DNA of 64,000 nucleotides from Devosia sp. (GTDB taxonomy: Bacteria > Pseudomonadota > Alphaproteobacteria > Rhizobiales > Devosiaceae): positions 124,001 to 188,000 of the forward strand of contig NZ_JAQGJM010000009.1 in the NCBI RefSeq assembly GCF_028290625.1. Reading direction: 5' to 3'. The notes beneath the pieces were generated by a model. That model did no database searches, was not told the origin of the DNA, and saw only the letters and a program-made list of their open reading frames with translations. The stretch's first letter is position 1; each line of letters begins with the position of its first letter. Both the position numbers and the translations under genes were made by a program. Shown piece after piece: positions 1 to 64,000 of this stretch.

Positions 1-543
1 TGGATCCTCGAAAAGGCCAATGCGCGCCCCGAGATCGACGCCGAGATCGTCGACATCCGCGACTTCGACCTGCCGTTCTTTGACGAAATGGCCTCCAATG
101 CCTGGATGCCTTCGGTCAACCAGAACGCCGTCAAGTGGCAGAACAAGATTGGCGAATTCGATGGCTATATCGTCGTCGCCGCCGAATACAACCGCTCGAT
201 CACCGGCGCGCTGAAGAATGCCTTCGACCAGGCCTATAAGGAATGGACCAAGAAGGTTATCGGCTTCGTGGGCTACGGCACCGTTGGTGGCGCCCGCGCT
301 ATCGAGCATGCCCGCACCATCGCGATCGAACTGCAGATGGTCCCGACCCGTTCGGCCGTTCACATCGGCGGCGCTGATTTCGCTGCGGTCCATCCCGGCT
401 TCGGCGGCACCAAGGCCATTGCCGACCTCGAGGGTTCGATCGGCAATTCGGCCAAGGACATGCTGGACCAGGTGATCTGGTGGGGCAATGCCACCAAGGC
501 CGCCCGCGCCAATGATGCCGCGCTTGCCCAGGCTGCTGAATAG
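1..543 (+). CDS. NAD(P)H-dependent FMN reductase family protein (5'-truncated by window edge)
   Basis: Frame 1 is open from base 1; the translation contains ...FDGYIVVAAEYNRSITGALKNAFDQAYKEW..., typical of the NADPH-dependent FMN reductase fold. Confidence 0.85.
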   Translation, partial: WILEKANARPEIDAEIVDIRDFDLPFFDEMASNAWMPSVNQNAVKWQNKIGEFDGYIVVAAEYNRSITGALKNAFDQAYKEWTKKVIGFVGYGTVGGARAIEHARTIAIELQMVPTRSAVHIGGADFAAVHPGFGGTKAIADLEGSIGNSAKDMLDQVIWWGNATKAARANDAALAQAAE

Positions 544-581
544 GCTTTACGAAGACCTCCAAAGTCGTCGTTTACCGGCAG

Positions 582-605
582 GGGCCGCTCCGAAAGGGGC
601 GGCCC
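582..605 (+). terminator. Intrinsic terminator-like hairpin
   Basis: GGGCCGCTCC-GAAA-GGGGCGGCCC, 10-bp stem with GNRA-like loop, downstream of the FMN reductase stop. Confidence 0.7.
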
Positions 606-704
606 TTACTGTTTGGGCTTGAACCATCGCGGCGGGAAAGTGTTGTGTGTGACCGGAGCCCGGTGTAGAGAGGCGCCGCCTTTGATCAAGAGAGCGCACG
701 GTTC

Positions 705-2627
705 ATGACGCAGACGAACACGCCCGGCATAGCCGCCGGGGTCGATGCGACCGACCAATCCGGACATTCCCGCAAAGACCTCAACATGCTCATTTTGGGC
801 GCGCTGGGGGTGGTTTATGGCGATATCGGCACCAGTCCGATCTATGCATTCCGTCAGGCGATGAGCATTCGGCCGGGTGCCTCTTCAAGCACCAACGAAA
901 TCCTGGGACTGCTGTCGCTCATCGTGTGGGCGCTGACGCTGACGGTGACCGTCAAATATATTTTCTTCGTGACTCGCGCCGACAATAACGGCGAAGGCGG
1001 CACGCTGTCGCTGGTGGCGCTGGCCCGCAAGACCTTCACCAAGGCCCCGGCCTGGATCACCGGCCTGGGCGTGCTGGGCGCGGCGCTGTTTTTCGGCGAC
1101 GCCATCATCACCCCGGCAATCTCGGTGTTGTCGGCCGTCGAGGGCCTGGAACTGGTGGCGCCCGACCTAACGCGCTGGGTGGTGCCGATCACGCTGGCGA
1201 TCATCGTCGGGGTGTTTTTCGTGCAGCGCTTTGGTACGGCCAAGGTCTCCGCGGTGTTCGGACCGGTCACTGCGCTGTGGTTTATCGTGCTGGGGGTTTC
1301 GGGCCTCGTGCATATCATTGGAGAGCCCAGGGTATTGCTGGCAATCAATCCGCTCCTCGGTATCCAATTCCTGATCACCCATATCGGCATCGCCTTCGTG
1401 GTGGTCGGCGCCATTTTCCTGGCGGTCACGGGGGCCGAGGCGCTTTATGTCGACCTTGGCCATTTTGGCCGCAAGCCCATCGTCATCGCCTGGTTCGGGC
1501 TGGTTTTTCCCTGCCTGCTGCTGAACTATTTCGGGCAGGGCGCCTATGTGCTGCAGGTGGGCGTCGAGAATGTCAAAAGCCCGTTCTTCGAGATGCAGCC
1601 GGAATGGGCGCTGGGGCCGTTCGTGGTGCTGGCGACGCTGGCAACCATCATCGCCAGCCAGGCGGTGATTTCTGGCACGTTCAGCCTGGCGCAGCAGGCC
1701 ATCGCGCTCAATATGTTGCCGCGCATGGTGGTGCTGCACACCTCGGAAACCCAGAGCGGGCAGGTCTACATGCCCCAGATCAATTCCATGCTGATGGTGG
1801 GCGTGCTGGTGCTGGTGCTGGCGTTCCGCAGTTCGGAAGCGCTGTCCAATGCCTATGGCATCGCGGTGTCCGGCGTGATGATCGTGACGCTGTTGCTGTT
1901 GCTGGTGGTGATGTGGCGTAACTGGAAATGGCATCCATTGGCGGTCATCGCCTTCGGCGTGCTGTTCACGGTCATCGATCTGGGATTCTTTGCCTCCAAT
2001 GCGTCCAAGCTGTTCCAGGGCGGCTGGATGCCGGCGCTGGTGGCGGCCGCGGTGGCACTGGTCATGGCGACCTGGATTTCCGGCCGGCGGCGCCTGGCCG
2101 ACAAGACGCGGCGCGACGAGGTGCCGTTGCAATTCCTGGTGGACAATCTTTCCAAGAAAAAGCCCACCATCGTACCGGGGACTGCTATATTCCTGACCAG
2201 CGATATCGAGGGGGCGCCGACGGCGCTGCTGCATAGCCTCAAGCACTACAAGGTGCTGCACGAGCAGAATGTCATCCTGACGGTCAACACCTCGGCCTCG
2301 CCGCGCGTCAATGACGACGAGAAGGTGCGGATCGAGGCGTATAACGAGCTGTTCAGCCGCGTCATCGTGACCTTCGGCTATATGGAAACGCCCAATATTC
2401 CCAAGGCGCTGGCGCTGGGCCGCAAGCTGGGGTGGAAGTTCGATATCATGAGTACGTCGTTCTTCCTGTCGCGGCGGTCGCTCAAGGCCGGCAACAAGCA
2501 GGGCCTGCTGCGCTTCTGGCAGGATCGGCTGTTCACGCGGCTGGCCCGCAACGCCAGCGACGCGACGGAATATTTCCACATCCCGACGGGGCGCGTGGTG
2601 GAGATCGGCACGCAGGTCGTCCTCTAA
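705..2627 (+). CDS. kup: Low-affinity K+ uptake protein Kup
   Basis: 640 aa; GALGVVYGDIGTSPIYAFRQ motif, multi-TM, Kup-like C-terminus. Confidence 0.96.
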   Translation: MTQTNTPGIAAGVDATDQSGHSRKDLNMLILGALGVVYGDIGTSPIYAFRQAMSIRPGASSSTNEILGLLSLIVWALTLTVTVKYIFFVTRADNNGEGGTLSLVALARKTFTKAPAWITGLGVLGAALFFGDAIITPAISVLSAVEGLELVAPDLTRWVVPITLAIIVGVFFVQRFGTAKVSAVFGPVTALWFIVLGVSGLVHIIGEPRVLLAINPLLGIQFLITHIGIAFVVVGAIFLAVTGAEALYVDLGHFGRKPIVIAWFGLVFPCLLLNYFGQGAYVLQVGVENVKSPFFEMQPEWALGPFVVLATLATIIASQAVISGTFSLAQQAIALNMLPRMVVLHTSETQSGQVYMPQINSMLMVGVLVLVLAFRSSEALSNAYGIAVSGVMIVTLLLLLVVMWRNWKWHPLAVIAFGVLFTVIDLGFFASNASKLFQGGWMPALVAAAVALVMATWISGRRRLADKTRRDEVPLQFLVDNLSKKKPTIVPGTAIFLTSDIEGAPTALLHSLKHYKVLHEQNVILTVNTSASPRVNDDEKVRIEAYNELFSRVIVTFGYMETPNIPKALALGRKLGWKFDIMSTSFFLSRRSLKAGNKQGLLRFWQDRLFTRLARNASDATEYFHIPTGRVVEIGTQVVL

Positions 2628-2641
2628 GCAGCGGAAATGCG

Positions 2642-3871
2642 ATGCCGAAAGTGCTCGACATCGCAATTTGCGGCGCCGGACCGGCTGGCCTCGCCACGGC
2701 GCTGTATCTGCAACGGCTTGGGCACAATCCAGTTGTACTCGAGCGCTTCGATGCGCCCAAGCCGATCGGCTCGGGGCTGATCCTGCAGCCGACGGGGCAG
2801 GCAGTGTTGCACGATCTGGGGCTGTTGCCGGCCGTAGTGGCGTTGGGTTCGCCGATCGACCGGTTGTGCGGCATCGACGCGCGCAGCGGCCGCATGGTGC
2901 TCGATGTCGGCTACAAGGCATTGCCGAAGCTGGGCCGGGGTCTGGGCATTCACCGGGCGGCGCTGTTCGACGTGTTGCATGACGCCGTGCGGGCCGCCCG
3001 CAGCCCAATCCGCACCAGCAGTGAAATCGTGACGCTCCGCGATGCGGCGGCGGGGAAACGCACTCTGGTGCTTACTGGCGACCAGCAGTCGGAGGGCTTC
3101 GATCTGGTGGTCGATTGCCTTGGTGCGGGCTCGCCGCTCAAGAGCCATTCGCGAGCTCCCGGCAAGTCGCGCCCGCTGACGTTCGGCGCGATCTGGGCGA
3201 CGCTGCCTTGGCATGGCGCGGGGTTCGATCCTGGCGCGCTGTTGCAGCGCTACCGAGCCGCGAGCGTGATGGCTGGGGTATTGCCGATCGGGCAATCGAG
3301 CGATGGCGCGCCGCTGGCAGCGCTGTTCTGGAGCCTGAAGGCGGCGGATTACGAGGCATTGAAGCGCGATGGCCTCGACGCCTGGAAACGGGTGGTGCTG
3401 GAGAACTGGCCGGAGACGCTGCCGTATCTCGACGCGATCGCCGATTTTGAGACCATGACGCTGGCGCGCTATGTGCACCACACCATGGCCGATCCAACCG
3501 GCGACGGGCTGGTGTTTGTCGGCGACAGCGCCCATTCGACCAGTCCGCAATTGGGGCAGGGCGCCAATATGGCGTTGCTCGATGCGCGGGCGCTGTATGT
3601 GGGCCTACGCGACAAGGATGACGATCTGGAGGGAGCGCTGGGCCATTATGCTGGGCTGCGGCGGAACCATGTGCGGCTCTATCAGGCCCTCAGCGCCATG
3701 TTCACGCCGTTCTATCAATCCGATAGCCACGTGCTGCCAGTCATTCGTGATGTGTTCGTATCGGCACTAGCGCGAGTCCCGCCAGCGCCGCAGTTTCTAG
3801 CGGCCATGGTTTCGGGGGCACTGCTGTCGCCGATCAGGAAGCTTGGCCTGGAACAACCGCCGAGGGTTTAG
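2642..3871 (+). CDS. FAD-dependent monooxygenase (PHBH/UbiH-like)
   Basis: MPKVLDIAICGAGPAGLATALYLQRLG (GxGxxG), ...VFVGDSAHSTSPQLGQGANMALLDA... second FAD motif. Confidence 0.9.
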   Translation: MPKVLDIAICGAGPAGLATALYLQRLGHNPVVLERFDAPKPIGSGLILQPTGQAVLHDLGLLPAVVALGSPIDRLCGIDARSGRMVLDVGYKALPKLGRGLGIHRAALFDVLHDAVRAARSPIRTSSEIVTLRDAAAGKRTLVLTGDQQSEGFDLVVDCLGAGSPLKSHSRAPGKSRPLTFGAIWATLPWHGAGFDPGALLQRYRAASVMAGVLPIGQSSDGAPLAALFWSLKAADYEALKRDGLDAWKRVVLENWPETLPYLDAIADFETMTLARYVHHTMADPTGDGLVFVGDSAHSTSPQLGQGANMALLDARALYVGLRDKDDDLEGALGHYAGLRRNHVRLYQALSAMFTPFYQSDSHVLPVIRDVFVSALARVPPAPQFLAAMVSGALLSPIRKLGLEQPPRV

Positions 3872-3891
3872 GCCGCCTCAAGACCATCACC

Positions 3892-3984
3892 CCCACGGGG
3901 TTATTCCCGCGTAGGCGGGAACCTCCGTTGGCGGTGCTGGGAGGAAAACAGAGGTTCCCGCCTACGCGGGAATGACCCTGTGGG
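3892..3984. repeat. REP-like palindromic intergenic element (copy 1, family A)
   Basis: Inverted arms CCCACGGGGTTATTCCCGCGTAGGCGGGAACCTC / GAGGTTCCCGCCTACGCGGGAATGACCCTGTGGG; second diverged copy at 26052-26144. Confidence 0.85.
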
Positions 3985-3989
3985 TTAGC

Positions 3990-4427
3990 CTACTTCACCA
4001 TGTCCGGGCACACATAAGGCACCGTCGCGGCGACGAAATGCTGTTCCTGGATGTCCTTGCCGAGCTTGAGGTTCAGCACCAGTTCGGTGGGGCTGAGCGA
4101 GGCAATATCGGCGTTGATGGTCATGCCGTCCTCTTCCCAACTGATGGCGGTGTCGGAGACCTGCTGCCACTTGGAGAGGCGGTAGGTTTCCCAGCAGCTA
4201 TCGGAAACCAGAGTGCCATCTTCGAGGAAAATCTGCATTGGACCGGGTTGGCTGGCATCGGCATCGGCGCGCACCCAGACCTTGTTGAGCAATGGGTTGT
4301 CCGTATCGTCGCCAGCATCATCGGTGGCGTCCTCGGTGTCCTGGCCCATTGCCGGGGCGGTCGCCGTAGCGCCCACGCCCCAGACGGTCAGTAGCGCGAT
4401 GATGGCCGCCTTGGTATCCATGCCCAT
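3990..4427 (-). CDS. Hypothetical secreted protein
   Basis: MGMDTKAAIIALLTVWGVGATATAPAMGQDTEDATDDAGDDTDN..., signal-peptide-like N-terminus with acidic stretch. Confidence 0.65.
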   Translation of the reverse strand: MGMDTKAAIIALLTVWGVGATATAPAMGQDTEDATDDAGDDTDNPLLNKVWVRADADASQPGPMQIFLEDGTLVSDSCWETYRLSKWQQVSDTAISWEEDGMTINADIASLSPTELVLNLKLGKDIQEQHFVAATVPYVCPDMVK

Positions 4428-4546
4428 GCAAATTCTCCCTTGCCCATCCTGATCTGGTGATCGGGTCGCGACGCTACAAGAGTGGCGTCGCGAAAGCGGC
4501 GATTTTGCGTTGCCGCGGGGGTCGTTTAGCGATGCTTCGGAGGATG

Positions 4547-5674
4547 TTATCCGGCGAAGGCGCGCCGCTGCAGGGAGCGGTCCATGCTCTCGACGCGCTT
4601 GGTCTGGTTGGGCCACAAATCATATTGGTCGGAGCCGAGTTCCAGCTTGGCATGGACGGCCCAATTGGGATCGTCCAGCGCACCGCGCGCCAGGGCGACG
4701 AAGTCGGCCTCGCCGCTGCTGATGATGGCCTCAGCTTCGGTCGCGCCCGAAATCAGGCCAACGGCCATGGTGGGGATATCGGCGCCCTTGCGCACGGCTT
4801 CGGCGAACGGCACCTGGTAGCTGGCGATGGATTTGATCTGGCCGCCATGGAAGCCGCCGCTGGAGCAATCGACGACATCGACGCCGCGCGCCTTGAACTC
4901 CTTGGCCAGCACCACGCTGTCCTCGACCTGCCAGCCATCGGGATGGTTGTCGCTGACCGAAATACGCACCAGCAGCGGCTTGTCGGCCGGCCAGACGGCA
5001 CGCACGGCTTCCACCACTTCCAGCGGCAAGCGCATGCGGTTCTCACGGCTGCCACCATATTGGTCGGTGCGCTTATTGGCCAGCGGCGACAGGAACTGGT
5101 TGAGCAGATAGCCGTGCGCGGCGTGAACCTCCACCGTGTCGAAGCCGGCCTGCTCGGCGCGGATCGTGGCGGCCACGAAGGCGTCGACAATGCCCTTGAT
5201 ACCGGCAAGGTCCAACTCGGCGGGCAGGGAGAAGCCCGGCTCGTCGCTGTGGGCCGCGGCGGTTGGGGCCACCGGGGTCCACTCCGTATAGGCGACAGAT
5301 TCGCGGCCTGCCTCGGTGGTCAGAATGTCCTTGTTCCAGCCGATCGGTGTCGAAGCCTTACGGCCCGCATGGGCAAGCTGGATGCCGGCAGCGGCGCCCT
5401 GGTCGTGCAGGAAGTCGATAATGCGCGCCAGCGGGGCGATCTGTTCGTCCTTCCACAGCCCGAGATCGCCATAGGAAATGCGACCCTCGGCGGTCACGCC
5501 GGTGGCTTCCACAATCACTAGTCCAAAGCCGCCAATGGCGAACCGGCCCAGATGCACCAGGTGCCAGTCATTGGCGAAGCCATCCTTGGCCGAATATTGG
5601 CACATCGGCGCAACGACCGTGCGATTTCGCAAAGTCAGGCCACGCAGAGTGGCGGGGGAGAAGAGTTGGGACAT
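4547..5674 (-). CDS. NADH:flavin oxidoreductase / Old Yellow Enzyme family (YqjM-like)
   Basis: MSQLFSPATLRGLTLRNRTVVAPMCQYSAKDG..., HAAHGYLLNQFLSPLANKRTDQYGGSRENRMR. Confidence 0.95.
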   Translation of the reverse strand: MSQLFSPATLRGLTLRNRTVVAPMCQYSAKDGFANDWHLVHLGRFAIGGFGLVIVEATGVTAEGRISYGDLGLWKDEQIAPLARIIDFLHDQGAAAGIQLAHAGRKASTPIGWNKDILTTEAGRESVAYTEWTPVAPTAAAHSDEPGFSLPAELDLAGIKGIVDAFVAATIRAEQAGFDTVEVHAAHGYLLNQFLSPLANKRTDQYGGSRENRMRLPLEVVEAVRAVWPADKPLLVRISVSDNHPDGWQVEDSVVLAKEFKARGVDVVDCSSGGFHGGQIKSIASYQVPFAEAVRKGADIPTMAVGLISGATEAEAIISSGEADFVALARGALDDPNWAVHAKLELGSDQYDLWPNQTKRVESMDRSLQRRAFAG

Positions 5675-5832
5675 TTTGGAAGCTCGTGGTTATCGCGGCG
5701 GAAGATTTTTTGGACCATGCACCGGATGGCATCCATCGGCAAGTGCCGATGGAGTGTATCTGCCGTCCATTGCCTGCATGGAACAGGCGGCGCGGGCTTG
5801 GCGATAAGCTTCCGGCGCGGTATCAATGCGCC

Positions 5833-6792
5833 ATGGCGGGGGCCATTCTGCTTGTTGGGGAAAACGCCACCGTGAAAGTCACACTCGATCTGGATGCGCT
5901 GGTCGCGGCCGGCAAACTGACCGCGGCGGAAGCCGCGCGGCTCAAGACCATGGCCGCCGCCGATACCGGCGCGCTGGGCACCAATATCTTCCTCGCCTTC
6001 GGCGCAGTTGCGGTGGCACTGGGCGTGGGGATTTTCCTGCCGACCCCGCAGACCGCGATCGTCATTGGCGCGCTGCTGGCCGGCCTGGGGCTGGCGCTCA
6101 CCCTCACGCGATCCACGCATTGGGCGGTTTTCGCCCAGATCGTCACCGTGATCGGTGCGCTGGGTATTCTGGGCGGCGTGTTCCTGCTGTCGGATGGTTC
6201 GATCTGGATCAATCTCGCCATGACGGTGATCCTGGCGGCGACAGCCGTGGTGGCGTCGTCTGGATTGCTGGCGGCGCTGTCCGTGCTGATGCTGGCGGCG
6301 ACGCTGGGCAGCGGCTCGTCGTATTGGCAGCCGAGCTGGTTCCTGGGCTTCGATCGTCCGGCGCTGACCATCGGCGCGCTGTCGCTGCTGACGCTGGCGC
6401 TGTATCTTGTGTCGCTGCGGCTAAAACCGGCGCAGGAGCGGCTGGCCATCATCGCCATGCGCACCGCGATCCTGATGGTCAACGCGGTGTTCGCCATCGG
6501 CTCGGTGTTCGGGGACGGTTATTTCGGTTGGCCCGCCCCGGTGTTCAGCATCGGCTGGGCGGTGGTGCTGATCGCCGTCGGCGTCTGGGCGATCATGGTC
6601 AACCGGCGCTGGCTGGTGAACACGGTCGCGGTGTTCGCCGCGATCCACTTTTTCTTCCGCTGGTTCGAATTCCTCGGCCCCAACCCCTTCGGCGTCCTCG
6701 GCGCTGGCCTGCTGCTGATCGGTTTCGGACTGGGACTGGCGCGGTTCAATCGCTGGATCGGGGCGCGGCGCGAGGGTATCGTCGCCGCGTAG
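5833..6792 (+). CDS. Multi-TM membrane protein of unknown function
   Basis: Many hydrophobic segments; start chosen at MAGAILLVGENATVKVTL, an upstream ATG at 5686 is in frame. Confidence 0.7.
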   Translation: MAGAILLVGENATVKVTLDLDALVAAGKLTAAEAARLKTMAAADTGALGTNIFLAFGAVAVALGVGIFLPTPQTAIVIGALLAGLGLALTLTRSTHWAVFAQIVTVIGALGILGGVFLLSDGSIWINLAMTVILAATAVVASSGLLAALSVLMLAATLGSGSSYWQPSWFLGFDRPALTIGALSLLTLALYLVSLRLKPAQERLAIIAMRTAILMVNAVFAIGSVFGDGYFGWPAPVFSIGWAVVLIAVGVWAIMVNRRWLVNTVAVFAAIHFFFRWFEFLGPNPFGVLGAGLLLIGFGLGLARFNRWIGARREGIVAA

Positions 6793-6841
6793 GTCCGTGG
6801 GGGCATAATAGGACACATCCTCTTTTCTGCTTGCGCAGAAC

Positions 6842-6857
6842 CGTACCGTACGGTACG
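6842..6857. promoter_or_regulatory. Perfect 16-bp palindrome, candidate TetR-family operator
   Basis: CGTACCGTACGGTACG is self-complementary and lies about 35-50 bp upstream of the TetR gene start. Confidence 0.6.
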
Positions 6858-6891
6858 CCTGCGTTCGAAAATGTAAAATGGGAATGGGACA

Positions 6892-8582
<1,691 letters not shown>

Positions 8583-8592
8583 GCAGATAGGG

Positions 8593-8617
8593 AACGGGGG
8601 CTTCGGCCCCCGTTTTC
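8593..8617 (+). terminator. Intrinsic terminator of ilvC
   Basis: AACGGGGGC-TTCG-GCCCCCGTTTTCTT. Confidence 0.85.
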
Positions 8618-8635
8618 TTATCGGACCACTCGATC

Positions 8636-9349
8636 ATGAAACCCTCGATCACGCCCATCGCCGGCACCGACATTCGGCTGGTCCCTGGCGACTGGCCGCT
8701 GCCGGCTGATTTGCGAGCGCAGGTCGGTCCTTCCTGGGCAAAGCTGTCGTCTGCTAATCCGCATCTGTGGGACGGTCGGATCATCGGCGTTTCGTCGCCG
8801 CGCATCGATGCCGACGGCGTGCTGCGCGCCGAAGCGCGGGTGGATGCCTATTCGGCTTTCCTGACCTGGCGCGAGCTTGGCTTTCCGGAAATCGGCATGC
8901 GCAATCTGTTCGGCTCGGCGGTGATTGTGACGAGCGACAATGCGCTGATCTTCGGTGTCATGGGCGCCCAGACCGCCAATGCCGGCCGCGTCTATCCGCC
9001 CGGTGGATCGCTCGAGCCGCGCGACGTGCTGGCTGACGGACGTGTGGATGTCGCCGGCTGCACTGATCTCGAGCTTGAGGAAGAAACCGGGCTCAAGGCC
9101 AGCATGGCACGACGCGGCAAGGTCGTGGCCGTATGGGACGGCCCGCGTATTTCGATCGCCCAGCTTTATCATTTCGACGAACCGGCCGAGCGGCTGGTGA
9201 CGCGCATCCGGGCGAACCTTGACCAACAGGAGCACCGGGAACTGGCCGATGTCGTGACTATCCGCTCCGGTGCGGAGGCCAAGCGGGTGGGAGGCGTGTC
9301 GTACGCCGTGGCCGTCGCGGAAGCGTTTGCCGACGGCAGCCTCGGCTAA
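8636..9349 (+). CDS. NUDIX-like hydrolase domain protein
   Basis: GRVYPPGGSLEPRDVLADGRVDVAGCTDLELEEETGLKAS resembles a NUDIX box (GG...E..LEEETGL). Confidence 0.65.
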   Translation: MKPSITPIAGTDIRLVPGDWPLPADLRAQVGPSWAKLSSANPHLWDGRIIGVSSPRIDADGVLRAEARVDAYSAFLTWRELGFPEIGMRNLFGSAVIVTSDNALIFGVMGAQTANAGRVYPPGGSLEPRDVLADGRVDVAGCTDLELEEETGLKASMARRGKVVAVWDGPRISIAQLYHFDEPAERLVTRIRANLDQQEHRELADVVTIRSGAEAKRVGGVSYAVAVAEAFADGSLG

Positions 9350-9352
9350 AGC

Positions 9353-9724
9353 CTAAAGCAGCACCACACTTTCCTGCTCGTTGGGATCGGTGCGAGCGAT
9401 GAGGGCCCGCGCGATCTTGTCGGTCGGGTTGAAGGGCTGATGCGGCACCCCGGCGGGGATATAGACGTAGTCGCCCTCATGGACCTCATCGAGAAATTCG
9501 AGATTGGGGCCGTGGTAAAATGAGGTGCTGCCCTCGAGCTGGAAGATCGCCGTTTCGTGGGCCTCGTGATAATGCGGCTTGGCCTTGCCGCCAGGTGGCA
9601 TGACCAGCATGTGCATGCAGATGCCCGTCGATCCCGCGGATTCCGCCGAGACGCCAGCGAAGTAATCCAGTCCCTGTTTGCCATGAAATCCGGCGCCACC
9701 CCGGATCACCTTGCATTGCGCCAT
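9353..9724 (-). CDS. Cupin domain protein
   Basis: MHMLVMPPGGKAKPHYHEAHETAIFQLEGSTSFYHG...GDYVYIPAGVPHQPFN. Confidence 0.85.
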   Translation of the reverse strand: MAQCKVIRGGAGFHGKQGLDYFAGVSAESAGSTGICMHMLVMPPGGKAKPHYHEAHETAIFQLEGSTSFYHGPNLEFLDEVHEGDYVYIPAGVPHQPFNPTDKIARALIARTDPNEQESVVLL

Positions 9725-9770
9725 TACTGCCTCCCGCTGCTAGCAGGAGACAGCATGCCGCAATTCGCAA

Positions 9771-9917
9771 TCAGGCGGTCTTCTTTTTTGGGCTGCGGCG
9801 GAAATCTTCGCGGCTGAGGCCGATATCGGCGAGCATGCGATCGTCGAGATGGTGGATGCTCTGCACGCGGGAGCGGGTACGATAGCTGAGCAGCAGCGAG
9901 CTGATGAGATTGGTCAT
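9771..9917 (-). CDS. DUF1127-type small Arg-rich protein (48 aa)
   Basis: Manual reverse translation: MTNLISSLLLSYRTRSRVQSIHHLDDRMLADIGLSREDFRRSPKKKTA*, carrying the L-x-D-R-x-L-x-D-I-G-L-x-R motif; below the ORF-track cutoff. Confidence 0.85.
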   Translation of the reverse strand: MTNLISSLLLSYRTRSRVQSIHHLDDRMLADIGLSREDFRRSPKKKTA

Positions 9918-10085
9918 GGTGGAAATCCCTGGATGAATGACGGCGGGGCCGTCGTGTTGGGCGCTGTATGATGGGGCGTGGGTGAACCGGGACTGAATGA
10001 TCGGTTGTCGACGAAATCACCCCATGACAGGGATTTGGATTATCGATAATACAATGAACCAAAATCCAAACGGGGGAGTCGGCTC

Positions 10086-10583
10086 GTGTCTGTGCAAAGT
10101 GACCTGGAAATCATCGCCGAGCAGGAGCGTCAGCTCGTTTTAACGCAGTTTGACGAGGACATTGCCTTCGCCATCGGCGCACATGTTCGCGAGGCGGGCA
10201 GGGCGCTCGGCAAGGGCGTGGCGGTGGGCGTGACCCTTTGGGATCGCACCATGTTCTATGGCGTGACCGCGGGCGCATCGGCCGGCAATCGCGCCTGGGT
10301 CGAGCGCAAGAGCAATACCGTGCGCCTGCAGATGAAAAGCACCTATCGCATAGTGCTCGAACGTGGCGACAAGCCGCGCCTGTTCGAGGATAGCTGGGCG
10401 CTGGACCCGGCGCTCTATGTCATCGCCGGCGGCGCATTCCCCATCGTTATGAAGGGGATCGGCATTGTCGGCGCCGTGGCCACGTCCGGCCTCAGCGAGC
10501 GCGACGACCACGAATTGTCCCGCCGCGCCATCGCCGTGGCGATCGGCCGGAGCCCGGACGATTTGGCGCTGCCAGCGGTATAG
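10086..10583 (+). CDS. UPF0303 / heme-degrading-domain family protein, copy 1
   Basis: QFDEDIAFAIG...WDRTMFYGVTAGASAGNRAWVERKSNTVR...; paralogous to next gene. Confidence 0.8.
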   Translation: MSVQSDLEIIAEQERQLVLTQFDEDIAFAIGAHVREAGRALGKGVAVGVTLWDRTMFYGVTAGASAGNRAWVERKSNTVRLQMKSTYRIVLERGDKPRLFEDSWALDPALYVIAGGAFPIVMKGIGIVGAVATSGLSERDDHELSRRAIAVAIGRSPDDLALPAV

Positions 10584-10662
10584 TGGCCTTCTACGCCTTC
10601 GCGGATTGGGCTAAGTCTGACGCGGTTCGATCAATCCCGAGTCGACCGAGGGAGACGCTGAC

Positions 10663-11157
10663 ATGGCCGCCGCCGACGATATCGCGCTGATCAAGAGCCA
10701 GGAGCAGGAACTGGTCCTGCCGGCATTCGACGAACATGTGGCTTTCGCGCTGGGCAGTTCGATCTATCAGCGGGCGACGGCCGAGGGGTTGAGTCTCGTG
10801 GTCGATATCCGCACCTGGGACCGGCAGATGTTCTTTGCCGCGACGCCCGGCACCAGTGCCGACAATGCCGAATGGGTGCGGCGCAAGATCAATACGGTTC
10901 GCCGCTTCCAAAAGGCGAGCTATCGCCTCGTGGCCGAGCGCGGCGGCGATGCGATGTTCTCCGAGATCGTCAATGCACCGGCCACCGATTATGTCATCGC
11001 CGGTGGCGGGTTTCCGCTGCGCGTGGTGGGGGCGGGCATTGTCGGTAGCCTGACTATTTCGGGTCTGCCGGGGCGCAGCGATCACGGGGTTGCGGTCGAT
11101 GCGCTCTGCGATTTTTTGGGGCGCGACAGAACTTTGTTTGCCTTGCCGCCGGAATAG
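10663..11157 (+). CDS. UPF0303 family protein, copy 2
   Basis: AFDEHVAFALG...WDRQMFFAATPGTSADNAEWVRRKINTVRRF...VIAGGGFPLRV. Confidence 0.8.
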   Translation: MAAADDIALIKSQEQELVLPAFDEHVAFALGSSIYQRATAEGLSLVVDIRTWDRQMFFAATPGTSADNAEWVRRKINTVRRFQKASYRLVAERGGDAMFSEIVNAPATDYVIAGGGFPLRVVGAGIVGSLTISGLPGRSDHGVAVDALCDFLGRDRTLFALPPE

Positions 11158-11222
11158 CGGCCGCGACGCGTTGACTATGGCAGTGCTTTGAGCCGTGTTG
11201 TGCGTATAGATGGGGCCTGCAA

Positions 11223-12116
11223 ATGAAACTCAATTACCTGCTGCTCGACGTGTTCACGCGGGAACCGCTCAAGGGCAATCCGCTGGCGGTGGTGCTCAAG
11301 GCTGATGGCCTGCTCGACGGCGAAATGCAGGCGATTGCGCGTGAGTTCAATCTCAGCGAAACGGTGTTCATCCAGAAGCCGCATGCCGAGCGCAACACCG
11401 CCTCGCTGCGCATTTTCACGCCAACCATTGAACTGCCCTTCGCCGGCCATCCGACTGTCGGCACGGCGGTGGTCCTCGGCCTGCAGAACAAGCTCAGCGC
11501 CGTGCGGCTTGAAGAGCAAATCGGGCTGATCACCGCGCTGTTCGAAAAGAGCGACAAGCGCTCGGGCGAGGCGCGCTTCGCGTTGCCGCGCCTGCCCAGC
11601 CAGGTCGTGCCGCTCAATGACAAGCTCATCCTGGCGCAAGCGCTCGGCATTGAAGTCGAGGATATCGGCTGCGGCTCTTACAAGCCCGGGGTGTACTCCG
11701 CTGGCGTCGAGTTCCATCTGGTGCCGGTGCGCGACGCCAACGTGCTACGCCGCATCGAGCGCAATATGGCGATCTGGACGGTGGCGTTTCCGCATGGGCG
11801 GCACTCGGTCTATGTGTTCACCGAAACGCCGAACGAGAACGACAATGACCTTGCCGCCCGCATGTTCGCGCCGGGCATGGGGCTGGGCGAGGATCCAGGC
11901 ACTGGAGCCGCGGCGGCCGCGCTGATCGGGCTGTTGTCCGAGCATGTGCCGCTCGGCACCGGCCAGGCCGATTTTGTGCTGCGCCAGGGCGTCGAGATGG
12001 GCCGGCCCTGCCGCATCATGATCCAGCTGCGCAAGGACAATGATGTTCTCGTCCATGGCGGCATTGGCGGGAATGCCGTGATCGTGGGTGAGGGCGTGCT
12101 GGATTTGGGCGACTAA
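11223..12116 (+). CDS. PhzF family isomerase/epimerase-like protein
   Basis: MKLNYLLLDVFTREPLKGNPLAVVLKADGLLDGEMQAIAREFNLSETVFI...PFAGHPTVGTA. Confidence 0.93.
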   Translation: MKLNYLLLDVFTREPLKGNPLAVVLKADGLLDGEMQAIAREFNLSETVFIQKPHAERNTASLRIFTPTIELPFAGHPTVGTAVVLGLQNKLSAVRLEEQIGLITALFEKSDKRSGEARFALPRLPSQVVPLNDKLILAQALGIEVEDIGCGSYKPGVYSAGVEFHLVPVRDANVLRRIERNMAIWTVAFPHGRHSVYVFTETPNENDNDLAARMFAPGMGLGEDPGTGAAAAALIGLLSEHVPLGTGQADFVLRQGVEMGRPCRIMIQLRKDNDVLVHGGIGGNAVIVGEGVLDLGD

Positions 12117-12226
12117 AACGCTCGGCTAGCAACGGAGCGTAAAGGAAAAAATCAGGATATGCGGTTGGTTGTGCTTGCACGGCACGCTGGATTCGCGCAT
12201 TCTACGGACGAACCGGGATCGGACCT

Positions 12227-12349
12227 ATGCAGCGCAAGCGCGCTATCGCCATCGCAATCGAGCAGCAACAGACCCACAAGGTCCGCTTGATCGTGGCTTC
12301 CGGCCTGCTGCTCAGCACGGCGCTTCTCCTCCTTCTTATCAGCCCCTGA
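12227..12349 (+). CDS. Candidate leuA leader peptide (40 aa, Leu/Ile/Val-rich end)
   Basis: ATG CAG CGC AAG ... = MQRKRAIAIAIEQQQTHKVRLIVASGLLLSTALLLLLISP*; cluster of Leu codons just before the stop, upstream of leuA. Confidence 0.55.
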   Translation: MQRKRAIAIAIEQQQTHKVRLIVASGLLLSTALLLLLISP

Positions 12350-12416
12350 TAACCGACAGCTCGCCAGGCGAGCGGGTGGTCAGGGGATTGCGTCACATGC
12401 CGAACAGCAAATGTCC

Positions 12417-12442
12417 GGCCTGCAGAGCTTTGACTCTGGGCC
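12417..12442 (+). promoter_or_regulatory. Attenuator-like hairpin before leuA
   Basis: GGCC-TG-CAGAG-CTTTGA-CTCTG-GGCC followed by GTTTG, 19 nt before the leuA ATG. Confidence 0.4.
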
Positions 12443-12461
12443 GTTTGATAGGAAGAAATCG

Positions 12462-14024
12462 ATGTCCGCCGTAACCTCCGACACCAATAAAGACCGCATC
12501 TTCATTTTCGACACCACGCTGCGCGACGGCGAGCAATCGCCCGGCGCCACCATGACGCTGGAAGAAAAGCTGCAAGTCGCCGAAGCGCTCGACGAAATGG
12601 GCGTCGATATCATCGAAGCCGGCTTCCCCATCGCCTCCAATGGCGATTTCGAGGCGGTAGTTGCCGTCGCCAAGCGCGCCAAGAACTCGGTGATTGCCGG
12701 GCTGGCCCGCGCCATTCCGGCGGATATCGACCGGGCGGCCGAAGCCGTGCGCCATGCGCCGCGTGGCCGTATCCATACCTTCGTGTCCACCTCGCCGATC
12801 CATCTGGCCCACCAGATGCGCAAAACGCAGGACGAAGTGCTGGAGATCATTTCCAAGACCGTCGCGCAGGCGCGCAACCTGATCGACGACGTCGAATGGT
12901 CGGCAATGGACGCCACCCGCACGCCGATCGAGTACCTGATGCGCTGCGTCGAGGCGGCCATCAAGGCCGGTGCGACAACCATCAACCTGCCCGATACCGT
13001 GGGTTATGCGATCCCCGAAGAACATTTCCAGATGTTCAAGACCATCATTGAAAAGGTGCCGGGGGCGGACAAGGCGATCTTTTCCACCCACTGCCACAAT
13101 GACCTGGGCCTGGCTGTCGCCAATTCGCTGGCTGGCGTGCGCGGCGGTGCTCGCCAGATCGAATGCACCATCAACGGCCTTGGGGAACGCGCCGGCAATG
13201 CGGCGCTGGAAGAGGTGGTGATGGCGCTGCGCACGCGCGGCGATGCCATGCCGTACCAGACCCAGATCGAGACCACGCATCTAGCGCGTGCCAGCAAGAT
13301 CGTTTCGGCAGCGGCCAATTTCCCGGTGCAGTACAATAAGGCAATCGTCGGCAAGAACGCGTTCGCCCATGAGAGCGGCATCCATCAGGATGGCATGCTC
13401 AAGAATGCCGAGACCTATGAAATCATGACCCCGGCCAGTGTCGGGATCAAGGAAACCACCCTGGTGATGGGCAAGCATTCGGGCCGCGCCGCCTTCAAGG
13501 ACAAGTTGAAGGAACTGGGCTACGAGCTGGGCGACAATGCGTTTCAGGAAGCCTTCGTGCGCTTCAAGGACCTGGCCGATCGCAAGAAGCATGTCTACGA
13601 CGCCGATATCGTGGCGCTGGTGGATGACGAAGTCGGCTCGGTCGGCGACCGTATCCGCATCGTCGCCATGGAGGTCGTCTCCAAGATCGGCGGCGTCCAC
13701 AAATGCGATATGACGCTGACTATCGATGGCGACGAAACCAGTGTCACCTACGAGGGCACCGGTTCCGTCGACGCCATTTTCAACGCCATCAAGCTGGCGG
13801 TGGGGCAGGAACCGAACCTGGTGCTCTACGCCGTCGATGGCGTCACCGGCGGTACCGACGCGCAGGCCAGCGCCCACGTGCGGCTCGAGATGAATGGCCG
13901 CATCGTATCCGGCAACGCCGCCGAGCCCGATACGCTGGTGGCCTCGGCCCGCGCCTATCTCAACGCCTACAACCGCCTGCTGATCGAACGCGGCGCGGCG
14001 GCGCAGGGCGCTATGGCTGGCTAG
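12462..14024 (+). CDS. leuA: 2-isopropylmalate synthase
   Basis: RIFIFDTTLRDGEQSPGATMTLEEKLQVAEALDEMGVDIIEAGFP..., HCHNDLGLAVANSLAGV. Confidence 0.97.
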   Translation: MSAVTSDTNKDRIFIFDTTLRDGEQSPGATMTLEEKLQVAEALDEMGVDIIEAGFPIASNGDFEAVVAVAKRAKNSVIAGLARAIPADIDRAAEAVRHAPRGRIHTFVSTSPIHLAHQMRKTQDEVLEIISKTVAQARNLIDDVEWSAMDATRTPIEYLMRCVEAAIKAGATTINLPDTVGYAIPEEHFQMFKTIIEKVPGADKAIFSTHCHNDLGLAVANSLAGVRGGARQIECTINGLGERAGNAALEEVVMALRTRGDAMPYQTQIETTHLARASKIVSAAANFPVQYNKAIVGKNAFAHESGIHQDGMLKNAETYEIMTPASVGIKETTLVMGKHSGRAAFKDKLKELGYELGDNAFQEAFVRFKDLADRKKHVYDADIVALVDDEVGSVGDRIRIVAMEVVSKIGGVHKCDMTLTIDGDETSVTYEGTGSVDAIFNAIKLAVGQEPNLVLYAVDGVTGGTDAQASAHVRLEMNGRIVSGNAAEPDTLVASARAYLNAYNRLLIERGAAAQGAMAG

Positions 14025-14076
14025 AATCATATTTGCTCGTGCCCCGGTCCGAGGTGGGCCGGGGCAGGAGGAAAGA

Positions 14077-14526
14077 TTGGGCTATACCCTTATCGAAGTT
14101 ACCGAGCCTGCCGACTGGCAGGCTTATCACGCCATTCGCCGCCAGGAGCTGTTCGAGGCCCGCGGCCGGCATGGTGTCTATGACGAAAACTATCCCGGCG
14201 AGCGCGCCGACAACATGCATCCCTATCTGCTAAAGCTCGACGGCAGGCCGCTGGGTACGACCCGGCTCGACGTGCGAGAGGACCGCAGCGCGATTTTCCG
14301 CCTGGTCGCTATCACAGCCGCCGAGCAGGGGCGCGGGCATGGCCGGGTCCTCGCGCAAATGGTGGAAGAGCGCGCCCGCGCCTTTGGCGCCAGCATTCTC
14401 TATGTCAACGCCGCCGTGACTGCGGTCGGCTTTTACCAGGCGACCGGGTGGCACGATCATGTGTGGGACCCGAGCGAGCTTGTGGGCATCGCCACCGCCT
14501 GCCAGCAGATGCGCAAGCTTTTGTGA
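14077..14526 (+). CDS. GNAT family N-acetyltransferase
   Basis: RLVAITAAEQGRGHGRVLAQMVEERARAFGASILYVNAA...FYQATGW. Confidence 0.9.
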   Translation: MGYTLIEVTEPADWQAYHAIRRQELFEARGRHGVYDENYPGERADNMHPYLLKLDGRPLGTTRLDVREDRSAIFRLVAITAAEQGRGHGRVLAQMVEERARAFGASILYVNAAVTAVGFYQATGWHDHVWDPSELVGIATACQQMRKLL

Positions 14527-14539
14527 GTGCGGCGTAGGG

Positions 14540-15646
14540 TCAGCGAGGGGCTAGCGCCAATACCTCCGGCAGCGCGGCTTCCAGCACGTCCAGCATGGCG
14601 TCCGTGCCTGCGGTGATGCGGATGCAGCGGTCGAGCCTGGGCACCATCGGCTTGCGGATGAAGACGCCAAGTCCGGCAAGGGCGTCGAGTATGCGTTGCG
14701 CGAAGGGGCCGTCAGCACCGCAATCGATTGTCACAAAATTAGTCGCGGAGGGCAGGGGGATGAGGCCATTGGCGCGCGCCATTGTCTCGATGCGTTCGCG
14801 TGCTGCGGCAGTCATCGTCACCACCGAGGCCAAGTAATCCTGATCGGCCAGGGCCGCCAAGGCCGCGGCCTGGGCGATGCTGGCGACGCCGAAATGATTG
14901 CGGACGCGGTTGAAGGCATCGATCATAGGCGCGGCTCCGATAGCGTAACCGCAGCGCAGTCCGGCCAGCCCATAGGCTTTGGAGAAGGTGCGCAGGCGCA
15001 GGACATTGCCTTGACCGGTATCGATTGGTGGCATTGTGCCCGGCGGAGCGAATTCGCCATAGGCTTCATCGAGCAGCAAGAGCGTTGTTTCTGGCAGGGC
15101 ATTGGCGAAGGCCGTGACAGCGTCTGCATCCCACCAGGTGCCCATCGGGTTATCGGGATTGGCGAGGTAGACGATTTTCGCGTTCGTTTCGCGCACGGCC
15201 GCTAATAGGGCGTCGAGGTCTTCGCGATCGTCATGGTAGGGCACGGCGTGCAAGCGCGCTCCGAAGCCGGCCACGTGATAGTTGAAGGTCGGGTAGGCGC
15301 CGATGGAGCTGACCACCACATCGCCTGGGGCGGCGAACAGCCGAATGCAATGGCCCAACAGTCCATCGATGCCTTCGCCGACGCTGACCTCATCGGGCCC
15401 AACGCCGTGATGGCGGGCCAGCGACTGGCGCAGGTCGAACACTTCGGGATCGCAGTATTTCCAGCTTTCGGGCGCTGCGGCGGCGATGGCGGCGATCACT
15501 GCAGGTGAGGGGCCGAAGCTGGATTCATTGGCGCCTAGCCGGGCGCGAAACCGAATGCCCCTCGTTCGCTCGACGGTTTCCGGGCCGATGAAGGGCACGG
15601 TTTCGGGCAGGCTGGCGGCAAGCGGCGTCAGTGCGGGCAGGGGCAT
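14540..15646 (-). CDS. PLP-dependent aminotransferase (histidinol-phosphate aminotransferase-like)
   Basis: ANPDNPMGTWW...LLLDEAYGEFAP...LRTFSKAYGLAGLRCGYAIG. Confidence 0.9.
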   Translation of the reverse strand: MPLPALTPLAASLPETVPFIGPETVERTRGIRFRARLGANESSFGPSPAVIAAIAAAAPESWKYCDPEVFDLRQSLARHHGVGPDEVSVGEGIDGLLGHCIRLFAAPGDVVVSSIGAYPTFNYHVAGFGARLHAVPYHDDREDLDALLAAVRETNAKIVYLANPDNPMGTWWDADAVTAFANALPETTLLLLDEAYGEFAPPGTMPPIDTGQGNVLRLRTFSKAYGLAGLRCGYAIGAAPMIDAFNRVRNHFGVASIAQAAALAALADQDYLASVVTMTAAARERIETMARANGLIPLPSATNFVTIDCGADGPFAQRILDALAGLGVFIRKPMVPRLDRCIRITAGTDAMLDVLEAALPEVLALAPR

Positions 15647-15865
15647 CGGGCGGCCTTGATTCGGGACTGCGCCATCGTAAATCCCGATTTGGCGGCCGCG
15701 CCAAGTGCGCTTCGGCGGTGATGCAGAGCGCGGCGCACCGGTTATGCACAGGGCGGGTAATTGGATCACGCGGCCTATCCCTTGTCCCATGGGGCCTTGC
15801 GCCGGCTTGTCCGTTACCTGGCATTTGCAACAAATTGCGCCGTTCCCGGCAAGCTTCAGGAAGGC

Positions 15866-16141
15866 ATGACGGCCCACATTGGGCACGTGCTGGTGCAGGC
15901 ACTCTCCCCTTTAAACGATCAAGGAGCTTCGTCGATGCCGCCAACCTTTGTGCATGCCCGCGACCATCTGGAACGCGCGGTGGCAATCCTGCAGGGGTCC
16001 GACAGCCGCTCCCGGCAGCTGCGCCATATCATTGAACGCACCATCGGACTGATCGAGGAATTCGACGGTCACGTGCCGCCTGAAGGCGACAATGTGCTCG
16101 ATCTCGACGCCTTCCGTCGCACCCGCCAAGGCTGGATGTGA
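15866..16141 (+). CDS. Small conserved hypothetical protein
   Basis: MTAHIGHVLVQALSPLNDQGASSMPPTFVHARDHLERAVAILQG...; start uncertain (15866 or 15935). Confidence 0.5.
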   Translation: MTAHIGHVLVQALSPLNDQGASSMPPTFVHARDHLERAVAILQGSDSRSRQLRHIIERTIGLIEEFDGHVPPEGDNVLDLDAFRRTRQGWM

Positions 16142-16235
16142 CGCATTAAACTGCCGGCGCGAACGCATTCTGCGCCAGCGCCGGTGTTTACCTCGGGCTC
16201 GACGCGCGCCAGCAATGCCGAGCGCGCCAATGACC

Positions 16236-17096
16236 TCAGTCGCGCACCGGCGCTGGCTGGTTTTCGGGGCTCGGCGTTGCCGGATTGGGGGCGACCGAAA
16301 TGTTGGATTTGTCCTCGGCGCTGCCGATCAGTTCGCGGTTCAGCGCCAGCTTGGCTTCTTCCGTCAGCGCATAAAGCGTCGGCAGATAGTCCGGCGTCAG
16401 CACCCAGGCGCGCAGTTGCATATTGACGGCGGCGCCGCTGAAGTTTTCGACATGCACGGTCGGTGTCGGGTCTACCAGCACGCGCTTGTCCATGGTGGCG
16501 ATGCGCAGCAGGATCTTGCGCGATTTGGGAATGTCGATGGTGTCGGGCACGCTGACATTGACGTCGATGCGGCGGCGCGGCTCGCGGCTGTGATTGGTGA
16601 TCGCCGAGGCCCACAGCTTCTGGTTGGGGGTGAAGATATAGAGCCCGCTGCTTGAGCGCAGCCGCGTACCGAACAGGCCGATTTCCACCACCACGCCGGC
16701 CACGCCATCGCCCTGGATGAATTCGCCGATGGCAATCGGGCGCAGCCAGATCAGCATGATGCCCGCCGCGATATTGGCCAGCGTGCCCTGCAGGGCCAGT
16801 GCCACGGCCAGGCCCGCCGCGCCCAGCACGGTCAGTATCGAATTGTTGGCGACGCCCAGCAGGTTCAGCGCCGTCACTACCGCGAAGATGATGATGGCGT
16901 AGCGGGCGGCTTGCGACAGCAGCGGCGCGAAATTCTTGTCCACGCCGTAGGCGAGCGGCAAAAAGCGCTTGATGGCCCGCGCCGCGACACGCGCCACATA
17001 CCAGCCCACCACTAAAACCACGATGGCGGCCAGTAGGCTCCCGCCGTTATCGAGCAGCCAATTGCCGGCGAGAATTAAAAAATCGGGCATGTGCAT
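16236..17096 (-). CDS. Small-conductance mechanosensitive channel (MscS family)
   Basis: LTVLGAAGLAVALALQGTLANIAAGIMLIWLRPIAIGEFIQGDGVAGVVVEIGLFGTRLRS...IFTPNQKLW. Confidence 0.93.
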   Translation of the reverse strand: MHMPDFLILAGNWLLDNGGSLLAAIVVLVVGWYVARVAARAIKRFLPLAYGVDKNFAPLLSQAARYAIIIFAVVTALNLLGVANNSILTVLGAAGLAVALALQGTLANIAAGIMLIWLRPIAIGEFIQGDGVAGVVVEIGLFGTRLRSSSGLYIFTPNQKLWASAITNHSREPRRRIDVNVSVPDTIDIPKSRKILLRIATMDKRVLVDPTPTVHVENFSGAAVNMQLRAWVLTPDYLPTLYALTEEAKLALNRELIGSAEDKSNISVAPNPATPSPENQPAPVRD

Positions 17097-17235
17097 GTGG
17101 AAAAGCCTGACGCTGGCGGGCAGAAGCGCCCCATTATCATCCTAACAAAGCCTCGTCCGCAGGAAAGTGGCTCTGGGCTGTAGACAGGGGAGAATCCCTT
17201 TGCTAGAGAGCGTCCACTTTGGAAGCCCAAGCAAT

Positions 17236-17311
17236 GGGCGAGTAGCTCAGCTGGTAGAGCAGACGACTCTTAATCGTCGGGTCCACGGTTCGAATCCGTG
17301 CTCGCCCACCA
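17236..17311 (+). tRNA. tRNA-Lys (anticodon CTT)
   Basis: GGGCGAG acceptor pairs with CTCGCCC; D-arm GCTC..GAGC, anticodon stem GACGA/TCGTC with loop CTCTTAA, TTCGAAT T-loop, encoded CCA. Confidence 0.97.
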
Positions 17312-17462
17312 AAGTATCCCCTTGATATCGATATGATTTCGGCAACGCGTGAGCGTTGTCGGCGGCGTGTGGAAATGTGATCTTCACGATCGCCGAACGC
17401 GTATTGTTTTACGCAAATACCAGCTAAGTATTGCGCATCTTAAATTCCCATGTGGAACAAAA

Positions 17463-18326
17463 ATGCGCAAAGTCGCCCGGTCTCTCGTCCTCATCGCCGC
17501 CGCCGCCCATCTGGCCGTCGCGCCCATCGCCTATTCGACGCAGTCGTTCGCGCTGGCGGGCGATGTTCAATTGCCCAGTCCCTATGTATCGCGGGCACTC
17601 GATGCGGTCTTGATCCCAATCGACGCCGTCGTGCGCACCACCTTCGCACTCGATGCCAAGGATCAGGGCGTGCTGGTGCTGTCGGTGCAGCCCGGCGGCG
17701 TTGCCGACCAGCAGGGCATTCTGCCCGGCGATGTCATCTCGCAGCTGCGTGGCCACAAAATCGTCAACCCGATCGATCTGGACGAGGTGGTCTATTATTG
17801 GATCAACCACGGCAGCTACGATTTCTCGTTCAACTATTATCGCGCCGGGCTCATCGCCACGTCCACGGCCCTGATCACGCTGGAACTCTACAGCGAAGTC
17901 TTCGACATCGCTTCGATCGCAACCTGGCAGTCCTGGTCGGTCGCGACCAGCTTTAGCTATGCGGAGTTCTATTCGGAATATTCCGAGGAGATCACCTCCA
18001 GCTACGAAAGCTCCGAGACCACGATCGAAGAGACCACCAGCTCCGAGGAATTCGCGAGCGAAGTGACCTCCGAGGAAACCGCAACCGAAGAAGATGCCGC
18101 TAATGACCACGACGGTGACGGCATCGACGACGCGGTCGATACCGAGGACGGCAATGAGGGCACCGACGACGCGGCGGACGCTGACGACAGCGGCGATGAC
18201 GCAGCCGCGGATGACGCTGGCGATGACACCGCAGACGACAGTGACGACGCTGCTGACGACAGCGATGATGGCGGTGACGATAGCGGTGACGATAGTGGTG
18301 GTGACGACGGCGCCGAGGAAGAATAA
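17463..18326 (+). CDS. Secreted PDZ-domain protein with long acidic Asp/Glu-rich C-terminal tail
   Basis: Signal peptide MRKVARSLVLIAAAAHLAVAPIAYSTQSFA; PDZ-like GVLVLSVQPGGVADQQGILPGDVISQLRGHKI; tail NDHDGDGIDDAVD...DDSGDDSGGDDGAEEE. Confidence 0.8.
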   Translation: MRKVARSLVLIAAAAHLAVAPIAYSTQSFALAGDVQLPSPYVSRALDAVLIPIDAVVRTTFALDAKDQGVLVLSVQPGGVADQQGILPGDVISQLRGHKIVNPIDLDEVVYYWINHGSYDFSFNYYRAGLIATSTALITLELYSEVFDIASIATWQSWSVATSFSYAEFYSEYSEEITSSYESSETTIEETTSSEEFASEVTSEETATEEDAANDHDGDGIDDAVDTEDGNEGTDDAADADDSGDDAAADDAGDDTADDSDDAADDSDDGGDDSGDDSGGDDGAEEE

Positions 18327-18348
18327 TACCGCGCCTGATTGATTGAAC

Positions 18349-18374
18349 GGCCCCGACCTTGACCGGTCGGGGCC
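18349..18374 (+). terminator. Terminator-like hairpin
   Basis: GGCCCCGACC-TTGACC-GGTCGGGGCC, 10-bp perfect stem after the PDZ gene. Confidence 0.65.
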
Positions 18375-18541
18375 GCTCTCCCGCCAACCCGCCAAATGGC
18401 CTGCCCCTCTTGCAAACCGCTCATGCGACCTTAATTTACGGTAAAGTCTGCAACTTTTGTAGCATCTGCCCGGTTCGGTCTTTCCCTGCAGCATCGTGAC
18501 CGCTATAGCGCCAGCAACTGATTTTCGTCCCGAGGTCACTC

Positions 18542-19240
18542 ATGCCGTTTCTCGACCCCAGCTTTCTCAGCTCGCTGCTGCAAGTGATCCTCATCGACTT
18601 GGTGCTGGCCGGCGATAATGCGGTGGTGATCGGGCTGGCGGCCGCGGGCCTGGCCTCGGACGTACGCCGCAAGGCCATTCTGATCGGCATCCTGGCCGCG
18701 ACAGTGCTGCGCATCTTCTTCGCCCTGATCACCACGCAATTGCTAGCGCTGGGCGGTGGGCTGCTGATCGCCGGCGGCGTGTTGCTGCTCTATGTCTGCT
18801 GGAAGATGTACCGCGAGCTCACGACTTCCCAGAGCGATGAGCACGAAGCGCAGGAAGCGCTGGAAAACGTCGATACCAACGCCGACGGCACCATCGGCGG
18901 CAAGCGCCGCAAGACACTGCGGCAGGCCGTCATCCAGATCATCATTGCCGACGTCTCGATGTCGCTCGACAACGTGCTGGCCGTGGCTGGCGCGGCGGCG
19001 CACCACTTCGAAGCCCTCATCATCGGGCTGGGTCTCTCGGTGGTGATGATGGGCGTGGCCGCCACGTTCATCGCGGGCCTGCTGCACAAGCATCGCTGGA
19101 TTGCCTGGGTCGGCCTGGCCATCATCCTGTTCGTGGCCGTCCGCATGGCGCTCGAAGGTCTGGGCGCGTTCGTCACCATCCCGGAAATTCCCTTGCTCTA
19201 CACGCCCCACGCCATCGCCGCCGCCGCCGCCGCACATTAG
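18542..19240 (+). CDS. TerC/YjbE family integral membrane protein
   Basis: LLQVILIDLVLAGDNAVVIGLAAAGL...IIIADVSMSLDNVLAVAGAA. Confidence 0.93.
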   Translation: MPFLDPSFLSSLLQVILIDLVLAGDNAVVIGLAAAGLASDVRRKAILIGILAATVLRIFFALITTQLLALGGGLLIAGGVLLLYVCWKMYRELTTSQSDEHEAQEALENVDTNADGTIGGKRRKTLRQAVIQIIIADVSMSLDNVLAVAGAAAHHFEALIIGLGLSVVMMGVAATFIAGLLHKHRWIAWVGLAIILFVAVRMALEGLGAFVTIPEIPLLYTPHAIAAAAAAH

Positions 19241-19348
19241 CCTTTGGTAACCAAGGGCCGAGTTTTGCGGCATTTGTCGGGGCGGAATAGGGATTTGCTC
19301 ATCTTGCGGGATTAGTTTTGCGGCGATTGCTCCGCCGGAACCCGCAAG

Positions 19349-20530
19349 ATGTCCGCCATTGCCGACCGCCTGGCCCCAGCCGCCGCAGTTCTGCCCGCGC
19401 GCCAGACCAGCGTTTTGGCGGGGCTTCGGCTCGAAATGCGCCTTGTTGGCGGGCCGGAATGGGACCGCACGATCGCCGAGTTCGACGAGGTCTGCCAGGA
19501 GCAGTTGCACGTCTTCGCCACCGCGCGCTGGCCTGCCGTGGAGCAGGAGCCGGTGCTTTTCCTCGCCGATGGCGAGGTGGTCGGCGGCTCGCTGATGATG
19601 GTGCAACGGCTACCGCTGGGGATCGCCAAGATCGCCGTCTCCAAATGGGGTCCGATGCTCAAGGACGCCGCCGTCGCCAATGCTGCCGCGATCCGTGCCG
19701 GCATGATCGAAGCGCTGATCGCCGAATATGCCGTGCGCCGGGGGTTGATGCTGTCGGTGCTGCCGCGCGCCTCGCTGACGCCGGGCAATCCCGAATATGC
19801 CAACCTGATCACCCGCGGCTTCCAGCGCGGGTCCGAATTGGGTTTCCCTAGCCGCTACATTGTCAACCTGCGGCTCAGCGATGCCGAGCAGCGCAAGAGT
19901 TTTGCGCAGAAGTGGCGCTACCATCTCAACAAGTCCGAACGGTCGGGACTGACCTTCGAGCATGCCGGCCCGGAGCGGATGGGCGAGTTCGACGCCCTGT
20001 ATGCAGCGATGACCGACCGCAAGAAATTCACCGACCATTCGGCCTATGACACCGTGCAGCAATTGATGGCGACCGAGGTCGAGGCCCTGCGCCCCGAACT
20101 GTTCTTCGTGCGGCACGAAGGCGAAGTCGTCGCCGGGGCGCTGATCTTCAAGGCCGGCGACCGCGCCGTTTATCTTTACGGCGCCACCAGCGACAAGGCG
20201 CTACCCCTCCGCGCCGGCTATTTTATCCACGCCAAGGTCATCTCCTGGCTGCGCGATAACACCAAGGCCAAGTGGTACGATCTCGGCGGCACGGACGGTT
20301 TCCACGGCCTGCACCAGTTCAAGAAGGGCATGGTGGGGGAGGCGGGGATCATCACGCCGGTGCCTCCGGTCGCCAATTATGCCTCGCGGCCGTTGCCATA
20401 CCTGTTCGGCACAGCAGCGTTTTGGGGTCGTGACGTGATCCATCGCAGCCGCGCCAAGCTCAAGGGCCTGCTGCAGCCCAAAGCGCGGCCCGACCAGGCG
20501 CCGATCGCCCCGGATGCGAGCGCGCCATGA
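19349..20530 (+). CDS. FemAB-like / GNAT acyl- or aminoacyl-transferase (lipid II:glycine glycyltransferase-like)
   Basis: WRYHLNKSERSGLTFEHAG...YLYGATSDKALPLRAGYFIHAKVISWLRDNTKAKWYDLGGTDG...GLHQFKKGMVG. Confidence 0.8.
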   Translation: MSAIADRLAPAAAVLPARQTSVLAGLRLEMRLVGGPEWDRTIAEFDEVCQEQLHVFATARWPAVEQEPVLFLADGEVVGGSLMMVQRLPLGIAKIAVSKWGPMLKDAAVANAAAIRAGMIEALIAEYAVRRGLMLSVLPRASLTPGNPEYANLITRGFQRGSELGFPSRYIVNLRLSDAEQRKSFAQKWRYHLNKSERSGLTFEHAGPERMGEFDALYAAMTDRKKFTDHSAYDTVQQLMATEVEALRPELFFVRHEGEVVAGALIFKAGDRAVYLYGATSDKALPLRAGYFIHAKVISWLRDNTKAKWYDLGGTDGFHGLHQFKKGMVGEAGIITPVPPVANYASRPLPYLFGTAAFWGRDVIHRSRAKLKGLLQPKARPDQAPIAPDASAP

Positions 20531-21843
20531 GTCTGCAACGGCGCCTGGCCTCGCAATCCACCATGATCTTTGGCGCCCGTCTCGGCGGCTCCGGGCTGGT
20601 GTTTCTCACCCAGGCCTTGATCGCGCGCTTCTGGGGCGCGGAACTATTGGGCGAATATCTCCTGGTCACCGCCACGGTCAACCTGATCGCCGTGGTGATG
20701 CCTCTCGGCTTTCATACCGTCGGCGCTTACTTCGCCGCCGATTATCGGGCGCGCGGCGAAAAGCGCCAGCTCACTCAATTCATGATCCGCGCCTACGGCC
20801 ACGTGCTGGGCACGTTCGCCCTGCTGCTGGTGGCCGGCTATCCGCTGCTCAGCCTGCTCGGCCAGACCGACTCGGCACTGGGCCAGCATTTCGCGCCGCT
20901 GGTGCTGCTGGCGCTCAGCACAGGCCTCGTCCATGTCAACGGCTCGGTGCTGATCGGGCTCAAGCGACCGCTGGCCGGCTATTTCGCCGATGCGATTTTC
21001 CGGCCCATGGTGGTGCTCGCAGCGTTCCTCGTCGCATTGTCCTTCGCAGTGCCGGCCGAGGCGTTCGACCATATGCTTTGGATTATCGCCATTGCCTATG
21101 TGGCCGTGGCGCTTGGGCATTTCGGGTTCGTGATGACGACGCTCAAGACCGTGCCGGATACCGCCGCCGTGCGCACCGAGGATGTGCGCCGCTGGTGGCG
21201 TTTTGCGCTGCCCTGGGTACTGATTTCGCTGGCGACCGATTTCTTCTTCGACATCGACCTGCTGCTGTTGTCGCACTCGTTGCCCAAGGAGGAGCTGGCG
21301 ATCTTTGGCGTGTGCACGCGCATTTTCTCGCTGGTGTCGTTCGGCGTCGCCGCCGTCTACTCGGTGACCCTGCCGGATATTTTCGAGAGCGAGGTCAATG
21401 CCGACCGTGCTGCGTTCAATCGCAAGATCGGCGACGCCAACCTCGTCGCCAGCGGGTTGTCGCTGCTGCTGTTCGCGGGCATGGCCGTTGTTGGCCCGTT
21501 CGCGCTGATGCTGTTCGGTCCCAGCTTCACTGCCGGTGCCATGCCACTGGCGATCCTGTGCCTGGCGCTGGTGGTCCGCTCGGTGATGGGGCCGGCTTCG
21601 GTGGTGCTCTCGATGCACGATCGGCCCTATGCGAGCCTGCCGGCCGTGGGGCTGGGGATTGTTGCTCTTGTGGCGCTGAACTGGCTGCTGGTGCCGACCA
21701 TGGGCCTGCTGGGTGCGGCGATGGCGGCGACATTGGCGATCACGCTGTGGTCGGTGGCGCTGTGGTGGACCGCGTTGCGGACCGCCAAGCTCGATGTGTC
21801 GATCATGCAGCGGTTTCGGCGGGCTGCGACGGTGTCGGCCTAG
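20527..21843 (+). CDS. Polysaccharide biosynthesis / oligosaccharide flippase (MATE/Wzx-like)
   Basis: MSLQRRLASQSTMIFGARLGGSGLVFLTQALIARFWGAELLGEYLLV...; multi-TM; start overlaps the previous stop by 4 nt. Confidence 0.85.
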   Translation: MSLQRRLASQSTMIFGARLGGSGLVFLTQALIARFWGAELLGEYLLVTATVNLIAVVMPLGFHTVGAYFAADYRARGEKRQLTQFMIRAYGHVLGTFALLLVAGYPLLSLLGQTDSALGQHFAPLVLLALSTGLVHVNGSVLIGLKRPLAGYFADAIFRPMVVLAAFLVALSFAVPAEAFDHMLWIIAIAYVAVALGHFGFVMTTLKTVPDTAAVRTEDVRRWWRFALPWVLISLATDFFFDIDLLLLSHSLPKEELAIFGVCTRIFSLVSFGVAAVYSVTLPDIFESEVNADRAAFNRKIGDANLVASGLSLLLFAGMAVVGPFALMLFGPSFTAGAMPLAILCLALVVRSVMGPASVVLSMHDRPYASLPAVGLGIVALVALNWLLVPTMGLLGAAMAATLAITLWSVALWWTALRTAKLDVSIMQRFRRAATVSA

Positions 21844-21847
21844 AAAC

Positions 21848-21989
21848 ACCCCTCATCCGCCCTTCGGGCACCTTCTCCCACAAGGGGAGAAGGGGATGGA
21901 GCCGGGAATTTTCAGTCGTCAACCCTCGCCCCTTGTGGGAGAGGGATAGCTCGCGGCGCGTTCAGCGGAGCAAGCAGGGTGAGGGGGCT
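21848..21989. repeat. Intergenic palindromic repeat (family B)
   Basis: CCCCTCATCCGCC...TCTCCCACAAGGGGAGA ... CCCCTTGTGGGAGAGG...GGGTGAGGGGG inverted arms between convergent genes. Confidence 0.7.
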
Positions 21990-21991
21990 CT

Positions 21992-22558
21992 TCAAGCCCC
22001 CACCAATGCCCCCAACCTCTGCTTCAACCGCCCCAACCGTCCCAAATTCACCCCGTGGTCATAGCCCTCGCTGACCTTGGTGTATTGCTTTTCCACGAAC
22101 ACATAATCCTGCCCGAACAGGTGCTTTTCCATGGTGAATAGCGCTTTGTAGCCGTAGCGTCGCAGCAGGAGCAGGGCGACCTCGTTTTCGGGGCGCACGA
22201 AGGTGTAGGCCTTGTGGAAGCGACCGTTGTCCCAGTGCTCGTCGAAGGCGCGCATGCCGAACATGCCCAGCTTGGTGTCACGGAATTTAGGGAACACCCA
22301 GCTCCAATAGCGGAAAATCGCGCCATATTCTGGCCCCGAGACCATAGCGCCGCCGGGCTTGCCGTCGCTCATCATGATCATGATGTGCCAGGGGTCGTGG
22401 GCAATCAGCGCGCGCAGGAAGGGCTTGGTCAGCCGGCCCATTTCGTGGGCCTTGAAGATGTCGTTATAGTGCGGCGAGCTGGCGATCACGTCCATCAGTT
22501 CGGCATGGATCATGTCGATATCGGCGTTGGTCGCCGGTCGGATCTGCATTTCGGCCAT
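21992..22558 (-). CDS. Hypothetical protein, GNAT-like N-acetyltransferase
   Basis: MAEMQIRPATNADIDMIHAELMDVI... GNAT-like opening, FVRPENEVALLLLRRYGYKALFTMEKHL. Confidence 0.6.
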   Translation of the reverse strand: MAEMQIRPATNADIDMIHAELMDVIASSPHYNDIFKAHEMGRLTKPFLRALIAHDPWHIMIMMSDGKPGGAMVSGPEYGAIFRYWSWVFPKFRDTKLGMFGMRAFDEHWDNGRFHKAYTFVRPENEVALLLLRRYGYKALFTMEKHLFGQDYVFVEKQYTKVSEGYDHGVNLGRLGRLKQRLGALVGA

Positions 22559-22724
22559 GGCATCACCTCATCTGTCGAACATTGTAGCAAATTGAGAGCA
22601 CAGCTCGAAGCGCGTGCCGCTGCCGCAGTTAATGGGTTGTACTAGCGCGCCTTGGGAAACCTGCTTGCCCGGCGCGGAGCCGGTCACTAGAACAGGGGCG
22701 GGAGAGCCGAAGGGAGCCAAATCC

Positions 22725-24668
22725 ATGACCGAACAACACATATTTCCGCCCAGCGCGGCCACCATCGATCACGCGTTGGTCAATCCGGAACAATATGCGG
22801 AAATGTATGCCCGCTCGGTCAGCGACCCCGATGGCTTCTGGGCCGAACAGGCCAAGCGCATCGACTGGATCAAGGCGCCGACCACGATCAAGAACTCGAG
22901 CTTTGCCTATCCCGATGTCTCGATCAAATGGTTCGAGGACGGGGTGCTCAACATCTCGGCCAATTGCATCGACCGACATCTGGCGACGCGCGGCGACCAG
23001 GTGGCGCTGATCTGGGAAGGTGACACCCCCGGCAGCGACGCCAAGATTACTTATAATCAGCTTTATGCCGAGGTCTGCCGCTTCGCCAATGTGCTCAAGG
23101 CCCAGGGCGTCAAGAAGGGCGATCGCGTCACCATCTACATGCCGATGATCCCGGCAGCGGCTTACGCGATGCTGGCATGCGCGCGCATCGGCGCGGTGCA
23201 TTCCGTGGTGTTCGGCGGCTTTTCCCCCGATGCCGTCGCTGGCCGCATCGAGGATTGCGCCAGCACCATCGTCATCACCGCCGACGAAGGCCGTCGTGGC
23301 GGCAAGACCATTCCGCTCAAGGCTAATGTGGATGCGGCTTTGGCCAAGGCGCCGGGCGTCACGTCTGTAATCGTGATCAAGAACACTGGTGCGGACGTTG
23401 CCATGCAAGGCGGCCGCGACCTTTGGTACGAGGACGCCGCCAAGGGCGTGGCCGCCGAATGCGCGCCGGAGCCGATGAATGCGGAAGACCCGCTGTTCAT
23501 CCTTTACACGTCGGGCTCCACAGGCAAGCCCAAGGGCGTGCTGCATACCACCGGCGGCTACATCGTCTATGCGGCGATGACGCACGAGCTGACCTTCGAC
23601 TACCACGATGGCGATATCTATTGGTGCACGGCCGACGTCGGCTGGGTCACCGGCCACACCTATATCGTCTATGGCCCGCTCGCCAACGGCGCCACCAGCC
23701 TGATGTTCGAGGGCATTCCGACCTATCCGGATGCTGGCCGCTCGTGGGCTATCGTCGACAAATACAAGGTCAATATCTACTACACCGCCCCCACCGCGAT
23801 CCGCTCGCTGATGGGGATCGGGACGCAGTTCCTCGACGCGGCGGACCTCTCCAGCCTGCGCGTAATCGGTTCGGTGGGTGAGCCGATCAATCCGGAAGCC
23901 TGGATGTGGTATCATACTCATGTCGGCCGCGGTCGCTGCGCGGTGGTCGATACCTGGTGGCAGACCGAGACGGGCGGGCACATGATTACCTCGCTGCCCG
24001 GCGCCATCGCTACCAAGCCCGGTTCGGCGAGCTTCCCGTTCTTCGGGGTGCAGCCGGTCGTGCTGTCGCCTGAGGGCAAGCTGCAGGAGCAGACCAAGGC
24101 CGAGGGCGTTCTGGCCATCAAGGATAGCTGGCCGGGGCAGGCGCGCACCATCTGGGGCGATCATGCGCGGTTCGTCTCGACCTATTTCGAGACCTATAAG
24201 GGCTACTATTTCACCGGCGACGGCTGCCGCCGCGACGAGGACGGCTATTACTGGATCACCGGCCGCGTCGATGACGTGCTGAACGTTTCGGGCCACCGCC
24301 TCGGCACCGCCGAAGTCGAAAGCGCGCTGGTGGCCCATCCCAAGGTTTCCGAGGCCGCGGTCGTGGGCTATCCGCACGACATCAAGGGGCAGGGCATCTA
24401 CTGCTACGTCACCCTGATGGGCGGCGAAGTCGGTACCGACGCGCTCAAGACGGAATTGCGCAACTGGGTGCGCAAGGAAATCGGCCCCATTGCTTCGCCG
24501 GACCTGATCCAGTTCGCCCCCGGCCTGCCCAAGACCCGCAGCGGCAAGATCATGCGGCGGATTCTGCGCAAGGTGGCCGAGAACGATTTTGGCTCATTGG
24601 GGGATACGTCGACGCTGGCGGATCCGGCGGTGGTGACGGATTTGATCGAGAACCGGCAGAATCGGTAG
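22725..24668 (+). CDS. acs: Acetyl-CoA synthetase
   Basis: [28 protein letters not shown]..., [50 protein letters not shown]. Confidence 0.97.
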
Positions 24669-24926
24669 GGTACCCGCCAGTAAAATCGGACGGGGACCCC
24701 AAGATCCCCGCCCGACAATTCGGCGGCAGCCCCGGGCCGAAAGGTTGAAGAACGGCGCGGGCCCCTAGCCGCCATCGCCAGCATCTCACTCTTTGGACGA
24801 AGCCAGCATCCCCCGTTCGGGGGGTGTGGCCGAAAAATCTGATCCGTATCAGTCTGCGCGCGCCATTGTTTCGGCTGGTTTCCCGCATCATCGTGCGGCC
24901 AGCGAATCGTCACCGGGATCCCCGTC

Positions 24927-26024
24927 TTGCCCCCATTCCTGCCTAGGCTGCTGCTGGCGCTGGCCTTGCTTGCCGCGCCGCTCGTTCCGGCCCACGCGGC
25001 GACGCTCGAAAAGATGGCCGGGCAGATGATCGTGATCGGCTTTCAGGGCGACGATGCCGACGATGCCTCGGTCAAGGCGCTGCGCGACGAGATCGCGGCT
25101 GGGCGCCTGGGCGGCGTGATGTATCTCAAGACCAATGTGAAAAGCCTCGATGCGGTCAAGGCGATGAACACGGAATTCAAGGCGGCCTCGCCCGAATTGC
25201 CGCCCTTCATTACCCTCGACCAGGAGGGCGGCTCGGTGGAGCGGCTGACCCGCGATGTCGGGTTTCTGGAAGTTCCCAGTGCGGTCACCGTGGCGGCCAG
25301 CGATTCGACGGCCAAGGCCGAGGCGATCTATTCCAGCATGGCGCAGGATATCGCCGCGCTTGGTTTCACGGTCAATTTCGGACCAGTTGCCGACGTCAAC
25401 GTCAATCCGAACAACCAGGTCATCGCCAAGTTCGGGCGCTCGTTCAGCCCCGATCCTGCGGTGGTGACGCAATATGACCAGGCCTTCATCAATGCCCACC
25501 ACAAGGCGGGGCTGCTGACCTCGCTCAAGCATTTCCCCGGCCATGGCTCGTCCACCGCCGATAGCCATGCCGGTTTCGTCGACATCACCGGCACTTGGAG
25601 CAAGGCCGAACTCGATCCCTATCGCGGGCTGATCGCGGCTGGTTATGCCGATATGATCATGGTCGGCCATCTCTACCATGCCGATTATTCCGGCACAGAT
25701 CAAAAGCTGCCGGCGTCGCTGTCGCCGCAATGGATCACCGGGGTGCTGCGCGACGAGCTGGGTTTCAAGGGTGTGGTCATCAGTGACGACCTGGAAATGG
25801 GCGCTATCCGCAAGCTGTTCAACTTGCACGATACGGTCATCCGCGCCGTCAGCGCCGGCACAGATGTGTTGCTGTTTTCCAATACCGCGGACTATCACGC
25901 CGGGCTGGGCAAGGAGATTTTGACCATCCTGGTGGATGAAGCCGGCAAGGACCCCGCCTTCGCCGCTCGGATCGAGGAAAGCTATAACCGCATCGTCGCG
26001 CTGAAGTCGCGGTTGCCACATTAG
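24927..26024 (+). CDS. Glycoside hydrolase family 3 protein (beta-N-acetylhexosaminidase, NagZ-like), exported
   Basis: Signal-like MPPFLPRLLLALALLAAPLVPAHA; ITLDQEGGSVERLT; KHFPGHGSSTADSHAG; VISDDLEMGAI. Confidence 0.9.
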   Translation: MPPFLPRLLLALALLAAPLVPAHAATLEKMAGQMIVIGFQGDDADDASVKALRDEIAAGRLGGVMYLKTNVKSLDAVKAMNTEFKAASPELPPFITLDQEGGSVERLTRDVGFLEVPSAVTVAASDSTAKAEAIYSSMAQDIAALGFTVNFGPVADVNVNPNNQVIAKFGRSFSPDPAVVTQYDQAFINAHHKAGLLTSLKHFPGHGSSTADSHAGFVDITGTWSKAELDPYRGLIAAGYADMIMVGHLYHADYSGTDQKLPASLSPQWITGVLRDELGFKGVVISDDLEMGAIRKLFNLHDTVIRAVSAGTDVLLFSNTADYHAGLGKEILTILVDEAGKDPAFAARIEESYNRIVALKSRLPH

Positions 26025-26051
26025 GGCGTAGTCACCACGGCGCTATCCAGC

Positions 26052-26144
26052 CCCACATAGTCATCCCTGGCAGGCGGGGACCTCCGTTTCCTTGCTGCAT
26101 CGCCAAACAGAGGTTCCCGCCTGCGCGGGAATGACCCGGTGGGT
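26052..26144. repeat. REP-like palindromic intergenic element (copy 2, family A)
   Basis: TCATCCCTGGCAGGCGGGGACCTCCGTTT / AACAGAGGTTCCCGCCTGCGCGGGAATGA; same family as 3892-3984. Confidence 0.8.
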
Positions 26145-26287
26145 GGGTCGATTCGGTCCCACACGCGGTCGGCGCTGCTCAATCCACCAGTAATTCCGGC
26201 CATTTCGCCGTCGCTGTTCCTTCTTGCGCGCGTGGCGGATAAGATAGCCGTCCGCGCTGGTCGCGGGGGCAGCAGGAGACAGCGCGC

Positions 26288-27088
26288 TTGACGATCGAAG
26301 GCCGGGAAACGCGCCATGTGCGCGCGATATTCATTTCCGACGTCCATCTGGGCATGCGACCGATTCGGGTCGGGCAATTGATCGCGTTTCTGCGCGCCCA
26401 TGATGCCGATACCATCTATCTGGTCGGCGATATTCTCGATGGCTGGCGACTGGCCAAATCCTGGCACTGGCCCAGCGAATACAATGTGCTGGTGCAATTG
26501 CTGCTCGACAAGGCGCTGGCCGGCACGCGCGTGGTCTATCTGCCTGGAAACCATGACGAATTCCTGCGCGAATATCTCGGCACTTATTTCGGCGAAGTCG
26601 AGATCATCGATCGCACTATCCACACCACGGCGCTCGGCAAGACCTATCTGGTCATCCATGGCGACCAGTTCGACGTGGTGGTGATGAACGCCAAATGGCT
26701 CGCCCATGTGGGGGACTGGGCCTACAATTTCGCCCTGCGCGTCAACATCGCCATCAATTGGACCCGCCGCCGGCTGGGGCTGCAATATTGGTCGCTGTCG
26801 GCCTGGGCCAAGCAAAAGGTCAAGAACGCGGTCAGTATTATCGGCCGTTTCGAGGAGGCTTTGGTGCACGAAGCCAAGGTTTCGGGGGTCGATGGCGTTA
26901 TTTGCGGCCACATTCATTTTGCCGACATGCACGACAGGTTAGGTATCCACTACATCAATACGGGTGACTGGGTGGAATCGTGCACAGCGATCGTGGAAAC
27001 CCCGGATGGCCAGTTCGAACTGGTCAAATGGACCGAGATGGCGGCTGGAGAGCCGCGCAAATTCAGGCTGCGGCGCGCCGCGTCCTGA
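26288..27088 (+). CDS. Calcineurin-like metallophosphoesterase, PlcP / LpxH-like
   Basis: VRAIFISDVHLGMRPIRVGQLIAFLRAHDADTIYLVGDILDGWRL...YLPGNHDEFLREYL...GVICGHIHFADMHDRLGIHYINTGDWVESCTA. Confidence 0.85.
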   Translation: MTIEGRETRHVRAIFISDVHLGMRPIRVGQLIAFLRAHDADTIYLVGDILDGWRLAKSWHWPSEYNVLVQLLLDKALAGTRVVYLPGNHDEFLREYLGTYFGEVEIIDRTIHTTALGKTYLVIHGDQFDVVVMNAKWLAHVGDWAYNFALRVNIAINWTRRRLGLQYWSLSAWAKQKVKNAVSIIGRFEEALVHEAKVSGVDGVICGHIHFADMHDRLGIHYINTGDWVESCTAIVETPDGQFELVKWTEMAAGEPRKFRLRRAAS

Positions 27089-28107
27089 TCGTCACCGATG
27101 CGTGGCGGCCCCAGACCAATGGTGTGGTTCGCACGCTCGAATCACTGGGGCGCGAACTTGAGCGACGTGACATCGAGGTCCGCTACCTGACGCCGGAGCG
27201 GTTCTGGACACTGCCGGTGCCGACTTATCCCGAAATAAGGCTGTCGCTGGCGACGCAGAGCAGCGTCGCGGCCTTCATCGACGGGGTTGCGCCGCACCAT
27301 ATCCACATCGCGACCGAAGGCCCGTTGGGGCTGCAGGCGCGGCAATATTGCCTCGATCGGGGCCTCGCCTTCACCACCAGCTTCCACACCCGGTTTCCCG
27401 AATATCTGGCGGCTCGCATGCCGGTGCATCCGGACTGGAGCTATGGCTATTTCCGCTGGTTCCATCAGCCCGCCACCCGCACCATGGTGCCGACGCCATC
27501 GCTGCTGGCCGAATTGTCCGAGCGCGGCCTGGGCAATCTGGCGCTGTGGTCGCGCGGCGTTGATTCGTCCCGCTTCTCGCCGGGGCCCAAATCGCGCTTT
27601 CTCGATCTGCCGGGGCCGCACCTGCTCTATGTCGGCCGCGTCGCCGCCGAAAAATCCATCGAGGATTTTTTGCGGTTGAAGGTCGAGGGCACCAAGATCG
27701 TGGTCGGTGACGGGCCGGATCGCGCGGCGTTGCAGCACAACTATCCGGACGCGGTGTTTCTCGGCTATCAGTTTGGCGAGGAACTGGCGGCGCTCTACCG
27801 CAGCGCCGATGTGTTCGTCTTCCCCAGCCGCACCGACACGTTTGGCAATGTGTTGATCGAGGCACTGGCTTCGGGCGTGCCGGTGGCGGCCTATCCGGTC
27901 ACGGGTCCTAAAGATATCGTCACCGATTTCCAGGCTGGCGCGCTCGACCTGGACCTCGGCGCCGCGGTTAGCCGGGCTCTCACGCTGTCACGCACGGCCG
28001 CCCGCAAGCTGGGCGAAAGCTTCACCTATTCGGCCAGTGCCGGGCAGTTTCTTGGCGCCCTGGTGCCGGTGGGGCAGATGCTTTCACAATTGGCCACTGC
28101 CGGCTGA
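27028..28107 (+). CDS. Glycosyltransferase family 4/1 (Agt/SqdX-like diacylglycerol glycosyltransferase candidate)
   Basis: RRVLIVTDAWRPQTNGVVRTLESLGRELERRDIEVRYLTPERFWTLPVPTYPEIRL...VFVFPSRTDTFGNVLIEALASGVPVAAYPVTGP; overlaps the upstream CDS, exact start uncertain. Confidence 0.88.
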   Translation: MDRDGGWRAAQIQAAARRVLIVTDAWRPQTNGVVRTLESLGRELERRDIEVRYLTPERFWTLPVPTYPEIRLSLATQSSVAAFIDGVAPHHIHIATEGPLGLQARQYCLDRGLAFTTSFHTRFPEYLAARMPVHPDWSYGYFRWFHQPATRTMVPTPSLLAELSERGLGNLALWSRGVDSSRFSPGPKSRFLDLPGPHLLYVGRVAAEKSIEDFLRLKVEGTKIVVGDGPDRAALQHNYPDAVFLGYQFGEELAALYRSADVFVFPSRTDTFGNVLIEALASGVPVAAYPVTGPKDIVTDFQAGALDLDLGAAVSRALTLSRTAARKLGESFTYSASAGQFLGALVPVGQMLSQLATAG

Positions 28108-28201
28108 AATCCCGGCCCCTGTGGCCGATCCGCCCTTGCGCAGCAGCGCGGTTGGCGTCAGGACACCACTCGGGTGGTTATTTTCGCCCGGAGTTCATTT
28201 C

Positions 28202-29392
28202 ATGTCGGCTGTATTGGCGCGCTGGGCGAGCCCAGAATTACGCGCGTCGGTCTTTCATTTCACGGTCTTCGGCACCGGTGCCGTCGCCTCGGTTTATCTG
28301 GGCATCTGGCTGACGCTGAAAGGCATTCACCCCGACCAGATCGGCGTGATCAGCGCCTTGCCGGTGTTTGGCCTTTTGGTCCTCAACCTGTTTATCGGGC
28401 GCTTGGCCGACAAAGCCGGTGACTGGCGCACGGTCATTCTCATTCTGTCGCTGCTGGGCGCAGCCTTTCCCATCGGCCTGTTCTTCGTCAATGAGTTCTG
28501 GGGCATCCTGCTGGTCTGGGCCTTCTGCACCATGTCGGCCGGGGCCATTCCGCCCGTGATCGATGCGGCGACAGTGCGGTTGACCCAGCGTAATGGCACC
28601 GATTTCGGCGCCGTGCGCGCCTGGGGCACCGTGGGCTATGTGGTCGGCGCCGCTGGCACGGGCGTGGTCGCCACCGTTTTCGGCCCGCATGCCTTCGTCC
28701 CGCTATTCTTTGCGATGTCCGTGTTCCGCGCGCTGACGGCTTTGCAATTGCCACGGTTCCGGGCGCCGCCGCAGGCAGCGACTCTGGCCGCCGTCAATGC
28801 GCGGCCTGGCGCCAGCAGATTGCGCGAAGTGCTCAAGCCGTGGTTTGTGCTGCCGCTATTGGCGTTCGCGCTGGTCAATTCCAGTCACGCCATCATCGGC
28901 ACGTTTTCGGCCCTGCTCTGGCATGTCGATGGCGTGCCCGACTACTATATCGGCCCCTTGCTGGCGATTTCGGCCGCCGCGGAAGCGGTGATGATGTTCG
29001 TCTGGCGGCGCATCGGCGGCCGTTTCAGTGCCCGCAACATGATTCTGCTGGCCGCCATTGCGGCTATCGTGCGCTATGCCATCATGGCATTTAGCCCACC
29101 GGTGGCGGTGCTGTTCGCCATTCAAATGCTGCACGCGCTGACCTTTGGGGTGGGCTATTTCGGCGTCGTGCATTTCATCGCCAACTGGACGCGCGAGGAA
29201 ATCGCCGCCGAGGCGCAGGGGTTTGCCAATGTTCTGCAACAGGGTGTTTCCGTTGTCGCGCTGATGGGATTTGGTCTGCTCATCACCCATTTTGGCACGC
29301 ATTCGTTCCTGGCATCCTCGATTGCCGGCGCCCTGGCCGTGGCCTGCGTGCTGATTTCTCTGCGCTTGCGGCCAGCCAAGGATGCGCATTGA
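28202..29392 (+). CDS. MFS transporter (phenylpropionate-transporter-like), copy 1
   Basis: FHFTVFGTGAVASVYLGIWLTLKGIHPDQIGVISALPVFGLLVLNLFIGRLADKAGDWR. Confidence 0.88.
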   Translation: MSAVLARWASPELRASVFHFTVFGTGAVASVYLGIWLTLKGIHPDQIGVISALPVFGLLVLNLFIGRLADKAGDWRTVILILSLLGAAFPIGLFFVNEFWGILLVWAFCTMSAGAIPPVIDAATVRLTQRNGTDFGAVRAWGTVGYVVGAAGTGVVATVFGPHAFVPLFFAMSVFRALTALQLPRFRAPPQAATLAAVNARPGASRLREVLKPWFVLPLLAFALVNSSHAIIGTFSALLWHVDGVPDYYIGPLLAISAAAEAVMMFVWRRIGGRFSARNMILLAAIAAIVRYAIMAFSPPVAVLFAIQMLHALTFGVGYFGVVHFIANWTREEIAAEAQGFANVLQQGVSVVALMGFGLLITHFGTHSFLASSIAGALAVACVLISLRLRPAKDAH

Positions 29393-29490
29393 CTGGCCCT
29401 CTGAAATCGATATGGCTGGTTCGATATTGACAGTTCTCTGATTTGCCGCCGCTCGAGCGCGGGCCGCATGCAACCGAGTTTATCTTCAGC

Positions 29491-30690
29491 ATGGCTTTGA
29501 CCGAGGCTGCTCCGCGCGTTTCCCCCGAACTGCGCACGACCGCCTTCTATTTCACCTATTTCATGGCCGGTGGCGCCTCCGTGGTGTTCCTGCCGATCTG
29601 GCTGGCGCAGAAGGGCATCAATCCCGAGCAGACCGGTATCATCAATGCGCTGCCGATTTTTCTGATCATAGCGCTCAACCTGGTGGTGGGGCGCATTGCC
29701 GACCGGGCCAGCGACTGGCGCCAGGTGATCGTTATCGGCGCACTGATCGCCGGCATCATTCCCATCGGCCTGCTCTGGGTCAATGAATTCTGGGGTATCC
29801 TGCTGGTCTGGACGCTGGCCTCGCTGCCGCCCGGAGCCATCGGCCCGGTGATGGACGCCGCCACCATGCGCATGACCCGTCGCAACGGTACCGATTTCGG
29901 CACGATTCGCGCTTGGGGCACGGTCGGCTATATGCTGCTCAACGCCGGGACGGGGTTCCTGGTGGTGTGGTTCGGTTTCGATATTTTCGTGCCGCTATTC
30001 ATCGGCCTGGTGCTGTTGCGCGCGGCGGTGGCACTGTTCCTGCCCAAATTCCGCGCGCCGGTGAACGAGGCCACGATCGGCGCTGCCCGGCCGGTGGCGG
30101 GCAAGCTGCGCGAAGTGCTGAAACCCTGGTTCCTGCTGCCGCTGGCCGGGTTTTCGATCATTTACGGCACTCACTGGATTCTGAACGCCTTCGCGGCCTT
30201 GCTGTGGAAGCAGCAGGGCATTTCCGAGGACATTATTGGCCCGCTGATTGCGCTGGGCGCCTTCTCCGAGGCCGCAATGATGTTTGCCTGGCGGTTCTTT
30301 GGCGGAAGGGTATCCGCGCGAACCGTGCTGCTGATCTCGGCGGTCGTCACCGTGCTGCGCTGGGTTGCGATGGCGTTTTCGCCGCCGGTCTGGCTGCTGA
30401 TTCCGTTGCAGATGCTGCACGGCGTCACCTTTGCGCTGGGCTATCTCGGCGGTGTGCATTTCATCGCCAACTGGACCAGCGAGGACATCGCCGCGGAAAC
30501 CCAGAGCTATTTCGTGGTGGCGCAGCAGGCTATGTCGGTCATCGCGCTGGTCGGCTTCGGCTGGATCGTCGGCGCCCTGGGGCCGCACGGCTATTTCGTC
30601 GCGGCGGCCTTCGCTGCCGTGGGCGCGCTCTGCATCTGGCTGTCCAAGGCCATGGTGGCGCCCAAGAAGGACGCGCTGAGCGGCAGCTAA
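29491..30690 (+). CDS. MFS transporter, copy 2 (tandem paralog)
   Basis: FYFTYFMAGGASVVFLPIWLAQKGINPEQTGIINALPIFLIIALNLVVGRIADRASDWR aligns to copy 1 along its length. Confidence 0.88.
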   Translation: MALTEAAPRVSPELRTTAFYFTYFMAGGASVVFLPIWLAQKGINPEQTGIINALPIFLIIALNLVVGRIADRASDWRQVIVIGALIAGIIPIGLLWVNEFWGILLVWTLASLPPGAIGPVMDAATMRMTRRNGTDFGTIRAWGTVGYMLLNAGTGFLVVWFGFDIFVPLFIGLVLLRAAVALFLPKFRAPVNEATIGAARPVAGKLREVLKPWFLLPLAGFSIIYGTHWILNAFAALLWKQQGISEDIIGPLIALGAFSEAAMMFAWRFFGGRVSARTVLLISAVVTVLRWVAMAFSPPVWLLIPLQMLHGVTFALGYLGGVHFIANWTSEDIAAETQSYFVVAQQAMSVIALVGFGWIVGALGPHGYFVAAAFAAVGALCIWLSKAMVAPKKDALSGS

Positions 30691-31868
30691 GCTTGTGCGG
30701 CTGATCGGCGTTCCCGCGCCACCGTATCCCACGCGCCAAGGCCCACCAGCACCAGCGCCGTCATCGCGGCCAGCGGCAGTGGCTCGAGATTGCCGCCGAC
30801 CAGGCATAGCCCTACCAGCAGCACGATCGCCACGCCGGTGGAAACGGGCCATTGCCGGCGCAGCGTGCCCTGGAACAGGCTGGTGCCGCACAGATAGAGC
30901 AGGGGGCCACCCACAATGGTCAGCAGCGTGCCGAGATCGGCATGGTGGCCGGTCGGATGGGCCAACAGCAGCTCGTCCCCCACGGCGGAGACGATGATGC
31001 CGGCGACGATGATGGTGTGGAAATACGTATAGGCGTTGCGCGCCAGGTCGCTAGTGCGCTTGACCGTTCCGGCATCGACATGATCGGGGACGTGATGCTC
31101 GGCGCTGTTGTTGAAATAGATCCACCACATGGCCACCGAGCCGATAAATGCCACGATGAACGCCGTGAGGGTCAGCCCGTCGAAATGCGCGTCGGCGAAG
31201 GTAGCGCCGGTGACTAGGATTGATTCGCCCAGCGCGATGATGATGAACAGGCCCGCGCGTTCGGCCATGTGGCCGCCCTCGACGTCCAGTGCATTGAGCG
31301 CCGTCTTGCCCAACCATGGTGTCCAGAAGGCCAGCGCCGGGGAGGCGTACTCGACGATCACCGCAATGGTCCAGACGATCATGCGCTGTTCCACCGGGAG
31401 GAAAGCGCCGATGATCCAGAACAGGCCGCCGAATGCTTGCCATGAGGTAATGCGGAGGAAATTGACGGCATTGCCGGGCGTGTCGCGCCGCATGGCCCAG
31501 GCGGTGAACAGGCAGCGGCCGACCTGCATGAACACATAGGCCAGCGCAAAGGGCAGGCCGCGCTCGCCAAAGGCCTCGGGGATGGAGGTGGAAAACACCA
31601 GTCCCGCCAGCATCAGCGCGAACAGCATCAGCCGGACCACGGGGCGGGTCGGATCGAGCCAATTGGTCGCCCAGGCGGTATAGATCCACACCCACCACAT
31701 GGCGAACAGCACGATCGCCGCCTGGATCGCCCCCTGCCAGCTCAAATGCGCCAGCAGCGTATGTGACACCTGCGTGACCGCGAACACGAACACCAGATCG
31801 AAGAACAGCTCGGCAAAATCCACGCGGGCCGCCTCGCCGACGACGCGCTGGCGCAGATAACTTCTCAT
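30687..31868 (-). CDS. Low temperature requirement protein A (LtrA) family
   Basis: VDFAELFFDLVFVFAVTQVSHTLLAHLSWQGAIQAAIVLFAMWWVWIYTAWATNWLDP; 4-nt convergent overlap with the MFS gene. Confidence 0.92.
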   Translation of the reverse strand: MRSYLRQRVVGEAARVDFAELFFDLVFVFAVTQVSHTLLAHLSWQGAIQAAIVLFAMWWVWIYTAWATNWLDPTRPVVRLMLFALMLAGLVFSTSIPEAFGERGLPFALAYVFMQVGRCLFTAWAMRRDTPGNAVNFLRITSWQAFGGLFWIIGAFLPVEQRMIVWTIAVIVEYASPALAFWTPWLGKTALNALDVEGGHMAERAGLFIIIALGESILVTGATFADAHFDGLTLTAFIVAFIGSVAMWWIYFNNSAEHHVPDHVDAGTVKRTSDLARNAYTYFHTIIVAGIIVSAVGDELLLAHPTGHHADLGTLLTIVGGPLLYLCGTSLFQGTLRRQWPVSTGVAIVLLVGLCLVGGNLEPLPLAAMTALVLVGLGAWDTVARERRSAAQA

Positions 31869-31976
31869 GGCGTTCCCCGCGGCTCTATCCGACCGTGAGC
31901 CTAGATGGCCGATGTGCCGCTGTCATCGGGCGACGTTCATCTTGCACAGCCTCTGTCTCTTTAGCCCCCACAAACC

Positions 31977-32002
31977 AAAACGGCCCCGGTTTCCCGGGGC
32001 CG
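31977..32002 (-). terminator. Terminator of the 1822-aa gene
   Basis: On minus strand CGGCCCCGGGAAACCGGGGCCG followed by TTTTGG. Confidence 0.75.
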
Positions 32003-32026
32003 CTTCGCGACGTTGACTGTGAAAGC

Positions 32027-35000
32027 CTAGTTCAGGCGGCCGCTGGCATGGGCCAGGGTGGTATAGACCTTGCCGCGGTCGGAGAGCAGGTATTCGCGGG
32101 TTTCGGCGGCTGCGCGGGGGCCGGCGGCGGCACGCTTCAGGAGTTGTTCGAACTCGGACATATAGGCGTTAGCGGTGCGGGCGAAGTCGGCGTCGCGTTG
32201 GAACTTCTTGCGCACTTCGTCATAGGTGCCCTGGCCGGTCAGCGAGTAGATGCGGCGCGAGAACACGTTGGATTCACCGGCCTGGTAGCGGGTCCAGGCA
32301 TCGGCAAGGGCCGCGTCGTCGATCGAGCGGGCGATCTCGTCGGTCAGGCCGGACAGGCTCTGCTGCTGTGGCTGGGCGCTGGCCTGCTTGGCCGTGGCAT
32401 TGCGCAGCACGTCGCGGAGCCAGCCGCCATCGCCGGACTGCGCTGCCGGTGCAGCTTCCGCGACCACGGGCTGAGCTTCAGGCTCGCGCTGCGGCGGCAC
32501 CTGGCGCTGGGGCTCAGGACGGTAGGCGTCCTGGCGAGCCGGTTCCTGCCGCTGCGGGGTGGGGCGCAATACGTCCTGGATGGCCGATTCCTGACGTACC
32601 GGTTCCTGGCGGACTGGTTCTTGACGAGGCGGCTCCTGCCGCTGGGGCTCGGGGCGATAGGCCTCGGGCTGGCGCGGCGCCTGATAGGGGGCCTCGGCAC
32701 GCGGTTCCGAGCGGCTCGGGGTCGGTGGGCGGCGGTCGTTGAGGTCGCGCGTTGCGGGCTGGGCCCGCACGATGGCGTTGAGTTCGCTCAGCGCCTCGAT
32801 CTGCTCTGCCACGACGCGGCGCATGGCGGCAGCGCTGGCGCGGGTTTCCTCAGGCAGTTCGCTGACGCCGCGCTGCAGTTCGGAACGGGTGGCTTCGAGT
32901 TCGCTGCCCACTTCCTTGGCGGTGTCGCGCATGGCCTTGGCGGTATCGTTGAAGCGCACGGTGGCTTCCTCGATGGCCTTCTGCATTTCGGCGATCATGG
33001 TCTGCTGCGCCTGGCGCAGGACAGCATTGGCGCGCTGGCCCTGGGTGTCGGCGGTGTCGCGGAAATCGCCGAGACGGGCCGCCACTTCCTCGGTGGTCTG
33101 ATCCATGGCCTGGCGGAACGTGCCGGTGGTCTGGTCCAGCGCCTGGCGCAACTGGCCGGTATGGGAAGCCACCGTGTTGCGCACATTGGCCGAGCTTTCG
33201 CTGATCGCATCAGCCAGCGTGCCGGTGGTCGAGTTGAGCACGTCATTGACGTTGCCGGTGGTGATGGCCAGAACTTCGCTGACCCGCTCGCTGGTGTGGC
33301 TGAGGGTCTCGCCGATCCGGGCGCTGGTCTGATTGAGGGCTTCGTCGACGCGTGCCGCATTGCTGTTGAGCGCCGCGTTGACCCGCGAGGTGTTGTCCGA
33401 CAGCACCGAGCCGATCTGCGCGGAATTGTCGGAGAGCGCGTTCTTGACCACGTTGGTGGTCTGGCTGAGCGCTGCGGCCGCGGCATCGCTGGCACGGAGC
33501 AGGGCGCCATCGACCTGGGCAGAGTTGGCATTCAGTGTCGTGGTGAAGCGCTCGCTGGTCGAATACATCGCGTCGTTGACGCTCGAGGTGGTCGAGGTCA
33601 GCACGTCGGTGATGTTGACCGAAGTGGTGGTCAGTGCCTCATTGACGGCTGCCGTCGTGGTCGAGAGCGCGTTGGTCACGGTGTGGGTCGTGGCCTGCAG
33701 GGCATCGTCCATGGCGCGGCGAGCGCCGATCAGGCGGCGTTCGGTATCGTTGACGGTATCGGCAATCGACTGCGCAAACAGGCGCATGCGGCCATCGATA
33801 TCGTCGGCGCGCGAGGCGAAGCTCGAGGCCAGCGCATCCATGGCGCCGCGACGGTCTTCGAGGGTTTCGAGAGCCACGCTGCTGGTATTGGACAGCGAGT
33901 CCGAGGCCTGCTGCATATTGACGGCTTCGGCGTCGAGCTTGCCCAGGACGCTGGAGAATTCGCCGACCATCGAGCGGATGGTGGCCTGCAATGCCCCGAC
34001 ATGCTGGCTGACCATGGCGCCGGCCTGTTCGGTCTGGCCGATGGCGTCGCGGACGGTCGATGAGTAGGTCGAAGTCTGCTGCGCGACCGTGGATTCAAGG
34101 TTCGCCAGGTTAGCAGTGGAGGCATCCAGCACGCGTTGCAGCAGCAGGTTGCTGTCGTTGAGCTTGCCCAAAGCGGCGGTGACGTCGGTGAGGATGCGCG
34201 AGGTCGAGACCGACATGATGGCCTCGGCTTCGCGGGCATTCTCGCCCAAGGCGTCGCGCAACAGGTTGCCATGGCCCTGCAGGGCGTTCTGCAACTGGTC
34301 GGACTTTTCGCTGACCAGCGCCGCGAAGGCATTGGTCTGCTGATCGACGGAGCGGTTCACATCGGCCAGGCGCTGGCTGATGGTATCGACGGCGCCGACG
34401 GCGCGCACCGAAACCAGTTGGTCGATATCGGTGGCGGCGACGCGGATCTGGTCGAGCGCCGAACGGACGGCCAGGTCCATGCGGTTGGCGGTGTTGGTGA
34501 CGTCGGTCGAGATGGCTTCGGTCGCCAACGTGATGCGGGTCGAGATGGTTTCCTCGATCCGGTCGGCGCCTGCCTCGAGATCAGCCATCGATTGGGTGAT
34601 CGAGGTGTTGATCGAGGCATTGAGGGCCGAGAGGCGCTCGGCAGTGATGTCGGCGCGCGCGGTGATGGCCTCGGGCAGGGTGCCCAGGCGCTGGTCGACC
34701 AGGTCGGTGATGGTCTTGCGGGCCGAATTGACGTTGCTTTCGATCAGGTCGGCGGCCTTGCGGGCGCTATCGCTGACGGTCTGGCTGGCGTGGTCGATGC
34801 GGGCGGTGACGCCGGCTTCGGCATCGGAGATGCGCTTGACCGCGGTGTCGATGCCCTGGCCGAGGTTGTCGTTCACTTCGGCAACCTTGAGGGCGATCAT
34901 GTCCGACATGGACGAGACGCGGTCGGTCATGGCGTCGGTGGCGGTGCGCATCGAGCCGTCGATCTTGGCGCGGGCTTCGTCACTCTGGTGAATGAGGGTG

Positions 35001-37495
35001 TCCGCCAGCTCGCTGGTGCGCAGGCCGATGGTCTCGCCAATCGAGGTGGTGTGGGTCGCCAGGGTGTCGGAAAGCTGTTGTGTGCGGGCGCCGAGGGCGT
35101 CTGCAAGCTGTTGGGTACGGGTGCCTACGGCACCGGCCAGCTTTTGCGTGCCGCCATCCAGTGCGCTGGTCAGGGCCGCGCCGCGTTCGTCCAATTGGCT
35201 GGTGAGCAGGCCGGCGCGCTCGTCGATCTGGGTCGAGAGTTCCGTCGTGCGTTCGGCCAGCGTATCGGCAAGGCGCTGCGTGCGGCCGGAAATGGCCTGA
35301 TCGAATGCCGAAGTACCGCCGGCGAGGGTTTCGCCCAGCTCCTGCGAGCGTAGCCGGATGGCCTCGCTCATGTCCTGGCTGCGGCCGGACAGGGTTTCGT
35401 TCAGTTCCTGAGTCCGGGTATCGAGCGCCGAATTGATTTCGCCGGCGCGCGTGGTCAGCAACTCATCGAGCCGCTGCGTGCGGCCATCCATGGCCTCGGT
35501 GATGAGGTCGGCATGGCCGAGCAGCGAGTCGGTGATTTCGCGCGAATGGCCTTCCAGCGTGTCATGGATGGCCTTGGTGCGGCCTTCCAAAGCGTCGTTG
35601 AGCGTCCTGGTGCGACTTTCGAGGGCCGCGCTGAGGGCCACGGTGCGACCTTCCAGTGTATCGCCCAGGGTAGCAGTGCGGCTTTCCAGGGTATCGCTGA
35701 GGGTCTGGGCGCGGCCTTCCAGCGTGTCGCTGAGGGTCTTGGTGCGGCTGTCCAGCGTGTCGTTGACGAGCTTGGTGCCGCTCTCCATCGCTGCCGCTAT
35801 ATCGGCAGTGCGCAGGGTGACGACGTCGTTGAAGCGACCCGATTGTTCGTCCAACGCCATTTCCAGCACATTGGCGCGGGCGGCAAAGCTTGTGCCCTGC
35901 GCATCGAGACGCTGGATCAGATTGTCGCCCTTGTCGCCGATGACGCCGTCCAGCGTCTGCAGGCGCGAGTCGAGGATGCCGGCAATTTCGGTCAGCCGGG
36001 CATCGAACTGACCCAGCGAGTCGGCGCCGGCCGAGCTGAGGGTGATGCGGGCGCGTTCGGAGGTATCGTCCAGCGCGCCGTTGATTTCGATCAGCGCCGA
36101 TTGCAGGCGGCTGTCGAGGGAGTTGAGCTGGATCGACACGCTCTCGTCGAGCTGGCGCGTCAGCGAGGTCAGCATCGACTCGGCCTCGTTCGAGCGCAGG
36201 CCGATATTCTCGGCAATGCGCGAGCCGACCAGGTCGAGCGCGGTGCTCACCTGCTCGCCGCGGTCGCGGAGCTGTTCGAGCAGCGTCGAGCCGCCGTCGG
36301 TCAGCACGCTCGACAGCGCATTGGTGCGCTCTTCGATGGCGCCCGAGAGGGTGGTGGAGCGGCTGTCGAGGGCATCGGTCAGAGCCGTCATGCGGCCGTC
36401 GATGATCGAGGACAGTTCGATCGTGCGCGTTTCAAAGTCGCGCGACATGGTGGAGGAATGGTCTTCGAAAGTCAGCGCCAGGCGGCCGGCGCTGTCATCG
36501 ATAGCCGACAGGAATTCACCGGTGCGGTTATCCACCAGCGAGACAAAACCTTCGGTGCGGTCGCCGAACGCATTGGTCAGCGTGTTGCCGGCGGTTTCCA
36601 GAGCCTTGGTGAGGTTGCCGCCGCTTTCCACGATAGTGCCGGCAATGCGCTGGCTGATCATGTCGAGGTCGAACACCAGCCCGGTATGGCTCTCGGTGAT
36701 GGCTTCGCGGACCCGCTCGGTATTGGTCAAGACGCTTTCGCGCTGGCTGGCCAGTTCGGAGATCAGCGCGCGCATGCGCGATTCGTTGTCCGAATAGGTG
36801 CGTTCGAGCGCGGTGACCTCGTTGTGGATCATCACTTCGAGCTCGCCGGCGCGCGACAGGGCGCGTTCCAACCCGTCGCCCAGAGCGTTCACTTCGCGGC
36901 GAACGGCCTGGCCCACCGAGGCGACCTTGTCGGCTGCGGTGACTTCGGGTTCGGCCAGCCGGATCGCGGCCTGGGTGATCGAGGAGGCGGCGTTGCGCAG
37001 GTCGGCGGCGCGGCGGAACAGCGTCGCGACAGCGAAAAAGCCGAGGACCGGCAACACCAGCACGGCGACCATGCCGATGAAATCGAGGGTGCCGACAAAG
37101 CTGCCCAGATTGTTCAGCTGGGTGCCATAGCGGATATAGGCCGCGGCGCCGGTGGCCACCAGCCAGATGATCGACAGCACCAGCGCGATCACGGTCGGCG
37201 CATTGGACGACTTGTTCTGCAGGCCGTAGAGGATCTTGGAGGTCGGAAAGCGGTCGTCATTGGCGATATTGCCGGCCTGGCTCGCGATCTTGTCGGCGGC
37301 GCGCAGGCGTTCGGAACGACCGGGCGAGGGCGAAGAGCTGGTCGAGGCTGACGACGAATCAGTCAGGCGCCGTTCGGAAGAAGTTTCCTTGGGCGTCGGT
37401 GCATCCAGGCCAAAAACCGATTCCTTGAGAGCGTCTTCAACCGCCGAAAATGCCAAGGCGGCGGGATCGTTTGCTGGGGTGGGGTTATTCGCCAT
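32027..37495 (-). CDS. 1822-aa membrane-anchored coiled-coil / apolipoprotein-like repeat protein; Growth Pole Ring (GPR)-like candidate
   Basis: N-terminal hydrophobic segments (VIALVLSIIWLVATGAAAYI; IGMVAVLVLPVLGFFAVATLF), very long tandem 11-residue repeats, Pro/Gln/Arg-rich linker and a conserved-looking C-terminal domain. Confidence 0.85.
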   Translation of the reverse strand: MANNPTPANDPAALAFSAVEDALKESVFGLDAPTPKETSSERRLTDSSSASTSSSPSPGRSERLRAADKIASQAGNIANDDRFPTSKILYGLQNKSSNAPTVIALVLSIIWLVATGAAAYIRYGTQLNNLGSFVGTLDFIGMVAVLVLPVLGFFAVATLFRRAADLRNAASSITQAAIRLAEPEVTAADKVASVGQAVRREVNALGDGLERALSRAGELEVMIHNEVTALERTYSDNESRMRALISELASQRESVLTNTERVREAITESHTGLVFDLDMISQRIAGTIVESGGNLTKALETAGNTLTNAFGDRTEGFVSLVDNRTGEFLSAIDDSAGRLALTFEDHSSTMSRDFETRTIELSSIIDGRMTALTDALDSRSTTLSGAIEERTNALSSVLTDGGSTLLEQLRDRGEQVSTALDLVGSRIAENIGLRSNEAESMLTSLTRQLDESVSIQLNSLDSRLQSALIEINGALDDTSERARITLSSAGADSLGQFDARLTEIAGILDSRLQTLDGVIGDKGDNLIQRLDAQGTSFAARANVLEMALDEQSGRFNDVVTLRTADIAAAMESGTKLVNDTLDSRTKTLSDTLEGRAQTLSDTLESRTATLGDTLEGRTVALSAALESRTRTLNDALEGRTKAIHDTLEGHSREITDSLLGHADLITEAMDGRTQRLDELLTTRAGEINSALDTRTQELNETLSGRSQDMSEAIRLRSQELGETLAGGTSAFDQAISGRTQRLADTLAERTTELSTQIDERAGLLTSQLDERGAALTSALDGGTQKLAGAVGTRTQQLADALGARTQQLSDTLATHTTSIGETIGLRTSELADTLIHQSDEARAKIDGSMRTATDAMTDRVSSMSDMIALKVAEVNDNLGQGIDTAVKRISDAEAGVTARIDHASQTVSDSARKAADLIESNVNSARKTITDLVDQRLGTLPEAITARADITAERLSALNASINTSITQSMADLEAGADRIEETISTRITLATEAISTDVTNTANRMDLAVRSALDQIRVAATDIDQLVSVRAVGAVDTISQRLADVNRSVDQQTNAFAALVSEKSDQLQNALQGHGNLLRDALGENAREAEAIMSVSTSRILTDVTAALGKLNDSNLLLQRVLDASTANLANLESTVAQQTSTYSSTVRDAIGQTEQAGAMVSQHVGALQATIRSMVGEFSSVLGKLDAEAVNMQQASDSLSNTSSVALETLEDRRGAMDALASSFASRADDIDGRMRLFAQSIADTVNDTERRLIGARRAMDDALQATTHTVTNALSTTTAAVNEALTTTSVNITDVLTSTTSSVNDAMYSTSERFTTTLNANSAQVDGALLRASDAAAAALSQTTNVVKNALSDNSAQIGSVLSDNTSRVNAALNSNAARVDEALNQTSARIGETLSHTSERVSEVLAITTGNVNDVLNSTTGTLADAISESSANVRNTVASHTGQLRQALDQTTGTFRQAMDQTTEEVAARLGDFRDTADTQGQRANAVLRQAQQTMIAEMQKAIEEATVRFNDTAKAMRDTAKEVGSELEATRSELQRGVSELPEETRASAAAMRRVVAEQIEALSELNAIVRAQPATRDLNDRRPPTPSRSEPRAEAPYQAPRQPEAYRPEPQRQEPPRQEPVRQEPVRQESAIQDVLRPTPQRQEPARQDAYRPEPQRQVPPQREPEAQPVVAEAAPAAQSGDGGWLRDVLRNATAKQASAQPQQQSLSGLTDEIARSIDDAALADAWTRYQAGESNVFSRRIYSLTGQGTYDEVRKKFQRDADFARTANAYMSEFEQLLKRAAAGPRAAAETREYLLSDRGKVYTTLAHASGRLN
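33065..33691 (-). repeat. 19 tandem 33-nt (11-aa) coding repeats, type TTxxVxxALxx
   Basis: TTHTVTNALST TTAAVNEALTT TSVNITDVLTS TTSSVNDAMYS ... TTGTFRQAMDQ TTEEVAARLGD in strict 11-aa register. Confidence 0.85.
34991..35749 (-). repeat. 23 tandem 33-nt (11-aa) coding repeats, type xRTxxLxxxLx
   Basis: SRTKTLSDTLE GRAQTLSDTLE SRTATLGDTLE GRTVALSAALE ... ARTQQLSDTLA THTTSIGETIG LRTSELADTLI in strict 11-aa register. Confidence 0.9.
36167..36562 (-). repeat. About 12 tandem 33-nt (11-aa) coding repeats, degenerate
   Basis: DRTEGFVSLVD NRTGEFLSAID DSAGRLALTFE DHSSTMSRDFE TRTIELSSIID GRMTALTDALD SRSTTLSGAIE ERTNALSSVLT ... Confidence 0.75.
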
Positions 37496-37855
37496 ACTCT
37501 TTACAACTCTCGCGTCGGCTCGGCAGCGACTATGCGGCTATGATGAGTTGTAATGACGCCATAGCCCTTTTCGGACCGCTCGCCATTTGGAGACAATTTG
37601 ATGCAAAGGCATCCAACCGTCCCCCCAACCCTCCGCCGCCGCGCGCTGGTTAATTGTCAGTAATACATTCAATTTGAACCAAACCGAATGCTTTCTTACC
37701 CAAAGGTTAATTTTTTGAGTGGGAAACTCGGCGCACCAAACGGGCTAACAAAGGCGAACGTGTGGCTTAATGACCTGTTCACCCGCCTCTTCTAGGGTTG
37801 TGGGACGCGGAATTTTCCACAGCAGAAGCTGGCCGCGTGAACGAGGTGACGCCGG

Positions 37856-38248
37856 ATGGCCCAGAACGCATTCTCTGCCGAAAATCCGGGCCCCGACCTC
37901 GCCCGACGTCCTGCGCGGCCGATCGACCTGGTTCATCTGGCGCGCCAATGCCTGGGCGATGCGGGCCTCGAACAGGAAATCCTGCGGCTGTTCGACACCA
38001 CCGCCAAGACCTATTTCGCCCGCCTGCAGCAATCGAGCACCTTCGATGAGCTGGCTTTGAACCTGCACTCGCTTAAGGGCGCCGCCAGTGGCGTTGGCGC
38101 CTGGTCTATCGCCGAACTGGCCCGCGCCGCCGAAACCGACCTCAAAGTCGGCCGCCCCCTCACTCCCGAACAGATCGACGATATCGGCGTCGCGGTAGAA
38201 GAGGTCAGCGCGTTCGTGGCCGAAATGCTGAGCAAAGAGCCGATCTAG
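37856..38248 (+). CDS. Hpt (histidine phosphotransfer) domain protein
   Basis: 130 aa; ALNLHSLKGAASGVGAWSIAELARAAE matches the HxxKG Hpt phosphorylation motif. Confidence 0.85.
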   Translation: MAQNAFSAENPGPDLARRPARPIDLVHLARQCLGDAGLEQEILRLFDTTAKTYFARLQQSSTFDELALNLHSLKGAASGVGAWSIAELARAAETDLKVGRPLTPEQIDDIGVAVEEVSAFVAEMLSKEPI

Positions 38249-38420
38249 GTCAGCGCTAGCCGCAGCGGGGAAACTGGGTGAGGGGCTCCTATTCCGCCCA
38301 CTCATTTGACCAAAACCCTTGCTTGCGCCTATAGAGCGCCCAATATCCACGATACGAATGCCATGGTCCGCGCAGGCTTCCTGCTGCCGGGTCATCGTCA
38401 CATAAGGCCAAGCACTTCTC

Positions 38421-40028
38421 ATGAGCATGTCCAACCTCGCGGCCGAGACCCAGGCGCGGGCTATTCCCAAGGAAGCGTTCCGCACCCGCCGGACCTTCGC
38501 CATCATCTCGCATCCGGACGCCGGCAAGACGACGCTGACGGAACGGCTGCTGTCGGCTGCCGGAGCGATCCAGCAGGCCGGCGCGGTGCGCGGCAAGGCT
38601 GGCGCGCGCTCTACCCGTTCGGACTGGATGGAAATCGAGCAGCAGCGCGGCATTTCCATCACGTCGTCGGTGATGACCTTCGAGTTCGACGGGCTCACCA
38701 TGAACCTGCTCGACACGCCCGGCCACTCGGACTTTTCCGAGGACACCTATCGCACCCTGACTGCCGTCGACGCCGCCATCATGGTGATCGACGCCGCGAA
38801 GGGCATTGAATCCCAGACGCTCAAGCTGTTCGAAGTCTGCCGCCTGCGCGATATTCCCATCATCACCTTCATCAATAAGGTGGACCGCGAAGGCCTGGCG
38901 CCGCTGGACCTGATCGATGAAATCCAGAGCAAGCTGGCGCTCGACCTGACGCCGGTGCTGTGGCCGATCGGCCAGGGCGTCGATTTCGGCGGTTATCTCG
39001 ATTTGCAGGAAAAGCGCGTCGTCAGCCCGCAGGGCAAGCCGATCGCTGAATATGAGGCGATCGAGGACCTGCTCGACAACGACGCACTGGTCGATAATGC
39101 CGTGTTCATGACGGCGATCGAGACGCTGGAAATGGCGACCGCGATGCTGCCGGCATTCGATCTGAAAACTTTCCACGAGGGCCATTTGAGCCCGGTTTTG
39201 TTCGGTTCCGCGCTCAAGGGCATCGGCGTTGCCGAGCTGCTGCGCACGCTGGGCGAATGGGGGCCGGAGCCGCGGCCGCAACCGGCCATTCCCGCGCCGA
39301 TCCAGCCCGATGACTCCAAGGTGAGCGGCTTCGTGTTCAAGGTTCAGGCCAATATGGACGCCAATCACCGCGACCGGATCGCGTTCGTGCGGCTGTGCTC
39401 GGGCACGTTCGTGCGCGGCATGCGGCTGAAGAATGTGCGCTCGGGCAAGGACATGGCTGTGTCCAACCCGATGTTCTTCTTCGGTCATGATCGCGAGCTG
39501 GCGGAGCAGGCGGTGGCGGGCGATATCGTGGGTATTCCGAACCATGGCACGCTCAGCGTTGGCGATACGCTGACCGAGGGCGCCAATATCAACGTGACGG
39601 GCATTCCGAACTTCGCGCCGGAAATCATTCGCCGCGTGCGCCTGACCGATCACATGAAGACCAAGCAGATGGCCAAGGCCTTGAGCGACCTCGCAGAAGA
39701 GGGCGTGGCCCAGGTGTTCCGGCGCATTCTTGGCTCGGACTGGATCGTGGGTGTGGTGGGTCCACTGCAGCTTGAAGTGCTAGGGGCTCGGATCGCCAAG
39801 GAATATGGCGTGCCGATCACCTTTGAGAGCCTCAATTTCGAGGTCGCGCGCTGGATCGAGAGTGACGATCCCGAAGAGCTGAAGAAGTTCATCGCCGTGC
39901 AGAAAACCAACATTGCCGAGGACCGTACGGGGGCGCCGGTGTTCCTGGCGCAGAACGCTTGGTGGGCCGATCGGGCGAAGCAGGACTTTCCGAAATTGCG
40001 GTTCATGACCACCAAGGAACGGCATTGA
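38421..40028 (+). CDS. prfC: Peptide chain release factor 3
   Basis: RRTFAIISHPDAGKTTLTERLLSAAGAIQQAGAVRGK...RGISITSSVMTFEFDGLTMNLLDTPGHSDFSEDTYRTLTAVDAAIMVID. Confidence 0.96.
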   Translation: MSMSNLAAETQARAIPKEAFRTRRTFAIISHPDAGKTTLTERLLSAAGAIQQAGAVRGKAGARSTRSDWMEIEQQRGISITSSVMTFEFDGLTMNLLDTPGHSDFSEDTYRTLTAVDAAIMVIDAAKGIESQTLKLFEVCRLRDIPIITFINKVDREGLAPLDLIDEIQSKLALDLTPVLWPIGQGVDFGGYLDLQEKRVVSPQGKPIAEYEAIEDLLDNDALVDNAVFMTAIETLEMATAMLPAFDLKTFHEGHLSPVLFGSALKGIGVAELLRTLGEWGPEPRPQPAIPAPIQPDDSKVSGFVFKVQANMDANHRDRIAFVRLCSGTFVRGMRLKNVRSGKDMAVSNPMFFFGHDRELAEQAVAGDIVGIPNHGTLSVGDTLTEGANINVTGIPNFAPEIIRRVRLTDHMKTKQMAKALSDLAEEGVAQVFRRILGSDWIVGVVGPLQLEVLGARIAKEYGVPITFESLNFEVARWIESDDPEELKKFIAVQKTNIAEDRTGAPVFLAQNAWWADRAKQDFPKLRFMTTKERH

Positions 40029-41203
40029 GTTCCTCCGAGCGCATTGAAGAATTTCTGGGTGAAGTCAAAAGCTCCTTTGCTAACAATGCGTTAGTGAAGC
40101 TGAAGCTTGCTGGTTATCACGGGGGTGAGGTCGACCTGAAGTCGATCGACGTCAAGAAGATCGTGGTCAAGGGCGGGGATAAGTTCAGCTTTACGTTCCA
40201 CTACAAGACGCGCGACATCATCAAGAACCTGATCCAACCCGAGGCGATCGGGGCTTTGCGGACGGCGCTGACGAGCGAATTCCGCAGTGCGCAATTGGCG
40301 ACGACGGGGTTCGATATGAGCTTCGAGCGGAACGGGGAAAAGATCCGGCTGAAGCGGACCGAGGTCGAGGGACGCGAGGCGCCGTCGGGCGATCATGATC
40401 GCGCCAAGAACCGCATGATCGATGCAGGCAAGAAGCCGTATCTGCATGCGCTCAAGATCACCGGTGCCGATGGCAACGTGCTTAGCGGCAGCCAGGACAA
40501 GTTTCGACAAATCAACAAGATGGTCGAAATCTTTGCGCCGCTGATTCAGGCCATTCCGGGCGATGTGCCCAAGATTATCGATATGGGCGCGGGCAAGGGT
40601 TACCTGACGTTTGCGCTATATGATTACCTGGTCAACGTCGCCAAGCGGCCGGTCGAAATGGTGGGTGTCGAGTATCGAGCAGAGCTGGTTGGGCTGTGCA
40701 ACGAGATCGCCCGACAGTCGGGCTTTGATGGCCTTCGTTTCGAGCAAGGGTCGATCATCGACTATGATGCCAGGGGCGCTGATGCAGTCATTGCATTACA
40801 CGCCTGCGATACGGCCACTGACGACGCCATCTTCAAGGGGATAAGTTCCGGGGCGTCCCTGATCACAGTTGCGCCTTGCTGCCACAAACAGATCCGCCGC
40901 CAGATGGAATCTCACCCAAATTCTACCAGCACGCTGGATTTCTTGCTGCGACACGGCACCTTCCTCGAGCGTCAGGCCGAAATGGTGACTGACGGGCTGC
41001 GCTCGCTGCTGCTGGAACAGCATGGCTACAAGACCAAAGTCTTCGAATTCATCTCCGATGCGCATACGCCCAAGAATGTGCTGATCGTGGCGGAGAAGCA
41101 GAACAAGCCTGCCGACACGCAAGCGGTGGCCGACAAGATCGCGGCGACCAAGGCGTTCTTCGGCATCGACTACCATCATCTCGAACGGCTGCTCAACGCT
41201 TGA
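40025..41203 (+). CDS. Class I SAM-dependent methyltransferase
   Basis: IIDMGAGKGYLTFALYDYLVNVAKRPVEMVGVEYRAELV (motif I); probable TTG start at 40025 overlapping the prfC stop. Confidence 0.8.
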   Translation: MSSSERIEEFLGEVKSSFANNALVKLKLAGYHGGEVDLKSIDVKKIVVKGGDKFSFTFHYKTRDIIKNLIQPEAIGALRTALTSEFRSAQLATTGFDMSFERNGEKIRLKRTEVEGREAPSGDHDRAKNRMIDAGKKPYLHALKITGADGNVLSGSQDKFRQINKMVEIFAPLIQAIPGDVPKIIDMGAGKGYLTFALYDYLVNVAKRPVEMVGVEYRAELVGLCNEIARQSGFDGLRFEQGSIIDYDARGADAVIALHACDTATDDAIFKGISSGASLITVAPCCHKQIRRQMESHPNSTSTLDFLLRHGTFLERQAEMVTDGLRSLLLEQHGYKTKVFEFISDAHTPKNVLIVAEKQNKPADTQAVADKIAATKAFFGIDYHHLERLLNA

Positions 41204-41224
41204 GCGCCTCTGTAAGGTTTTGAC

Positions 41225-41545
41225 ATGGCTAAAGTGACTTTCGTCGAGCCCGATGGCGAGCGCATCGAGACCGAGGCGCAGAACGGGTCGACCGTGATGG
41301 AGACCGCCGTCATCAATGGCGTTCCAGGCATTATCGGCGAGTGCGGCGGCGCCTGCACCTGCGCGACGTGCCATGTCTATGTCGACGACGCCTGGACCGA
41401 AGTGGTCGGTCCGCCGTCGAACATGGAAGAGGACATGCTGGACTTCGCCTTCGACGTGAAGCCGACCAGCCGGCTGGGTTGCCAAATCAAGATCAAGGAC
41501 GTTCTCGACGGCTTGGTGCTGCACGTGCCGACGCGGCAGGGGTGA
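41225..41545 (+). CDS. 2Fe-2S ferredoxin (adrenodoxin/Isc type), copy 1
   Basis: GECGGACTCATCHVYVDDAWTEVVGPPSNMEEDMLDFAFDVKPTSRLGCQIK. Confidence 0.93.
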   Translation: MAKVTFVEPDGERIETEAQNGSTVMETAVINGVPGIIGECGGACTCATCHVYVDDAWTEVVGPPSNMEEDMLDFAFDVKPTSRLGCQIKIKDVLDGLVLHVPTRQG

Positions 41546-41550
41546 TCGGG

Positions 41551-41660
41551 GGCACGCCCTCGTGGTTCGAGGCTCGCAAGAGCTCGCTGGGGTGTGACCT
41601 TTGAGTAGTCCTCATGGTGAGGTGGGAGCGAAGCGACCCTCGAACCACGAGGACGTGTCC
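41551..41660. repeat. Intergenic palindromic repeat (family C)
   Basis: GGCACGCCCTCGTGGTTCGAGG ... CCTCATGGTGAGGTG ... CCTCGAACCACGAGGACGTGTCC. Confidence 0.75.
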
Positions 41661-41847
41661 CGATGTTCCAGAGCAGAATTTTCTTCTCGCTGCCTGCGCA
41701 AAGATTCTTTTAGCGGCTTTGGGGGATAGTGTCGTGCGGCGTTCTAAGTGCGGCGTTCTGCGGGAAATATAAAAGCGATTGAATTTCAATGCCTTGTTGT
41801 GAAGTCCGGTTCTGCTGTAGTTTCCGGCTCTCACAGACAGGAATCCA

Positions 41848-43242
41848 ATGGGCGACCTCAACACATTTCCGTTGAGCTACAAAGTTCAGGGCAAGCGCAT
41901 CGTCATCATCGGCGGTGGTGAAGAAGCCCTCAACAAAGTCCGATTGGTCACTAAGACGACCGCTAAGGTCGTGATTATCTCCCAGCACATCGAGATCGAT
42001 TTTTCGGCCTTCGCCGTCGAGGTTTTCGAGCGGGCATTCGTGGCCGCCGACCTCGACAATGCGGCGCTGGTGTTTGTCGCCGAGGAAGGCGTTGACGCCG
42101 AGGCGGCCAAGGCCGGGGCGCGGGCGCGGAATATTCCGCTCAATGTGGTCGATGTGCCGGCCGAGTGCGATTTCTACACCCCGTCCATTATCGATCGCGC
42201 GCCGCTGACGGTGGCGATTTCGACCGAGGGCGATGCCCCGGTGCTGGCGCGGCTGGTGCGGGCGCGGATCGAGGCTATGCTGTCGCCGCGGATCGGCAAA
42301 ATTGCCAGGCTGGCCGGTGGGTTACGGCAAAAGGTCGAGAGCCTGATTCACGAAGGCGCGGCGCGTCGGCGGTTCTATGAAACTCTGGTGACCTCTCCAC
42401 AGATTGAAGCCGCCGAACTGCGCGGCGAGGGCGAGGCGGCAGCGTCGGCCTTGCTGGAGCAGCACATCGCGAGCCAGCAAAGGCAGGGCGTGGTCTGGCT
42501 GATCGGTGCTGGTCCGGGCTCCGAGGATTTGTTGACCCTGCGGGCGCAACGGCTGCTGCAGGAAGCCGATGTGATCGTGCATGACCAATTGGTGCCCATG
42601 GCCGTGGTGCAGATGGGCCGCCGCGATGCCGAGCAGATCGATGTCGGCAAGGCCAAGGGCCATCATTCGTTTTCTCAGGCGCAGATCAATACGCTGATCG
42701 TGCGGCTGGCCCGCGAGGGCAAGAAGGTGGCGCGTCTCAAGTCGGGCGACCCGATGATTTTCGGGCGGGCCGGCGAGGAAATCGCCGCCCTGCGCAGGGC
42801 GGGTATCGGCTACCAGATCGTGCCGGGTATCAGCGCCGCGTTGGCGGCTGCGGCCGATACAGCGACGCCGGTGACGTTGCGCAAGGTGTCCAGCGGCTTC
42901 GTGATGGCAACGGCCCATGGCGCCGATGACAGCGATCTGGCCCATTGGGCCTCGCTGGCGCAGTCGGGGCTGACACTGGCGCTTTACATGGGCAAGTCGA
43001 TTGCGCCGGAAGTGGCGGACCGGCTGATCGGGCACGGCGCAGCTGCGGCGTTGCCGGTGGGTGTGGTGGTCAATGCCGGGCGCGCCAACAAGTCATTCTA
43101 TCGCAGCACTTTGGGCGCAGTATCGGCCGGGGCACTGGAACTGGCCGATGGGCCGGCAATCATTTTCGTAGGCGAAGCCGTTGCGGCTGGCGATTGGGCG
43201 GACAATGCCGTGATCGCCGCGCAGGGCTTCAAGGTGGCATGA
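41848..43242 (+). CDS. cysG: Siroheme synthase (uroporphyrin-III C-methyltransferase / precorrin-2 dehydrogenase)
   Basis: N-terminal VQGKRIVIIGGGEEALNKVRLV; C-terminal VVWLIGAGPGSEDLLTLRAQRLLQEADVIVHDQLV...VARLKSGDPMIFGRAGEE. Confidence 0.96.
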   Translation: MGDLNTFPLSYKVQGKRIVIIGGGEEALNKVRLVTKTTAKVVIISQHIEIDFSAFAVEVFERAFVAADLDNAALVFVAEEGVDAEAAKAGARARNIPLNVVDVPAECDFYTPSIIDRAPLTVAISTEGDAPVLARLVRARIEAMLSPRIGKIARLAGGLRQKVESLIHEGAARRRFYETLVTSPQIEAAELRGEGEAAASALLEQHIASQQRQGVVWLIGAGPGSEDLLTLRAQRLLQEADVIVHDQLVPMAVVQMGRRDAEQIDVGKAKGHHSFSQAQINTLIVRLAREGKKVARLKSGDPMIFGRAGEEIAALRRAGIGYQIVPGISAALAAAADTATPVTLRKVSSGFVMATAHGADDSDLAHWASLAQSGLTLALYMGKSIAPEVADRLIGHGAAAALPVGVVVNAGRANKSFYRSTLGAVSAGALELADGPAIIFVGEAVAAGDWADNAVIAAQGFKVA

Positions 43243-43565
43243 GCATGGAAATACTAGCTGGCAACGAGCTGACTTCGGGAGCAGCGGTTTATCTCGACAG
43301 GCACGGAGATTGGCAGGACAGCCTGCAATCCGCGCGGCTGTTCGGCAAGGACGAGACCGAGGCGCGGGACGCCGCAATCGCCGCGACCAAGGCCACCGGC
43401 CGTATCGTCGGCATTGAAATCGAAGAGGTCGAGGACTTCGGCGGGCATGTCGTGCCCAAGCGCATGCGCGAGCGCATCCGCGCGGCGGGCCCGACGACAA
43501 TCGCGTGGAACGGCGAGACTTTTGGCCGCCAGCATCTGGATGAGGACGGTCATGTATCGATATGA
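43239..43565 (+). CDS. DUF2849 domain protein (sulfite-reduction operon)
   Basis: 108 aa, ATGA overlap with cysG and overlap with cysI; position and composition match DUF2849 proteins in cys operons. Confidence 0.75.
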   Translation: MSMEILAGNELTSGAAVYLDRHGDWQDSLQSARLFGKDETEARDAAIAATKATGRIVGIEIEEVEDFGGHVVPKRMRERIRAAGPTTIAWNGETFGRQHLDEDGHVSI

Positions 43566-45210
43566 CGAATTCGACGCGGCTTTCGTAGAAGGCCGCACGG
43601 CGCAGTTTGCCGACCAGGTGGCCCGCCGCCTGTCGGGCGAATTGAGCGAAGACCAGTTCCGGCCGCTGCGGCTGATGAACGGTCTCTACCTGCAATTGCA
43701 CGCCTATATGCTGCGCATCGCCGTGCCCTACGGCACGCTGAACTCGCGCCAGATGCGCAAGTTCGCCCATATCGCGCGCACCTATGATCGCGGCTATGGC
43801 CACTTCACCACGCGGCAGAATATCCAGTTCAACTGGCCCAAGCTGCGCGACGTGCCGGCCATTCTGGGCGAGCTGGCATCAGTCGAAATGCACGCTATCC
43901 AGACTTCGGGCAATTGCATCCGCAACACCACAGCTGACCAGTTTGCTGGCGCGGCGGCCGACGAGATCATCGATCCGCGCCCGATTGCCGAGATCATCCG
44001 GCAGTGGTCGAGCTTGCATCCCGAATTCACCTACCTGCCGCGCAAGTTCAAGATTGCGATGACGGGCGCGCCGAACGATCGCGCGGCCATTCGTTTCCAC
44101 GATATCGGCTTGCAGGCGGCCACCAATGGCGCCGGCGATATCGGCTGGGAAGTGTGGGTTGGCGGTGGCCTCGGCCGTACGCCGATGATTGCCAAGTTGA
44201 TCAACAGCTTCGTGCCCAACGAACATCTGCTGGCCTATCTCGAATCCATCATGCGCGTTTACAACCGCTATGGCCGCCGGGACAACAAGTACAAGGCGCG
44301 CATCAAGATCCTGGTGCACGAAGAGGGCCTGGAGACCATCAAGGGCCAGGTGGAGGCCGAATTCGCTGAAGTGCGCGGGGGCGTTTTGACGCTGCCGGCC
44401 GAAGAGGTGGATCGCATCACCGCCTATTTCGCGCCGCCGGAATTCAAGACCGGGACCGCGACCAAGATCGATGTGGCCTACGAGTCCATCATCGATCCGG
44501 CCTATGGCCGCTGGCTCGACCACAACATCAATTCCCATCGCCAGCCGGGCTACGCCTCGGTGACGATTTCGCTCAAGCCAATCGGCGGCGCGCCGGGCGA
44601 CGCCACGGATGCCCAGATGGACGCCGTGGCCGATATTGCCGAGCGCTATGCGTTTGACGAATTGCGCGTCAGCCATGAGCAGAACCTGGTGTTGCCGCAT
44701 GTGGCAATCAGCGACCTGCGCACGGTTTACGATGCACTGGTGGCGGCCCAGCTGGCCGAAGGCAATGCCGGGTTGATCACCGACATCATCTGCTGCCCGG
44801 GCATGGACTTTTGTTCCTTGGCGACGGCGCGTTCGATCCCCATCGCGCAGGAAATTGGGCGCAAGTTCGCCTCTGCCGAGCGGCAGGCGGATATCGGCGA
44901 TCTCAAGATCAAGATTTCCGGCTGCATCAATGCCTGCGGCCACCACCACGTGGCCCATATCGGCATTCTGGGCGTCGAGAAGAAGGGTGGCGAGCTGTAC
45001 CAGATCACGCTGGGCGGGGACGCTACCGAGAATGCCTCGGTCGGCAAGATCATCGGCCCCGGCTTCGAGGCCGAGCAGGTGCCCGACGCTATCGAGACGC
45101 TGGTCGACACCTACATTGCGCGGCGCACCAGCGCCGACGAGAGTTTTATCGCTGCCTATCGGCGATTGGGCGAAGCGCCCTTCAAGGAGGCGCTGTATGG
45201 CAACGCTTAA
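43552..45210 (+). CDS. cysI: Nitrite/sulfite reductase, hemoprotein (ferredoxin-type)
   Basis: GHFTTRQNIQFNWPKLRDVPAIL...TSGNCIRNTTADQFAG...KIKISGCINACGHHHVAHIGILG. Confidence 0.94.
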   Translation: MYRYDEFDAAFVEGRTAQFADQVARRLSGELSEDQFRPLRLMNGLYLQLHAYMLRIAVPYGTLNSRQMRKFAHIARTYDRGYGHFTTRQNIQFNWPKLRDVPAILGELASVEMHAIQTSGNCIRNTTADQFAGAAADEIIDPRPIAEIIRQWSSLHPEFTYLPRKFKIAMTGAPNDRAAIRFHDIGLQAATNGAGDIGWEVWVGGGLGRTPMIAKLINSFVPNEHLLAYLESIMRVYNRYGRRDNKYKARIKILVHEEGLETIKGQVEAEFAEVRGGVLTLPAEEVDRITAYFAPPEFKTGTATKIDVAYESIIDPAYGRWLDHNINSHRQPGYASVTISLKPIGGAPGDATDAQMDAVADIAERYAFDELRVSHEQNLVLPHVAISDLRTVYDALVAAQLAEGNAGLITDIICCPGMDFCSLATARSIPIAQEIGRKFASAERQADIGDLKIKISGCINACGHHHVAHIGILGVEKKGGELYQITLGGDATENASVGKIIGPGFEAEQVPDAIETLVDTYIARRTSADESFIAAYRRLGEAPFKEALYGNA

Positions 45211-46468
45211 TATGCTCCATTCGGAACGCAAACCCGACAAGCTGCGCTCGCTGGGCATTCTGGCGCTTAACGGCATGTTCGACGAGATGGACGCCGTCGG
45301 CGTGCTGCGTCAGGCCGCGCAGGACATCCTGCCGGGCGACCTTGCGATCGTGTCGTCGTTCGGCGCCGACTCGGCCGTGCTGCTGCATCTGGTGGCACAG
45401 GTTGATCCGAGCCTGCCGGTGTATTTCCTCGAAACCGGCAAGCATTTCCCCGAAACGCTGGCTTATGTCGAGACGCTGAAGAAGCAGCTCGGGCTGATGA
45501 ATGTCATCGCCATTCATCCCGATCCGGCTGATATCAAGCGCTTCGATCCGACGGGCGAATTGTGGGAAACCGACCCGGATTCGTGCTGCCATATCCGCAA
45601 GACCGAGCCCCTGGAGCCCATTACCGAGCAGTTCGGCGGCTGGGTGACCGGGCGCAAGCGCTTCCAGACCAAGGAACGCGGCGTGCTGCCGCATTTCGAA
45701 CTGACCAGCGACGACCGCATCAAGGTCAATCCTCTGGCCTATTTCAGCGACGCCGATGTCAACCAGTACAAGATCGATCACGGCTTGCCCGAGCATCCGC
45801 TGTTCTCTATGGGCTACAAGTCAATCGGCTGCGCGCCTTGCACCTCGGTGGTTGCCGAGGGGGAAGACCCGCGCGCCGGACGGTGGCGCGGCCTCAACAA
45901 GAAGGAGTGCGGCATCCACTTCGATTTCAACGGAGCAATTGCCTCGCCGATGAACGCCGCCAAGTTCACGCTCTACAAGGATGGCGCCTTTATCGCCGAC
46001 CCCTTCCATGCCTGGGAGGACGGCGACGACGCCGCGACCGCGCGTTATAAGCACGTGCCGGTAACGGTGTTCCTCGCCAATCGCGAGGCGTTTTTGGATA
46101 ACCAGGCGCCGCTGGGGCTGCTGGTGTCGCCGGGCGAAAAGATCGAGGATGTCGAGCAGGACTTGTCCCGCTTTTCCTCGATCGCCATTAAGTTCCCGGC
46201 GTTCACTGACGGTAGGGGCTATTCGACAGCCCGTTTGCTAGCGGAACGCTATCACTATGATGGCGAAATCCGCGCTGTGGGTGACGTGTTGCAGGACCAG
46301 ATTCCGCTGATGCGCCGCTGCGGCGTCAACGCCTTCGTGGTGACGCACCAGCCGACCCGCGAGGCTCTGGAAGAGAACCGCTTGCCGGAAGTGGCGATCT
46401 TTTACCAGCCCGTCGGCATCGCCGAAGTGCCGGTGGGCACGCGGCCCTACCTGCGCCGGGCGCACTAA
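45197..46468 (+). CDS. cysH: Phosphoadenylyl-sulfate reductase fused in frame to a C-terminal DUF934 domain
   Basis: IVSSFGADSAVLLHLV, SCCHIRKTEPL, GCAPCTS, KKECGIHF (CysH), then without a stop ...FPAFTDGRGYSTARLLAERYHYDGEIRAVGDVLQDQIPLMRRCGVNAF (DUF934). Confidence 0.93.
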   Translation: MATLNMLHSERKPDKLRSLGILALNGMFDEMDAVGVLRQAAQDILPGDLAIVSSFGADSAVLLHLVAQVDPSLPVYFLETGKHFPETLAYVETLKKQLGLMNVIAIHPDPADIKRFDPTGELWETDPDSCCHIRKTEPLEPITEQFGGWVTGRKRFQTKERGVLPHFELTSDDRIKVNPLAYFSDADVNQYKIDHGLPEHPLFSMGYKSIGCAPCTSVVAEGEDPRAGRWRGLNKKECGIHFDFNGAIASPMNAAKFTLYKDGAFIADPFHAWEDGDDAATARYKHVPVTVFLANREAFLDNQAPLGLLVSPGEKIEDVEQDLSRFSSIAIKFPAFTDGRGYSTARLLAERYHYDGEIRAVGDVLQDQIPLMRRCGVNAFVVTHQPTREALEENRLPEVAIFYQPVGIAEVPVGTRPYLRRAH

Positions 46469-46527
46469 AGACGGGCTTGCCCTCTGGCGCGAAGGTTGGC
46501 AGAACGCGCCGACTCCCTGACCATTGA

Positions 46528-47591
<1,064 letters not shown>

Positions 47592-47592
<1 letters not shown>

Positions 47593-47924
47593 TGATCGTC
47601 AACGTCACCGACCAGGCCGGGGAGCAGCACGAGCTTGAAGCGCTCGACGGCTGGCGCGTGATGGAAGTGATCCGCGACTGGGGCCTCAACATCAAGGCCG
47701 AGTGCGGCGGGGCCATGGCTTGCGCCACCTGCCACGTCTATGTCGATGCCGACTGGTTCGACAAGGTCGGCGCGCCCAGCGATGAGGAGGAGGACATGCT
47801 CGATACAGTCGGCGATGTCCGCTCGAACTCGCGGCTGAGCTGCCAGATTTTGATGAGCGATGAGCTTGATGGCCTCAAGGTCACGTTGGCGGCCAGTGCG
47901 GCCAAGGATGATGTCGCGGCCTAG
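47592..47924 (+). CDS. 2Fe-2S ferredoxin, copy 2
   Basis: KAECGGAMACATCHVYVDADWFDKVGAPSDEEEDMLDTVGDVRSNSRLSCQI; start codon overlaps FNR stop. Confidence 0.93.
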
Positions 47925-47950
47925 GCTGCTGATTTCGTTCCCCGATCTAG

Positions 47951-48054
47951 CCCACCCACTGTTCTTCCCGCGGACTTGATCCGCGGGCCACTCTCAACAC
48001 GGCACAAGCGGCGAGAGGCCCACGGATCAAGTCCGCGGGAAGGATCGTGGGTGG
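47951..48054. repeat. Intergenic palindromic repeat (family D)
   Basis: TTCCCGCGGACTTGATCCGCGGGCC ... GGCCCACGGATCAAGTCCGCGGGAA inverted arms. Confidence 0.85.
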
Positions 48055-48087
48055 GGAAGGGCTGGCGATTATTCTGTCCCGAAGTGA

Positions 48088-48663
48088 TTATTCCGCTGCA
48101 ACCGACAGCACTTCGCGCGGGCCGTGGTGGTTGATGAAGTTGGCGAACTTGTCGAGATAGCCAGTAAGGAAGCCGCGGGTGGTGTCGTCGGTGACCTCGA
48201 AGTGCTCATCGATCAGGCCTGGCTTGGTCTGGAAGTAGACTTCGGGCTGGCCCATGACGACCAGATCGAACAGGGGCAGGATTTGGCGGAGGTGGCCCTG
48301 GCCGACGGCGGTGCCGATGGCGCCCGGCGTGGTGCCGACGAGCGAGACGGGCTTGCCCAGCCAGGCGCTCTGACCCCAAGGGCGCGAACCCCAATCGAGG
48401 GCGTTCTTGATCACGCCGGGGAAGGAGCGGTTGATTTCCGGCATGACGATCAGCACGGCATCGGCGGCGGTGATCTGAGCCTTAAGCTTGGTGACGGCCT
48501 CGGGCGGGTTATCCCACAGGTCGTTATTGTAATGGGGCAGGCTGCCGATATCGAGATAATCGAACTTGAGCTGTCCGGCTGCCAGCTTTTCCAGCGTCTT
48601 GGCAAAAGTGGCGTTGATGGAATTCTTGGTCAGGCTCCCGACCATAACTGCGACAGTTTTCAC
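48088..48663 (-). CDS. NADPH-dependent FMN reductase family protein
   Basis: MKTVAVMVGSLTKNSINATFAKTLEKLA...VLIVMPEINRSFPGVIKNALDWGSRP. Confidence 0.92.
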   Translation of the reverse strand: MKTVAVMVGSLTKNSINATFAKTLEKLAAGQLKFDYLDIGSLPHYNNDLWDNPPEAVTKLKAQITAADAVLIVMPEINRSFPGVIKNALDWGSRPWGQSAWLGKPVSLVGTTPGAIGTAVGQGHLRQILPLFDLVVMGQPEVYFQTKPGLIDEHFEVTDDTTRGFLTGYLDKFANFINHHGPREVLSVAAE

Positions 48664-48704
48664 GATAATCTCACTGGTATCCGTTGGTAACTGACGCTAT
48701 ATGA

Positions 48705-49175
48705 GTGCCTATGAAATTCGCCGCAAGACGGCACTTTTTCGATACATCAGGCACCAAAATGAAACCAATTGACGAACATCACGATTGCCGCCCGGTTGGC
48801 GAAATCCTGCACCAGATCGGCGGCAAGTGGACCGTGCTGATCATCACCAAGCTGGCCGACGGGCCGATGCGTTTTGGCGAGATCAAGCGCATGATCGGCG
48901 GCATCAGCCAGAAGGTTCTGACCGCGACGCTGCGTGATTTGGAGATGGATGGGTTTGTGACCCGCACGGTGACGCCGTCGATCCCGCCGCGGGTGGATTA
49001 TGAACTGACCGATCTGGGCTATGACCTGCAGGTGCCGCTCAAGGCTATCGGGCAATGGGCCACCATCAACCGGCCAAAGGTGCTCGATGCCCGCCGGCAA
49101 TATTTCGCCGAGCATCCCGATGCCATGCCCGCCCGGATGGGGCGGATAGCGGAGCTCAAGCAGGCAGCGGAGTAG
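48705..49175 (+). CDS. HxlR family winged-helix transcriptional regulator
   Basis: CRPVGEILHQIGGKWTVLIITKLADGPMRFGEIKRMIGGISQKVLTATLRDLEMDGFVTR; alternative start at 48759. Confidence 0.93.
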   Translation: MPMKFAARRHFFDTSGTKMKPIDEHHDCRPVGEILHQIGGKWTVLIITKLADGPMRFGEIKRMIGGISQKVLTATLRDLEMDGFVTRTVTPSIPPRVDYELTDLGYDLQVPLKAIGQWATINRPKVLDARRQYFAEHPDAMPARMGRIAELKQAAE

Positions 49176-49397
49176 CCCAAAGCGTGACCGGGTGGCGCCG
49201 CGCGCCGTGGCGTGCCTGGCACGGCGCCGCCGACCCAAGGCGGCCAGCGGTGTCGGTTATTCGCATCTTGTGGGATAGGTAGTCGGAGGGGCGGCTCGCC
49301 TACTCCGGCCCGGAGCGCTGCGACAAATCCGGGTCGGGGTGTACAGTGGTCAGCCAGAGATTGCCTGGCGCTCATAGGCACCTGGCATCGTGATGGA

Positions 49398-49703
49398 TTA
49401 GTCGCCCATGATGCTCAGCGGCATATCGTATTTGGGCGTTTCCACAGGGGTCTTCGGGGCCACCTTGACCGCCTTGGCGCCGGGCTGGCGGACCGAAACT
49501 TCTGACGCCACGACATCGCAGCGGAAACCCTTGGCATTGGCTGCCGTGACGGCATCCTGGATCGCACTGCTGTGCTCGACCAACGACTGGCTGGACTGCT
49601 CAGGGGTCAGGCAGCCGGGGGCGGCATAGGCAGAACCGCCCGTCGCCAGAATCCCTAGGCCGATAGCGGCGGCAGCAAAACCCGATTTCACAAATGTGTG
49701 CAT
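49398..49703 (-). CDS. Small secreted protein with conserved Cys pair, copy 1
   Basis: MHTFVKSGFAAAAIGLGILATGGSAYAAPGCLTPEQSSQSL...NAKGFRCDVVASEVSVRQPG; signal peptide; paralogous to 50204-50497. Confidence 0.8.
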   Translation of the reverse strand: MHTFVKSGFAAAAIGLGILATGGSAYAAPGCLTPEQSSQSLVEHSSAIQDAVTAANAKGFRCDVVASEVSVRQPGAKAVKVAPKTPVETPKYDMPLSIMGD

Positions 49704-50203
49704 TTATTTTTCCTTTACTTCGGCCGTACCCGACAGTGGGCAATCCAGCGAGGCTGGTGGCCTTTGGGCAGAGTTGCAATGGCGGCTGATTTTCTTTTGT
49801 TTTCAGTCGTCTAACGCAATCTAAGACCGTGCTGAGACGGCTTTCAAGTTAAGAAGTGGTCATGCTTTGGCCATCTACGGGCAGAACCCGAGCAGACGTG
49901 GTGCCGCACGAGGCGTAGACGCCGGAGCGGTCTAAAGTATCTTCGAAGAAACTACCTGGTGTTCCGTAGTATGCAGGCAGATCATTCCAGCCATGCATCT
50001 GTGTGCTGGCGTTGGGGCAATGCGCAAAACAGCGCGCCGCCGACCCCGGGAGGGCAAGCGGTGTGCTTGTTCAGGTTTTGTGTGGGTCAGGTGGTCGGCG
50101 CTTCCGCCTACTCCGGCCCGGAGCCCCTGCAATTCCGGGTCGGGGTATACATGCGTCGGCGAAAGATTACCTGGCGCCTAGGGCGCCTTGGCATCGTGAT
50201 CAA

Positions 50204-50497
50204 TTAGTCCATCAGGCTGGTAGGCGTTGCCTGCTCAGGAGCGGCCTGGAAGTAGACCTTGGGGGTCACTTTGGTAGCGGGCTGCTGAACCGAATAGTCG
50301 GAAGCAACGACATCGCAACGGAAGCCCTTAACGTTGGCTGCAGCGGCGGCATCATAGTCTGCGTCGCTGGAGTCGATCAGCGACTGGGCGGTCTGGTCGG
50401 GGGTGAGGCAACCAGCGGCAAACGCAGAACCGGCGCTGGCGAAAATGCCCAGACCAACAACTGCAGCGGCGAAACCAGATTTCAAATAGGTGTTCAT
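50204..50497 (-). CDS. Small secreted protein with conserved Cys pair, copy 2
   Basis: MNTYLKSGFAAAVVGLGIFASAGSAFAAGCLTPDQTAQSL...NVKGFRCDVVASDYSVQQPA. Confidence 0.8.
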   Translation of the reverse strand: MNTYLKSGFAAAVVGLGIFASAGSAFAAGCLTPDQTAQSLIDSSDADYDAAAAANVKGFRCDVVASDYSVQQPATKVTPKVYFQAAPEQATPTSLMD

Positions 50498-50795
50498 TTT
50501 ACTTTTCCTTTACTTTGGGCACAGCTACCCTCCCGGTCCTCAGCTATGCCGAGACCCGTTAGACGCTACTGTGGTAGCGAGTGATTTTTCAGTGTTATCA
50601 ATCGCCTACGGTGAAGGTAAGTACACTTACGATCGCTTTCAAGTCATCAGATCGTCATGTTTTTGCGGTCTATGGGAAGCTTCCCGCATAGATGTTGTGG
50701 CTCCGGATCGGCAGACGCCCGGAATATCCAAAAGTATCTTGGAAGAAACTGCCCACATCTAGAAGATATGCAGCAAGATCATTCCAGCTATGCGT

Positions 50796-51803
50796 CTATG
50801 TGGTGGGTTGGGCGACTTTGGTCAGCTCGGGGATGAAGTCGCGCACCATGGGCTGCTTTTGCGTTTCGAACGGAAGTGGGCGGACGACGCGCATGGCGGC
50901 GATGCCGACGCGAACCGTCATCAGGCCGTTAACAACGCCTTCGCCCAAGCGGGCCGAGAGCTTGGCTGCAATGCCCTGGCCGACCAATTGCTCGACGATG
51001 CCATCGGTCAGCACTAGGCCGCCGGTGACTGCGAGATGGGCGAGGATGGCGCCGGTGAGCCGCCAGAAGCCAAAGAAGCCTGGGCGGGCGCCGTAGAGGG
51101 CCGCAATGGCGCCGGCAAGGCGGACGCTTTCGTAGACGACGAAGGCGATATCGACCAGCGCGCGAGGCGACACGGCGGTGACCAGGGCCACGCGGCGGGC
51201 GGAGGCGGCAGTCAGGGCCTTGGCGCGGGCGTCGAGCGGGGCCATGAGGCTGCGTTCGGCGAGGGCGACGATTTCATGGCCGTCGAACAAGTGGGGCACG
51301 TTGTTGGCGACGGACTGGCGCGCGCGGGCAAGGTCCGGCCGGCCGGCATAGATACCCTCCAGGCGGCTGACGACGTGCTGGGCGGCGTGTTGATCATTGT
51401 TGGCGGTTGCGAGTGCTGCATCGCGCTTGAGGCCGTCCAGGACCTTCAGGCGGCGCAGGGCGAAGATTTCGCGGGCGGCGAGGATGATAACGGCGAGCAC
51501 GAAGATGGCCAGCACGCCGATGCCGGCCCAGCCGAGCCATTCATTGGCGGCGAAGAGATCACGGATGAGGCGGTCGGCTGCAAGGCTGATGCCGGCGGAC
51601 ACCAGAATGCTGCCAGCGGTCCAGGCGGCGCGGCCGACCCAGCCCATCGGCTTTGCGGCGGGGGCAACGAGGGTTTCGTCGGCGGCGGGGTCGAAGTCGG
51701 TCTCGGTGATCTCGACCTTGGCGGGAAGAAAGGCGCGGGGCAGGCGGATACTGTCGTCGGGCTCGGCGGCAGCGGCGGTGGGGCGAGCAATGGGGCGCTT
51801 CAT
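50796..51803 (-). CDS. YcjF/TIGR01620 family (DUF697) membrane protein
   Basis: MKRPIARPTAAAAEPDDSIRLPRAFLPAKVEITETDFDPA...; partner of the YcjX-like gene with 4-nt overlap. Confidence 0.85.
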   Translation of the reverse strand: MKRPIARPTAAAAEPDDSIRLPRAFLPAKVEITETDFDPAADETLVAPAAKPMGWVGRAAWTAGSILVSAGISLAADRLIRDLFAANEWLGWAGIGVLAIFVLAVIILAAREIFALRRLKVLDGLKRDAALATANNDQHAAQHVVSRLEGIYAGRPDLARARQSVANNVPHLFDGHEIVALAERSLMAPLDARAKALTAASARRVALVTAVSPRALVDIAFVVYESVRLAGAIAALYGARPGFFGFWRLTGAILAHLAVTGGLVLTDGIVEQLVGQGIAAKLSARLGEGVVNGLMTVRVGIAAMRVVRPLPFETQKQPMVRDFIPELTKVAQPTT

Positions 51804-53299
51804 TTGAGCCAGTCTCCGATGAGGAAATCCAGCGCCCGGTCGAAGCGGATATGCGGCAGGATGGGGTCGCCGGCCGCGTTACGGTCGAGCTTTTGCGGCG
51901 GCACGAAGCGCAGGAAGTTCAGCGAAACCGGCGCGCCGTCTTCGAAAAGTGAATCCGGACGCTCGGGCAAGTCACCGGGAAATAGAGCGATTTCGGTCTT
52001 GCCGTCGTATTTTGTGCCGTCCAGCGCCTCGCCCGCCATAGGGGTGCCGATAATGGTGGGTAGGGTTTCACCGGCCTCGCTAATGGTGCCTTCGCGGGTG
52101 GCGCGGATGGCGGCCAGGGCTATGGAGCGGGTTTCGGCGCCGACGAAGCGGGCGCGCTTGCTGGCGTCGGCGACGAGGCGGTTGAGGATACTCTCCAGCC
52201 GGTCGTGGCTGGTGTGGTGGACGTGATCAGCCTTGGTGGCGGCAAACAGAATGCGGTCGATCTTGCGCACGAAGGGGCGCAGCAGGGGATTGGTATCGCC
52301 CTGGCGGAAGCAGGAGAGCACCGAGGTTAGTGCGGTTTCCAGATCGGCGACGGCGGCCGGGCCGGCATTCAGCGCGCGCAGGGTATCGACCAGCACGATC
52401 TGGCGATCGAGGCGGGCGAAGTGGTCCTTGAAGAACGGGCGGACCACCTGATCCTTATAGGCCTCGTAGCGGTGTTCCAGCATGGCGTAGAGGCTGGCAT
52501 TGCGGACCGGCTGGGTTGGTGGCGGCAGCGGCGCGAAGGTGAGCGCTGGCGAGCCCTCCAGATCGCCGGGCAGCAGGAAGCGGCCGGGGGGGAGGGTGGA
52601 GAGCGCGCCGTGTTCGCGGCTGCGCCGGAGGTAGTCGGTGAAGGCGGCGGCGAGCTTTTCGGCGTCGGGGTCGTTGGCCTCCTTCTTGGTGTCGATGCTG
52701 GCCAGGACTTCGAGGAAGGGGCCGGCTTCCTTGCCCGAGCCGGGGCGCTGGGCGCGCTCCAGGGCGTCGCGGCTCCAGTCGGCAAAGCTCATGGTCAGGA
52801 GGGGGAGGTCGAGGAGCCATTCGCCAGGATAGTCGACGATGTCGAGATTGAGCGTCGAGGGGCCGCGCAGGCCGGAGAACCAGGCGGTGGACTGGTATTT
52901 GAGCACGATGCGCAATTGGGAAATGCGGCGGGTGCTGTCGGGCCAGGTCGGGGTCCTGCCGGTGAGGGCCTCAAGATGTTGCTCGTAAGCGAAGCGCGGA
53001 ATGGTGGCTTCGGGATATTCGGCGAGGCGGGCGCCGATGAAGCGGCCCTCGGCCAGCGGAGCAAAGCCGGGCAGGCGGCCGCCGGTCAGCAGGTTATGGA
53101 TTAGCGCGGTGATGAAAATGGTCTTGCCGGCCCGGCTGAGGCCGGTGACGCCAAGGCGCAGGGTGGGGGTGAAATTGCCGGTGGCGGCATCGGCGAGATT
53201 GGTGAGGGCGATGCCCAGTTCGTCGACGATGGTCGTCGGAGATTGTGCCAAGCGATCATCCTCGGTGTGCGGGCAGAAAATAGGGTGTTGGCGGGGCAA
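51800..53299 (-). CDS. YcjX-like P-loop family protein
   Basis: LRLGVTGLSRAGKTIFITALIHNLLTGGRLPGF; IVDYPGEWLLDLPLL; start uncertain. Confidence 0.9.
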   Translation of the reverse strand: MPRQHPIFCPHTEDDRLAQSPTTIVDELGIALTNLADAATGNFTPTLRLGVTGLSRAGKTIFITALIHNLLTGGRLPGFAPLAEGRFIGARLAEYPEATIPRFAYEQHLEALTGRTPTWPDSTRRISQLRIVLKYQSTAWFSGLRGPSTLNLDIVDYPGEWLLDLPLLTMSFADWSRDALERAQRPGSGKEAGPFLEVLASIDTKKEANDPDAEKLAAAFTDYLRRSREHGALSTLPPGRFLLPGDLEGSPALTFAPLPPPTQPVRNASLYAMLEHRYEAYKDQVVRPFFKDHFARLDRQIVLVDTLRALNAGPAAVADLETALTSVLSCFRQGDTNPLLRPFVRKIDRILFAATKADHVHHTSHDRLESILNRLVADASKRARFVGAETRSIALAAIRATREGTISEAGETLPTIIGTPMAGEALDGTKYDGKTEIALFPGDLPERPDSLFEDGAPVSLNFLRFVPPQKLDRNAAGDPILPHIRFDRALDFLIGDWLK

Positions 53300-53355
53300 T
53301 GCAAGGGCGGAACGGGTGCGGGGCCCAGGCGTTTTCCTACGAAAGGAGACGTGCC

Positions 53356-53796
53356 ATGCAAAAACCTGTTGTCGAAGTCGATACCATCATCGCGGCTGAT
53401 CCCAAGGCCGTGTGGTCAGCCATGACCGCAAAGGGCAAGTCAGCGCTGTTCGCCGGAACCGACGTGAAGACCGATTGGAAAGTTGGCCACAAGATCACCT
53501 TCTCGGGTGACTGGAAGGGGAAGAAATTTGAGGACCACGGAGAGATTCAGCGGTTCGACGAGGGCAAGGAGCTCAGCTTCACCCACTGGAGCGCGATGAG
53601 CGGCGAGCCGGACCGGCCGGAGAATTACCACGTCGTGCGCTATGTGCTGGAGCCCACCGGAAGCAAGACGAGGGTGCGGCTGAGCCAGCTCAATATGGGC
53701 GAGGCGGCCGACATCGATGCCAAGACCAAGGCGGAATACACCAAGAACTGGAAGATGATGCTGGATGGATTGAAGGAGAGCGTGGAGAAGCATTGA
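53356..53796 (+). CDS. SRPBCC / AHSA1-like domain protein
   Basis: VEVDTIIAADPKAVWSAMTAKGKSALFAGTDVKTDWKVGHKITFSGDWKGKKFEDHGEI. Confidence 0.85.
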   Translation: MQKPVVEVDTIIAADPKAVWSAMTAKGKSALFAGTDVKTDWKVGHKITFSGDWKGKKFEDHGEIQRFDEGKELSFTHWSAMSGEPDRPENYHVVRYVLEPTGSKTRVRLSQLNMGEAADIDAKTKAEYTKNWKMMLDGLKESVEKH

Positions 53797-53817
53797 GGGC
53801 GCCGAAGCGCCCCCATC

Positions 53818-54729
53818 CTATTTCCCGATCTCTTCCATCTCGTATGGCGTGGTCTGGTACATCTCGTTGATCCAGTTCTGGAACAACAGATGCGCGTGAC
53901 TACGCCAGCGGTTTTCGGGAACGGCGGTGACGTCCCCATTGGGGAACAGGTTGGCGGGCGGGGGCGTGCCCAGGCCCGCCTTGACGTCGCGTTCGTATTC
54001 GTCGGCCAGTGAGCGGTTGTCGTATTCCAGGTGATTGAGGAAATAGATCGCGCGCCGCTGCAGGTCCCCCAGCATGCAAACGCCGATTTCGGCGTTGTCG
54101 ATCAGCACTTCCAGGTTGGCGCCCAGCGTCGATTTGTCGATGTCGTTGTAACGGGACACCGGGATCATCGGGCTATCTGAAAAACCGCGGAGGAACGGCG
54201 AAAGCGGGTTCGTTACCTGGTGACGGAACACGCCGAAGGCCTTGTCCTTCATGCGGTAGCGCTGGGCGCCATGGAAATGGTGCAGGGCCGCCTGCGCGCC
54301 CCAGCAGATGAACATGGTCTGGTGCACGTTGGTCTTGGTCCAGTCCATGATTTCGAGCATTTCGGGCCAGTAGCGGACCTCCTCGAAGGGCATATTGGCG
54401 ACCGGCGCGCCGGTGACGATGAAGCCGTCGAACTTCTGCGTGCGCACCTCTTCCCAGGTTTTGTAGAAGGTGTTGAGGTAGTCCTCCGAGGTGTTCTTGG
54501 ACTTGTGGTCGGAGACGCGCACCAGCGTCAGTTCGATCTGCAGCGGCGTCGAGCCGATCAGGCGGGCGAACTGGGTTTCGGTGCGTTCCTTGTTGGGCAT
54601 CAGGTTGAGCAGGCCGACATGGAGCGGGCGGATGTCCTGCCGCGCGGCGCGGGTGGAATCCATGACGTTGACGCCCTCGGCCTCGAGCGTCTTGCGGGCG
54701 GGCAGATCATCAGGAATGCGAATAGGCAT
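53818..54729 (-). CDS. metA: Homoserine O-acyltransferase (MetA family)
   Basis: MPIRIPDDLPARKTLEAEGVNVM...LHVGLLNLMPNKERTETQFARLIGSTPLQIELTLV...FICWGAQAALHHFHG. Confidence 0.96.
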   Translation of the reverse strand: MPIRIPDDLPARKTLEAEGVNVMDSTRAARQDIRPLHVGLLNLMPNKERTETQFARLIGSTPLQIELTLVRVSDHKSKNTSEDYLNTFYKTWEEVRTQKFDGFIVTGAPVANMPFEEVRYWPEMLEIMDWTKTNVHQTMFICWGAQAALHHFHGAQRYRMKDKAFGVFRHQVTNPLSPFLRGFSDSPMIPVSRYNDIDKSTLGANLEVLIDNAEIGVCMLGDLQRRAIYFLNHLEYDNRSLADEYERDVKAGLGTPPPANLFPNGDVTAVPENRWRSHAHLLFQNWINEMYQTTPYEMEEIGK

Positions 54730-54801
54730 ATGACCCTCTTTCGGGTTCGTAGTTGGCGATAGGGCGTAATGCAGGCTGGCGCGTCTCCAATGGGAGGCGC
54801 G

Positions 54802-55668
54802 CTAGCGCATTCGCGCCTCGATCGCTGCGGCCATCAGGTCGACGAATTCGTCGCCGTCGCGCACGATGGCGAGGTCGGAGGCTTCCACCACATAGCCGAA
54901 ATTGTCGGCCAGCGTCTGGTAACGCGGCAGGCGGTCATGCAGCAGAGCTTCGAAGCCCCAGGCGCCGAAAGCGGCGGGGTCGACGTCGCAGTCTTCCGCG
55001 ATTTTGTTGAGCGCCTTGTATTCCGCCCAGATCCGCACCAGGAATTCCGGGGTGTAGTAGAGCGGCTTGGGGCTTTGCTTGAACCGCGCAATGAGCTGGC
55101 CCGCGTCCTTTTCGGTGCCCCGGATGTAGAGCAGGGCGGTGCTGGCGGTCAGCGTCTCTATCACCGGATCATGGGGATCGGTGGGGTCGACCACCTCGAT
55201 CAGCGAACCACCCGTGTCGGTGATAAAATCGTCATAGCCATAGAGCGCCTTGGCCCGCTCGATGAAGTGCGGCACGTCGCGTAGGGCCGCGATTTCGGAG
55301 ACGCGATGCTGCTCTTGGCGGCGCTGGTATTCCTCCAGCGGCAGGCCACCTTTGTCGGGATTGCCAGGCGTGCCAAGGTAGGTCGACAGCGGGTCGAGAT
55401 TGGCGAAGGTGATGTTGGACGAGATGTAGATCGAATCCGAGCGCAGCAGTTCGGCCAGGAAGGGGTTCTTCATGGCTTCGCGCTTGAAGTTGTCGACGAT
55501 ATGCTCGCCCATATAGCGGGTGCCGATGCGATAATCGGCCGAATAGTGGAACCAGTTCGAGCTGCGCAGCATGGCGCTCAGCCGCGTCTTGCCGACGCCG
55601 GCCATGCCGAACACGGTCACCGCGCGATGCGGGGATTTGACGAACTCATCGGCATTCTTGAACAGCAT
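54802..55668 (-). CDS. P-loop ATPase of unknown function
   Basis: TVFGMAGVGKTRLSAMLRSSNWFHYSADYRIGTRYMGEHIVDNFKREAM; Walker A GMAGVGKT; upstream in-frame start at 55704. Confidence 0.75.
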   Translation of the reverse strand: MLFKNADEFVKSPHRAVTVFGMAGVGKTRLSAMLRSSNWFHYSADYRIGTRYMGEHIVDNFKREAMKNPFLAELLRSDSIYISSNITFANLDPLSTYLGTPGNPDKGGLPLEEYQRRQEQHRVSEIAALRDVPHFIERAKALYGYDDFITDTGGSLIEVVDPTDPHDPVIETLTASTALLYIRGTEKDAGQLIARFKQSPKPLYYTPEFLVRIWAEYKALNKIAEDCDVDPAAFGAWGFEALLHDRLPRYQTLADNFGYVVEASDLAIVRDGDEFVDLMAAAIEARMR

Positions 55669-55871
55669 CGCGGCCCTTCCATCCCACCACGCCACGCCTT
55701 GCAAAAGGGGGAATGACGCCGGGGAGCAACTGGCTTTGCGTTTAATCGAATGGCGGCAACTTCACAAGCAGGCGGCAATTTCTACCATCGGCCCGGACGG
55801 AGTTGCCGGTCTGGATCGGCCCCTAGCCATGCGCTCTGGCGATTGTTCAATAAAATCAACGGTTAACCAAG

Positions 55872-55889
55872 TTGGCACCGCAATTGCAT
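55872..55889 (+). promoter_or_regulatory. Sigma-54 (RpoN) -24/-12 promoter upstream of flgE
   Basis: TTGGCACCGCAATTGCAT: TGGCAC-N5-TTGC with GG and GC elements separated by 10 nt, 53 nt before the flgE ATG. Confidence 0.75.
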
Positions 55890-55941
55890 TGATTTGAGCG
55901 AAGGCGTCGCCTGGCGCCAATAGCTTCTACGGAGTTTTTTG

Positions 55942-57711
55942 ATGGGCATTTACGGGGCACTTTCCACTGCGGTCAGCGGTTTGCGGGCTCAGTCCCATGC
56001 GCTGGAGAACATTTCGGGCAACATCGCCAACTCGCAGACCACGGGTTACAAGCGCATCGAAACCTCGTTCTCCGATATGATTGCCGATGCCCCGGTCAAG
56101 CAGCAGGTGGCCGGCGCGGTAGCGGCGCAATCGCGCGGCACCAATGGCGAGCAGGGCGATATCAAGGCCGTTACCAACGAGACCTTTATCGCGCTCAATT
56201 CCAACGGTTTCTTCGTGGTCGAGCCGAAAAACGGTACAACGGACGGTGTGCCGACTTTTGCCGGCAGCAACTACTATACCCGTCGCGGCGACTTCGAAAT
56301 CGACAAGGACGGCCTCCTGGTCAATGGCGCGGGCTATTACCTCAAGGGCCTGCCGGTCGACACCAAGACCGGTAACGTCTCCGGTGCCGTGCCGGACGTG
56401 ATCAGGCTGTCCAACGCCTTCCTGCCGGCCCAGCAGACGACGCGCATCAACTACCAGGCCAATCTGCCCCAGTTGCCGAAGAACGCGAGCTATGACGCGA
56501 CCGTCAAGGGTAGCGAGCTGATGAACACGGTCGATTACGCCGCTCCGGCGACGACGATCGGTACGGCAGGCCTGGATGGCTCGGCTGCGATGGACACCAT
56601 CGTGAATGCCGGCGATATGGTCACAGTCAAGGCCAGCACCGGCACCGCGGTGGTCTTTGAATTCTTCGATGGTGCGGCCGGTGCCTATGCGGGCGCCAAT
56701 ACCGGCATCGACATCCGGACCGTCCCGCCCGTCAGCATCGATGCGGCGCTTGCCGACATGCAGACCAAGTTCCGGGCCCTTGGCGGTACCGGTGCTGAAA
56801 GCGCGACCATTGGGCTGAGCGGCGGGCAGATTTCGGTTACCCTCGGCGCCAACAAGACCGCGACGTTGGGGGCGACGTCCGCCGGTGGCGTGCTCGGCCT
56901 GCCGGCGACGGGTAGCCCCGATGCCACTCCGGCTCCGGTCTTGCCGCGCCTCTCCACCATCCCGGCAAGCAGCAATTCGCAGTTCCTGGCCGACTCCGTC
57001 CCGGGTGGGTCGATCACCACCTACGCCAAGAACGGCGCGCCGGCCGTCGTCGTCCTGCAATGGGCCAAGGTGGACAGCGCGGCTTCGGGCGTCGGTCACG
57101 CCGATACCTGGAACCTCTATTACATGTCGGACAGCACCGCGACCGGCAGCGCCACAATGTGGACGCAGGCGGGCGGCGACTATACCTTTGGCCCCGATGG
57201 CTCGATGTCTCCGTCCATCCCCACCACCACCATTACCGGGCTCACCGTCAACGGCGTCAATGTCGGCAATGTCGAGTTGCAGCATGGCAATGGTGGCATG
57301 TCGCAGCAGGCCGACGTCAACGGCAAGGTCAGCACCTCGACGCTGAACCAGAATGGCTATGGCGCCGGCGAATTCGTGTCCGTGGGCATCAGCGACAACG
57401 GCCGTGTCGTGGCGACCTATTCCAACGGCGAGCGCATCGACATGGCGCAGGTGGTGACGGCACAGTTCAACGCCGTCAACCAGCTCAAGCGCATGGATGG
57501 TGGCGTGTTCGCGGCGACCTCGGAGTCGGGCGAGCCGATGCTGGACACCACTGGCAACGGCATCCTGGGCGGTTCGCTGGAAGCCTCCAACTCCGACATC
57601 TCTGACGAATTCACCAAGCTCATCATCACCCAGCAGGCCTATGCGGCCGGCACCAAGATTGTCAGCACGGCAAACGACATGCTGCAGCAGGCTCTTAGCA
57701 TGATCCGCTGA
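55942..57711 (+). CDS. flgE: Flagellar hook protein FlgE
   Basis: MGIYGALSTAVSGLRAQSHALENISGNIANSQTTGYKRIETSFSDM; C-terminal LEASNSDISDEFTKLIITQQAYAAGTKIVSTANDMLQQALSMIR. Confidence 0.94.
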   Translation: MGIYGALSTAVSGLRAQSHALENISGNIANSQTTGYKRIETSFSDMIADAPVKQQVAGAVAAQSRGTNGEQGDIKAVTNETFIALNSNGFFVVEPKNGTTDGVPTFAGSNYYTRRGDFEIDKDGLLVNGAGYYLKGLPVDTKTGNVSGAVPDVIRLSNAFLPAQQTTRINYQANLPQLPKNASYDATVKGSELMNTVDYAAPATTIGTAGLDGSAAMDTIVNAGDMVTVKASTGTAVVFEFFDGAAGAYAGANTGIDIRTVPPVSIDAALADMQTKFRALGGTGAESATIGLSGGQISVTLGANKTATLGATSAGGVLGLPATGSPDATPAPVLPRLSTIPASSNSQFLADSVPGGSITTYAKNGAPAVVVLQWAKVDSAASGVGHADTWNLYYMSDSTATGSATMWTQAGGDYTFGPDGSMSPSIPTTTITGLTVNGVNVGNVELQHGNGGMSQQADVNGKVSTSTLNQNGYGAGEFVSVGISDNGRVVATYSNGERIDMAQVVTAQFNAVNQLKRMDGGVFAATSESGEPMLDTTGNGILGGSLEASNSDISDEFTKLIITQQAYAAGTKIVSTANDMLQQALSMIR

Positions 57712-57732
57712 TCCAGAATTTGGATCATCTCC

Positions 57733-57759
57733 GGGCCCGGTCAATTTTGACCCGGGCCC
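57733..57759 (+). other. Intercistronic hairpin between flgE and flgK
   Basis: GGGCCCGGTCAATTTTGACCCGGGCCC inverted repeat. Confidence 0.6.
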
Positions 57760-57783
57760 AAACCCTTTGTGAGGAACTCAAGA

Positions 57784-59649
57784 ATGGGTCTTACAACGTC
57801 GCTGAATAATGCGGTTTCCGGCCTGCACGTCAATCAGGACGCGCTGGCGGTACTGAGCCGCAATATCTCCAATGCCGGCACGCCGGGCTACCACAAGCAG
57901 TCGCTGAACATCATCGACTACAACTCGGCCAATTCGACCTATGGCCGGACGGCGGGTATCAACCGGGCATTCAACACCAGCCTGCAGACCTATTATACGC
58001 GGCAGGTTTCCGACACAGCGACGTCCAGCGTGCAGGCGAACTATCTGGATCGCCTGCAGGGCATGATGGGCAAGCCGGGCTCGGCGGGTTCGCTGGATAC
58101 GCTGTTCGGCAAGCTGCAGAACTCGTTGCAGACCCTGGCGACCAGCCCCGACGACTATACGGCGCGCGGGCAGGCGGTGCAGACGGCCCAGGACATGGCC
58201 AGCAACCTCAACCGGCTCTCCGCCTCCGTCCAGGACTTGCGTCGGGAGACGGAAGGGCAGATCGCGGTCGACGTCGAGAGCCTCAATGGGCTGATGTCAT
58301 CGCTGCAGGACGTCAACTCGCGCCTGCTCGACCTGGGCACTGGCGATGCGTCGCGCTCGGCGCTGATGGATCAGCGCGATCGGCTGGTCTCATCAGTGTC
58401 CGAACTGATCGACGTGCAGGCTGACTATCGCCCCAACGGCACCGTGGCGCTGATGACCCGTTCCGGCGTCGGCCTCATCGATGGCGCCGTGTCGGTCTTC
58501 AGTTTCGAGAGCGCCGGGAGCCTGGCGGCCACCTCGCAGTTCGATACCGATCCGAGCAAGGTCAAGGTCGGCAAGCTGACGCTGACGACGCCATCCGGCC
58601 TCAAGGTGGACCTGGTTGAGCATAGCGTGATCCAGGGCGGCGAGCTGGGTGGGCTGTTGACGCTGCGCGACAAGACGCTGGTCGAGGCGCAATCGCAACT
58701 GGACGAAATTGCCGGCAATCTGGCCCAGGCATTTTCGACGGTGCAGACGCCCGGCACCGCGATACTCAATGCCAGCGTTCCACCCGCAACCATCGGCTAT
58801 TCGTCGAATACCACCAACGTGGCTCCCGGCAACGATTTGATGCTGAAGGTCAAGGTCAACGGCGTCGAGCAGACGGTCAAGATCGTCAACACCACCCAGC
58901 CTGGCATGGACTACCGCGATGCCTCGGGAAACCGTGTCGTCGGCGTCAATATGGCGCAAGGCGACGCGGCCGTGGTCAGCCAGTTGACCGCAGCGTTTGC
59001 CAGCACCGCCAACGGGCCGGCGTTGGGAGTAACCGTCGTTTCCAATGCCGGCGCGCTCGATTTTACCGGTGCCGGCTCCACCCAGGTCACCGGCCTGACC
59101 AAGCGCAGCACCTCCACGGGACTGCAAGGGCAGGGCCTGGCCCTCAACCTGTTCGTGGATTCCGACAACGGCGCCTTCACCAACAACCTGGACGGCAATC
59201 CGCCACAGAAGGTGGGCTTTGCGGCGCGCATCTCCATCAACAATGCGGTGCTGGCGGACAATAGCCTGATGGTGCAGGCGGTGCCCGGGCAGACCCTGGG
59301 CGACGCCGCGCGGCCGAACATGTTGATCGACCAGCTCAACAGCATGCAGTTCGTCGGCGGCGGTAATCCGGCGGCCGACAAGGGGCAGTTCCAGCTCAGC
59401 GGCAAGCTCGGCGACGTCATCAGCCAGGTTATCGGCTTCCAGGGCTCCAGTACGCAGAAGGTGCTGACCCAGAGTTCCGATCGGCAGCTCGCCCTGGACA
59501 CGATTATTCAACAGATGGACGTTGAATATGGGGTCAATGTCGATGAGGAAATGGCGCGCCTGATGGACTTGCAGAACTCCTATTCCGCCAATGCCCAGGT
59601 CGTGGGCGTGGTCAAGGAACTGCTCACCGCCCTGCTGAACGCTGTCTGA
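57784..59649 (+). CDS. flgK: Flagellar hook-associated protein FlgK
   Basis: MGLTTSLNNAVSGLHVNQDALAVLSRNISNAGTPGYHKQSLN; C-terminal NVDEEMARLMDLQNSYSANAQVVGVVKELLTALLNAV. Confidence 0.94.
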   Translation: MGLTTSLNNAVSGLHVNQDALAVLSRNISNAGTPGYHKQSLNIIDYNSANSTYGRTAGINRAFNTSLQTYYTRQVSDTATSSVQANYLDRLQGMMGKPGSAGSLDTLFGKLQNSLQTLATSPDDYTARGQAVQTAQDMASNLNRLSASVQDLRRETEGQIAVDVESLNGLMSSLQDVNSRLLDLGTGDASRSALMDQRDRLVSSVSELIDVQADYRPNGTVALMTRSGVGLIDGAVSVFSFESAGSLAATSQFDTDPSKVKVGKLTLTTPSGLKVDLVEHSVIQGGELGGLLTLRDKTLVEAQSQLDEIAGNLAQAFSTVQTPGTAILNASVPPATIGYSSNTTNVAPGNDLMLKVKVNGVEQTVKIVNTTQPGMDYRDASGNRVVGVNMAQGDAAVVSQLTAAFASTANGPALGVTVVSNAGALDFTGAGSTQVTGLTKRSTSTGLQGQGLALNLFVDSDNGAFTNNLDGNPPQKVGFAARISINNAVLADNSLMVQAVPGQTLGDAARPNMLIDQLNSMQFVGGGNPAADKGQFQLSGKLGDVISQVIGFQGSSTQKVLTQSSDRQLALDTIIQQMDVEYGVNVDEEMARLMDLQNSYSANAQVVGVVKELLTALLNAV

Positions 59650-59660
59650 GGAGAACCAAG

Positions 59661-61277
59661 ATGATCGTCAACAAAACGATGTTCCCGGTGCAGACCGGTT
59701 TCTCCGTGATCTCGCAGATGCAGCAGCAGCTGTCCGACATGCAGATGCAGCTCGGCAGTGGCCAGAAGGCATCAACGCTGGCTGGCATGGGGCGCGACCT
59801 GCCGATGTCGCTCAGCGTGCGCTCGCGGCTCGACAAGATCGAAGGCTATTCGGGCAATATCGACATCATCGATCTGCGCCTGAGCTTTCTCGACAAAGCC
59901 ATGAGCCGGTTCGACGCGATCGAAAGTGAAGCGCGCACCGCAGTCACCACCGGTGACTATGGCACCAACGACATCAACATGGCGACGCTGCCGGGCCTGT
60001 CCCTTGCCCGGCTCGACGAAGTCGTCACCATGCTGAACCAGGATGTTGCCGGGCGCTACCTGTTCGGTGGCAATGTCACCGACAAGCCGCCGGTCCAGAC
60101 TACCGACGTATTGCTAAACGGCGAAGGCGGCCGGCTTGGCTATCGGCAGATCCTGTCCGAGCGCCTGGCGGCCGACCAGGGCACGGACGGATTGGGGCGG
60201 CTGAGCCTGCCCGCCGTCGTCGCCGGCAGTGGCGCGGTCCACCTGGCCGAGGATGGCACGCATCCGTTTGGCTACAAGCTCTCCACGGTCTCCACCAACG
60301 GCGCTCCGGCCATTGCGGTGACCCAACCCGCCGGGACGCCGAAAGACCTGTCGGTGACCTTCTCTGCAGAGCCTACGCCGGGCCAGCATGTCATCATCGG
60401 CATGACATTGCCCGATGGCAGCGAGACGCAGATTACCCTGACGGCCACAACCGACGCCATTCCCGGCGACGGCGGCTTCCAGATCGATGCCGATCCGGAC
60501 GTGATGGCCGCCAATTTCCGTACGGCGCTGGAGACCAGCCTCAAGCAGAAGACCAGCGGAGAACTGCAGGCGGCATCGACCTTCGCCGCCGCCAAGGACT
60601 TCTTTGATGAGGCAGGCATACCCAAGCGTCCCGCGGGCGGCCCGCCGGCCACTAGCCTCGTGGATGCCGATCCTGCTGAGGTGGTGTTCTGGTATGCTGG
60701 CGAAACCAGCGCCGATCCGCGCTCCAGCGTTGCGGCCAAGGTCGATGATGCAACGACGGCCAAATATGGCATCCAAGCCACCGAAAGCGGGCTGCTGAAG
60801 CTGGTTCGAACGCAGGCGGCTCTGGCGGTGACCACGTATCCGGTCGAAGCCGATGTGCGGGCCACGCCCGCCATCGAGCAGATCAGGCTCGATGCCATGG
60901 CGCTGCCGGATGACGCTACCCGCGTCGCCAAGCTGGAAGAGTACGAAGCCGCGGTCAGCGCGGGCTATCGGCAATCGCGGGATTTGTTCGATGGCATGGC
61001 CAGCCGGCAACAAAAGGCGATGTCGGAAGGCCACAATGCCGAGGCCGGCTCGATCGAGCGCATCACCATGGATCTGGCGGTGGCCACCATGGCCAGCCAC
61101 AGCGCCTCGGAACGCCACACCAACTACAAGAACCAGCTGGAAAATCTGCTGACCAATGTCGAAACGGTCAGCCAGAACGACACGGCGATGGCGATCCTGG
61201 CGCTGCAGACCCGGTTGCAGGCGAGCTACCAGGTGACCGCAGCGGTGAGCAAACTCAGCCTGTCGAATTATATGTAG
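59661..61277 (+). CDS. flgL: Flagellar hook-associated protein FlgL / flagellin-like
   Basis: FPVQTGFSVISQMQQQLSDMQMQLGSGQKASTLAGMGRD; LLNQDVAGRYLFGGN; position after flgK. Confidence 0.85.
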   Translation: MIVNKTMFPVQTGFSVISQMQQQLSDMQMQLGSGQKASTLAGMGRDLPMSLSVRSRLDKIEGYSGNIDIIDLRLSFLDKAMSRFDAIESEARTAVTTGDYGTNDINMATLPGLSLARLDEVVTMLNQDVAGRYLFGGNVTDKPPVQTTDVLLNGEGGRLGYRQILSERLAADQGTDGLGRLSLPAVVAGSGAVHLAEDGTHPFGYKLSTVSTNGAPAIAVTQPAGTPKDLSVTFSAEPTPGQHVIIGMTLPDGSETQITLTATTDAIPGDGGFQIDADPDVMAANFRTALETSLKQKTSGELQAASTFAAAKDFFDEAGIPKRPAGGPPATSLVDADPAEVVFWYAGETSADPRSSVAAKVDDATTAKYGIQATESGLLKLVRTQAALAVTTYPVEADVRATPAIEQIRLDAMALPDDATRVAKLEEYEAAVSAGYRQSRDLFDGMASRQQKAMSEGHNAEAGSIERITMDLAVATMASHSASERHTNYKNQLENLLTNVETVSQNDTAMAILALQTRLQASYQVTAAVSKLSLSNYM

Positions 61278-61298
61278 CTGCCGATCAGCAATGACGAA

Positions 61299-61326
61299 GC
61301 CCCTGGCCTTGGCCGGGGGCTTTTCG
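61299..61326 (+). terminator. Terminator after flgL
   Basis: AAGCCCC-TGGCCTTGGCC-GGGGGCTTTT. Confidence 0.75.
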
Positions 61327-61382
61327 TTTGCCGGTGAAAGTCACCGTCGGCGACGCGCTAGATGTTCAATATCCCCAAACAA

Positions 61383-61412
61383 AAAAGCCCCCGACCGAAG
61401 TCAGGGGCTTTT
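61383..61412 (-). terminator. Terminator after flaF
   Basis: On minus strand AAAAGCCCCTGAC-TTCG-GTCGGGGGCTTTTTT, UUCG tetraloop and T tract. Confidence 0.85.
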
Positions 61413-61430
61413 CATTATCGGTCCTGCCGA

Positions 61431-61802
61431 TCAGGCCGGCATGGCGCGGAGGCCGGCGGCGATCTGGCGGTTGATGTTGATGATGCCGTCGAGTTTCTGC
61501 GGCTGGGGTTCCATGGTCAATTCGCGTGTCTGGTTCAGGATGAACAGGCCGAGGTTGACGATGTTCTGGCGAGTCTGGTGGGGGAGGGGGCTATCTTCCA
61601 TGGCGGCCGAGCTCATGAAGATGGTCCAGAGCTTGCGGTTGAACGTGAGCGCCTTGCTCAGCTGATCGAAGTCCTGGGGCCAGGTGTCTCGAATATTCTG
61701 CAGGGAAGCCGCGGCTTTGATCAGCAGGGCCGCTTCACGCTCGCGGGGGGTCTCAACGGTCTTGGTCACCTGCTGATAAGCTTGCGCCCCGTGATGCTGC
61801 AT
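61431..61802 (-). CDS. flaF: Flagellar biosynthesis regulator FlaF
   Basis: YQQVTKTVETPREREAALLIKAAASLQNI...FNRKLWTIFMSSAAMEDSPLPHQTRQNIVNLGLFILNQTREL. Confidence 0.9.
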   Translation of the reverse strand: MQHHGAQAYQQVTKTVETPREREAALLIKAAASLQNIRDTWPQDFDQLSKALTFNRKLWTIFMSSAAMEDSPLPHQTRQNIVNLGLFILNQTRELTMEPQPQKLDGIININRQIAAGLRAMPA

Positions 61803-62184
61803 TTTCGATAAGTTCCTGTTCGAATTGAATAAGTTGCTTCGCCGACTTAAGAGCTTTGTACAATGTGCCCGTTAAGATGTCGTTACTAATTCGATCCACA
61901 ATGGCCATACTGGACGGGGCGGCGGTGACGATGTCGTTGATCAGAGAGAAGTATTCCCGACGCAAGACATCAGTATTATTCTCTATATACATGATCTGCA
62001 CCGCCAGGTAGACGCGCTTGGCGGGCGTATCCGCGGTAGTTGGTGTCAGGATGTCCTTTTCACGAAGAATAGGCGCCTGGCCCTCTATAAATAGTCGCGT
62101 GCGCTGGTCCGAGTTGGTGATGATGCAATTGCCCACCAGCAGCTTCTCACCCGGCTTCAGTTCGACCTTGAGTGCCAATTGCAT
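61753..62184 (-). CDS. flbT: Flagellin post-transcriptional regulator FlbT
   Basis: MQLALKVELKPGEKLLVGNCIITNSDQRTRLFIEGQAPILREKDILTPTTADTPAKRVYLAVQIMYIEN; overlaps flaF start. Confidence 0.92.
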   Translation of the reverse strand: MQLALKVELKPGEKLLVGNCIITNSDQRTRLFIEGQAPILREKDILTPTTADTPAKRVYLAVQIMYIENNTDVLRREYFSLINDIVTAAPSSMAIVDRISNDILTGTLYKALKSAKQLIQFEQELIENAASRGASLSAGDQDR

Positions 62185-62259
62185 GCCTCCGAATTGAATC
62201 AATTCGTAATCGTTGTAGCCCAAACCGTCCCGGCGTGCCGATAGGGGAGGCGAAAAAAG

Positions 62260-62286
62260 AAAAGGCGGGCACGAGGCCCGCCTTTT
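62260..62286 (-). terminator. Terminator after flagellin
   Basis: AAAAGGCGGGC-(5-nt loop)-GCCCGCCTTTT, 11-bp stem. Confidence 0.85.
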
Positions 62287-62307
62287 CCGATAGTTGCCGA
62301 GCCGTGA

Positions 62308-63735
62308 TTAACGGAGCAGCTGGAGCACGCCCTGGTCGGCCTGGTTGGCCATCGACAGGGTCGACTGAGCCAGGGACTGACGGGTCTGAAGAGCCAGCAT
62401 GTTGGCGGCTTCCAGGTTCATGTCGGCCAGGGTCAGGTTGCCAGCACCGGTTTCCAGAGTGTTGGTCATGGACTTGGTGAAGTCCTGACGGTTCTGGACG
62501 ATCGACAGGTTCGAGCCGAAGGACGAAGCCTGCGAACGAACCGAAGTCAGAGCGGTGCCGATCTGAGCGATGTACTTGTCGATGTTGTCGTCGCTATCCA
62601 GATCCTTGGCAGCAAGCGTCGTCGTGACCTTGAGGTTCGACGAGTTGACGGCCTTCTGGCCCTTGGTGCTGATGTCGATCGAGGAGGTGCCGGTTTCGTT
62701 GAAGGTGATCTTCAACTTGTCGCCACGCAGCAGGTTGATACCGTTGAACGAAGCATCGTCCGACAGCTTGTCGAGCTGGTCACGCAGCTGGTTGAACTGG
62801 GTGGCCAGGTCGGAACGGACGGTGTTGCCAGCGATGCTGGCCGAACCGCTCATGAAGGTGGTGCCGGCAACGGTCAGGGCCTGGGTCGAGTCGTTTTCGA
62901 TACGGAGCTTGCCGTTGTCGTTCGACGCACGAACCTTGCCCTGAAGCGAAACGGTGTCGTTGATGGTGTTGACCATTTCGTCGGCAGTCTTGGTCGCAAA
63001 GGTCTGCACGGCAGTGCCGAAGCTGGCGGCCATACCACCAGTTACGGTGCCTTCCGTCAGAGCTGCAGCGGTAACAGCAGTCGCGGTGCTGTCCATTTTG
63101 GTGACTACCAGCTTGCCGGTGGCGTCGACCGAAGCTGTAACTTTCACACTGGCAGTATCGGTAGCGGAGTTGATCTTATCGGCGATCATCTGCTGGGTGT
63201 CACCAGTGGCCAAGGTGATATCGGCCGTGGTGTTCGTGCCGTCGCCGACCTTGAACTGCTTGCCATTGTCGGCAAGGAGAACCGTGCCTGCAACGACGCT
63301 GGAGGTCGAGACTGCCTTGGAGGTCAGAACGCTGGCAGTACCGAGCGAACCGCCGGTCAGCGTGATGGCGCTGCCCACGAGAGCAGTCGGGGGAGGGGAA
63401 GCCAGGGTGTAGGACGCGGTCGCGAAGGACTTGTCCTGGCGAGCCTGACGCAGAGTGGACTGCATCGATTCCAGGTTCTTGGTGATCGAGGTCAGGCCGT
63501 TATTGGCAGCTTCGATGGTCTTGACGCCATTGGCCATCGAATCCATCAGGTTGTTCAGGTCGTTCGAACGGCTGTTCAGCGAAGCGGCCGTAAAGAAGTT
63601 GGTCGGGTTGTCGAGGGCCGAGTTGACCTTGTTGCCGGTCGACAGGCGGTCCTGGGTCTTGTTCATCAGGGTCGCAGTGCCCTGGAGAGCCGACAGGTTT
63701 GAACGGACGGCTGCCGTCAAATTGATATTGGCCAT
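62308..63735 (-). CDS. Flagellin
   Basis: MANINLTAAVRSNLSALQGTATLMNKTQDRLSTGNKVNSALDNPTNFFTAASLNSR; C-terminal LTLADMNLEAANMLALQTRQSLAQSTLSMANQADQGVLQLLR. Confidence 0.97.
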   Translation of the reverse strand: MANINLTAAVRSNLSALQGTATLMNKTQDRLSTGNKVNSALDNPTNFFTAASLNSRSNDLNNLMDSMANGVKTIEAANNGLTSITKNLESMQSTLRQARQDKSFATASYTLASPPPTALVGSAITLTGGSLGTASVLTSKAVSTSSVVAGTVLLADNGKQFKVGDGTNTTADITLATGDTQQMIADKINSATDTASVKVTASVDATGKLVVTKMDSTATAVTAAALTEGTVTGGMAASFGTAVQTFATKTADEMVNTINDTVSLQGKVRASNDNGKLRIENDSTQALTVAGTTFMSGSASIAGNTVRSDLATQFNQLRDQLDKLSDDASFNGINLLRGDKLKITFNETGTSSIDISTKGQKAVNSSNLKVTTTLAAKDLDSDDNIDKYIAQIGTALTSVRSQASSFGSNLSIVQNRQDFTKSMTNTLETGAGNLTLADMNLEAANMLALQTRQSLAQSTLSMANQADQGVLQLLR

Positions 63736-64000
63736 TCTTGTAGTCCTTTTCTAGGATTCGATTAGTTACGAACGCCTCTTCCTGAGACGCCCTAATCCTT
63801 GCCCGACAGGATATAAAAATTGGTTAATTGGACCCGTGCATTGGCAACTATCTGTACGATTTCAACGGCCGGTTAATGGCGTGTGAAGAGGCAGGTTTTG
63901 CCCGGAAACGCCTGATAGCGCGGGCGCTCGGCAAGGTTTGCCGAGTGGCTTGTGGACAGATTGAGAATGCCGGGACGTCGTGGCGCCGGCCCTGCGCTAT

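Follow-up and report, generated by a model that had tools for sequence, protein, structure and literature searches.

How wall growth is confined to one pole in Hyphomicrobiales that lack MreB is a long-standing puzzle, for which the Growth Pole Ring protein (GPR; RgsE in Sinorhizobium meliloti) is the best structural candidate. GPR localises to the pole and forms a ring, and loss of its C terminus (delta-221) abolishes function (PMC8262873); RgsE binds the partners RgsA, RgsS and TolQ (PMC7327166). The Devosia genome from which our window derives (the whole 64,000-nucleotide stretch of DNA analysed here) contains no MreB according to a search that recovers this protein in Caulobacter and E. 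coli controls, and a giant reading frame within the window had been proposed to encode a GPR homolog. We asked whether this protein is indeed the GPR of Devosia, and what its enormous repetitive rod might do. Our analyses make it very probable that it is a GPR/RgsE orthologue and a membrane-anchored growth-pole scaffold, hence a family already known, here recognised in a further genus. The comparison of this family across the class and a shift in the construction of its rod may be unexpected even to a specialist; the rod shift is the new part. The features of the locus are as follows.

32027 to 37495, minus strand: very probable gpr/rgsE orthologue, an intact single open reading frame of 1822 aa with an ATG start
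37004 to 37210, minus strand: pair of transmembrane (TM) helices forming a hairpin anchor, residues 96-123 and 129-164, from hydropathy and AlphaFold
36704 to 37003, minus strand: conserved post-membrane helix (GQAVRREVNALGDGLERALSRAGELEVMIHNEVTALE...), residues 165-264, local period ~3.56, from the alignment and the local period
34226 to 36703, minus strand: hendecad rod A, residues 265-1090, ~75 units in near-constant register, from phase analysis and PF01442 (E=2.6e-53)
35548 to 35787 and 35049 to 35125: 33-bp DNA repeats inside rod A
33746 to 34198, minus strand: register slip, residues 1100-1250, local period ~3.57, from phase analysis
32846 to 33748, minus strand: hendecad rod B, residues 1250-1550, from lag-11 identity and phase analysis
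32396 to 32728, minus strand: flexible Pro/Gln/Arg/Glu-rich linker, residues ~1590-1700, from the sequence
32030 to 32389, minus strand: all-helical C-terminal domain, residues ~1703-1822, from AlphaFold, conserved class-wide
37856 to 38248, plus strand: Hpt-domain gene, divergent neighbour of gpr (Pfam Hpt 1.6e-9)
41225 to 41545, plus strand: 2Fe-2S ferredoxin gene, upstream neighbour of gpr (Pfam Fer2 3.6e-10)

This layout bears out the original prediction of a single 1822-codon minus-strand frame with two N-terminal hydrophobic segments, a PQER-rich linker and a folded C terminus. Codon-position GC is 0.65/0.50/0.83, as is usual for a coding gene, and the AlphaFold model of the N terminus (helices at ~99-123 and ~137-179) has the TM hairpin continuing as one long helix into residues 165-264, the best-conserved stretch of alignment A2. 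The linker is gappy and length-variable among relatives; beyond it, AlphaFold models the last 139 residues as seven helices (block-mean pLDDT 87-94 for the folded last 100), for which a PDB fold search returned no relative (best E 0.67). Open frames also run antisense to the gene on the plus strand (31895-34063, 722 aa; 35513-37351, 612 aa; up to 2438 aa in relatives, at L151), probably as a by-product of high third-position GC and residue composition. Directly 5' of the start codon, an in-frame ADARVV(K/E)S stretch kept by many Devosiaceae (L001-L078) could be a conserved leader or translation signal, or may indicate that translation begins further upstream.

Because repeats inflate similarity along the central rod, the case for homology rests on the termini, and a lack of terminal similarity had been set beforehand as the result that would refute it. 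In the S. meliloti form of this comparison both termini matched: the N-terminal profile hit Sinorhizobium genomes G724 and G642 with E values of 2.6e-60 and 3.8e-61, and the C-terminal profile hit the same frame in each (2.8e-56 and 2.0e-56), which spans 2094 and 2090 aa respectively, and aligns at full length with the Devosia protein (blastp E ~1e-134, 26% identity). Both genomes lie near S. meliloti, with 95% DNA identity to strain 1021 over an 8-kb stretch of pSymB; these relatives were used because pAtC58 DNA found at best 84% identity in the genomes searched, which do not include C58. The link to A. tumefaciens GPR therefore runs via RgsE, a protein of 2089 aa, and its published 42% identity to GPR (PMC7327166). 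More widely, the N-terminal profile (254 columns) matched 377 of 398 Hyphomicrobiales genomes, nearly always once per genome and once in that of the window, and the C-terminal profile matched 36 of 36, on the same frame wherever both profiles were run and the gene was unsplit by a contig end. Orthologues were collected from 78 mostly Devosiaceae loci, the best (94% identical) from a Devosia metagenome assembly and the others mostly from Devosia. A contig filed under a Nitrococcus metagenome-assembled genome (L054) carries a Devosia-type GPR, probably through a binning error. Frames of ~3,000-3,400 residues, far above the published GPR length, occur in two genera of the Sinorhizobium family (g228 and g150; L121, L125, L130, L137).

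Gene order agrees with the terminal domains. An Hpt gene lies between gpr and the ferredoxin gene in 74 of the 78 loci (tblastn, mostly Devosiaceae), and the divergent ferredoxin gene is found upstream in 71, as well as in seven of eight other Hyphomicrobiales loci examined. Outside the order, five nearer relatives keep the divergent Hpt gene, three of them together with the ferredoxin gene, and therefore share positional orthology, more than a common domain. The persistence of the Hpt gene suggests that the pole scaffold is linked to a phosphorelay. An LtrA gene directly downstream of gpr (30687-31868), present at that place in one of 78 related loci, is a recent local insertion. We rejected a Zorya ZorA assignment (34.4 bits against a cut-off of 190), the flanking genes being LtrA, Hpt, PrfC, methyltransferase and ferredoxin; kinship with SMC, SpiroCoCo or apolipophorin was likewise discarded, as these are rod-only pattern matches below their cut-offs.

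The 11-residue period of the rod had been taken to imply a hendecad-type helix, and the hydrophobic repeat is indeed far above shuffled sequence: power at 11/3 across residues 181-1560 is 55.9, against a maximum of 11.7 over 500 shuffles and all periods from 3.3 to 4.0. Lag-11 residue identity is 0.346 in residues 561-860 (maximum of 200 shuffles, 0.170) and 0.264 in residues 1251-1500 (0.163), marginal in residues 181-560 (0.149 vs 0.141), and absent from residues 861-1250. Hydrophobic phase is near constant from ~265 to 1090, slips at ~1100-1250, and returns at 1250-1550, such that the three blocks of 12, 23 and 19 units described earlier are real 11-residue repeats, whose counts were too low for a register that extends over ~75 hendecads in the first rod. 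In the clearest block Leu or Ile occupies two of 11 positions, at spacings of 4 and 7, with Thr, Ala and Ser alongside, and the ~1,380-residue rod as a whole is a nearly proline-free helix (three prolines only, at 183, 941 and 1548). An extended 1,700-residue GPR helix has been given as 600 nm (PMC8262873); by our own arithmetic, an alpha-helix of this length measures ~255 nm at 0.15 nm per residue.

Such repeats might be apolipoprotein-like: a proposal made for A. tumefaciens GPR has them bind or sort lipid where the pole grows (PMC8262873), and the strong match of the rod to PF01442 (181 bits; cut-off 90), together with weak PDB matches within the repeats to human apoA-IV (E 0.001-0.003; the only protein returned by the sequence search), fits this proposal. 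We nevertheless consider it unlikely as the main role. PF01442 is a repeat model which also scores, below cut-off, in seven of 14 unrelated control genomes, and those relatives described below whose rods repeat every 25 residues mostly lack a match to it while keeping the remaining architecture. Further, the hydrophobic face is only a narrow two-Leu stripe, the rod carries a net charge of -77 with very little Lys (1.4%), and no 18-mer exceeds the strict HeliQuest-type D threshold of 1.34 (3.7% exceed 0.68). With two Leu or Ile per 11 residues, this predicted charge pattern argues against lipid sorting as the principal job of the repeats, and for a coiled-coil scaffold. Published deletions of GPR rod segments affected ring formation, and do not tell lipid binding from coiled-coil formation; the charge pattern is a concrete reason for placing tests of coiled-coil packing ahead of lipid sorting.

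The C-terminal domain is not confined to polar growers. Across the class, its profile matched 74 of 289 genomes (nearly all from outside Hyphomicrobiales); the matches lie at the ends of frames mostly of 500-2400 aa, and most of the 39 relatives extracted combine this domain with one or two near-N-terminal TM segments and a long periodic helix. As judged from sequence, this domain is thus the mark of a class-wide family composed of two TM helices, a rod and the shared cap. Among Caulobacteraceae, profile A6 found a single match in each of 49 genomes out of 60, in frames mostly of 800-1000 aa; members from the genus Caulobacter are single-copy proteins of 821-1008 aa, and occur alongside an MreB 98-100% identical to PDB 4cze, the MreB of C. 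crescentus. In the reverse search with the Caulobacteraceae profile, every complete member scored above every reversed decoy, and the gpr frame was the best of 552 frames in the window (E 5e-4). TipN, the Caulobacter new-pole marker, is 882 aa long (PMC13170164), and published work describes it as analogous or similar to GPR (PMC13170164, PMC8546619), so the single-copy 820-1010 aa Caulobacteraceae proteins are, by genus and size, probably TipN. A cap and layout common to the class, including users of MreB, would suggest that GPR is an older polarity scaffold that was modified, and that polar growers did not invent it.

What sets the Hyphomicrobiales apart is the rod. By one measure applied to all, the hydrophobic period is 3.616-3.656 in 28 Hyphomicrobiales rods and 3.557-3.613 in 56 others, with zero overlap. 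Most rods outside the order repeat at lags of 25, 50, 75 and 100 (period ~3.57, or 25/7); those within it repeat at lags of 11, 22 and 44 (~3.66, or 11/3), and the two members of lowest period, at 910 and 936 aa, are short; one comes from an MreB-keeping family. A tree of the C-terminal domain (122 columns, moderate support) nests Hyphomicrobiales inside mostly 25-residue relatives, and their nearest neighbour therein (L206) has lag-29 repeats. As 25 is 7+7+11 and 29 is 7+11+11, the pattern is consistent with heptads having given way to hendecads step by step. Two long rods outside the order (L164 and L169) show a shift in the same direction relative to shorter sisters; a third (L209, 1977 aa) is long yet unshifted, and rod length alone is therefore not decisive. 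Ignoring kinship, length correlates with period inside Hyphomicrobiales (rho 0.56, p 0.002); we rejected it as a driver outside the order (rho -0.08, p 0.64, kinship again ignored). We thus lean, with moderate confidence, towards a model in which GPR and the TipN-like proteins form one class-wide family of membrane-anchored rods, with a helical cap lacking a known fold, whose rod was rebuilt on the Hyphomicrobiales branch from heptads through 25- and 29-residue to pure 11-residue repeats. This would have turned a left-handed coiled coil into a nearly straight one, allowing rods of 1,800-3,000 residues, in convergence with Scy and FilP of tip-growing Actinobacteria. An earlier statement of this shift was not found in the literature searched, coverage of which was partial.

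The breadth of the family also bears on what the Devosia protein does. Several Hyphomicrobiales genomes (G001, G011, G018, G025, G031, G032, G037, G038 and G039) encode both full-length MreB and a GPR homologue, and since the two co-occur, GPR is no simple replacement for MreB in this order. Small Hyphomicrobiales genomes of 0.9-1.6 Mb (family f4, genus g58) have matches to neither. Homologues are present in families of the order that have MreB, and across MreB-bearing Alphaproteobacteria, so the family extends beyond polar growth without MreB, and the Devosia protein might be a true homologue with no role in polar growth, for example a general polarity marker like TipN, which is probably among the class-wide relatives, or a division factor. 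We consider this reading unlikely, and give it slightly less credence than lipid sorting. Against it, Devosia lacks MreB and belongs to the clade whose homologues in S. meliloti and A. tumefaciens work at the growth pole. That the likeness to GPR is mere convergence in composition, low-complexity or coiled-coil, of the kind behind the weak, rod-only matches to the ZorA, SpiroCoCo and apolipophorin models, is, on the sequence evidence, refuted by the terminal-domain tests, in which non-repetitive N- and C-terminal profiles matched the same single frame per genome with E values down to 1e-84, reversed decoys fell below every complete member, and neighbouring genes were shared.

Returning to a growth-pole scaffold, we infer the polar localisation and role of the Devosia protein by analogy with its characterised homologues, and propose the following mechanism. 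The TM hairpin would hold the protein in the inner membrane, leaving both of its ends cytoplasmic, and its ~120 hendecads would form an amphipathic helix that is almost straight, its narrow Leu/Ile/Val stripe flanked by small Thr, Ala and Ser. Such helices might pack together as an almost untwisted coiled-coil bundle, by which several molecules could build a stiff rod or ring under the pole. The proline-rich linker may then present the C-terminal helical domain for docking, and recruitment of partners would confine wall synthesis to the growing pole.

Among known systems, A. tumefaciens GPR (Atu1348, 2115 aa) has the same published layout of two N-terminal TM helices, a very long PF01442 helix, a proline-rich region and ~115 C-terminal residues (PMC8262873); the Devosia protein, compared through this layout and via RgsE, is shorter. 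S. meliloti RgsE (SMc00190), represented by the near-S. meliloti genomes, shares both termini, a full-length match and the divergent ferredoxin neighbour, but is ~270 aa longer, and at the threshold applied no Hpt gene was found next to it. The TipN-like proteins of Caulobacter share near-N-terminal TM segments, a long helix and a homologous C-terminal domain, and overexpression of either TipN or GPR produces ectopic poles (PMC5347347, PMC8262873); they differ in a rod half as long or less, of period 3.59 with 25-residue repeats, and in lacking an Hpt or ferredoxin neighbour. Scy and FilP of Streptomyces differ in their DivIVA-type N terminus, absence of a TM hairpin, and phylum, and are thus a convergent, functional parallel: they too are long hendecad rods grown from heptads, serving as polar scaffolds of tip-growing bacteria, and the small core residues of their hendecads resemble those of the Devosia rod (PMC9858780).
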